DNA of 37,576 bases from Pelosinus propionicus DSM 13327 (GTDB lineage Bacteria > Bacillota > Negativicutes > DSM-13327): positions 1-37,576 of the forward strand of contig NZ_FOTS01000052.1 of assembly GCF_900114615.1 (NCBI RefSeq), written 5' to 3'. A program made the position numbers and the translations under genes. Positions 1 through 37,576 of this stretch are shown here, piece after piece. Position 1 is the first letter of the stretch. Each line of letters begins with the position of its first letter. The notes beneath the pieces were generated by a model. That model was not told where the DNA came from. It was given only the letters and a program-made list of their open reading frames with translations, and did not search any database.

Positions 1-262
1 GTTCTAGTTTACGGCTGGAGTAGATGCCGTTCATGTATCCATACACGAGAACTTTAAACAACCGTTTCGGTGATTTCTCGATTCTCCCCATGCGAGAGTA
101 CGCGGCGTACAATTTTCTGTAATCCATCCCTTCCATTACCGCGTTGAGTAAGCGTACCGAATCTTCTGCCGGGATCATTTCGCCAATATCCATGGGCAGA
201 AGAAATAGTTGATAGGTATCCTCGTTTACTGTATAATCTGGTTGTAAATTCTTTTTCGTCAT
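1..262 (-). CDS. IS1182-family-like transposase, N-terminal part (partial)
   Basis: The frame starts at ATG 262 and runs off the left edge, giving 87 residues. It begins MTKKNLQPDYTVNEDTYQ, followed by a segment with MDIGEMIPAEDSVRLLNAV and later YSRMGRIEKSPKRLFKVL. This is the typical start of IS1182/IS5-type DDE transposases (DUF772, InsH N-terminal domain), which bind the element ends. The catalytic domain lies outside the window, so activity cannot be judged. A hairpin directly upstream would block transcription entering from the neighbouring gene. I am confident of the family type and less sure of the exact IS name. Confidence 0.8.
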   Translation of the reverse strand, partial: MTKKNLQPDYTVNEDTYQLFLLPMDIGEMIPAEDSVRLLNAVMEGMDYRKLYAAYSRMGRIEKSPKRLFKVLVYGYMNGIYSSRKLE

Positions 263-275
263 AAATTTGATTTTA

Positions 276-321
276 CAACAAAAAACGGCTTCTGACTCTT
301 GTCAGTTGCCGTTTTTTGTTG
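276..321. terminator. Perfect two-part hairpin inside the IS end
   Basis: Arms 276-289 and 308-321 are perfect 14-bp complements with a second inner stem (CTGAC/GTCAG), and a T-run lies in the arm on each strand. On the minus strand it sits just after the truncated fliB-like gene and before the transposase start. It can therefore end read-through transcription into the transposase. Confidence 0.75.
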
Positions 322-336
322 CTTTTGGAGGCTGGC

Positions 337-1242
337 TTAATGCGACAGCCCCTTCCTAACAGCTATATCCAACGAAGCACCTTCCGAAAAGCAAAGTCCC
401 TGCATAAACTCGTTTATACACGTAAGAAACTGATCACTTATAAATTCCCCTTTTAGTCGATAGTCAATCATAAATTTCATTGCCTGCAGCTGCATTTCTA
501 AGTCTATACCAGCATTATTCATTGGCTCACGATATTCACCTGCCCTAATTTTTTCCGTAAAAGACGAAATAAGATAGGGAATGTCTTCATCGTAATATTT
601 AGGGGTCACCTGCTCAAGCCTATTACAAAAAAAGCTGAGAATAAGTAAGCGTTGCCACAATGGATACGCTCTATCTTGCAACAGAGAAACAATAAAGGCT
701 CTTATCTCCCCAAAATAACGATGTGGTTTATTATGTGCATCATATTTTGTATTTACTATAGGTATTTGAGAGTTGCGAATTTCAGCACCACTTTCACAGT
801 TGTTAAATTGCATTGGTTTTGTATTCAAAAGTATCAATCTGGCAGCTTCCGGACACGATACATACAATGACTGCTCCAGAACCCCGTCAACATTATTAAA
901 TGCACGCGGATAGGTATCGCAGGTTATGGATAATGCATCTTCATTCCATGTTTTTTGAATCGTACAGAGCCTCTCATCTGTTAAAAACGGACATATATAA
1001 TGATTCATTTTTACAGTGGCATAGGGAACATACTCAGAATCCCCGACGCTCTTATCATTCATTAAAATATGTTCGCAAAGAAGCGATTTTAAGTGAGCAT
1101 CCTGACATTTTTGGTAGGTATCATAGGTAGCTTGATCAATGACAACATCCCACCCAATACAGCAACTATCCTCACAGTCACCCGCGGTGCAATGAAAATT
1201 CTGAAAATATTCTGGTTCTAGTATTTTTTTAAAGGATAACAT
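337..1242 (-). CDS. fliB: FliB-like flagellin lysine-N-methylase, C-terminally truncated by the IS
   Basis: The reading frame gives 301 residues starting MLSFKKILEPEYFQNFHCTA. The N-terminal cysteine cluster (C18, C23, C27, C28, pattern CxxxxCxxxCC), a later CPFLTDERLC and a CDTYPR motif are typical of the FliB/YkgJ-like family. Its members methylate flagellin lysines and probably bind a metal cluster. Family members are usually nearer 380-400 residues. Here the last residues (KGLSH) are encoded by the terminal repeat of the insertion sequence, so the C-terminal part is lost and the gene is probably non-functional. No flagellar gene is nearby. The start is supported by a purine-rich AAGGAG-type site (CTCCTTT on the plus strand) a few bases upstream. 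Confidence 0.75.
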   Translation of the reverse strand: MLSFKKILEPEYFQNFHCTAGDCEDSCCIGWDVVIDQATYDTYQKCQDAHLKSLLCEHILMNDKSVGDSEYVPYATVKMNHYICPFLTDERLCTIQKTWNEDALSITCDTYPRAFNNVDGVLEQSLYVSCPEAARLILLNTKPMQFNNCESGAEIRNSQIPIVNTKYDAHNKPHRYFGEIRAFIVSLLQDRAYPLWQRLLILSFFCNRLEQVTPKYYDEDIPYLISSFTEKIRAGEYREPMNNAGIDLEMQLQAMKFMIDYRLKGEFISDQFLTCINEFMQGLCFSEGASLDIAVRKGLSH

Positions 1243-1420
1243 TATTAACTCCTTTCACTACTTTTAAGCTTCAGAAAATAAACATATATTTTCAAAGCAT
1301 ATAACTTTGAGTTAACACCAAGTCAAGCAAAAGTCTTTTTTATTTCATTTTTACTTGTGGGCTTCTGTGTTTAGATAGTGCAACAAGTCTTACAATTAAA
1401 TTATGCAATAGTCGAAAAGA

Positions 1421-1463
1421 TAAGCGTTATACCATTTATCGCAAATCATTGCCTGATTGTCTC
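1421..1463 (-). promoter_or_regulatory. Operator copy A of the AraC regulon
   Basis: The minus strand reads ATCAGGCAATGATTTG and then AATGGTATAAC, matching six other sites in the window (consensus ATtAGGCAATNATTTG, about 6 nt, AATGNGATAAC). A GCATAAT -10-like element follows 19 nt later, as in the other copies. It lies after the terminator of the dead araC copy, the same position as copy D relative to the intact gene. No target gene remains downstream: bases 1243-1420 hold no coding region I can recognise. Confidence 0.6.
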
Positions 1464-1483
1464 AATATCACTCAAAAATATAA

Positions 1484-1509
1484 GGGAGTGCAGATTTTAC
1501 TGCACTCCC
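1484..1509 (-). terminator. Terminator of the dead araC copy
   Basis: GGGAGTGCA (1484-1492) pairs with TGCACTCCC (1501-1509). It has the same stem sequence as the terminators at 4475-4504 and 9291-9330 that follow the other araC copies, showing common descent. On the minus strand it is followed by TTATATTTTTG. Confidence 0.75.
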
Positions 1510-1532
1510 TCTCATGGTACTTATATATTTAT

Positions 1533-1768
1533 CTATTGGTTATAGTTGGCCTTCATACGCTTTCTATCTTCTTTCGACGAAAAGCCAAACATACGAGAAT
1601 ATTCCCGACTGAATTGCGATGGACTTTCATAACCGATTCGAAATGCAACCTCAGCACATCGACTGACTCAAATAAACGCCTTGCTTCGTGTAAGCGCTGT
1701 TGCTTCTGGAACTGAAGTGGACTCATAGCAGTTGCCTCTTTAAAGTGGCAATGAAGAGAAGAAACATT
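1533..1768 (-). pseudogene. AraC-family regulator remnant (C-terminal HTH only, frameshifted)
   Basis: The minus strand encodes [20 protein letters not shown] and then [12 protein letters not shown], almost the same as residues 221-253 of the intact AraC protein at 3549-4466. After a one-base deletion in the segment corresponding to ESADAAEV, the next frame continues [20 protein letters not shown] and reaches a stop at 1535-1533. The N-terminal two thirds are missing. This is a dead paralogue oriented opposite to the intact copy. Its flanking operators A and B and its terminator are preserved, so the regulatory DNA has outlived the protein. Confidence 0.85.
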
Positions 1769-1800
1769 CCTATTTGCTATATCTGTTGTGTAACTGCTGT

Positions 1801-1844
1801 GATAAGATTAGGCAATAATTTGGTATGAATGGTATAACGGTCAC
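1801..1844 (+). promoter_or_regulatory. Operator copy B, upstream of the MFS gene
   Basis: The site reads GATTAGGCAATAATTTG and then AATGGTATAACGGTCAC, one of the best matches to the seven-copy consensus. A -10-like CATAAT is at 1859-1864, 19-20 nt after ATAAC, with no good -35 hexamer. That is what an activator-dependent promoter would look like. It points to the MFS gene starting at 1932. Confidence 0.65.
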
Positions 1845-1931
1845 TTGGTTTTTTGCTGCATAATAAAAGTAACAAAGCTTACATCATAGTTTCATTATGA
1901 TTGCAAAAACAGCAAGGGTAGGTAGAACATC

Positions 1932-3101
1932 ATGAACAATACATGGAAAATTTATATGCTGACTATGATCAGCTTCTTGATTGGCACGTCACAATTTGTT
2001 ATTGTGGGCATTTTGGATAAGGTCGCTGCCTCCGCCAGTGTATCGGTAGCAACAGCAGGCCAGCTGATTACCGCCTTTGCGCTTGCCAGCGCGATTGGCA
2101 CGCCCATTGTCATGGTAGCAACGGCGAAGATGGATCAGCGCAGGCAACTGCTGCTGGCTCTCACGATCTTTTTACTCGGCATCGTTTCGACGCTCGCCCT
2201 TCCGGGCTTCGGTTTCCTGATGGCTTCTCGCGTCATACTCGGGATCGGAACGGGTGTCTTCGTTGTCACCGCCTATGCGATAACGGCGAGTCTTGCTTCT
2301 CCCGGACACCAGGGAGAAGCCATGTCCAACATATCCATGGGCTTTAGTGCCTCACTGGTATTTGGCGTCCCAATTGGCCGCGTCATCACAGCAGCATACG
2401 ATTGGCAGGCGATCTTTTGGGGTATCGGCTTCTTTAGTTTGCTGGGAAGTTTAGCTGTCGCCCGGTTGCTTCCAGCTACGTCTGGTGAAATGCCGACTCC
2501 TCTCGGTAAGCAATTTGCACTCTTAAAAAAGCCGACTATAGCTGCTGCCCTTGGCATGACATTCTTTGTGTTTATCAGTTATTCGGTAGTCAATACGTAT
2601 ATCACTCCTTTCCTGGCAGCTCTCAGACCGATGAGTGAACAAGAACTGAGCAGCATTCTCTTCGCATTGGGCATCGCGAGCTTACTAGGTTCCAAGCTTG
2701 GCGGTTTCTTGGCGGATCGGATTGGCATCACTCCCACGCTTATTGGCAGCATGGTCATCCAAGCTATCGCCCTTGTATTCGTATCCGTTGCCGAAGGTTC
2801 TATAATCCTTACCATCCTATCGATCATGCTCTGGGCAACTTCAGTTTGGACGTTCGGATTGACCCAGAGCTTTAACATTGTCTCGCTCGCTCCGGCCGCC
2901 TCCGGCATCATGCTGAGTTTGAACAGTTCCTTCGTGCAGCTAGGTTTTGCCGCTGGCGCCGGCATCGGTGGAATCGCCGTGGGGAGTTCGTCAATCATGA
3001 TAGTGAGTTGGATCGGCGCCGCATCGGTCATAGTTGCACTTTGCATCGCAGCTGTCTCTTTCAGCTTTAGCCGCTTGCGGTATCAACCATGCGGTGATTA
3101 A
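1932..3101 (+). CDS. MFS transporter, DHA1 (AraJ/YdhP-like) drug or sugar efflux family
   Basis: This is a 389-residue protein with about 12 hydrophobic segments, the usual length of 12-helix major facilitator proteins of the inner membrane. The start (TWKIYMLTMISFLIGTSQFV) and the SRVILGIGTGVFVVTAYAIT segment around residues 98-117 are typical of the AraJ/YdhP/YceL branch of proton-driven exporters. The second half has the LGSKLGGFLADRIG motif A repeat. The substrate cannot be read from the sequence. The gene follows operator copy B, so it is probably activated by the AraC protein encoded downstream. The ribosome site (AAGGGTAGGT before the ATG) is weak. GC content looks higher than in the surrounding AT-rich intergenic DNA. 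Confidence 0.85.
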   Translation: MNNTWKIYMLTMISFLIGTSQFVIVGILDKVAASASVSVATAGQLITAFALASAIGTPIVMVATAKMDQRRQLLLALTIFLLGIVSTLALPGFGFLMASRVILGIGTGVFVVTAYAITASLASPGHQGEAMSNISMGFSASLVFGVPIGRVITAAYDWQAIFWGIGFFSLLGSLAVARLLPATSGEMPTPLGKQFALLKKPTIAAALGMTFFVFISYSVVNTYITPFLAALRPMSEQELSSILFALGIASLLGSKLGGFLADRIGITPTLIGSMVIQAIALVFVSVAEGSIILTILSIMLWATSVWTFGLTQSFNIVSLAPAASGIMLSLNSSFVQLGFAAGAGIGGIAVGSSSIMIVSWIGAASVIVALCIAAVSFSFSRLRYQPCGD

Positions 3102-3154
3102 AATTCTAGATAAGAGGATGCCAGGTATGACTTAAATTTTATAACTAAAACTAA

Positions 3155-3434
3155 TTATCTCCCTACGAAAATTTTATATGGTGCAGGAATGGTGGCGGCA
3201 GTTGCATCGGCAAGAAAAAACCGATTATCAATGAACCACTGGTGATTGTCGCCAGCAGCACAACAGCGGGAACAGGCTCCTAAGCGGATGCAGGCTGTGT
3301 AGTTACGAATCCGGCAGCAAACGAGAAAGTCGGCATCAAGACACCGGCGCCACATCATGGAGTATTCACTTTGAATCACTGTAACAGGGCAGATGGAATG
3401 TACACAGCGATAGTTTATTATGCACAAATAAACA
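3155..3434 (-). pseudogene. Unidentified degraded coding region behind operator C
   Basis: Operator C and its -10-like GCATAAT point into this stretch on the minus strand, but no intact gene is present. One frame encodes GVLMPTFSFAAGFVTTQPAS, a stop, then VPAVVLLATITSGSLIIGFF, which looks like hydrophobic or exported protein sequence. Another frame stays open for 97 codons but has an improbable composition rich in Cys and His. I read it as a decayed target gene of the regulon; its family is not recognisable. Confidence 0.3.
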
Positions 3435-3478
3435 GCGACTGCTATCACATTTGTGCCATATAATTGCCTAATCCTATC
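3435..3478 (-). promoter_or_regulatory. Operator copy C, divergent from the intact araC gene
   Basis: The minus strand reads GATTAGGCAATTATATG and then AAATGTGATAGCAGTCGC, followed after 17 nt by GCATAATAAA. It lies about 70 bp before the araC start codon but faces away from it, mirroring copies B and F at the two dead cassettes. Confidence 0.6.
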
Positions 3479-3548
3479 TCAGCTAGTTGCAAGCAGCTAA
3501 CTGTGTAATATAATAGACGTACTCAGGCTGAAAAAACAGGAGGATCTT

Positions 3549-4466
3549 ATGTCTGAATCAATAGATAGACAACATGACGAACTAGCCAAAATTATTGAAT
3601 CCTATTCTGGCCATGACGGTGTTCATGCAACCGATATTCCGTCTTTATTTTTTAACCGCCAGACAACGATTACCGGACCGGCTTACGGAGTTTTCAAGCC
3701 ATCCTTATGCATTGTCGTTCAGGGCGCAAAGGATGTGTGGCTGGCCCAGGAGTGTTTTCGGTACAGCCCTGCCGATTATCTTGTTGCTTCCATTGACGTG
3801 CCTGTTATCGGTCAGGTTGTGGAAGCTACTCCCAGCCTTCCGTACCTGTCACTTAAGCTGGAATTTACTCCAAAACAAGTCTTGGATGTTCTCAGTAATT
3901 TAGAAGCTCATCTTGATTCTAAAGAAGATTCTAATCGCGCTATTTTTGTCAGCCGGATTGAGACCTCTTTATTAGATGCGGTAATCAGGCTGGTTCGTTT
4001 ACTAGACAATCCCGTCGATATCCCAGTACTTGCTCCTCTCATTACGAAGGAAATTCTCTATCGGATCCTGAAGGGACAGCACGGGGGAAAATTAGAACAG
4101 ATTGCTATCGAGGGAAGCTATACCTATCGAATTAACAACGTCATTGAACGCCTCGTGCATCGCTATGATCAGTCTTTTCGAATTGAAGATCTTGCAGAAA
4201 TGGCAAATATGAGTGTTTCTTCCTTTCACCGACACTTTAAAGAGGTAACCGCGATGAGTCCTCTTCAGTTCCAGAAACAACTACGTTTATACGAAGCAAG
4301 GCGCTTACTGCTGTCTGAGTCAGCCGACGCGGCTGAAGTCGCATTTCGGGTAGGCTACGAAAGTCCATCACAATTCAGCCGAGAATATTCCCGCATGTTT
4401 GGCCTTCCGCCGAAAGAAGATATGAAGCGCATGAAAGCCAATTATAACCAACAGATGGATGCGTAA
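3549..4466 (+). CDS. AraC-family transcriptional activator (YqhC-like)
   Basis: A 305-residue regulator. Residues about 20-175 match the AraC-type N-terminal effector domain (Pfam AraC_N) as in E. coli YqhC: PSLCIVVQGAKDVW at 51-64 and SPADYLVASIDVPVIGQV at 73-90. Residues 195-295 are the double helix-turn-helix with MSVSSFHRHFKEVTAMSPLQ and [17 protein letters not shown]. YqhC-type regulators respond to reactive aldehydes and control nearby reductases; the effector here is unknown. The start has a clear AGGAGG site 6 nt upstream. The gene is flanked by operators C and D and followed by a strong terminator. It is the only intact one of three paralogous cassettes, so it probably controls all the operator copies in this window. 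Confidence 0.9.
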   Translation: MSESIDRQHDELAKIIESYSGHDGVHATDIPSLFFNRQTTITGPAYGVFKPSLCIVVQGAKDVWLAQECFRYSPADYLVASIDVPVIGQVVEATPSLPYLSLKLEFTPKQVLDVLSNLEAHLDSKEDSNRAIFVSRIETSLLDAVIRLVRLLDNPVDIPVLAPLITKEILYRILKGQHGGKLEQIAIEGSYTYRINNVIERLVHRYDQSFRIEDLAEMANMSVSSFHRHFKEVTAMSPLQFQKQLRLYEARRLLLSESADAAEVAFRVGYESPSQFSREYSRMFGLPPKEDMKRMKANYNQQMDA

Positions 4467-4474
4467 AACCATTT

Positions 4475-4504
4475 GGGGGAGTGCGGTAAAATCCGCACTC
4501 CCCC
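4475..4504 (+). terminator. Terminator after araC
   Basis: A perfect 12-bp GC-rich stem, GGGGGAGTGCGG with CCGCACTCCCCC, is followed by TCATGTTTTTT. It separates araC from the operator-D promoter, so the flavodoxin gene must use its own promoter. Confidence 0.9.
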
Positions 4505-4523
4505 TCATGTTTTTTATAAAATT

Positions 4524-4568
4524 GCGATAATCAGGCAATCATTCGAGAGAAATGAGATAACCATCGCT
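4524..4568 (+). promoter_or_regulatory. Operator copy D, upstream of the flavodoxin gene
   Basis: The site reads ATCAGGCAATCATTCG and then AAATGAGATAACCATCGCT. It is followed after 19 nt from ATAAC by GCATAATAAG, a -10-like element. The geometry matches copies A, B and F. It serves the flavodoxin/DUF4405 pair starting at 4651. Confidence 0.65.
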
Positions 4569-4650
4569 ATTCTATATGGGGCATAATAAGTTTAAGTGAA
4601 ACCGCTTTAAACAAATCAGACGCATCCGCGGAAATTAGGAGGAAATATAA

Positions 4651-5376
4651 ATGAAGAAAACGTTAACACTCGTTTTAGCTGTGATCATTATGCTGGCCGG
4701 TTTGGCGGGCTGCGGCAGCAGTAAAAATCAGTCCAACAATAGCACCCCACAGCCGAAGCCTTCCAGTAGCGAGCAAAGTAAGACAACCACTCCCCCTGCC
4801 GAAGCCTCGGCTGCAAATAAAGACGGTAAGAAAACTTTGGTAGTGTACTTTTCCATGCCGGAAACGACTACTCCCAATAATATGAATCAGGAAGAGGCCA
4901 ACAGTACGGTAGTAGTGGGCGGTGAAGTTTTAGGCAACACACAATACGTGGCATATTTGATTCAGAAAAATACCGGAGCCGATATCTTCCGTATTGAACC
5001 GAAAACGCCGTATCCCACTAATCACAGAACACTGGTAGATATGGCCAAAGCAGAACAGAATAATAAAACAAGACCGGAACTTGCAGCAACAATACAGAAC
5101 CTTGGGCAATATGATGTGATTTTTCTGGGATACCCCAACTGGTGGGGCGATATGCCGATGATTTTGTACTCTTTCCTTGAAAGCCATAATCTGTCTGGGA
5201 AAACCATTATCCCGTTCAATACCCACGGAGGAAGTGGTTTTTCTAGTACAGTAAGCACCATTGCCGCATTACAGCCAAACGCCAATGTTATGAAAAACGG
5301 CTTTACGGTTTCTAGAAATACCGTGCAGAATTGTGCGGATGATGTTGCTGCATGGGTAAAGGAATTAGGGTATTAA
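4651..5376 (+). CDS. Lipoprotein flavodoxin
   Basis: The 241-residue product starts with a lipoprotein signal ending in the lipobox LAGC (Cys21). A low-complexity Ser/Thr/Pro/Lys linker (about 22-60) follows, then a flavodoxin domain (62-240). FMN-binding segments are visible: TLVVYFSMPE at 62-71 (phosphate loop side), YPNWWGDMP at 161-169 and FNTHGGSGF at 189-197. Flavodoxins carry one or two electrons on FMN. The signal and linker place this one on the outer face of the membrane. The RBS TAGGAGGAAAT is strong. The gene is followed by a hairpin and then the DUF4405 gene, suggesting a shared redox task. The electron donor and acceptor are not known. Confidence 0.88.
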   Translation: MKKTLTLVLAVIIMLAGLAGCGSSKNQSNNSTPQPKPSSSEQSKTTTPPAEASAANKDGKKTLVVYFSMPETTTPNNMNQEEANSTVVVGGEVLGNTQYVAYLIQKNTGADIFRIEPKTPYPTNHRTLVDMAKAEQNNKTRPELAATIQNLGQYDVIFLGYPNWWGDMPMILYSFLESHNLSGKTIIPFNTHGGSGFSSTVSTIAALQPNANVMKNGFTVSRNTVQNCADDVAAWVKELGY

Positions 5377-5450
5377 ATGAAGTACCTGTGCACACTAAAC
5401 CGGGAGAGCAGTAAGATAAAAGAGCCTTTCCGCCAAGATCCACCGTCTAA

Positions 5451-5480
5451 AAAGCCTGCCGCAAAGATACGGCAGGCTTT
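5451..5480 (+). terminator. Hairpin between the flavodoxin and DUF4405 genes
   Basis: Arms AAAGCCTGCCG (5451-5461) and CGGCAGGCTTT (5470-5480) pair perfectly, with a T-rich end (TTTTCTC). It lies only 35 nt before the next start codon and I see no new promoter after it. It probably reduces rather than abolishes expression of the DUF4405 gene. Confidence 0.75.
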
Positions 5481-5515
5481 TCTCAAAAGATATTGCGCAA
5501 GGAGAAATTATAGAG

Positions 5516-6187
5516 ATGAAACCAAAAACAATCGGTAAAATTGCAATTGATTTCTTTTTGACAGTAGGCTTGTTGTTGCTTATGGCATACGAGCTTATAG
5601 GACAAGCCGTCCACGAATGGATCGGTACAGGTATAGGCTTGCTGTGTATCATACACCATATCCTGAACTGGAATTGGATCAGGCATTTACAGAAAGGCAA
5701 ATATACGGCATTTCGTATTTTACAAACAATCGTTACTGCTTTCGCTTTTTTATCTATTGTTGGTCTTATGATAAGCGGCATTATTCTCTCCCGCCATGTG
5801 TTTGATTTTCTGTCCATAAGTAACGGCCAAGCTTTTGCAAGAACTCTGCATATGCTCTGCGCTTATTGGGGCTTGGTGCTGATGTCAGTGCATATGGGCC
5901 TTCATTTAAATAGGTTGTTGGGCGCTATGAGGCAGGTCTTACGTCTCTCCAACCCATCCCTGCCTCGAACCATATTTTTACGCACAGCTGGTTTCCTGAT
6001 TGCTGCTTATGGTATGTACGCTTTTTATCAGCGGCAAATCGGTTCGTATCTTTTTTTACAGAACGAGTTTGTATTCTTTGATTTTAACGAACCGTTGATT
6101 GCATTTTTCACAGACTTTCTTGCTATGATGGGATTGTTCACCAGTATAGGTTATTTTGTTTCTAAATTGCTTCGGTCCCGAAGTTAG
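5516..6187 (+). CDS. DUF4405 membrane protein (flavinylation-associated cytochrome type)
   Basis: A 223-residue integral membrane protein with about five hydrophobic segments. Histidines inside or at the edges of helices (H33, H47/H48, H112, H126, H130) fit the paired haem-ligand pattern of DUF4405 proteins, small cytochrome-b-like proteins often linked to extracytosolic flavin electron transfer. HEWIGTGIGLLCIIHHILNW and MSVHMGLHLNRL are the recognisable motifs. The start has an AAGGAGA site upstream. The gene follows the lipoprotein flavodoxin, so passing electrons from the membrane to external FMN is a reasonable inference. Haem binding is inferred from the histidine pattern only. Confidence 0.78.
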   Translation: MKPKTIGKIAIDFFLTVGLLLLMAYELIGQAVHEWIGTGIGLLCIIHHILNWNWIRHLQKGKYTAFRILQTIVTAFAFLSIVGLMISGIILSRHVFDFLSISNGQAFARTLHMLCAYWGLVLMSVHMGLHLNRLLGAMRQVLRLSNPSLPRTIFLRTAGFLIAAYGMYAFYQRQIGSYLFLQNEFVFFDFNEPLIAFFTDFLAMMGLFTSIGYFVSKLLRSRS

Positions 6188-6300
6188 AGGTAATTCATGC
6201 TCTTCAACTGCACTTCTGTCAGCCGTACATTCAATCCCACATTGAAATGAGAACGAAGGTTTCCCACCAACAGCATGGATGGCAATATGCCGGAACCTTC
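6184..6300 (-). pseudogene. Gene fragment, possibly carboxymuconolactone decarboxylase-like C-terminus
   Basis: Directly after the stop of the hydrolase gene on the same strand, 38 codons stay open to a stop at 6186-6184. They include GNLRSHFNVGLNVRLTEVQL. This resembles the HLxxALNVGLTxEEL region of carboxymuconolactone decarboxylase-like proteins, which often neighbour this type of AraC regulator and hydrolase. There is no start codon of its own and the rest of the domain is missing. The assignment rests on a short motif. Confidence 0.35.
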
Positions 6301-6302
6301 AA

Positions 6303-7460
6303 TTACAAATGCTTACCATAGAACCCAGTTAATTTATCAACGGTCTGGTTCACATATTCCGGCACCCAATACGTCTGAATATGGGTTGCTCCTTGGAGCA
6401 GAAACAATTCCTTGTCATTTGTGCCAGTTGCTGCTGCGAAGGCCTGTTCAGTCATATAGAAGGTATCCGCATTGCTGCCGGCTATCATCAGTAACGGTTG
6501 GCCAATCAGATTCATATTATTAGCTGCATCAAACGTGACCAAGTCAAGAGTGCTGCTCACCGTATAGCGAAAGGTGGAATTCGGATGTGCGTGCGTCTTA
6601 CCATAGTATTCATAACCTTCACTGTACAAATCCGGCATTTTGGCAAGCTGTTCTTTACTCAGTTCCATATCCAGCATGTCTGGAGTATATTGTACTTCAC
6701 CGCCAGCAACTTCCTGCGCTCTAGCCGCTGAGGCTTGCTGCAAACGCTTTTGAATAGTATCCTTCTGAGAATCCATGAAACCATCACGGCGAACAATTCC
6801 CGTATTAAACATACTAAGCGTTGCCACCGCTTTGAAACGCTTGTCTGTCTGCGCTGCCTTCAGCGTATAGCCGCCACCGCCGCATATGCCCAGGATTCCC
6901 AGGCGTTCTGTATCAACTCCTGGGTAAGAAGAAATGACATCTGCCATACCATGTATGTCTTCCACCCGATAGGCCGGTTTATCAACATTGCGCGGGTAAC
7001 CGCCGCTTGCTCCCTGGAAAGAAGCATCTGCTGCAACGGTGATATAGCCTTTTTCGGCCATACGCTGTGCATAAAGACCCGCAACCTGTTCCTTGACTCC
7101 ACCATTCGGATGCGCAACAACAAGTGCTGGATATTGTTTTTTACTTGCCTTATCATAGCCTGCCGGCGTATACACATTGGCCGAAATCTTTATGCCATTT
7201 AAATCATAAATAATCGGATGAATATTCACCTGACCAGGGACATTTCGAGTAATTGCTCCCTGGTAAACCAGACCAAACGGATTTTCATTCGGACTCTTGA
7301 TTGTGCTTGGATTTACTTCCTGTAAGGCTCTTCTTTCCATTGTCACAGCGGGGTGATTGCCCCGCTTCACCTCCCGTGCGCTAACTTCCTGCCCGCCATG
7401 CCCAATGCCCATCAGCCCTAATGCTAACATTGCTATACTTACTTTTAATTTCAAGTTCAT
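6303..7460 (-). CDS. Secreted alpha/beta hydrolase with Cys nucleophile (dienelactone-hydrolase-like)
   Basis: I place the start at ATG 7460, which has a GAAGGAG site at good spacing; an in-frame ATG 30 codons earlier lacks one. The 385-residue product has a signal peptide with likely cleavage after VSA (residue 28). The alpha/beta hydrolase fold is shown by ALVVAHPNGG (112-121) for the oxyanion region and by GICGGGGY (191-198), in which Cys193 takes the nucleophile place. D332 in GSNADTF and H360 in GATHIQTYW complete a likely triad. A Cys nucleophile is typical of dienelactone hydrolases. The natural substrate is unknown. The gene lies behind operator copy E and belongs to the AraC regulon. 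Confidence 0.85.
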   Translation of the reverse strand: MNLKLKVSIAMLALGLMGIGHGGQEVSAREVKRGNHPAVTMERRALQEVNPSTIKSPNENPFGLVYQGAITRNVPGQVNIHPIIYDLNGIKISANVYTPAGYDKASKKQYPALVVAHPNGGVKEQVAGLYAQRMAEKGYITVAADASFQGASGGYPRNVDKPAYRVEDIHGMADVISSYPGVDTERLGILGICGGGGYTLKAAQTDKRFKAVATLSMFNTGIVRRDGFMDSQKDTIQKRLQQASAARAQEVAGGEVQYTPDMLDMELSKEQLAKMPDLYSEGYEYYGKTHAHPNSTFRYTVSSTLDLVTFDAANNMNLIGQPLLMIAGSNADTFYMTEQAFAAATGTNDKELFLLQGATHIQTYWVPEYVNQTVDKLTGFYGKHL

Positions 7461-7665
7461 GAAAACTCCTTCTTTCTTCTTAAAATTATCATAGCCAATA
7501 TGCCACAGCTTATTCTGCCAGTCCTCGGCAGATCCCGAGATCATCGCCATTATGTAGAGAAAGATGTAAGTCAGTATTTCTTGGGAGTTTATTAATCTGT
7601 CATACTAATATCCCCCTTTCCTTGTGAAACAAGCTTGATTATCCTTAGTATATACTAGGAGAAAA
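7461..7665 (-). other. Leader between operator E and the hydrolase, with gene-start relics
   Basis: Reading toward the hydrolase there is a TATACT -10-like element soon after operator E. Next come an AAAGGGGG site with ATG ACA GAT TAA (start at 7603), a three-codon relic, and then an open stretch from ATG 7550 in frame with the hydrolase but without a good ribosome site. This looks like leftovers of a deleted gene. No intact gene is seen. Confidence 0.35.
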
Positions 7666-7708
7666 GACGACTGATATCTCAATAGTATCAAATGATTGCC
7701 GAATCTTC
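7666..7708 (-). promoter_or_regulatory. Operator copy E, upstream of the Cys-hydrolase gene
   Basis: The minus strand reads ATTCGGCAATCATTTG and then ATTGAGATATCAGTCG, a slightly diverged copy of the consensus. A TATACT element follows about 20 nt after it. It faces the hydrolase gene ending at 6303. Confidence 0.55.
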
Positions 7709-7780
7709 TCACTAGTATTATCTAGCTGCTTTCTGCTGATATAAATTGCAATCACAGTGAATACTTCAGAATAAATGGAA

Positions 7781-7814
7781 GCGGTTGAGAAACAATACGA
7801 AGTTTATCAACCGC
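7781..7814 (-). terminator. Hairpin downstream of the second hydrolase gene
   Basis: GCGGTTGA (7781-7788) pairs with TCAACCGC (7807-7814), and the stem can be extended by GAAAC/GTTTA-type pairs. On the minus strand it is followed by TTCCATTTATT. It ends the transcript of the Ser-hydrolase gene and insulates operator E. Confidence 0.55.
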
Positions 7815-7840
7815 TGATCAATAGTTCAATTTATTCCTTC

Positions 7841-7930
7841 CTACCAGGATGAAAAGATGTGTTGCTCATCTGAAAGCTCTATCGGTTCTCCGATCAATGT
7901 ACAGCATGGTATCACTGCCATAGCGATCAT
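7841..7930 (-). CDS. Possible 29-residue small ORF or gene-start remnant
   Basis: ATG at 7930 is preceded by CAGGAGAAAAGAAC, a good ribosome binding site, 25 nt after the hydrolase stop. The 29 codons begin MIAMAVIPCCTLIGEPIELS and end at TAG 7841. The product resembles nothing I know. It may be the surviving start of a deleted third gene of this operon rather than a functional peptide. Confidence 0.3.
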   Translation of the reverse strand: MIAMAVIPCCTLIGEPIELSDEQHIFSSW

Positions 7931-7955
7931 GTTCTTTTCTCCTGGCGTTTCGCTT

Positions 7956-9023
7956 TTATTTGGCAAGGCCCTTATCCTTCATCCATTTTTCCATCAAATT
8001 TGCAATCTGGACATTGTTCTGATCTGCAAACAGAAAATGTGTGTTGCCATAAACTCCAAATTCCGGCAGATGAACGATCGTCGCATCCCCGCCATAACGG
8101 TTAATGACTGCCGCCCATTTCCGTGCAAGGTTCAGGCGCACGCGCCAGTTATCCTGTCCCCAGTTATCCGTAGGTTCGGATGGAATATTATCTCCGTAAT
8201 AGACGACGATAGGGATCTTCGTGAGTTTCATGAAATCCTTCATCGGAATAGACTCACCTTTTGCCGGGAACGGACTACTTGTAGCCTCTACTTCTGGCAC
8301 CTCACCCTCAGGGAAAGGGAATGTGCCCGGCTCCATAGCAACAATACCGCGTACTTTGTCCGTTCTGATCGCCGTATACCAGCCTGGACCGCCGCCCTGC
8401 GAATGCGTCACGAGAACGCCTTGTCCAGATTTTTCAAATACTGCAGCCATAGCATCCGCAATGACCTCATTACTATACGCACCGGTGTTCGGCGTCATCT
8501 GACGGAAAAACTGGTCCAATGATTCCTTATCTCTGGGTACCTGCACATTCTCGTAGTAGTCTGGCCATTGACCAATACGAAAAGTATTATACCAAAGCTG
8601 ATCATCCGGCGTCGCAGCAATTTTCTCCGGTATGGTAGATCGTCCGGCTTTGCCGCGGCGCGGCTGGTCAACGAGGTAAGTACTATAGCCACGTTCCAAA
8701 AAGATATTCTGGAAACCATCGCGACCATCCGGTGTTGACTCCCAAGTCTTTGCCGACTGCCCAGCGCCATGCAGGAACACTAGTCCGTATTTATGCGCCT
8801 TGACCGGCTTTTGGTAGAACACATAGGCATGGTCGCCATGCAATGTTTCACCATCAAGATTCGTTGGCCTTGTTCCATCGTATTTTCCCGGTGCAGTTAC
8901 CACGGTGCCGCCAGCTAAAAAACTTCCCTGGTCCTTAATCGTGACAGGCTTACTCATAGCACAAGCCGAACCAACCGTCATAATCATCGCCAAAAGTACG
9001 GACAAAATGCTTTTTTTCACCAT
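7956..9023 (-). CDS. Secreted alpha/beta hydrolase, Ser nucleophile (esterase 713-like)
   Basis: The start at ATG 9023 has a GGAGGAGA site; a further in-frame start 14 codons upstream does not. The 355 residues begin with a signal peptide (VKKSILSVLLAMIMTVGSACA). The Cys at position 21 lacks a proper lipobox, so cleavage by signal peptidase I after residue 22 is more likely. FLHGAG (83-88) is the oxyanion region, THSQGG (206-211) holds nucleophile Ser208, and E231 (AMEPGTFP) and H329 (GNTHFLF) fit the Ser-Glu-His triad of esterase 713-like enzymes. DQPRRGKAGRS (119-129) is also typical of that group. Substrate unknown. The gene lies behind operator F. Confidence 0.85.
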   Translation of the reverse strand: MVKKSILSVLLAMIMTVGSACAMSKPVTIKDQGSFLAGGTVVTAPGKYDGTRPTNLDGETLHGDHAYVFYQKPVKAHKYGLVFLHGAGQSAKTWESTPDGRDGFQNIFLERGYSTYLVDQPRRGKAGRSTIPEKIAATPDDQLWYNTFRIGQWPDYYENVQVPRDKESLDQFFRQMTPNTGAYSNEVIADAMAAVFEKSGQGVLVTHSQGGGPGWYTAIRTDKVRGIVAMEPGTFPFPEGEVPEVEATSSPFPAKGESIPMKDFMKLTKIPIVVYYGDNIPSEPTDNWGQDNWRVRLNLARKWAAVINRYGGDATIVHLPEFGVYGNTHFLFADQNNVQIANLMEKWMKDKGLAK

Positions 9024-9166
9024 AAAAGTATCTCCTCCTCTATGCAAATCAACGCATCTTTTCAATCAACACTTTTTACTTGTACAAAAAATCGTCGTCC
9101 CAAGTACGTTCCGGCTGTAACCAAAACTAGTAAAAATCATTACCCTTATTATCCTACAAATGAAAA

Positions 9167-9210
9167 AAAACCGTTATCCCATTCCTACCAAATGATTACC
9201 TAATCCTATC
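9167..9210 (-). promoter_or_regulatory. Operator copy F, upstream of the Ser-hydrolase gene
   Basis: The minus strand reads GATTAGGTAATCATTTGG and then GAATGGGATAACGG, followed after 19 nt by a GATAATAAGG -10-like element. It is divergent from the ghost araC copy, as B and C are from theirs. Confidence 0.65.
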
Positions 9211-9290
9211 ACAACTACTACACAATAGACGAATATACTTTATAATGACGCGCCTGAAAACCCAATTGTAACCAACAGATTTATGAATAA
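9211..9290 (+). pseudogene. Ghost of a third araC copy (promoter and last codons only)
   Basis: Bases 9216-9262 resemble the promoter region before the intact araC gene (shared blocks such as AATAGACG and the CTGAAAA end). They run straight into CCAATTGTAACCAACAGAT and TGA/TAA stop codons, matching the last codons (ANYNQQMD) of that gene. About 900 bp of coding sequence has been deleted, leaving the two ends plus terminator and operators. Confidence 0.65.
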
Positions 9291-9330
9291 CCATTTGGGG
9301 AGTGCAGTTTTTACCGCACTCCCCAAATGG
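9291..9330 (+). terminator. Terminator of the ghost araC copy
   Basis: CCATTTGGGGAGTGCAG pairs with CCGCACTCCCCAAATGG with a single G-U-type mismatch. It is homologous to 4475-4504 and 1484-1509. Confidence 0.8.
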
Positions 9331-9340
9331 TTTGACAATT

Positions 9341-9384
9341 AATATAATAGGCAATAATTTAAGAGAAATGAGATAACAATCGCT
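9341..9384 (+). promoter_or_regulatory. Orphan operator copy G
   Basis: The site reads AATAGGCAATAATTTA and then GAAATGAGATAACAATCGCT, close to copy D. Where the other copies have a -10-like element, this one has GGCTACATCT, and no plus-strand gene follows. Bases 9385-9655 contain nothing I can identify. The target has been lost. Confidence 0.55.
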
Positions 9385-9655
9385 TTTTAATATTTAGGCT
9401 ACATCTGTAATTGTCATCCTATCTCTCATCTCTTGCTAGCAATAGCATAAACATCACCAATTACAACCAGACAACAACATGACATACCAAAACATTAAAT
9501 TTTTATTCGTCTTGAAATATTCATAACAGATGCCTTTGTAAACATATTACTAATCTATTTTATCTAACAAGGTTTTTCAAGTAATTCGTCACATCGTTCC
9601 TAAAGAACGGGATATCGCTACTGTATACGCTCAAGAAGGAACACACATCTATCTT

Positions 9656-12005
9656 TTATGTATCCCAAAATGCTTGAATCAATGCATTGAGCTTGTCTTC
9701 GCTTCGTGCTTCCTTAGGATAACGCCAGTGTGCTGGAAATAGCTTTTTATAATAGTAGCTAGAAAATCTTGCATCAATCAAAAGTACTATGCCTTTATCT
9801 TCTTCTGAACGAATCACCCGCCCAGCTGCTTGTAACACTTTATTCATACCGGGATACAGATACGCATATTCATATCCCAGTTCATTTTTCTTTTTAAAAT
9901 GCTCCATGATAAGGTTGCGCTCTGTACAGATCTGAGGGAGTCCCACTCCTATAATAACAGTCCCCAAGAGTTTATCCCCTTTGAGGTCAATGCCTTCGGA
10001 AAAAATCCCTCCTAACACACAGAAGCCAACTAACATATGATCACTAGCTGGCTGAAACCGATCTAAGAAGCTTTCCCGCTCTTCTTCCGACATGATATGG
10101 GTCTGCATCATGGTCTCGGTGTCAGGGTACAATCCCGCAAAGGCATGATGCACTTCCTGCATATAGTGGTAGGACGGGAAAAAGATGAGATAATTCCCGG
10201 TTTTCTGCTGGATCACCAGATGAATGTAGTGAGCAATCTCATCATAGCTGCTCTCGCGATCTTTAAACTTCGTAGATATTTGATCGGCTACCAGTAAGCA
10301 TAGATTTTCGGTCTTAAAGGGCGATGGGAATGCAATTTTTGCATCCATTGCCTCACCACCTAATACTTCACAAAAATAATCTAGTGGTGCCAGGGTTGCC
10401 GAGAAAAATACGCTGGACTTGCCTCTCTTGACTGCTTCACCCAGCAACTTAGATGGGTCAAGGCAAAACAGTTTCAGCACAACCTCTGACGAGGATCTCT
10501 CCACGTACGTAACATAGTGATCATCATAGAACTCAACCATTTTTAAAAATATGAGTACATTAAAATAGAGTTCTAACAATGCATCATACCCCTCTGTTTT
10601 ATGATTCTCAATTAATAAAGCAGGTGCTTTGTTAACAAACGTCCAAAGCAGGGGGTAGATTTCTTCCGGCTGCTGCAATTGTGTATAATACCCCTCTTCA
10701 CCACATTCTTTTCTCATCCCCAGCATAACCGTATTGATTTTCCCCAGAGTCTTGCCAATGCTATGGCCTTTATAAAGGTTCTTTACCTTCAAGAAAGAAC
10801 TTTTTGTTAGTTCTGCAGAAAACATCTCTCTTGCTCGATCTACCAAATTATGCGCTTCATCAATTAGAAAGGTATAATCCCCCTGAATCGTCTGAAAAAA
10901 TCGTTTTAAATAGACTCTAGGATCAAAAACATAATTGTAATCACAAATAATACAGTCGGCCCACATGGATAAGTCCAAGGAAAGTTCAAATGGGCACACC
11001 GTATACGTTCGCGAATAGTTTTCTATCACTTCTCGTGTAAACGCCCTCTCCTGCAAAAATATATCCATAATGGCATCATTGACTCGATCATAATGTCCTT
11101 TGGCATATTCGCAATGATCCGGATTGCAGATGGCCTTTTCCTGAAAACAAATTTTATCTTTTGCAGTGATCGTAATTGATTTAAAGTCCAAGCCACTGTC
11201 CCGCATGGCGTTTACTGCTTCTTCAGCCACTTGACGAGTAATGGTTTTGGCCGTCAAATAAAAAATCTTGCTCGTTTTATTTTCTCCCATAGCCTTGACG
11301 GCAGGAAACAAGGTAGAAATGGTTTTCCCAATCCCGGTGGGAGCTTGTACAAATAGTTTTTTGTTATCGGAAATCGTTTTATATACCGAAACCGCTAATT
11401 CACGCTGGCCTTGACGGTACGCTGCAAAAGGAAAATTCAGCTTTTTTATGGATGCATCCCGCAGTTCATTCCATTCTTTGAGATATCTCGCCCAAACTAA
11501 ATAGGTATCCAGCAACCCGTAAAAAAATGTTTGCAGCTCCTTCAATGTAAAGGTTTCTCTTAGCCTTTTTATTTCATTCGTATCAATATTGTAATAGGTC
11601 AATTGAATTTCAAGCTGTTTTACATGATTTTGCTCACCATAAATGAGTCCCATAGCATTTTGCCTGTGCCCAATGCAGGGGATTAAAGTTCTCATCAATC
11701 CGCTCCAACGGAACAGCCGTTGTTTTGATTTCATCAATCACCACCTGCGGATCATCGACAATGATTCCGTCTGCACGACCTTCTACCAAGAACAAAAAGT
11801 CTTTGTATTTCATTTCATATTTCAATTGAGCTTCTGCCAGATACTTGTCGCCACCAGCCTTTTGAAGCTTTTGATGTATTCTGGTTCCTTCCACCGCTCT
11901 GCTAGTCCCCACAAAGCGTGTATCAATATTACCCGCACGCAAGGTATACTCAACTAAGTTTTTTACTGATATACGAATGACATCCGATGCCACGTACGCT
12001 GACAC
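9656..12005 (-). pseudogene. DinG/XPD-like DNA helicase with Cas4-like N-terminal nuclease domain, frameshifted
   Basis: Two overlapping minus-strand frames form one protein of about 780 residues. The first (GTG 12005 to 11634) has the PD-(D/E)XK nuclease-like segment: VEGRADGIIVDDPQVVIDE, IKTT and WAQAKCYG. The second (to 9656) continues LIYGEQNHVKQLEIQL and carries Walker A APTGIGKTIS, four FeS-type cysteines (CFQEKAICNPDHC and TVCPFE), the DEAH box LIDEAHNL and motif VI QAAGRVIRSEED. An extra G in the GGG at 11649-11651 breaks the frame between WAQAKCYG and LIYGEQ. Such helicases are thought to act in DNA repair on forked or R-loop substrates. The lesion could be real or an assembly error. 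The GTG start has only a weak ribosome site. Confidence 0.88.
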
Positions 12006-12054
12006 CTCACTTTCTTATTCACTACTTCCACACCGATCATCCTATCCCTTTTAA

Positions 12055-12084
12055 TGTTCCGCAGGCAGAATAATCCATTTCAGC
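12055..12084. repeat. Dispersed 30-bp repeat, copy 1
   Basis: The block containing CAGAATAATCCATTTCAGC matches 26458-26487 at 26 of 30 positions. Both copies lie in intergenic DNA. The function is unknown. Confidence 0.5.
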
Positions 12085-12117
12085 TATACAAATCCCCTTA
12101 ACACATGTCTCAAATCA

Positions 12118-12155
12118 AAAAGCCAATTCCCTTACTGTAAAGGAAATTGGCTTTT
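12118..12155 (-). terminator. Terminator after the amidohydrolase gene
   Basis: AAAAGCCAATT (12118-12128) pairs with AATTGGCTTTT (12145-12155). On the minus strand it ends in a T-run (GGCTTTTTG) and lies downstream of the metNIQ-amidohydrolase genes. The rest of 12006-12320 has only the 30-bp repeat and no gene. Confidence 0.7.
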
Positions 12156-12320
12156 ATGCTGTCTGAAGACGTTTATATAAATGAGATAAATTATAGGGTC
12201 AGGCTTGAGTTATTTCAAAATTGACTTATTACATTCTTAACGTTTAACTAACTCTTGCCAAATCCTTGTAATATTCGCTGGGTCATTTTGTACTTTAGCT
12301 CACTGTGCAGGATCAAGTAC

Positions 12321-13631
12321 TTATTCATCAAAAGAATCCATGTATCTGAGATATTGTTCTTTTGTAAATGTCGGCTTATATTCAGCACAAATTCTTTTTG
12401 CCCCCTCTGCTCCATTTCGCAATAATGCGTAAGCGGTAAGAGCAAAAATTTTAGCGGTGACAATGTATGCCAATTCTTCATCTTCCATACTAAAATCAAC
12501 GGTATGGAGACCGCCTCTAATACCGCCTGTTTGAAAGCGAATGACCGGCTGCAGGTGCTGAACATCACCAATGTCGGTTGATCCTCCGCTATGTTGCTTA
12601 ACATTCGCTTCAACCACTTTATACTTTCCGGCAATTGCATTGGCAGCTCTTGCAAGCTCAGGATATGCCTCACTAGAAAGTGTCGGCAAATATCCTGGCA
12701 GAGTAGTAATTTCACACTTTGCGCCAATTGCATACGCTCCTGCCTGAAAGGCCCGATCCGTCTTTTCCGAAGCATCAAGTATTGCATTTTTATTTTTTCC
12801 CCGCACTAATGTTTCTAAAACAACCTCATCTGGCACTACATTGACCAAATTGCCGCCTTTTGTCATGATCGGATGAATTCTGACCGTATCTTCATCACGA
12901 AAGGTTTCTCTTTGATAAGCCAAAGCAGAGAGGCCTAGAGAGGCTGCATTTAAAGCATTTATTCCGTTTTCCGGGCAGGCGGCCGCATGAGCGGCTTTGC
13001 CATGATAGCGAATAACTTTTGAAACAAAACCGTTTCCCGTAATTCCGCCTGTTACAATATCATCCGCCCTTATATGATGCGCAATGCTCAAGTCAATATC
13101 ATCAAAAGCACCCTGCCGGATTAACTCGCACTTTCCGCCGCCATATTTTATCTTACCTTCTGCCCGCAGTTTATTTTTAAATTCAATCTCTCCATATTCT
13201 TCCGCCGGAGTCGAAAAAAAGATCACCTGACCATCCAGCTTCTCTTTTACCTCAGAATCGCTTAACGCTATAGCTGCGCCGATAACACCGGCAAGCTGGG
13301 CATGATGTCCGCAGGAATGAGCAGCCTGCGTCTCTTGATTTGCGTATTTATGTTCAGGAATACGCAGCGCATCTAATTCTCCAATTAATGCTACGCTGAT
13401 ATTTTCTTTTCTTTCTGGATTCAGATAAACCTTAGCGCCTGTAATTGCTAATTCTTCCTGAATCGGCAGCTGCAATCCTTTCATAAAACAATTAAACTTT
13501 TCCGCCGTTTTAAACTCTTTATAACCAAGCTCTCCATGTGTATAGATATCTCTGGCAAACTCCACTATTTCTTTCCGGTTTTTCTCGATGAGTTCAATAA
13601 TTTTTTTCTCCGTATCATCTAAATGAAGCAT
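12321..13631 (-). CDS. M20-family metallo-amidohydrolase (aminoacylase-like)
   Basis: 436 residues. The metal-binding motif HSCGHH (C107, H109, H110) and the catalytic/metal glutamates in TPAEEYG (E144, E145) identify an M20D-type amidohydrolase of the IAA-amino-acid hydrolase/N-acyl-amino-acid deacylase group. These enzymes release an amino acid from an N-acyl conjugate in the cytosol. AAHAAACPENGINALNA marks the dimerisation domain and GGLHTVDFSMEDEE is near the C-terminus. The gene follows metQ on the same strand after a hairpin, so the substrate may be an N-acylated methionine or a related sulfur amino acid brought in by MetNIQ; this is inference. The RBS AAAAGGATGG precedes ATG 13631. 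Confidence 0.85.
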   Translation of the reverse strand: MLHLDDTEKKIIELIEKNRKEIVEFARDIYTHGELGYKEFKTAEKFNCFMKGLQLPIQEELAITGAKVYLNPERKENISVALIGELDALRIPEHKYANQETQAAHSCGHHAQLAGVIGAAIALSDSEVKEKLDGQVIFFSTPAEEYGEIEFKNKLRAEGKIKYGGGKCELIRQGAFDDIDLSIAHHIRADDIVTGGITGNGFVSKVIRYHGKAAHAAACPENGINALNAASLGLSALAYQRETFRDEDTVRIHPIMTKGGNLVNVVPDEVVLETLVRGKNKNAILDASEKTDRAFQAGAYAIGAKCEITTLPGYLPTLSSEAYPELARAANAIAGKYKVVEANVKQHSGGSTDIGDVQHLQPVIRFQTGGIRGGLHTVDFSMEDEELAYIVTAKIFALTAYALLRNGAEGAKRICAEYKPTFTKEQYLRYMDSFDE

Positions 13632-13662
13632 GATTACACCATCCTTTTAGCAATCAATCAAA

Positions 13663-13701
13663 AGGCCATATGTGCATGATTCTATCATGCACATATGGCC
13701 T
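13663..13701 (-). terminator. Long perfect hairpin between metQ and the amidohydrolase
   Basis: An 18-bp perfect inverted repeat (AGGCCATATGTGCATGAT, 13663-13680, and its complement 13684-13701) has a 3-nt loop and a TTTTG tail on the minus strand. It acts as a partial terminator or processing stem that separates expression of metNIQ from the last gene. Confidence 0.75.
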
Positions 13702-13717
13702 CCAGCTCTCTATCAAC

Positions 13718-14557
13718 TCACTGTGATTCTTTCGGCACATACCACAAGCCTTTATTATTGGCCTTCATGTACGCTTTAAACTCGTCTGAATGATAGGCTG
13801 CAACGATATCCTTCACCCATTGCGCATCCTTATTTTTGTCCTGTACTACCAATTGCAGCAGCAGATATGGCAGAATATCCTCTGTCAGCAATGCCGTAGC
13901 CGGGTCAATTTTAGCATTATACACAATAGATCCGGTAATCACAATAAAATCAAAGTCAGAACGAACCGCCGGGATATTCAGTGATTTCATTTCCGTAAAC
14001 TGAATATTATAGGGGTTTTCCACTATATCCTGCTGTGTTACCGCAGACAAATCCTTGTCTTTTGCCAGCTTGATCCACCCCGCCTTTTGCAGCAAAGCAT
14101 ACGCCCTCGCCGTATTTGACGCATCATTCGGTATTGCAATCCTTGCCCCATTGCTAATTTGGTTCAAGGCTGCTTTTGCCCCCGGATAGATGCCTGCCGG
14201 CACTGTCGGAATGGGACTAACCGCTGCTAAATGGCCTTTTTGCTTTTCATTAAAATTATTCATATAGGCAGTGTGCTGCTCCACATTGAAATCAACCTCG
14301 CCTTCATTCAAAGCAACATCTGCCTGCAATAAGTCCGACATATCCTTAGCCGTAATCTTGTAACCCTTCTTTTCTAAAATCGGTTGAACAGCCTGCTCAA
14401 ACAATTCGGAGTACGGCCCCTGAGACTTGCTGAAAACCAGCTCTTTCTTCGTATTACCAGCTTTAGCGCTGTCGCCGCTGCTGCCGCAGCCTGCCAAAAA
14501 TATGGTCCCCAGCATAGCTGCCAATAAAAACACTGCAATCTTTTTTACATTCATCAT
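13718..14557 (-). CDS. metQ: MetQ, methionine-binding lipoprotein of the ABC importer
   Basis: The start at ATG 14557 (ATGATG) has an AAAAGGGG site; a longer frame to 14641 lies inside metI and is not used. The 279-residue product has a lipoprotein signal ending in FLAGC (mature Cys near 24), then the NLPA/MetQ domain: KSQGPYSELFEQAVQPILEK, DVALNEGEVDFNVEQHTAYM and ANDASNTARA-like segments (IPNDASNTARAYALLQKAG). It captures methionine outside the membrane and hands it to MetI. It is the third gene of metN-metI-metQ with a 25-nt gap to metI. Confidence 0.93.
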   Translation of the reverse strand: MMNVKKIAVFLLAAMLGTIFLAGCGSSGDSAKAGNTKKELVFSKSQGPYSELFEQAVQPILEKKGYKITAKDMSDLLQADVALNEGEVDFNVEQHTAYMNNFNEKQKGHLAAVSPIPTVPAGIYPGAKAALNQISNGARIAIPNDASNTARAYALLQKAGWIKLAKDKDLSAVTQQDIVENPYNIQFTEMKSLNIPAVRSDFDFIVITGSIVYNAKIDPATALLTEDILPYLLLQLVVQDKNKDAQWVKDIVAAYHSDEFKAYMKANNKGLWYVPKESQ

Positions 14558-14582
14558 AAAAATCCCCTTTTCTCTATCTTTT

Positions 14583-15242
14583 TTAATGATTACGTACTTT
14601 AGAAGAAAAATAATTCCCGAACGACTGGATGATCTGGACAAATATAATTAATACAATTACGGTAAATAACATAAGCGGAAAATTCAATCGTTCATAACCA
14701 TAGGTCAGCGCCAAATCACCTACGCCTCCGGCTCCGATAGCACCTGCCATAGCAGTCGCCCCGATGAGTCCTATCGTACCAATGGTGACCGATAAAATCA
14801 ACGATCCATAAGCCTCCGGCAGCAGAAAATACCATACAATTTCAAAATAAGACGCTCCCATGGCCTGGGCCGCTTCCACAATTCCTTTATCTACTTCCAG
14901 AATTGAATTTTCAAACAACCGCGTCAGATATGGCGCAATAAAAACAACCAAAGGAACTAATGCCGCTGTTGTTCCCACTCTGGTTCCCACAATTTCTTTC
15001 GTCAGCGGCAAAATAAATACCATTAAAATAATAAATGGAATACTCCGGATAATATTGATAACGGTATTTAACACCGTATATACATATTTATTCTTTAAAA
15101 TACCGTTATCATTGGTTAAAACCAGCGTCATCGCCATCATCATGGCAAGAACTGAACCGATTGCCAATGAAATGGAAACCATGTAAATTGTCTGCTGCGC
15201 GGCCAGCACAATCTTAGAAAATGGAACACCAAGCTCCATCAT
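14583..15242 (-). CDS. metI: MetI, permease of the methionine ABC importer
   Basis: The start is ATG 15242, which overlaps the metN stop as ATGA and has an AGGAGGTGAT site. The frame extends to a TTG at 15260 without support. The 219-residue protein has about five membrane helices and the BPD_transp_1 coupling motif (EAAQAMGASYFEIVWYFLLP). It forms the homodimeric channel for D/L-methionine. Gene order and translational coupling with metN are standard for the family. Confidence 0.93.
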   Translation of the reverse strand: MMELGVPFSKIVLAAQQTIYMVSISLAIGSVLAMMMAMTLVLTNDNGILKNKYVYTVLNTVINIIRSIPFIILMVFILPLTKEIVGTRVGTTAALVPLVVFIAPYLTRLFENSILEVDKGIVEAAQAMGASYFEIVWYFLLPEAYGSLILSVTIGTIGLIGATAMAGAIGAGGVGDLALTYGYERLNFPLMLFTVIVLIIFVQIIQSFGNYFSSKVRNH

Positions 15243-16261
15243 ATCATCACCTCCTGCCAACTAAGCTGCTGATTCCGGATATAATCCATTACTCTCTCTA
15301 TTTCCGGACTCTCTCCGATAACCTGAATAACAAAAATCCCCAATACTGTTTGTTGTAATTCATTGACTGAAGCAAACAATATGTTTGTCTCAACATCAAA
15401 ATCCTTATTGATGCGATACAATACATTGTCCCTTACATTTTCACCCAGGAACTGCAGCCTAAGAATTTTATAATTTCGTCTATCACCCTGCAGTTTCTGA
15501 ACAATACTGTCCGGAATTTTATCAGCAATGACCGTCTGTACAAACTTTTTTGTTATCTCTTGCTGTGGATTACTAAATACATCAAGAACAGAACCCCATT
15601 CAATTACTCGTCCATGTTCCATAACCGCCACTTTGTTGCAGATGCGCTGGATTACATGAATTTCATGGGTTACGATAAGAATGGTAATCTTCAGCTCGCG
15701 ATTGATTTTTTCCAACAGCCGCAAAATAGAATCTGTCGTCTCCGGGTCCAAGGCGCTTGTTGCCTCATCACACAATAGAATCGACGGGTTGGTAGCCAAC
15801 GCCCGGGCAATACCAACACGTTGTTTCTGGCCGCCTGACAATTGATTTGGATATGCGTTCACCTTATCTGATAAGCCTACAAATTCCAGCAGCTCGGAAA
15901 CTCTTGCCCGAATTTCTTTCTCTCCTACACGGTTCAATCGTAACGGAATAGCGATATTGTCATACACCGTTTTTGAATTCAACAAATTGAACTGTTGAAA
16001 TATCATGCCAATACGTTTTCGCACTTGCCGCAATTCAGAAAAAGACAGTGTATTGATATCTTGTCCGTCTACTTCTATTCGTCCGCCAGTCGGCGTCTCC
16101 AATCCGTTCACCATTCGCAGTAATGTAGATTTCCCGGCACCGCTAAATCCGATTACCCCGAATATATCGCCGGCTCGAACTTGCAGAGATACATGGTCCA
16201 ACGCATTTGTCTGCTGTTTTTTCATCGTAAATGTTTTACTGATATCGATAAAATTAATCAT
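15239..16261 (-). CDS. metN: MetN, ATPase of the methionine ABC importer
   Basis: ATG 16261 (MINFIDISK) has an AGGAG site 8 nt upstream; an ATG two codons earlier (16267) is too close to it. The product is 340 residues. Counted from 16267, Walker A GFSGAGKST is at 40-48, the signature LSGGQKQR at 143-150 and Walker B LLCDEA at 164-169. A C-terminal NIL domain occupies about 265-340. In the family this domain senses internal methionine and shuts the transporter. metN is the first gene of the operon and lies after a possible attenuator. Confidence 0.93.
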   Translation of the reverse strand: MINFIDISKTFTMKKQQTNALDHVSLQVRAGDIFGVIGFSGAGKSTLLRMVNGLETPTGGRIEVDGQDINTLSFSELRQVRKRIGMIFQQFNLLNSKTVYDNIAIPLRLNRVGEKEIRARVSELLEFVGLSDKVNAYPNQLSGGQKQRVGIARALATNPSILLCDEATSALDPETTDSILRLLEKINRELKITILIVTHEIHVIQRICNKVAVMEHGRVIEWGSVLDVFSNPQQEITKKFVQTVIADKIPDSIVQKLQGDRRNYKILRLQFLGENVRDNVLYRINKDFDVETNILFASVNELQQTVLGIFVIQVIGESPEIERVMDYIRNQQLSWQEVMI

Positions 16262-16343
16262 TTCCATAACTCCTAATTATCAATGCTTCCACTAATTCTC
16301 AGCCTCTTTCGTTCATAAAACGACTCAAATACAAAACAAAAAA

Positions 16344-16438
16344 GGCCGAGAACGCTTATACAAACGTTCTCAGCCTTCAGTTATCTGATCAGCTAAGTAA
16401 TATGTATTAAGATACCACATTTACTTCCTTCCTGTCAA
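16344..16438 (-). promoter_or_regulatory. Promoter and terminator/antiterminator leader of metNIQ
   Basis: On the minus strand a good promoter (TTGACA 16438-16433, 18-nt spacer, TATCTT 16414-16409) is followed within about 30 nt by a strong terminator: GGCTGAGAACG (16375-16365) pairs with CGTTCTCGGCC (16354-16344) and a T-run. A competing stem CTTAGC (16397-16392) with GCTGAG (16374-16369), enclosing TCAG-ATAA-CTGA, would use up the 5' arm of the terminator. No S-box (SAM-I) or other known riboswitch core is recognisable. It could also be simply the terminator of the LysR gene with a promoter overlapping it. Confidence 0.55.
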
Positions 16439-16505
16439 CTATCTCCAAGCTGCCTTTATCAGATACATTTCCAGACATGCATCACAATTGGATTGGCAAG
16501 CATTG

Positions 16506-17408
16506 TCATTCAATGATAAAGGTGGATTGACTAAAGTGAATTTCCTGCTCAATCAGTTTTATGAACTCTTTTAACACTGGAGAAAGCCACTTATTTTTAT
16601 GATAGATAAGTTGAGTACTAATTTTATCTTCCAAAGATAAATCAAGCGCAAAGAAACTCATCTGTCCAGACTGAACTTCCCGTTGAACAGTGCTATAGGG
16701 CAAAATGCTAACTCCAGAGTTTACCACTATACTTTGTTTTATCGCTTCTATGCTCAGCGCTTCAATTCTATTTTTTCTTGAATCTAAATAAGCGCCTAAA
16801 TATTTCTCAAATACATTCCGATACGTGCAATCATTTTTAGGATATATGAACACAAAATTCTTATTTTTCAAATCATCTAATGACTGTAGATTTTGACCTA
16901 ATCCCACTATCCCCATTTTTTCTTCAACCAAATCGATCGCTGCTACATTCGCAGTGTCACGCGGCCGCTGCATGACAAATAATAAATCGATTTCTCCTGT
17001 TAATAACTTGTCAACTAGCTCAGATTTCTGACCTAAGACTTGAATGATCTTTATTTGAGGAAACGTTTGTTGAAATTCATTTATAATTGGCTGTAATCGA
17101 TATAACGCGATAGATTCCTGCGAACCGATTCTGATGGTACTTTCATTAAGATTTCTGCTATTTTTCAATGTTTCAATTTTTTCATGTGCCTTTACTATGA
17201 CATCGGCAATAGAAAGCAATTCATTACCTAAATCAGTTATTACGATATTTTTGCCTATTCTCTCAAACACTTTTCCATTCAATTCTTTTTCGATCGCTTG
17301 AATATGTATGGTTAACGTTGATTGAGAGTAGCGCAATTCCTCACTAGCTTTTGTGAAACTTCCCAATCGTGCAATTGTTTTTAATGTGATCAAATGTCTA
17401 ATATCCAT
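16506..17408 (-). CDS. LysR-family regulator, divergent from phzF
   Basis: The start at ATG 17408 (MDIRHLITLKTIARLGSFTK) has a GAGGTG site; 11 extra codons upstream do not. The product is 300 residues. A LysR winged HTH lies at about 1-60 (SFTKASEELRYSQSTLTIHIQ), followed by a substrate-binding effector domain (about 90-300). The effector is unknown. It lies between metNIQ and the divergent phzF gene. The short shared region (17409-17563) makes phzF the most likely target, though the adjacent metNIQ promoter could also be one. Confidence 0.88.
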   Translation of the reverse strand: MDIRHLITLKTIARLGSFTKASEELRYSQSTLTIHIQAIEKELNGKVFERIGKNIVITDLGNELLSIADVIVKAHEKIETLKNSRNLNESTIRIGSQESIALYRLQPIINEFQQTFPQIKIIQVLGQKSELVDKLLTGEIDLLFVMQRPRDTANVAAIDLVEEKMGIVGLGQNLQSLDDLKNKNFVFIYPKNDCTYRNVFEKYLGAYLDSRKNRIEALSIEAIKQSIVVNSGVSILPYSTVQREVQSGQMSFFALDLSLEDKISTQLIYHKNKWLSPVLKEFIKLIEQEIHFSQSTFIIE

Positions 17409-17563
17409 GGTACACCTCGAATTCTTGCGTAATTTTCTCACAAGACATTCCCTATTACTGTTTTTAATACTTACATTTACTAATTTGAATTTTACTTATA
17501 TCTAGTTTACCACTACTATAAAAAGTGAGAAAGCTAAATTACAAGCTTGAGGAGGTATAAGTA

Positions 17564-18463
17564 ATGAAAACATATACCGTTTATCAAATTGATGCGTTTA
17601 CATCCGAAAAATTTAATGGGAATCCTGCTGGTGTCATCACCAATGCACAGGGGTTATCCGACCTTGCTATGCAGCGTATCGCACGAGAGCTTAATAATTC
17701 TGAGACGGTTTTTATTTTTCCACCTGATGATGCAAGTCACGATGTCAGACTGAGATATTTTACGCCTACTACTGAAGTACCATCGTGCGGACACGCCACC
17801 ATTGCCGCTCATTACGCTCGCTCAATCGAAAATCAACTCAGTTCGAAAAGAGTCATGCAGAAAATTGGGATTGGTATTTTGCCGATAGACATTGTAAAAA
17901 ATAGTTATTATACAATATGGATGACACAAGGAGCGATCGAATTTTCTGAGCCTCTTTCTACTAAAGACCGTGAAGTACTCTTATCATCTCTGGGTCTATT
18001 CGAAGGGGAAATAGACGAACGCTGCCCAATTCAGATTGTTTCTACAGGGCACTCAAAAGTAATGATTGGAATAAAATCCATAGAAAAGCTTCATCGCTTA
18101 ACTCCTAATATGAGTATGCTAAGTACCTTAAGTACGTCTATTGGCTGTAATGGTTACTATGTCTTCACGTTTGCATCCCGCCCCAGCACGATTTTAACCC
18201 ATGGCAGAATGTTTGCACCGGCTATCGGTATTTCCGAAGATCCTGTAACGGGAAATGCGATTGGCCCACTTGGAGCCTATCTTGTTAAACACAGATTAGT
18301 TGAACATGACAGCTCCTTGTTCTCATTCACGGGGATTCAGGGAGAGGCTATTGGTCGTGCTGGAATTGTAGATGTAAAAGTAAAAATAGAACATGGTGAA
18401 CCAACACAGGTTCAGATAGGCGGTACAGCTATCATTGTGTTTAAAACCCAAATAGAAATATAA
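17564..18463 (+). CDS. PhzF-family isomerase-like protein
   Basis: 299 residues, normal for the family. The start (YTVYQIDAFTSEKFNGNPAG) and ELNNSETVFIF with the conserved Glu47 (catalytic base position of PhzF) are clear. FTPTTEVPSCGHATIAAHY (66-84) and DPVTGNAIGPLGAYL are the other family motifs. PhzF folds like diaminopimelate epimerase. Many members outside phenazine clusters have no known substrate, and there are no other phenazine genes here. The RBS GAGGAGG is strong. Its stop codon touches the stop codon of the OPT gene on the other strand, with no space for a terminator between them. Confidence 0.9.
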   Translation: MKTYTVYQIDAFTSEKFNGNPAGVITNAQGLSDLAMQRIARELNNSETVFIFPPDDASHDVRLRYFTPTTEVPSCGHATIAAHYARSIENQLSSKRVMQKIGIGILPIDIVKNSYYTIWMTQGAIEFSEPLSTKDREVLLSSLGLFEGEIDERCPIQIVSTGHSKVMIGIKSIEKLHRLTPNMSMLSTLSTSIGCNGYYVFTFASRPSTILTHGRMFAPAIGISEDPVTGNAIGPLGAYLVKHRLVEHDSSLFSFTGIQGEAIGRAGIVDVKVKIEHGEPTQVQIGGTAIIVFKTQIEI

Positions 18464-20482
18464 TCATTCCTCGCAGGATTTTGGTTTAGCAGCATACCAG
18501 ATATAATATGAACACAATAGGACATACATAACCAAGGACCAAATTTCAGGATTATCAGTATGACCCCAAGGGAGTTCCGTAAAATCATATCCCATTACAC
18601 GCAGACAGGCACTGAGTACTCCCAAAAGGGAACCACCAGCAATAAAACCCGAACTGACTAGTACCCCACGGTGCTGGCGTAGTTTATTGAGAAGTGCATC
18701 ATCGCTTCGGTGAGAAACTACATAAGAAATAATTCCACCAACTAAGAGGGGAATCGTAAGCGCCAAAGGCATATAAAGTCCTAGGCCAAATGCAAGGGCA
18801 GGTACTTTCATCATATCCAAACAGATAGCGAGTACAGCACCCACAAGATATAGCACCCAAGGAGCCGATTGCCCAGACATTAATGGATCAATAACCGCTG
18901 CAATGGCATTCGCTTGTGGTGCTACTAATGATCCCGGTCCAGAAAAACCAAAACTACTTGCCAATACCAGAATTACACCCGCTGCAATAAAAGCTGAGAA
19001 TACAACATTCACCAATTTCCAGATTTGCATTTTTTTCGGAGTAATCCCAAGCCAGAATGCAGCCTTCAAATCACCAACAAAACAACCTGTCATAAATAAG
19101 CAGGAACAAACAACACTGCACATGAGCAAAACAACCATAATACCTGCATTACCTATTAAGCCCGTGCTTACCATAGCTTGTGCCCCAATAATCAATGTCA
19201 GCAGGGTAAGACCTGATACAGGCTCTGATGCGGTAAAGGCGATGGAGGTCGTACCAACAACCGAAAAGAGAAATCCGCCAATTATTAATACAAAAGTAAT
19301 TGCAATTGACTGTAGCCAAGTATCTGCATAACCAGCTTTGATCAGAATGGCAAAAACTACGCCAACCGCAGCGACTGCCCCAACAACCCAAGACATCGGA
19401 AGATCACGGCGGGTGCGCAGCACTTCACCGTTATGGCTGTTAGTCTTAATGATTCCTACCAATGCCTCTTTGAAAGCAATACCGATAAATGGTGCCATTT
19501 TGATGACACCGAGTATACCAGCCATGGCAAGGGTACCAATACCAATAAATCTCACATAATTGCGAAATATCTCTTCCGGCGACATATCTTTAATCAATTT
19601 TACTATATTTGTTCCCACTGCAATCGTTTGCCCATCAGCAAAAAAATTGAGAAAAGGTATCAAACACCACCAGCCAAACATAGAGCCCGCAGCGATAATG
19701 GCAGCATACCGCAAGCCAGTCATATACCCCATCGCTACTACAACAGATTCGATGTCAACCGCAAATAGAACCTTATGTTTGCTTGCTAGCTGCTCACCAA
19801 AGGCGCAAAAACGCGAAGTAAATATGGAATTCCACCAGCCAAAAGAGTTCGTCGCGAAATCTGCTAAACCACCTACAATACTACTATAGATAAGTATTCG
19901 TAAACTGTCGCCGCCTTTTGCGCCAGATAAAAGTATTTCCGTTGTTGATAGTGAACCAGGAAACGGATATTGCCCATGCATATGCACTACAAAATAATTT
20001 CGTAAAATAATTGCAAAGGCAATACCAAGAACGCCACCCATGATTGTTGTCCAGACTAATTGATTATAACTAACTTGTAATTGCAGAATAAATAAAGCTG
20101 GCATTACAAAAATGACACCTGAGTTAACCATTGATCCAGTAGAACCAATACATTGCATCAGGGTATTTTCGCCCAAAACATTTTTTCGTCCCAAAACAGC
20201 TGCTAGACCGATACCAATAGCAGCAATAGGAACATCAGAGGTTACACCCTGACCGATTTTTAGTGGCATGTAAGTAGCTGCCACTGTAAAAATTGCTCCA
20301 AGCAGTATCCCTAGAGCTGCAGAATACACAGTAACTTCCTTATATTCTTTGTAAGGCGACAAAATAGGTTCATACTCCTCACCTTCTTGAAGCGGCGTAA
20401 AGGCGTTATCTGAAAGCGCACTTAACGGTTCTTCCTGCTCTGAAGGCACCTGTAATTTTTCTGTTAACTGTGATTGAGCCAT
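18464..20482 (-). CDS. OPT-family oligopeptide transporter
   Basis: 672 residues with about 14-16 hydrophobic segments. The hydrophilic N-terminus (about 50 residues) leads into VYSAALGILLGAIFTVAATY, MPLKIGQGVTSDVPIAAIGI and GENTLMQCIGSTGSMVNSGV, the typical opening of prokaryotic OPT proteins (proton-coupled uptake of small peptides or metal chelates). PVSGLTLLTLIIGA and PLMSGQSAPWVLYLVGA are further landmarks. The RBS AAAGGAGGA precedes ATG 20482. It stands as a single gene, tail-to-tail with phzF. The substrate cannot be inferred. Confidence 0.9.
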   Translation of the reverse strand: MAQSQLTEKLQVPSEQEEPLSALSDNAFTPLQEGEEYEPILSPYKEYKEVTVYSAALGILLGAIFTVAATYMPLKIGQGVTSDVPIAAIGIGLAAVLGRKNVLGENTLMQCIGSTGSMVNSGVIFVMPALFILQLQVSYNQLVWTTIMGGVLGIAFAIILRNYFVVHMHGQYPFPGSLSTTEILLSGAKGGDSLRILIYSSIVGGLADFATNSFGWWNSIFTSRFCAFGEQLASKHKVLFAVDIESVVVAMGYMTGLRYAAIIAAGSMFGWWCLIPFLNFFADGQTIAVGTNIVKLIKDMSPEEIFRNYVRFIGIGTLAMAGILGVIKMAPFIGIAFKEALVGIIKTNSHNGEVLRTRRDLPMSWVVGAVAAVGVVFAILIKAGYADTWLQSIAITFVLIIGGFLFSVVGTTSIAFTASEPVSGLTLLTLIIGAQAMVSTGLIGNAGIMVVLLMCSVVCSCLFMTGCFVGDLKAAFWLGITPKKMQIWKLVNVVFSAFIAAGVILVLASSFGFSGPGSLVAPQANAIAAVIDPLMSGQSAPWVLYLVGAVLAICLDMMKVPALAFGLGLYMPLALTIPLLVGGIISYVVSHRSDDALLNKLRQHRGVLVSSGFIAGGSLLGVLSACLRVMGYDFTELPWGHTDNPEIWSLVMYVLLCSYYIWYAAKPKSCEE

Positions 20483-20776
20483 AAACTTAATCCTCCTTTA
20501 TTTATGTGATTTATTGTTTCTTCATTATATCTGCACAAATTATGCCAAAGGTCTACGTAATCTAAAAGAATTGAAGTTAAAGGTTTCTCTAATTGAAGGT
20601 CTTATTCCCAAAGGCTTAGACCTGCCTATAGAAATTCTTAAACCACTATCATAGCAACTCTTCCAATTATGGAATCAGACTATTAGCATAATTATTCCGA
20701 AAATAGGATAAATCAGCATTATTACAACCTATTTATTAACCTAATTAAAATTTTTAAAATTACATACTCAATAAAA
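20483..20776. other. Intergenic region without a recognised gene
   Basis: It holds the OPT promoter area. A plus-strand stretch (about 20530-20656, ending at TAG) has a protein-like frame, for example LKLKVSLIEGLIPKGLDLPI, but no start codon with a ribosome site and no family I recognise. It may be a gene relic or chance. Confidence 0.3.
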
Positions 20777-20817
20777 AATCGTCCTTACCCTCAAACATTC
20801 TGAGGATAGGGACGATT
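20777..20817 (-). terminator. Terminator after the F420-beta-like gene
   Basis: AATCGTCC...CCTCA (20777-20793) pairs with TGAGGATAGGGACGATT (20801-20817), with two weak pairs. On the minus strand it is followed by a TTTTTTA run. Confidence 0.8.
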
Positions 20818-20824
20818 CATTATT

Positions 20825-21931
20825 TTATTCTATTTTCCCAATAACATAATCAAATCCAAAACGCTTGTAATCCTCCCAAAAAAGGGTACGGTTTTCAGGA
20901 AATGGAGATGGCTCAGATAAACGCTTCTGTTCCTTTAGTGACTCTTCCTTTGGCCGCTCTTCCATAGATAGATCTTGCCGACATTGCTCCAAAAGGTCTG
21001 TTCCTTTGGGAGAGTTCACTATAATCACTGAGACCCCTAACGGATCAAACCATTCAGGGCTGTATTTCTCAATTCCCCAATAATCTGCAATCGTCAAATC
21101 TGAAGCGCGATGAATATCAGTAAAGCGGCACTGTGAACAAGAGGGACGTGTAATAGCACCAACTTGAAAAAACAACTGATAAAAGCGATCATCCGCTTGT
21201 ATCTTTGGGCTTTTATCTGTAGCAAATAAAAACCCTTTATTACTATTCGCACGGCTCCAACCGTCTTTCTTCGAACGAAATTGTACATGGACAAGCTTTC
21301 CACCTTTTTCTCGTTCAAGCACCCCTTTGTACTCCTCCCAGATTAATGGGCTTGGAATACTGTGACAAATCAAATCGCAAATATACAACCTATCGATAAG
21401 CGGCGAACTGCCTATAAATCCGCGCAGCCCCGCAGCCTGGCAAGGGGTGCCGGTAAACAAAACCATGCGCCCTTTTTTAAGATCGGCTTTAATCTGCGCA
21501 TAGGTGTTCCCCATGTCGCTTTGCACATATTTAGAAATCCGCATCCTGTCCCGCTGCTCGGGGGTTTGTGCTCGCTGGTGAAGAACATGAAAGTCCTTGT
21601 CATAATCCGCACCGTAAATAACGCCGTTTTGCCTGAGAATCGCATCAGAAATAGCAGTAAATACACCTCCAGATGTTGACTGCCGCAAAACCTCTTGTGA
21701 ATGATGGCGCGCTACATAAAAACGGGGAGTATCACTTTCTTTGAAATTGCCTTTACGTATCACTGGGCAACTATCGGTACACCTGCCACAAGCAACGCAA
21801 CGGCTTTTATCAATTTCCGGATATAAAAAGCCTTCTTCATCCGGCTTCATCATTATAGCATTTTTAGTACATACTTGCTGACAAGCACTACAGCCGCAAC
21901 AGTCCTCTTTATTAGAAAATACTGCTATCAT
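20825..21931 (-). CDS. Coenzyme F420 hydrogenase/dehydrogenase beta-subunit-like iron-sulfur protein
   Basis: 368 residues. The N-terminus has two 4Fe-4S ferredoxin motifs: C11, C14, C17, C21 and C45, C48, C51, C55. FrhB_FdhB domains follow (STSGGVFTAISDAILRQNGV; GRMVLFTGTPCQAAGLRGFI; CDLICHSIPSP; LTIADYWGIEKY). These proteins move electrons between flavin, FeS clusters and a cofactor or substrate. Stand-alone versions in Firmicutes are common and their substrates are mostly unknown, so real use of F420 is not implied. The gene starts 13 nt after the broken EamA gene on the same strand and has an AAGGAGG site. Confidence 0.87.
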   Translation of the reverse strand: MIAVFSNKEDCCGCSACQQVCTKNAIMMKPDEEGFLYPEIDKSRCVACGRCTDSCPVIRKGNFKESDTPRFYVARHHSQEVLRQSTSGGVFTAISDAILRQNGVIYGADYDKDFHVLHQRAQTPEQRDRMRISKYVQSDMGNTYAQIKADLKKGRMVLFTGTPCQAAGLRGFIGSSPLIDRLYICDLICHSIPSPLIWEEYKGVLEREKGGKLVHVQFRSKKDGWSRANSNKGFLFATDKSPKIQADDRFYQLFFQVGAITRPSCSQCRFTDIHRASDLTIADYWGIEKYSPEWFDPLGVSVIIVNSPKGTDLLEQCRQDLSMEERPKEESLKEQKRLSEPSPFPENRTLFWEDYKRFGFDYVIGKIE

Positions 21932-21944
21932 CCTTTTGACCTCC

Positions 21945-22894
21945 TTAGGAATGTTTATATACTTTCTTGGGAAGAAAATTACGAATTGACAATTTTATCT
22001 TTTGATTGGTAATGTATACGCCTAAAATTACTAAGCATCCACCTAAAACAATATATATCGTAATTTGCTCCTGAAAAACAATAAATCCCGCAAGGGAAGC
22101 CATAATAGGGTTAAAATAGTTGTACGCTGCCGTTTTTACAGCTCCAATTTTGGAAACCCCTACATACCAGATAAAATACGAATAAACGGAGCAAAAAGCA
22201 GCAAGATACACCGCTGCTAAAATCGTACTCCAACTCACTGCCGAAAGCTGCTGCCATAAGGATATTTCAGCCAGCGATGTGGGAACAAATGCAAACGGCA
22301 GTAATAAAACTGTGCCAAAGATGTGTATATAGGCCATAGCAACAAACGGACTGTATTTCTCCAGTACTGTCTTTCCCTTAAGGGTAACCCATGCCCACAT
22401 CAGCGCATTTACGATAATTAAGCTATCACCAAAAAGTGTTTTTTGATGATAAAGACTACTAATTTTCCCTTGCGTTATTACTAATAAAACCCCAATAAAA
22501 GCAATACTGATTCCTAAAAAGCTGTGCTTGTTTACATCTTCTCTCTTAGTAAATAGACAAAACAAAGCAGCAAAAATTGGGCTTGTCGCCATAATAAGAC
22601 CAGCATTTGTACTGGTTGTATATTGTAAACCAGTATAATGAATATAGTAAAAGAAAGTGATTGCCATTAGACCAAGTAAGAAAAACTGAGGAACATCTTT
22701 CTTATCAAGATAACCTCTTTCTTCTTTAATAAAAGAATGAGACTAAAAAGCAGAGAAGCAATTATAAATCTTACAATCACTAAATTTAATGGCAGCAAAT
22801 CTTGCATTCCTATTTTAGCGGCAACATAGGATGTTCCCCAGAATACTGGTACTGTCAGTAAAAGCAGGTGTATGTTACTAAAAAGTGACTTCAT
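21945..22894 (-). pseudogene. EamA/DMT-family transporter, frameshifted
   Basis: Two frames form one ten-helix transporter. The first (ATG 22894, RBS GGAGGGA) runs LLLLTVPVFWGTSYVAAKIG and stops after 75 codons. The second continues from about codon 60 in another phase (ERGYLDKKDVPQFFLLGLMA, ITFFYYIHYTGLQYT) to 21945. One base is missing in the A/G-rich run around 22714-22728. EamA proteins export small metabolites such as amino acids. The gene is divergent from the LysR gene at 23026, its likely regulator. The break lies in a run of similar bases, so a sequencing error is possible. Confidence 0.87.
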
Positions 22895-23025
22895 TTTTCC
22901 CTCCAGAGTGCCTACTTATAAACGTTATTATTGCTATTTCTTGAATTATAACATATAGGAATATATAATAAAATTATCAAGATTATATATATGATATAGC
23001 GAAAAAGTATAGTTAGGAGTAGATT

Positions 23026-23898
23026 ATGGATATCCGAGAGATGAAGTATTTTTATGCCATTGCTGAGGAAGGAAATATCAGTAATGCATCCAAGCGACTC
23101 AATATCGCCCAACCTGCACTAAGCAGACAAATGAAGCAATTGGAAGATAAACTAGGAGTCCAATTGTTTGAACGTGGCAGCCGCAGAATAAAACTGACAG
23201 AAGCAGGGCTATTAATGCGTGAGCGGGTAGAACAAATTTTAGATTTAGTTGAAGGTACAATGAATGAAATCACTGAACTCCATTCTGGTGCAGCCGGAAC
23301 GATTTCGATCGGTACAGTAACTACCTCGGGGGCTATTTTATTGCCAAATTTGATTGATCAATTTCATAAATTATATCCCAATGTCACCTTTCAATTATGG
23401 GAAGGTGATGGCTTTCGCATCTTAGAATTATTAGATAAAGGAATTATCGAAGTTGGTATCATACGCGCCCCATTTGATTCAGCTATATATGAATCAATTA
23501 CGCTGCCTGATGAACCGCTAGTGATAGCTATGAAACGAGACTCTGGTTCTGGAGAAGATTCTGAGAATATTCGACTGAGTGAGCTTAATCATCAGCCTCT
23601 CATTATTCCAATTCGATGGAAATCTATGTTTGTAGAATGGTGCGCTAAAGCTGGATTTAAACCGAACATTGTATGCTTATGCGACGGAATTATCATGAAT
23701 ATATTATGGGCTAAAATGGAGATTGGCATGGCGTTAGTCCCTAAATCTGCAGAAGGACTTATTGCAGATTCAGCCTTGACTTACAAAACAATTGTTGAGC
23801 CTACAGTATCCACACAAACGATAATTGTCTGGTTACGAAACCGTAGATTATCTGCGAGCAGTAAACACTTTATCGATTTGCTAAGAGATTTGATTTAG
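23026..23898 (+). CDS. LysR-family transcriptional regulator
   Basis: 290 residues. The N-terminal HTH is clear (MDIREMKYFYAIAEEGNISN, ASKRLNIAQPALSRQMKQLE). The effector domain follows from about 90 (GTISIGTVTTSGAILLPNLI). It resembles the CynR/YwfK-type group but the effector is unknown. The RBS TAGGAG precedes the ATG. It lies divergently from the EamA transporter with a 131-bp AT-rich shared region, the usual set-up for a LysR regulator and its exporter target. Confidence 0.88.
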   Translation: MDIREMKYFYAIAEEGNISNASKRLNIAQPALSRQMKQLEDKLGVQLFERGSRRIKLTEAGLLMRERVEQILDLVEGTMNEITELHSGAAGTISIGTVTTSGAILLPNLIDQFHKLYPNVTFQLWEGDGFRILELLDKGIIEVGIIRAPFDSAIYESITLPDEPLVIAMKRDSGSGEDSENIRLSELNHQPLIIPIRWKSMFVEWCAKAGFKPNIVCLCDGIIMNILWAKMEIGMALVPKSAEGLIADSALTYKTIVEPTVSTQTIIVWLRNRRLSASSKHFIDLLRDLI

Positions 23899-23935
23899 AT
23901 TTATGCAGACTGGCATTGCTTTTTCGTTATAACGA

Positions 23936-23975
23936 TACCCCCATTCGTAGTTTTAATTTCCTACGAATGGGGGTA
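23936..23975. terminator. Bidirectional terminator between lysR and the leuA fusion
   Basis: TACCCCCATTCGTAG (23936-23950) pairs perfectly with CTACGAATGGGGGTA (23961-23975). It serves two genes that converge here. Confidence 0.85.
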
Positions 23976-23982
23976 CTTTAGA

Positions 23983-25971
23983 CTACTTCCTATTACGAAA
24001 CTGAACTGGCGTCGTTCCATATTTTTTCTTGAATAATCGATTGAAATGTTCTACGTTCTGATAACCTACGCTATCGGCAATCTTTTCGACAGTCATACTT
24101 CCACTTCGCAAAAGAGTACAAGCTTTTTTCATGCGGACATTTCTAAGGATTTCACCAAATGTCCCTCCGGATTTTTCTTTGATATATTTCGATAGATAGG
24201 GAACCGACAGATGCATCTGCTCTGAAAGTTCCTCTAAAGTGACAGTTAAATAATTCGTTTGGATGTAATTTATGATTTCATTAATTCTTTCATCCCTACA
24301 TTTATCTTCCGCCTGTATTTCGTCTAATTGATTGACAGCCACTACAAGGGCATCAATCGAAGATGTAATAATGTCATCATCAATTCCAACACCCCAGAAT
24401 AATTTGCTGTTAAAGCTAACTCCAACATAGGAAACCGCCTTGGAGGAAGAACCTTTTGAAAGTGCATGTTCTTCATAAATGGCTAATTCATAATGGATGT
24501 CAAAATATTGTTTAATTGCATTGCTTACAGCATCCAAGCGCCCATTTCCATTTCCTACAATCGTTCTAATCTGACCCTTATGATTTATGATAACTTGTGC
24601 CATAATGCCATCCATTTGTTTGAAGTGAAATTCTTCTATGTGAAAATACGGAGTATTATTCACATATTTCTCTTCAAATATTTGATATACCCATTGCGGT
24701 GATAATTCTTTGTGTTCCCTGTCAGAAACACCTTTCACCGTGTAACCCACGTCTTCTTTCATCTTAGCAGGAATAGACATTCCATAATTTCCTTCTAGAA
24801 TATAACCAATACCGCCTTTGCCTGACTGGCTGTTAATTCTAATGACATCTGAATCATATTCTCTACCAACATCCTTAGGGTCAATCGGTAGATACGGAAC
24901 TGACCATGAATCCGTTTTCTTTTCTGCCCTGTAATTCATCCCTTTAGCAATTGCATCTTGATGGGATCCAGAGAAAGCGGTAAATACGAGTTCGCCAGCA
25001 TACGGTTGGCGAGCATGCACTTGCATGCGAGTTAAAAGTTCATATTTCTCGCATATTTCTGGCATATTGCTAAAATCAAGTTTAGGATCAACACCATGTG
25101 AAAACAGGTTCATTGCCAATGTAATAATATCAACATTTCCTGTTCTCTCTCCGTTTCCAAATAAGGTTCCTTCAATTCGGTCGGCGCCAGCAAGCATTCC
25201 CAGCTCGGCATCACAAACACCGCAGCCTCTATCATTGTGAGGATGCAGGCACAATATGACGGAATTCCTGTATTTCAAATTCTTATTCATAAATTCAACT
25301 TGACTTGCAAATACATGAGGCATTGCATTTTCTACCGTTGTTGGCAGATTAATAATTGCTTTTTTATCAGGAGTAGGTTTCCATACATCCAGAACCGCAT
25401 TACATATTTCTAGTGCATAATCCACTTCTGTTCCAGGAAAGCTCTCTGGGCTGTACTGGAATGAAAAATTGCCAGATGTCTCTTCTGCTAATTTCTTTAA
25501 TAACTCTGCTCCATCAACCGCAATCTGCTTGATTTCTTCCTTACTTTTTCTAAACACCTGCTCCCTCTGTGCAACCGATGTGGAATTATATAAATGAATT
25601 ACAGCATGAGGTGCGCCCTTAACAGCTTCAAATGTTTTTTTAATAATATGTTCTCGAGCTTGTGTTAGTACTTGAATAGTTACATCTTCAGGTATCATGT
25701 TTCTCTCGATCAGTGCCCGTAAAAAATTATATTCCGTATCTGATGCCGCTGGGAAACCTACCTCAATTTCTTTGAAACCAATGTCCACCAGCATCTGAAA
25801 AAAATCTATTTTTTCCTCCAGGCTCATTGGTTCGATCAGTGCTTGATTTCCATCTCTTAAATCAACGCTGCACCAAATTGGGGGCTTATCGATATGATCT
25901 TTCTTAACCCAATCATAAGATACTTTGGGTGGCATAAAATATGCCCTTTCATATTTTTCAAAATTCTTCAT
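23983..25971 (-). CDS. leuA: 2-isopropylmalate synthase fused to an AraC-type DNA-binding domain
   Basis: A continuous 662-residue frame. Residues 1-420 are the HMGL/LeuA catalytic barrel of the LeuA2 (yeast-type) branch: DLRDGNQ (37-43), the metal-binding LHPHNDRG with H243/H245, and GNGERTGN (272-279). Residues about 425-550 are the LeuA allosteric (leucine-binding) domain. Residues about 560-662 are a complete AraC/XylS double HTH ([40 protein letters not shown] and [13 protein letters not shown]). LeuA condenses acetyl-CoA with 2-oxoisovalerate in the first committed step of leucine synthesis. Ordinary LeuA2 proteins end near 550-560 residues. The fusion suggests a leucine-sensing enzyme that also binds DNA. 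The start has an AGGAGGG site and a T-box leader precedes it. No other leu genes are in the window. Confidence 0.93.
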
Positions 25972-26000
25972 AATACCCTCCTTATTTCACCGCATGCAAC

Positions 26001-26320
26001 AAAAAAATCTTCCGTCCTATAATTCATAACAACGAATTATAGAGACGAAAGACAAAGCTCTCGCGGTACCACTCTATTTCATGATCAACATACACTCATC
26101 GGCACTACTCATGCCTATCCCTGTAACGGAGGACTTCCGTCATGACCTACTATCTTTCAGCCAGAAGCTCCAAGGCGAGTTCACCACATTTCTTATACTG
26201 TTTCGCATCACCCAACAGCTTTCTGAAATCAATTTGTGGATACTATTCCTTTTCATAGCTTTTCATATGAAATCAATTATTAAATTATCCAATAAAAAAA
26301 TCACGCCTAAGATTATTATA
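26001..26320 (-). promoter_or_regulatory. T-box leader with leucine specifier (CUC)
   Basis: The minus strand has the T-box core AGAGTGGTACCGCG (26075-26062), a terminator stem (26051-26034 with 26025-26009) and a T7 run. Upstream is a stem I with GGGTGATGCGAAACAG and the specifier region GGTGAACTCGCC, where CTC at 26179-26177 is a leucine codon. A -10 TATAAT is at 26320-26315, so the leader is about 300 nt. Uncharged tRNA-Leu would allow read-through into the leuA fusion gene, matching its role. Confidence 0.92.
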
Positions 26321-26457
26321 GCATTTCACAGGCATTTCTAATCCCTAATTGGATAATACCATATATCTTTCGTATTGCGTAGTGATAAATTTAATCAGTT
26401 TTATTGATCTTTTTTAACATTTTACTATTAATCATAAAATAAAGTGAAAGAAATATG

Positions 26458-26487
26458 TCCCACAGACAGAATAATCCCTTTCAGCAA
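26458..26487. repeat. Dispersed 30-bp repeat, copy 2
   Basis: 26 of 30 bases match 12055-12084 (core CAGAATAATCC and TTTCAGC). It lies between the T-box promoter and the end of the BASS gene. Confidence 0.5.
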
Positions 26488-26506
26488 ATTCAATTCCCGT
26501 AATAAG

Positions 26507-27457
26507 TTAGCTTGTTTGGAGTCGTTTGTATAAATGAGATACAATTGTCGCGAGTGGCTGCTGATACAAAATAGCCAGTGTCATAGGAACTGCTACCCTT
26601 GGCGGAAAATAAGTGAGTGCAATGACGAGTCCACAAGCGTTATTACGGATGCCCACATTAAAAATCATCGTTTGTATAATACTCTGCGTTCTTTCTTTTA
26701 ATGCAAATGATCCTAGGTATCCGACAAAGAAGCTTGCTGATACAACAAATAAGGTAACAAGTAACGTTTTTATTATGGAGATGTCCCAATTTATTTGTGG
26801 CATTACGACAGCCGAATTAATTAGGATAACCAGAAAAAGTGCTCCTTTTGATGTGGCACCCCCAATGCTTCTAGCGAAATTTACACTCCTTCCCTTTGTC
26901 CAATCATGCAGAAACATACCGATGAGACTAGGCAGCGTAACCATGAGCATAAGATCGATAACCATTTTAACATAGCTAATGTCGATGGTTTGACCAACAA
27001 CAATATGGAAAAATAATGGTAATACTGTAGGTACAATAAAAGTATCCAATGTTACTGCAACAAACGATATGCCTAAATCACCTTTGATTAGCGAAGTCCA
27101 AATGATGGATGTAACCCCAATTGGAATGGAAGAACCGATTAGATAGCCTAGACGAATGTCAGGATCATTGGGGTAGAAGATCATGCCAACCGCCCAAGCT
27201 GTCAACGGTGTAACAAAATGAACTAAAATCAGCACCCATATAGGAATCCATGGCTTCTTTAGCACGGTAGTGAACTCCTTAAAACTTGTGCCTAACGCGG
27301 TAATAAAGGTCATGTAAGCGAATAAGGCCACTACAATTAACCGCAGAATCGGGGAATCAGCAATAGGAAGGAAAATTCCTAAAAATAGTCCTGAAAGCAC
27401 TACAATAAACATGTTTTTGGATAACCAATCATTTAATTGAATAAAAAAAATCGTCAT
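26507..27457 (-). CDS. BASS/ACR3-like transporter (bile acid:sodium symporter superfamily)
   Basis: 316 residues with about ten hydrophobic segments, normal for the BART/BASS superfamily. IPIGVTSIIWTSLIKGDLG and IFNVGIRNNACGLVIALTYF resemble the two conserved crossover-helix segments that bind sodium and substrate. Arsenite permeases (ACR3) have the same fold, but I see no arsenic genes, so an organic anion such as a keto acid is as likely. The RBS CGGAGG precedes ATG 27457. The gene sits upstream of the T-box and leuA fusion on the same strand, separated by 535 bp. Confidence 0.8.
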   Translation of the reverse strand: MTIFFIQLNDWLSKNMFIVVLSGLFLGIFLPIADSPILRLIVVALFAYMTFITALGTSFKEFTTVLKKPWIPIWVLILVHFVTPLTAWAVGMIFYPNDPDIRLGYLIGSSIPIGVTSIIWTSLIKGDLGISFVAVTLDTFIVPTVLPLFFHIVVGQTIDISYVKMVIDLMLMVTLPSLIGMFLHDWTKGRSVNFARSIGGATSKGALFLVILINSAVVMPQINWDISIIKTLLVTLFVVSASFFVGYLGSFALKERTQSIIQTMIFNVGIRNNACGLVIALTYFPPRVAVPMTLAILYQQPLATIVSHLYKRLQTS

Positions 27458-27551
27458 TTAAACCTCCGTGTAGGGCTGTTATGCTATACTTCACTATCAA
27501 GCAATGTTCCTATTTTATATCAATTCACTGCTTTCTTACGAGTAGCCTACA

Positions 27552-28193
27552 TCATTCCCATTTCATAATTTCACAATTTTCAAAGCGTGGCAATTCCCTA
27601 AAACAGTTCATAAGAGATTTTGAATCTTCTCCTTTAGAATTGTTTAATACCCACATAGCCCTCATAAATTGTGCATGAGTAAACATGACTATAAATCCGC
27701 TTTTCATTTGACTCAAACGTTCAATGGCAGTCTGTGCACGAGACAGAAGCATCGTAAAGCTTTCTGCTCCCTCGCCGTCTATATAGTCAGGATCAAGTCG
27801 TTCCCAATATTCATTTACCCTTTCTTTGCGTTCAGCAGCAGTTGTACCTATGCAGGTCTCTGGAGATAAATAGGTAAACTCTTCTACATTCCACACCTCA
27901 CGCCTGACGTTGGGAAAACGTTCCATTGTCGGCTCTGCAGTTTGCTAGGTTCTTAAAAAAGGTGAAGTAATAATCAAAATAGGTGTTTCTTGAAAGGATA
28001 AACTTATCTGTTTAGCTTGTTCCTGTCCATCGACCGATAATGGAATGGTTATATGATTTTCAGTAGCTGCTCCAGCATTAGCTGTACTTTGTCCATGCCG
28101 TATTAACCAGACCTTTTTAACATCATCAAACTGAATTTCTTTTTCTATCTCTTTTTTGTTAAACAAAGTAACCTCACATTCCTTTCTATCCAT
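27552..28193 (-). pseudogene. Histidine phosphatase family protein interrupted by an in-frame UAG
   Basis: One frame of 213 sense codons is interrupted by TAG at 27947-27945 (codon 83). The first part has the catalytic LIRHGQSTAN motif (R32, H33, G34) and ends in SPFLRT. After the stop the same frame continues QTAEPTMERFPNVRREVWNV and contains the second catalytic histidine region MFTHAQFMRAM. SPFLRTxQTA is the normal family pattern, so one codon has mutated to UAG. Family members are phosphatases or phosphoglycerate mutases acting on small phosphorylated metabolites. The gene is inactive unless the UAG is read through. Confidence 0.85.
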
Positions 28194-28271
28194 TTATTTA
28201 GTAGGCTGGCAACTCCATACAACCAGCCTACCATCCAATACGCAAAAAATCTGACTTTATTCTTATAAAAA

Positions 28272-28321
28272 ACCACTTTATGGCGTCTCTTATTATTCGA
28301 TACTACCATATAGTGGCTTTT
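28272..28321 (-). terminator. Terminator after the alpha/beta hydrolase gene
   Basis: AACCACTTTATGG (28272-28284) pairs with CCATATAGTGGCT (28307-28319) with one mismatch. It has a long loop and a TTTTTT run on the minus strand. Confidence 0.55.
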
Positions 28322-28405
28322 CATTCAATCACTTATTATTCTACCGTCATTGACTTCTCCACGTTTCTTTGCCTCACCTCGTTCACAGCCGCAAAAAGAA
28401 CTTGC

Positions 28406-29122
28406 TCAGGACTTGACTTGAAAAACAGTATCTCTCAGCCACTGCCTAAAATATTGCAATTGTTCGTCTGTATGGAAATAATGTTCCCCATTTTCCAGCA
28501 CTTGCAATTTGCTATCGTAACGTTCAACAAAATCGGAGGCTACATCAAACTCAGAAAGATTGTCATCTGAACCATAGAGAATCTCAGTTGGTTTATCCCA
28601 TTTATTGATAGGATTGGATTTTACATAACAATAATAATCCCAATAGAGGGTTTGCCCTATTGGCGTTTCGACTTCTTTTTCGATTTTTAATCTATCCTCA
28701 CTTACATTGAACCATAGCATCATATTATTTATGATGCGCTCCATGTTTAGTACGGGAGAAAGAAATAAGCTTTGTTCGAGTGGCAAATCCTTATATGTAA
28801 GCAGGCTGAAATATGCCCCAATGCTACAAGCAAACAAACTTATATGACTTGAAATCGTTCGTGCATACTCCATGATAGTAGTAAGGTCTCTAACACAGTT
28901 TTGAACTTTACAGGCATACTCTTCATCCTTGCGGTCCCCGTGTTCAGGTAAATCAAAACTCAGCACTTGATACCTTTTGGCAGCCGCCTCTTCTGCAAAG
29001 GCTACAATCACATCATCTTCTTTACTGGACATATTTCCATGGACAGCAATAAATAGTTTAGCCGATGGCTCTCCCCATAAAATTGCAGGAATGCCTTGAA
29101 TCCTCAAAATCGTCTTTTTCAT
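28406..29122 (-). CDS. Cytosolic alpha/beta hydrolase
   Basis: 238 residues, no signal peptide. FIAVHGNMSSKEDD (24-37) gives the oxyanion loop, FACSIGAY (97-104) the nucleophile elbow with Ser100, GSDDNLS (184-190) the acid and GEHYFH (212-217) the histidine. LSFDLPEHGDR (54-64) is typical of small serine hydrolases annotated as BAAT/dienelactone-type or esterase. The substrate is unknown. The RBS GGGAGAGG is 6 nt before ATG 29122. It is separated from the resistance operon upstream by two hairpins and probably has its own promoter. Confidence 0.82.
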   Translation of the reverse strand: MKKTILRIQGIPAILWGEPSAKLFIAVHGNMSSKEDDVIVAFAEEAAAKRYQVLSFDLPEHGDRKDEEYACKVQNCVRDLTTIMEYARTISSHISLFACSIGAYFSLLTYKDLPLEQSLFLSPVLNMERIINNMMLWFNVSEDRLKIEKEVETPIGQTLYWDYYCYVKSNPINKWDKPTEILYGSDDNLSEFDVASDFVERYDSKLQVLENGEHYFHTDEQLQYFRQWLRDTVFQVKS

Positions 29123-29188
29123 AATGTTCCTCTCCCATAAAACAAAGTGTTTGCCGTATTTGGAGTTTTTTTATAGCAAAAATAAAGG

Positions 29189-29260
29189 GGAGTGAAATCA
29201 CTCCTGTAAGGTGAAAAGAAAAATTGAACAGATTCCTTCATCATAAGCTTATCTGTTCAA
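29189..29260 (-). terminator. Two hairpins after the Rph-like gene
   Basis: TTGAACAGAT (29224-29233) with ATCTGTTCAA (29251-29260) forms a perfect 10-bp stem. GGAGTGA with TCACTCC (29189-29204) forms a second stem, followed on the minus strand by CCTTTATTTTTG. The second is the better terminator for the operon above. The first could also be an operator for the hydrolase gene below. Confidence 0.5.
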
Positions 29261-29391
29261 ACTTTCAGAAGACTATTGTTATTTCTCTTTCCAGATTGCT
29301 AATCCCTGCTAAAATTTTACATGGAATTGTTTATATTACAATAGATGCAATAAACTAAACAAACATGTTGCCCGGTGTTAGTGCTGCTCTT

Positions 29392-31935
29392 CTACGCTAG
29401 CACAGTTATGATTCCATTTGTGCCATCTACACGTATCATTTGTCCATCTTTTACTATATTTGTAATGTTAGGTATATCTACTACGCAGGGTATTCCATAT
29501 TCCCGCGAGACAATTGCAGCATGGGAACCTGCACTTCCGATTTCAGTGACTACTCCGTATGCTAACCTAAAAAGCGGCGTCCAAACTGGGGCAGTATAGG
29601 GTGACACCAGGATATCGCCCTTTTTTAGTTTATGGAATTCAGATGGTCCTCTTACTATGCAGACTGGGCCTTCATACACTCCACGACTTGCAGAAATTCC
29701 CTTAATTTCGTTTGGATCCTCCATATTTTTAGCTTGTTTTTCTTTTTTATGAAATACAGGAAACGATCCGGTAGATATCATCCAATGAATTCCCTTTTCA
29801 TGGGCAGCATAAACCTTTTTATAAGCACTTTGCCTTTTTGCAATCTTTTCTTTACGATCTAATTTTCCCGCTGAGAAAGGCCCTAATTCTTCCAAGAAAA
29901 GAAAGAATATATCATTCGCTTCGCATAGGATGCCCTTTTCTTTAAGCATACTTCCAAGCTGTAAACTTAATCTGCGCACACAGGATGTAAGTTTTTCTAT
30001 ATAAAACAAACCTTCTTCTCGAATGATCACTCCTTCTCTGGCTAGATCAAGTATTTTAAGAAAGTTGTCATATTGTTTTTTATTTAGCAGTTTCTTGATT
30101 TCATTCTTTGCCTCTTCAAGGGCAATTTCTTGCTTTTTAAAGCTTGCCTCGGAATTGAACAGCTCATTGTCAGTCAATAATGAATCAATGAGATTATAAA
30201 CGACTTCCGGTTTTTCTCGCCATGTATAAGCGGATAGGGTAGGAGCCATACTTGCCGAAGGTCTATCGCCGTATTCTGCTAAAAATGCATTAAATTCATT
30301 TTTAAATTCAGTGCTGTCTTTTCCATACAAAGCTGCCGCATGTGCAACTTTGACCAATGATTTATTCTGCAGAGCCGTTCTAAAAGGCAATGCTTTAAGC
30401 AGGTTTTCTTTCATCTCTTCTTTCCGTTTTTTTCCTACGGCTTTTTTGACTAAATAGTCAAACTTTAAGTCGATAACGATATTAGGTACGAAATCAGATA
30501 TCCTTTTTTGAAAAAGAATTCCCATTTCGGTTACTGCCTGATTAATCAACTTTGCTAGTTTTACTGCATCCGTTGTATTCTCTCCTTCTTCATCCATTCT
30601 TTTAATCCACAAATCTATTTCGTTAGACAAGGATTGCCAAAAAAATCGAATGTCCATGGTGTATTCTTTAATGAATAATTTTGGTACTTTCCATAGCATC
30701 GCAAGAGAGAATCCCGCTTGTTTAAGATCAATAGCAACGCAGCCACTTTCTCTTTCGACAGGTCTCATCGGACTCTTAGGCAGACTAAATCCTACTTCAT
30801 TGTACAAATAACTGTCAAAACCTTGATAACAGGAACAAAGGTAAGCAAAATCCAAGGGCGTCGGAGGTTCTGAACAATGCTCCATAGCACTTTGCAATCC
30901 CCAGGGAGCTTTTTTACCCTGGAAAACGATTTGATCATCAGGGCCTAAAATATCCGTATCTTCAGGGACGGATAACTCAGTGGTGATCGGTCTGGCTTGG
31001 AGCATATAAATTTTTCCTTGTGAAAGAGCCCATTCTGTGTCCATCGGGCATCCGTAATGCTGCTCGACCGCTTTAGCAAGGTCTGTCAATTGCTGAAACT
31101 CACAACTGCTAAGGCAGAATTCTTTCCGCTCTTTTATTGGTACTTCTTCTAGCACCGTGCCGTTTTGGGTTAGCAGAATTCTTATTTCTTTGGAACCTAA
31201 AATTCGTTCTTTGACGCTTCCGGATTTTGATAAGATGAATGTATCTGGCGTTATTTGTCCGCTTACAATCGCTTCTCCCAAACCATACCCAGCGCTAATA
31301 AGCATTTCATCCCGTCTGCCATTGACCGGATTTGCCGTGAACATGACCCCAGCAGCTTCGGCATCGATCATTAATTGGACAACAACAGCCAAGTCTACCT
31401 TGAGATGTTCAAATCCCATGCTGATGCGATAGGATATGGCCTGGGACGACCAGAGACTGGCCCAGCATTTTTTTATATGCCTAATGATCTCATCGATTCT
31501 GCAAATACCTAGATAAGTTTCATGCTGTCCCGCAAAGGATGCAGAGGGTAAATCTTCGGCTGTAGCACTCGAACGGACTGCAACCAATAAATCAGATCGG
31601 CTGCTCAGTTCTTTAGAAAAGCTAGCGTATGCCCTTTTTACGTCTTCCTGCACCTCATTAGGCATAGGAGACTCTTCAATCCATGTAGAAATGCATTGAC
31701 TAGCCTCAGTTATAGCAGAAATATCATTCTCAGCGATGTTTTCCAGTTTAGCTTTTATCGGCTCTTTCAGATTTGCAGCTTCTAAATGGGCGCGGTAGGC
31801 CTCTACTGTGACTACAAATCCAGAAGGAACAGGAAGCCCCGCCTGGATTAACACCCCTAGATTTGCACCTTTGCCACCTGCAATTGCCAGTGAATCTTTA
31901 TTCAGTTCGGTTAAATTATTTGTATATTTTGACAC
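29392..31935 (-). CDS. Rifampin phosphotransferase-like / PEP synthase-like enzyme
   Basis: I place the start at GTG 31935 (SKYTNNLTEL), 8 nt after AGGAG; a GTG three codons earlier overlaps the ribosome site. The product is 847 residues, close to the usual 830-870. The ATP-grasp domain (about 1-325) has IAGGKGANLGVLIQAGLPVP, VRSSATAEDLPSASFAGQHE and LQARPIT. A variable middle domain (about 340-740) follows, then a C-terminal swivelling domain with the phosphorylated His (about 808) in GSAGSHAAIVSREYGIP. Rph enzymes phosphorylate rifamycins with ATP; the related YvkC and PpsA share the fold. Its place after a MarR-controlled exporter favours drug modification over central metabolism. The substrate is unproven. 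Confidence 0.83.
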   Translation of the reverse strand: MSKYTNNLTELNKDSLAIAGGKGANLGVLIQAGLPVPSGFVVTVEAYRAHLEAANLKEPIKAKLENIAENDISAITEASQCISTWIEESPMPNEVQEDVKRAYASFSKELSSRSDLLVAVRSSATAEDLPSASFAGQHETYLGICRIDEIIRHIKKCWASLWSSQAISYRISMGFEHLKVDLAVVVQLMIDAEAAGVMFTANPVNGRRDEMLISAGYGLGEAIVSGQITPDTFILSKSGSVKERILGSKEIRILLTQNGTVLEEVPIKERKEFCLSSCEFQQLTDLAKAVEQHYGCPMDTEWALSQGKIYMLQARPITTELSVPEDTDILGPDDQIVFQGKKAPWGLQSAMEHCSEPPTPLDFAYLCSCYQGFDSYLYNEVGFSLPKSPMRPVERESGCVAIDLKQAGFSLAMLWKVPKLFIKEYTMDIRFFWQSLSNEIDLWIKRMDEEGENTTDAVKLAKLINQAVTEMGILFQKRISDFVPNIVIDLKFDYLVKKAVGKKRKEEMKENLLKALPFRTALQNKSLVKVAHAAALYGKDSTEFKNEFNAFLAEYGDRPSASMAPTLSAYTWREKPEVVYNLIDSLLTDNELFNSEASFKKQEIALEEAKNEIKKLLNKKQYDNFLKILDLAREGVIIREEGLFYIEKLTSCVRRLSLQLGSMLKEKGILCEANDIFFLFLEELGPFSAGKLDRKEKIAKRQSAYKKVYAAHEKGIHWMISTGSFPVFHKKEKQAKNMEDPNEIKGISASRGVYEGPVCIVRGPSEFHKLKKGDILVSPYTAPVWTPLFRLAYGVVTEIGSAGSHAAIVSREYGIPCVVDIPNITNIVKDGQMIRVDGTNGIITVLA

Positions 31936-31952
31936 ATAATTCACTCCTCGTT

Positions 31953-33386
31953 TTATGCTTTTCGAGCTTTTATTATTTTTTGATCTTTCATAAACATGAC
32001 CGCGCTAATGGATAAGAGAATTGTAATTAGGGTTAACATCATCGCGTAATTCAAGGCAGCATTATAAGCTTGTTGCTGCAAAATGTCACTTGCTTGTTCA
32101 GTAATTCGGTCAGCAGAGTGCAGGCTGTGATTTTGGATTTGTGTTGTTAAAACGGTTATACATAGTGCCTGATTGATCTGTTTTATGGTATTTTGCAGCG
32201 CCGAGGCTCTGCCGACAAGATGGCCGGGAACAGCGTATATCCCGGCAGTTCCAACTGGTTGCATACAAAACCCCATACCAAGCCCTCTTAATGTGGATAA
32301 CAGTAGGATGGTTTCCACAGAGGTGTTCATATCTAGAAAGCTCAGTTGATAAGTGGTCACGGCGACGATGAAAAGACCTGGTACTGTCAATATTCTGAGT
32401 CCAACCTTGACTAGTAATCTGCCGCTTATGGCTGACGAAACGCCTGCGGCTATTGCTGAAGGAAAAAGTAATAAACCTGCGTCTAGTGCACTAAAACCTC
32501 TTACTTCCTGTAAGTATAAAGGAAGGATCAGCACGCCTCCCATAAAGGCAAGTCCGTGTAAAGTCTGAACGATCTGGCTCACTGTATAGTTGTATATTTT
32601 AAAAACGCGTAAATCAAGCAAGGGCTCTTTAACAGTCAGTTCATTTACAATGAAAACCACTGTACTGATGAGTCCGACAAAAAGCAGTACCAAGTTTTTT
32701 ATATTATCCCAGTCTATCGAGGCGCCTTCGCTAAGAACATAGAGTAAACTCACAATGCCGATCACTGAAGAAATAAATCCGACTATGTCAAAACGTTTAA
32801 ATGGCTTGGTCGGAGAATTTTCCAATGAATAACTTGCTATTATTAGGCCTAAGATTCCAAGAGGAACGTTTACAAGGAACATCATCCCCCAATCCATGTT
32901 TGCAATGATATATCCACCGATGGTTGGCCCCAGAGCCGGACCAAACATTCCTACAATTCCCCAGTAACCCATCGCTACACCCCGTTCTTCATGAGGGAAT
33001 ACAGTGAAGATAATGGTAACTGCAACCGGCATAATCATACCGCCACCGATTGCCTGAATGATTCTAAACAGTACCAATGAAGTATTACTCCATGATAATC
33101 CGCATAGCATCGAACCCAATGTAAACATGGATAAAGCGAAAATGAATACTTTTTTCGTGCCGAAAATCTCGATCAAAAATCCCGTCAAGGGAATTATTGC
33201 CGCTAGTGCTAAGGAATAAGCTGTTAGTACCCACTTTACCTCCCCTAGACCAACATTGAACACAGACATCAGTTTAGGAATTGCAATATTTACAATGCTT
33301 GCATCTAACATAGTCATAAATGTACCTAATATAATCACTGCCAGAGCCAGCCACTTGTCTGCAGGCTCCATCATTTTTATTTGCAT
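31953..33386 (-). CDS. EmrB/QacA-type MFS drug exporter (DHA2, 14 helices)
   Basis: The start at ATG 33386 (MQIKMMEPADKWLAL) has a GGAGGGA site; the longer frame to 33425 would overlap the operators. 477 residues with about 14 membrane segments. TMLDASIVNIAIP (motif D1) and the motif C region GMFGPALGPTIGGYI are typical of proton-driven multidrug antiporters of the DHA2 family. It lies 17 nt before the Rph-like gene, so both are co-transcribed. Two TAGAATTCTA palindromes lie just upstream, which fits control by the MarR protein of the preceding gene. Confidence 0.9.
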   Translation of the reverse strand: MQIKMMEPADKWLALAVIILGTFMTMLDASIVNIAIPKLMSVFNVGLGEVKWVLTAYSLALAAIIPLTGFLIEIFGTKKVFIFALSMFTLGSMLCGLSWSNTSLVLFRIIQAIGGGMIMPVAVTIIFTVFPHEERGVAMGYWGIVGMFGPALGPTIGGYIIANMDWGMMFLVNVPLGILGLIIASYSLENSPTKPFKRFDIVGFISSVIGIVSLLYVLSEGASIDWDNIKNLVLLFVGLISTVVFIVNELTVKEPLLDLRVFKIYNYTVSQIVQTLHGLAFMGGVLILPLYLQEVRGFSALDAGLLLFPSAIAAGVSSAISGRLLVKVGLRILTVPGLFIVAVTTYQLSFLDMNTSVETILLLSTLRGLGMGFCMQPVGTAGIYAVPGHLVGRASALQNTIKQINQALCITVLTTQIQNHSLHSADRITEQASDILQQQAYNAALNYAMMLTLITILLSISAVMFMKDQKIIKARKA

Positions 33387-33424
33387 TTTGTCCCTCCATC
33401 TAAATTGCAACAATAATCTAATCA

Positions 33425-33449
33425 TAGAATTCTAATAGTTAGAATTCTA
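33425..33449. promoter_or_regulatory. Tandem MarR-type operators before the exporter gene
   Basis: Two perfect palindromes TAGAATTCTA lie at 33425-33434 and 33440-33449, 15 bp centre to centre. They sit between the marR stop and the exporter start. A related palindrome occurs before marR itself. Confidence 0.7.
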
Positions 33450-33478
33450 ATAATTACTTTAAAAAAATCAATTTGGAT

Positions 33479-33913
33479 TTACTCCAAATTGTTGTTTATT
33501 TTGGTTAAAAGGCGAAGCAATGTTTCTATCTCATCATCGGTAAGACTTTTTGTAATGTCATCTTCTATTTCCTGAAATTTTTTATCAAAGCTTCCAACTA
33601 ATTCTTTTCCCATTGGCCTGAGGTATACTCTTTTTTCTCGTTCATTGTTTTCAGGGATTTTCCTTTCAATAAACCCCTTTTTTTCAAGCCCCTGAAGCAT
33701 GCTCGTCATCGTAGCATCTCGTTTATTAAAGAAATCTGCTAAATCTTTCTGTATAACTCCTTCATTTGAATTGATATAACCAATGGTTTGTCCTTGCTGA
33801 GAAGTTAACCCATATTCGGAAAGACTCTTGTCTGCTTTATTCTTCATTTTAAAGGTTATCGCTCTAAAGAGATAAGAAAAAGGTCTATTCGTCCAAGAAT
33901 TGTTTTCTGCCAT
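33479..33913 (-). CDS. MarR-family repressor
   Basis: The start at ATG 33913 (MAENNSWTNRPFSYL) has an AAGGAAGTG site. 144 residues, the standard MarR length. The winged HTH includes GVIQKDLADFFNKRDATMTS and MLQGLEKKGFIERKI; the wing is ENNEREKRVYLRPMGKELV. It probably represses itself and the downstream exporter/Rph pair through the TTAGAATTCTAA-type sites and is released by a drug ligand. The ligand is unknown. Confidence 0.9.
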   Translation of the reverse strand: MAENNSWTNRPFSYLFRAITFKMKNKADKSLSEYGLTSQQGQTIGYINSNEGVIQKDLADFFNKRDATMTSMLQGLEKKGFIERKIPENNEREKRVYLRPMGKELVGSFDKKFQEIEDDITKSLTDDEIETLLRLLTKINNNLE

Positions 33914-33974
33914 TCTTTCACTTCCTTTTAAATCCAAATATAAATTGAATTCGTTTATGCAATCATACTAACAG

Positions 33975-33986
33975 TTAGACTTCTAA
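33975..33986. promoter_or_regulatory. MarR-type operator before marR
   Basis: TTAGACTTCTAA is an imperfect version of the palindromes before the exporter, about 60 bp upstream of the marR start. A half-like ATATTCTAA follows at 33993-34001. Confidence 0.55.
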
Positions 33987-34294
33987 ATGTCAATATTCTA
34001 ATTTTTTTATTTGTTCTTTATTATATTTGATAAATCTCACCCCATCCGGTCTGCTTTTTTCTATTAGGCATTCGACCTCTGTGCATCAAGCAAACTGAAG
34101 ACTTTGCTTTAGGTCTCTCATTAATGGCTACTGGATTACATATAACAGATAATATTTTTTATTCCCTGAAAGATTCCATGGTAATTACGATAACACACCA
34201 TTTCCAGTTTAAGATATTAGCAGAATAAATAGTATCAAAAGGCTGACCCCAGCCATATGATGATTATGTGTGTTTGTATATATTCCTTATTTTA
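33987..34294. other. AT-rich intergenic region, no gene recognised
   Basis: Apart from the marR promoter area I see no reading frame with a ribosome site, no RNA gene and no clear repeat here. Confidence 0.5.
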
Positions 34295-34416
34295 TTGCCT
34301 TTATATTCATTTTTATGGTATATTAAATTTGGGGAGAAACACGCTCACGCATGTACTTGCATATTAATACAAAATCATCCTACTGCCGAGCAAAGATTTT
34401 TTTTTGCTCGGCCTTT
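34295..34416 (+). ncRNA. Possible short transcript (small RNA or attenuated leader)
   Basis: A promoter-like TTGCCT (34295-34300), an 18-nt spacer and TATATT (34319-34324) is followed about 60 nt later by a strong terminator: GCCGAGCAAA (34385-34394) with TTTGCTCGGC (34403-34412) and CTTTTG. The transcript would be about 80-90 nt. It contains a GGGGAG site and a 22-codon frame starting at ATG 34351 that runs through the hairpin. No gene follows closely until 34685. Confidence 0.35.
34385..34412 (+). terminator. Terminator hairpin upstream of the sigma-54 activator gene
   Basis: A perfect 10-bp stem GCCGAGCAAA/TTTGCTCGGC with a T-rich loop and a CTTTTG tail. From 34413 to 34684 I see no further gene. 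Confidence 0.75.
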
Positions 34417-34684
34417 TGATTGTTGTCGTTTTATTTTGAACAGGTTGCATAAAATAGCTTATTACCAAGAAACTAGAAAGAACTTTCGAATACACCTTTG
34501 TATAGAGAGGTAAATTCCATTCCTTCGTGAGGTGGATTCTTTTGCTAATGTTCAGTTGCAATTACAAGTACCTTATCGTATATTCTTCAAACAAAAGTTT
34601 TTGTAACACTAAAACCTATTCGATAGAAAAAGGACACGCCCGGTTAAACATTACGAGATATGGACTTTTAAAGGAGGGCCTTCA

Positions 34685-36460
34685 ATGATGGAAAAGAAAA
34701 GCCTTGTAAATAGTATTAAAGATATGGCTACTCGTAGTAGCCGCCTTAGAATCACGAGTAGAAACACTCTGGTAAAAAATATGTTTCAATTCCTTCGTAG
34801 CCAGACTGATTTACAATGTGAACTGCTACTTCTCTGTACAGAGCATGGCTTGATTTTAGATTTTTCTACATTGGATTTAGACTGTGATATTTCCGGATAT
34901 ACAGTTCCCGTTGATGCTCTATACGCTCATCAGGATAGGCTATTGTTTCATGATAACTTAAAGGGATATATTATCATTTCACTTAATCAACAGAAATTAG
35001 TGCCTATTATTAATCATTTGCAGAGCGATATAGACGCACTGTTAAAGATGTTCGATGCGAGCGAAAGACATAATCAAGATTTACTGAATTGCTTGGATTC
35101 AGTGCGAAACGCAATTTCTATATATGATAAGGATGCTAATTTACTATTTGCCAATAATAAATTCTGCACGGATTTACACATAGATGACAGGGATGCCGTA
35201 ATTGGCATGAATATCCATGACGTAATAAATCACGCTGGAATTAAAATTCATCCTATGGAGAATAATTCAAGTCAATTAAAGATGTTGGACGTCTTAAAAT
35301 ATGGCGAAGAGGTCTTAGATTGGGAGGTAAGGATAGAATCGCAGGCTACTCCTAATGTGGCTCAAATTGTTTCCAATGATATGTATCCTGTCATAAACAA
35401 GAATGGTGAGGTTGAAGGAATGGTGGAGCTTACTCATTCCCGCCATCAGGATATGAAGCGAGCAAAGAAAATTGTGGGGCTCTCTGCAGAATATTCCTTC
35501 GATGACATTATCGGCTCTAGCCCTGCCATAAGAGAGAAAATTAAACAAGCGAAGAACTTTGCTAATAGTCCCTTTAACTTTCTTATAACAGGCGAAAGCG
35601 GAGTGGGCAAGGAGTTGTTTGCACAGTCTATTCACAATTATAGTGCAATGAAAAAGGGACCTTTTGTTGCATTAAACTGTGCAAATTTTTCTGAGGGATT
35701 AATTGAAAGTGAACTATTTGGTTATGTCGGTGGCGCATTTACAGGTGCATCCAAAACTGGACAGATGGGTAAGTTTGAATTGGCTGACAAGGGAACGCTA
35801 TTCCTAGATGAAATTGGTGAGCTGCCCTATCATTTTCAATCCAAGCTGCTTCGTGTTCTTGAAACCTGGGCGGTTACGAGAATCGGTAGCTCGCGGCAAA
35901 TCCCAGTAAATGTACGATTGATTGCGGCCACAAACAGAGATTTAGAAAAAATGGTATCTGAAGGGCTGTTTAGAGAGGATTTATACTATCGTTTGCAGGT
36001 ATTAAGTATCGAAATCCCTCCATTGAGAGAACGCCGAGAGGATTTATTGCTGTTGGCTGAGACCTTTTTAAAGCAGTCTATGAATCCGAATAGTGGTGCT
36101 CTAAAGACCTTAGATGCAGATGCCCAAAAAGCATTGCTGGAATACGATTGGAAGGGCAATGTTCGAGAGCTCAGAAATGTTATTAACCGAGTAACTATAT
36201 TATCCAAGACAAATGTGATAACGAGGGACATACTTGAGGCTTCTATACATTCCAAGGGATATATGCTAAAGCATAGTACCAGTGAAGCACCTGAGGATAG
36301 GTTAAACAAAAGGAGAATGGAGGTCGATGCCTCCTATGCCAATCTCCTTAGGGAAGTACTTGATATTACTCATGGCAATAAAAAGCAGGCTGCAGAGCTG
36401 CTCGGTGTATCGAGAAAGACCTTCTATCGAATGCTGGAAAAATATAATGGTTGCTGCTGA
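34685..36460 (+). CDS. Sigma-54-dependent activator with PAS domain
   Basis: 591 residues. The N-terminus (1-125) is not a recognisable receiver domain. A PAS domain follows (about 128-240: SVRNAISIYDKDANLLFANN). Then comes the AAA+ domain (about 272-500) with Walker A GESGVGKE, the sigma-54 contact loop GAFTGA and Walker B GTLFLDEIGEL. The C-terminus is a Fis-type HTH (HGNKKQAAELLGVSRKTFYR). It activates RNA polymerase with sigma-54 at -24/-12 promoters in response to a PAS ligand or redox signal. The ATG at 34685 has an AAAGGAGGG site. I find no -24/-12 promoter or target operon beside it, so the target may have been lost or lie elsewhere. Confidence 0.92.
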   Translation: MMEKKSLVNSIKDMATRSSRLRITSRNTLVKNMFQFLRSQTDLQCELLLLCTEHGLILDFSTLDLDCDISGYTVPVDALYAHQDRLLFHDNLKGYIIISLNQQKLVPIINHLQSDIDALLKMFDASERHNQDLLNCLDSVRNAISIYDKDANLLFANNKFCTDLHIDDRDAVIGMNIHDVINHAGIKIHPMENNSSQLKMLDVLKYGEEVLDWEVRIESQATPNVAQIVSNDMYPVINKNGEVEGMVELTHSRHQDMKRAKKIVGLSAEYSFDDIIGSSPAIREKIKQAKNFANSPFNFLITGESGVGKELFAQSIHNYSAMKKGPFVALNCANFSEGLIESELFGYVGGAFTGASKTGQMGKFELADKGTLFLDEIGELPYHFQSKLLRVLETWAVTRIGSSRQIPVNVRLIAATNRDLEKMVSEGLFREDLYYRLQVLSIEIPPLRERREDLLLLAETFLKQSMNPNSGALKTLDADAQKALLEYDWKGNVRELRNVINRVTILSKTNVITRDILEASIHSKGYMLKHSTSEAPEDRLNKRRMEVDASYANLLREVLDITHGNKKQAAELLGVSRKTFYRMLEKYNGCC

Positions 36461-36558
36461 TCGTACACCGTAAGCGTCAAACCTACACAAGGACATTAAA
36501 AGAAATATCAATATGGAGCAACAATCCCAAATATAAGATAAATACCGAACTGGCAATA

Positions 36559-36606
36559 ACTAAGCCTATTGTGCCCTTAATTGAATAAGGGAACAATAGG
36601 CTTAGT
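36559..36606. terminator. Large hairpin after the sigma-54 activator gene
   Basis: ACTAAGCCTATTGT (36559-36572) pairs with ACAATAGGCTTAGT (36593-36606), and inside it CCCTTA pairs with TAAGGG. It is T-rich on both sides and is probably a terminator for the genes on both strands. Confidence 0.75.
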
Positions 36607-36643
36607 ACTATTTTAAAAAACGACTTCCTTCTGTTTAAAAGTG

Positions 36644-36956
36644 CTAAGGTATTCCCCGCTGGGGCAATTCTTTGCCTACCTTTGAATTAATATTCAAAAT
36701 CTTATCAAATAAATTTACTAAATAATTGTTTTCTTCATCACTTAGATTCATTTTATTATTAGACTCTATATTTAAAGAATAGAAAGAATCAATCAAACGT
36801 ATATTTGAAGCTTCAAAAGGTTCTTCCCCAGAAACACTTAAATATATTTCAATTCCGTCATGTAAATGGAAATCCACTTCATCGCTCTTTCCAATACAAT
36901 GATTAATAGAATAGCTTTTTGTATATACATACACCTTCCTCTGTTATATATTTCAT
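36644..36956 (-). pseudogene. AraC-family regulator remnant (N-terminal cupin part)
   Basis: ATG 36956 has an AAAGGGGTG site, but its frame stops after 17 codons. The next frame continues YTKSYSINHCIGKSDEVDFH and LHDGIEIYLSVSG, the typical start of an AraC-type cupin sensor domain, then jumps to FEASNIRLIDSFYSL and LSDEENNYLVNLFDKIL and ends at 36644. The metal/ligand-loop part of the cupin and the whole DNA-binding domain are missing. This is a decayed gene unrelated to the cassettes at 1.5-9.3 kb. Confidence 0.6.
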
Positions 36957-37257
36957 TCCAAAATCACCCCTTTCCTTCAAGTCATCTGTTAGATCAATAA
37001 TGGAGTACTTTTGGATGTTAAATACCCTCAAATGACACCTTTTATACACATTCACTGCTTTAAGTGTGTCTTTAGGGATACTGACCTTAGTACTTATAAC
37101 GAGTTATCTTATGTTCACACTGTATTCTTTTTTATCTTCTCAAGATATTTGCAGCCCATTCAGACGATCCAAAATCCTTTTCCGGTTTTATCTGGTGATG
37201 ACGAGAAATTTCCTTTAGAATCAAACGAAAAAGCCGCCCCCCCTTTTAACCTAGGTT
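36957..37257. other. Intergenic region without recognised gene
   Basis: Frames on both strands are short and lack ribosome sites. A run GCCGCCCCCCCTTTTAACC lies next to the IS boundary. Nothing else can be supported. Confidence 0.4.
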
Positions 37258-37301
37258 GAAGTGCCCCCTGTCAAGTAGACAGTATAAAAACAAAAAGTTT
37301 T

Positions 37302-37335
37302 ATGATGCCAATCATTGAGTTGTGGTTGGCATCAT
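37302..37335 (+). terminator. Hairpin inside the IS3-family end
   Basis: ATGATGCCAA (37302-37311) pairs with TTGGCATCAT (37326-37335), followed on the plus strand by TTTTTTTA. It would stop plus-strand transcription from entering the element and also follows the transposase stop on the minus strand. Confidence 0.8.
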
Positions 37336-37339
37336 TTTT

Positions 37340-37576
37340 TTATGCGGCTGTATTCAAAAGATACTGTCTATACTCTAGTGGAGTCATACAGTTGAGCCTC
37401 TTTTGATATCGATGATTATTGTAGTACTCTATGTATTCGTTGATCGCCTTTTCCAAATCGTCGTAGGAATTGAACTTTTTAAGATAATACATCTCTGATT
37501 TCATCATTCCCCAGAATGCCTCCATAGGACCGTTATCTATGCATCTTGAGACCCTGGACATGCTTTGTGTCATGCC
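37340..37576 (-). CDS. IS3-family transposase (OrfB), C-terminal part (partial)
   Basis: 78 codons are visible and the frame runs off the right edge. SRCIDNGPMEAFWGMMKSEM contains the last catalytic Glu of the DDE triad, and INEYIEYYNNHRYQKRLNCM and TPLEYRQYL form the typical C-terminal end of IS3/IS150-group OrfB integrases. The first two catalytic Asp residues lie outside the window. Confidence 0.9.
   Translation of the reverse strand, partial: GMTQSMSRVSRCIDNGPMEAFWGMMKSEMYYLKKFNSYDDLEKAINEYIEYYNNHRYQKRLNCMTPLEYRQYLLNTAA

Follow-up and report, generated by a model that had tools for sequence, protein, structure and literature searches.

A 2-isopropylmalate synthase fused to an AraC-type DNA-binding domain, with a predicted operator before its own gene

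Results

One reading frame joins a LeuA enzyme to an AraC-type domain

The window, by which we mean the whole analysed stretch of 37,576 nucleotides, carries on its minus strand an uninterrupted frame that encodes a LeuA-AraC fusion protein (Table 1); the plus strand of the same interval has many stops. All Pfam domains of the protein score above their gathering cut-offs. In the C-terminal part, HTH_18 is matched at residues 582-661 (72.8 bits, cut-off 33.6) and HTH_AraC at residues 621-660 (51.0 bits), and by its profile this double-HTH domain of about 100 residues belongs to the AraC/XylS type. The best NCBIfam model for the protein is that of LeuA2, PRK03739.1 (NF002991; 805.8 bits, cut-off 455), which labels it merely as 2-isopropylmalate synthase, and this leaves a gap in the annotation. 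A preliminary description of this DNA had read from the letters a single frame with a LeuA2, a leucine-type domain and a double-HTH AraC domain, and had placed the allosteric domain between the enzyme and the DNA-binding part. The ORF on the minus strand and the Pfam and NCBIfam matches agree with the first statement, and the order of the Pfam domains and the conservation pattern agree with the second.

Table 1. Features of the fused gene and of its upstream region in the window.
Feature	Position	Strand	Basis
CDS, LeuA-AraC fusion, 662 aa	23983..25971	-	ORF call, Pfam, NCBIfam
AraC-type DNA-binding domain, two HTHs, aa 566-662	23986..24276	-	Pfam, conservation, model
Linker, aa 550-565, lowest conservation among the stretches compared	24277..24324	-	mean majority-residue fraction 0.54
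LeuA_dimer allosteric domain (leucine-binding type), aa 423-549	24325..24705	-	Pfam PF08502, 86.3 bits
IPMS_D2 post-catalytic domain, aa 327-393	24793..24993	-	Pfam PF22615, 116.7 bits; low model confidence
HMGL-like catalytic barrel, aa 32-306	25054..25878	-	Pfam PF00682, 227.6 bits
Terminator-like hairpin of the T-box expression platform, then U run	26007..26053	-	fold
T-box leader RNA	26038..26265	-	Rfam RF00230, 123.2 bits, gathering 93
Predicted extended -10, TGGTATTAT, spaced from O1 as in the family	26353..26361	-	81-site alignment
Predicted operator O1	26381..26417	-	matrix and pattern scans
O1 direct repeats, TWAAAWWNATCA	26405-26416 and 26383-26394	-	period 22 bp

The enzyme part appears intact. 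The motifs DLRDGNQ (residues 37-43) and HPHND (243-247), which the preliminary description had also pointed out, are both present and are invariant in 49 aligned fused proteins including the window's. The best solved relative, both by sequence and by model, is M. tuberculosis LeuA (1sr9, E 2.5e-155), and in the sequence alignment R39, D40, E176, H243, H245, H337 and Y360 stand opposite R80, D81, E218, H285, H287, H379 and Y410, which we take to be catalytic, metal or substrate residues of that enzyme. These positions, too, are invariant in the 49 fused proteins. In the allosteric domain, G475, G477, L479, Y499, H502 and I534 agree with residues of the leucine pocket of M. tuberculosis LeuA, and D480 stands where that pocket has Ala536.

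The AlphaFold model of the fusion protein has a mean pLDDT of 77.5 and a pTM of 0.58, with seven helices across residues 561-660 at a pLDDT of 78-88 per ten-residue block. Its enzyme part matches 3hps with a Z score of 43.2 over 470 residues (rmsd 14.8 over the whole), and its catalytic part matches M. tuberculosis LeuA 3u6w with a Z score of 42.7 over 323 residues (rmsd 3.0). An AraC-type chain was absent from the match list of this fold search, which covered mainly residues 17-421, and we assign the HTH fold from the Pfam and sequence matches.

The fusion is conserved and its HTH part is under selection

The frame is open through residues 550-560 in all of 81 loci, that is, 80 relatives and the window itself, which is catalogued as L001 and L172. 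All 80 relatives have the fusion in one frame; they are the best-scoring of 367 candidate loci and therefore favour full-length matches. Among these best 80 of 367, the loci at 84-97% identity come from Sporomusa and one Pelosinus-labelled genome, and those at 74-79% from Lachnospiraceae, Eubacterium and other Clostridia-labelled records. An unselected view is given by 150 genomes from the family of Sporofaciens musculi (genome G010, locus L049), which we take to be Lachnospiraceae. A match at E<=1e-60 is found in 140 of them, and 38 carry the fusion. The non-fused forms of this family are either close unfused LeuA2 (61-78% identity) or distant unfused LeuA2 (44-53%). Only unfused LeuA2 is present in 102 of the 140 matching genomes, and an extra unfused LeuA2 accompanies the fusion in five of the 38 (G027, G031, G096, G126 and G178). 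In the window's class, taken as Negativicutes from named relatives, the complete fusion occurs in 7 of 120 genomes from two genera (g1, that of the window, and g29), with a fragment in an eighth. Thus, neither of two doubts attached to the preliminary description, a stop between residues 550 and 560 and a lack of homologous fusions, has been borne out.

Over 90 fused proteins (the window's, those of the 80 best loci and nine further ones), the mean majority-residue fraction is 0.88 in the barrel, 0.80 in the HTH part, 0.76 in LeuA_dimer and 0.54 in the linker. In the recognition helices, P591, Y592, S594, K595, Y596, E641, H642, F643 and R645 are identical in all 90 proteins, and V640 and N644 in 89; by analogy with MarA, these invariant positions presumably include those that contact bases. 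The dN/dS of the HTH part is 0.02-0.12 in 10 of 15 Sporomusa-type pairs and is undefined in the other five, where dS is saturated, and the distances of HTH and enzyme correlate with r = 0.88 over 4005 pairs. At the level of sequence, purifying selection acts on the HTH part, and the enzyme, the allosteric domain and the AraC domain are a single conserved chain. The shared open frame, the 38 fusions in the sample of 150 and the purifying selection therefore rule out chance, a chimera or an assembly error as the origin of the fusion, and the homologous loci with an open frame likewise exclude a missed stop.

A direct repeat precedes the fused genes

A direct repeat with a period of 22 bp is conserved upstream of the fused genes; we call it O1 and predict that the fusion protein binds it. 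The consensus of 81 sites, TTAAAATAnATCAAKnAAAnTGATTAAAWTYATCACT, holds two TWAAAWWNATCA copies 22 bp apart. It is followed at a fixed, ungapped distance by an extended -10 element, TRTGnTAKGATA, and the -35 position falls at the end of the motif. In the window, a poor -35 position (26376-26381) directly adjoins O1, and a generic promoter scan called no -35/-10 pair there.

Allowing up to four mismatches and a gap of 8-11, an O1-type site is present in 85 of 88 fused upstream regions of at least 180 nt, versus 5 of 68 unfused ones (L112, L117, L132, L133 and L143). L037 and L073 have too short an upstream sequence. The 68 unfused rows represent 66 distinct ones, because two pairs (L093/L134 and L095/L122) are identical in the compared protein, and for 17 of the unfused loci the absence of a site is weaker evidence, since only about 240 nt upstream was available. 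The upstream counts leave out 13 of 30 loci, which failed the motif filter and are probably LeuA1 or citramalate synthase genes.

Because the motif was first spotted by eye in upstream regions, we trained a matrix and applied it to held-out sequences. Training used 47 sites from L031-L081, seeded with the consensus, and the window's relatives were left out of it. Among the held-out fused upstream regions, 36 of 39 outscore all those of HTH-less unfused genes (maximum 2.9 bits) and all of 780 base-shuffled sequences (maximum 7.8 bits); the AUC for the 39 held-out fused versus the 68 unfused regions is 0.97. The window's O1 scores 45.4 bits, and the runner-up within the 37.6-kb window scores 6.2 bits. 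A good site is missing in L168, L169 and L170 (3 of the 39), and the second half-site is degraded in L167, L169 and L171. The highest unfused scores belong to L132 (25.1 bits) and L133 (4.8 bits, below the best shuffle), both of which encode an HTH downstream. With the matrix, no comparable O1 site was found upstream of an HTH-less LeuA2 gene. The link between operator and HTH is one of association.

The operator is mostly single in the genome

In the window genome, the strict pattern with up to three mismatches has one site, before leuA. Across 43 genomes, in which the scans likewise went up to three mismatches, a short core of the operator has exactly one site at 0-1 mismatch in 22 of 27 fused genomes, and all 22 sites precede the fused gene. 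Of the 16 genomes that lack a one-frame fusion, one has such a site (G004:C1:3292107-3292133). Five fused genomes have none (G014, G015, G049, G054 and G166); in G014 and G015 (loci L061 and L064) O1 has a shifted spacing. In the split-gene genomes (L132 and L133), the leuA site is not among the matches of the core pattern.

At 2-3 mismatches, the 27 fused genomes give 42 hits, versus 30 for a reversed-pattern control, and the 16 other genomes give 23, versus 20. Since these hits modestly exceed the control, a few weak genuine further sites are possible. Four of the weaker hits were checked, two in the window genome and one each in G010 and G018, and all lie inside open frames. No operator was found near leuB in 20 genomes, within about 1.5 kb on each side, where the best match has 8 mismatches of the 35-mer. 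We rejected a pathway regulon on these two grounds. The preliminary description had supposed an enzyme that reads leucine and reports it to promoters. The domain order, and the idea that a leucine-type domain feeds a DNA-binding domain, gain support from the conservation of the fusion, the near-invariant recognition helices and the matching operator. The plural was not borne out by the scans, in which the 0-1 mismatch operator is single in 22 of 27 fused genomes and in the window genome, and none was found near leuB in 20 genomes.

A leucine T-box in the window and a second element in one clade

In the window, a T-box leader lies between the upstream O1 and the gene. As read from the Rfam alignment, it has CUC (Leu) in the specifier position at 26177-26179, and its T-box sequence is UGGUACCGCG. 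The segment 25985-26085 folds at -37.7 kcal/mol (z -5.93), and a generic terminator scan found none. An Rfam scan detects the T-box in 9 of 16 fused loci. In the upstream table, a short motif served to call the T-box and a loose text search to find 'CTC', so that the counts are approximate; on this basis, 'CTC' occurs in 13 of 33 T-box-bearing fused rows. Directly below O1, the sequences of L006, L012 and L018 look like those of the T-box group but have no motif, and the Rfam scan finds none in L012.

A second operator-like element, O2 (TWAAAWWNRNCAANNNAAWTGAT), is found in the L031-L074 group, for example in L036, about 74 bp downstream of O1 and over the presumed transcription start. It is present in 37 of 50 T-box-less and in 0 of 33 T-box-motif fused loci, and in 0.17% of base-shuffled controls. 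This count is a description and not a test, because the element was spotted by eye in the same sequences and the 12 O2-bearing rows on the tree all belong to one clade; the low rate in the shuffled controls does not alter this. O2 looks like a replacement of the T-box.

The fusion is the sole LeuA of the window genome

In the window genome, which measures 5.41 Mb and has a listed completeness of 100%, the fusion is the one match to LeuA_dimer. An enzyme of the LeuA1 type was not found in it and was found in six congeners (G003-G008). As read from translations, the ilv-leu cluster of the window genome (L220, contig C85) encodes the small subunit of acetolactate synthase, ilvC, leuB and acetolactate synthase. 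In G006 (L221), a congener with both enzymes, LeuA1 immediately precedes leuB, a place where the window cluster has no leuA. This suggests that the acquired fusion replaced the leuA before leuB. The fusion is also the sole LeuA_dimer protein in nine of nine Lachnospiraceae-type genomes; two such proteins are present in Sporomusa ovata (G011), the tenth genome of that set. The fusion enzyme would have to be active if this is the pathway by which these bacteria make leucine.

The neighbours of the fused gene differ between loci, and we therefore dropped a reading in which it belongs to a leu operon or regulates shared neighbours. Several features of the flanks can be recorded here. At 27552-27926 of the window (minus strand) lies a histidine-phosphatase ORF of 124 aa that matches positions 88-155 of the profile only; the L002 version has 246 aa, so a truncation or a frameshift may have shortened the window copy. 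At 29392-33937 (minus strand), a PPDK_N plus PEP-utilizers protein, whose best NCBIfam matches are of the PEP synthase and rifamycin phosphotransferase types and all below cut-off, lies alongside an MFS transporter and a MarR regulator. At 12321-16267 (minus strand) there are an M20 peptidase, an NlpA lipoprotein, a permease and a NIL-domain ABC ATPase, a cluster that we take to be of a methionine-type uptake kind. The flank of the Sporomusa acidovorans locus has a molybdenum/tungsten cofactor riboswitch (L005:7797-7910, minus strand; 37 bits, gathering 36).

The fusion probably arose once and was transferred

In a tree of the LeuA part, the window protein, L002 and L005 cluster with L041 (99/96), nested among other fused forms. 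This grouping suggests horizontal transfer, by which the window's class probably obtained the fusion. On a tree with 31 HTH rows, in which split genes count as HTH-bearing, and 16 HTH-less rows, four changes are needed. Because all the HTHs are alike, there was probably a single gain of the HTH followed by some losses, and the association of operator and HTH accordingly represents few independent events.

A translated search found an HTH encoded downstream in 2 of the 68 unfused genes, L132 (64% identity, in another frame) and L133 (48%). We dropped both as HTH losses, since the HTH is encoded downstream in another frame. In each case it follows right after the LeuA stop, and the L133 copy adjoins an A run; the split may be a natural fission, frameshifting or a sequencing error. 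L137 shares a clade with four fused forms (98/92), has neither a downstream HTH nor an operator, and has the T-box motif. It is a likely, though not firm, case of HTH loss, with a placement within its clade of 93/38.

Discussion

We suggest that in the fusion a 2-isopropylmalate synthase has turned into a transcription factor that controls its own gene through O1, and we give this reading a probability of about 0.7. Since the best matching site lies before the gene that encodes it, the fused enzyme probably sets the level of its own synthesis. Known LeuA enzymes are inhibited when leucine binds their LeuA_dimer domain. In the mechanism that we propose, the enzyme homodimer would present its two AraC domains to the two direct half-sites, which lie 22 bp or about two turns apart, beside the -35 position. 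The low-leucine form would most likely activate transcription of leuA, because O1 ends at a poor -35 position and the -10 is extended. When leucine occupies LeuA_dimer, a signal passing through the short linker would weaken or re-place the contact with DNA, and transcription of leuA would fall. The leucine T-box of the window would add a second check, on the charging of tRNA-Leu, and in the T-box-less clade O2, over the presumed start, probably provides a repressing arm. Given self-regulation through O1, we lean towards leucine as the effector, and activation at O1, judged from its position, is the mildly favoured outcome. A fuller picture can be offered more tentatively, at somewhat under even odds. 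In it, an AraC-type switch that acts on its own promoter only senses leucine through the site of feedback inhibition, so that one leucine-binding event sets both the activity and the amount of the enzyme, and in one clade the switch and O2 have replaced an ancestral leucine T-box.

The most serious competitor also has the fusion regulating itself through the operator, and makes it a repressor or has it respond to another ligand, such as 2-ketoisovalerate, acetyl-CoA or, as in PutA, the occupancy of its substrate site. The effect of AraC-type proteins depends on the position of the site and on the ligand, and O2, with its presence over the presumed start of many T-box-less loci and of none with a T-box, is a place where binding should block initiation. 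Against this, O1 lies upstream of a poor -35 that it abuts, together with an extended -10, which is the usual layout of an activated promoter, and the domain that adjoins the HTH is of the leucine type. We regard this possibility as real, though as the less probable choice. It is unlikely that the repeat is the site of another regulator of leucine genes, or a generic promoter feature, that travels with the gene. The operator-HTH link is one of association and the gene probably entered new genomes along with its promoter, as this explanation would have it, but 22 of 27 fused genomes have a single strong copy of the repeat, which was found neither near leuB in 20 genomes nor in comparable form before HTH-less LeuA2 genes, and its direct-repeat form suits an AraC domain.

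A role as regulator of many genes, either of the pathway or as a global leucine-responsive regulator, was the hypothesis of the preliminary description and has in its favour the excess of weak sites in fused genomes over the reversed-pattern control. We consider it a little less likely still, as HTH-less genomes show a similar rate of weak hits, the four weaker hits examined fall within open frames, and within about 1.5 kb of leuB in 20 genomes no site has fewer than 8 mismatches. Finally, the HTH could be without any part in regulation, either as a structural appendage or as a relic of evolution. The enzyme works without an HTH elsewhere, most matching genomes of the sampled family have only the unfused LeuA2, and L137 lacks the HTH within a clade of fused forms. 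However, the recognition-helix positions are invariant in 89-90 of 90 proteins, the HTH is under purifying selection and it co-occurs with the operator, so we hold this explanation to be very improbable. The self-regulating enzyme is the reading that we prefer.

Trigger enzymes such as PutA, and also BirA and NadR, are enzymes with a DNA-binding domain that act on their own gene, as we predict for the fusion. In E. coli, the putA-putP spacer is the only site that the proline dehydrogenase PutA is reported to bind (PMC8249747), and with its own promoter region as the sole target PutA is the nearest precedent. Unlike PutA, which is catabolic, the fusion is a committed-step enzyme of biosynthesis; it differs further in its C-terminal AraC domain, in its predicted signal, which would be the end product at an allosteric domain, and in having unfused sisters in the same bacterial family. 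AraC has a C-terminal double HTH and an N-terminal ligand domain, and binds two direct half-sites about two turns apart beside the -35. The fusion shares the double HTH, the order with the ligand part first and, by prediction, the half-site layout, whereas its ligand part is a whole enzyme with an allosteric domain instead of a sugar-binding domain. Ada joins an AraC-type domain to an active methyltransferase and senses by methylating itself. Both Ada and the fusion thus combine an AraC-type domain with an enzyme, while the predicted sensing of the fusion is by binding of the end product. M. tuberculosis LeuA (1sr9, 3fig and 3hps; PRK03739 type) has the same domains and catalytic residues as the fusion, and its chain stops, in the alignment, after LeuA_dimer, as do the unfused LeuA2 proteins of the sampled family.

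BzdR and the laboratory chimera Q1 join an HTH to a shikimate-kinase-like domain and illustrate a proposed route from enzyme to regulator, for which the bifunctional stage was built artificially (PMC3602430). BzdR uses the enzyme fold as its effector domain, whereas the fusion keeps its catalytic residues intact. Because these residues are intact and no second LeuA_dimer protein accompanies it in the window genome, the fusion has the look of a bifunctional stage that arose in nature. Full-text literature searches, judged by titles and the starts of abstracts among the matches listed, gave no paper on a LeuA-AraC fusion. The enzyme-plus-regulator kind is already known; to our knowledge, there is no description of a feedback-inhibited committed-step enzyme that carries an AraC domain and has one operator, at its own gene.

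Usually, an end product controls the enzyme by allostery and the gene through a distinct repressor, attenuator or riboswitch. Here, one chain apparently combines the two. Natural controls are at hand, since fused, split and unfused forms occur in one bacterial family and there are lineages with and without the leucine T-box. The fusion is a compact candidate for a leucine sensor, and, with its catalytic residues retained, it allows the evolution from enzyme to transcription factor to be tested directly.
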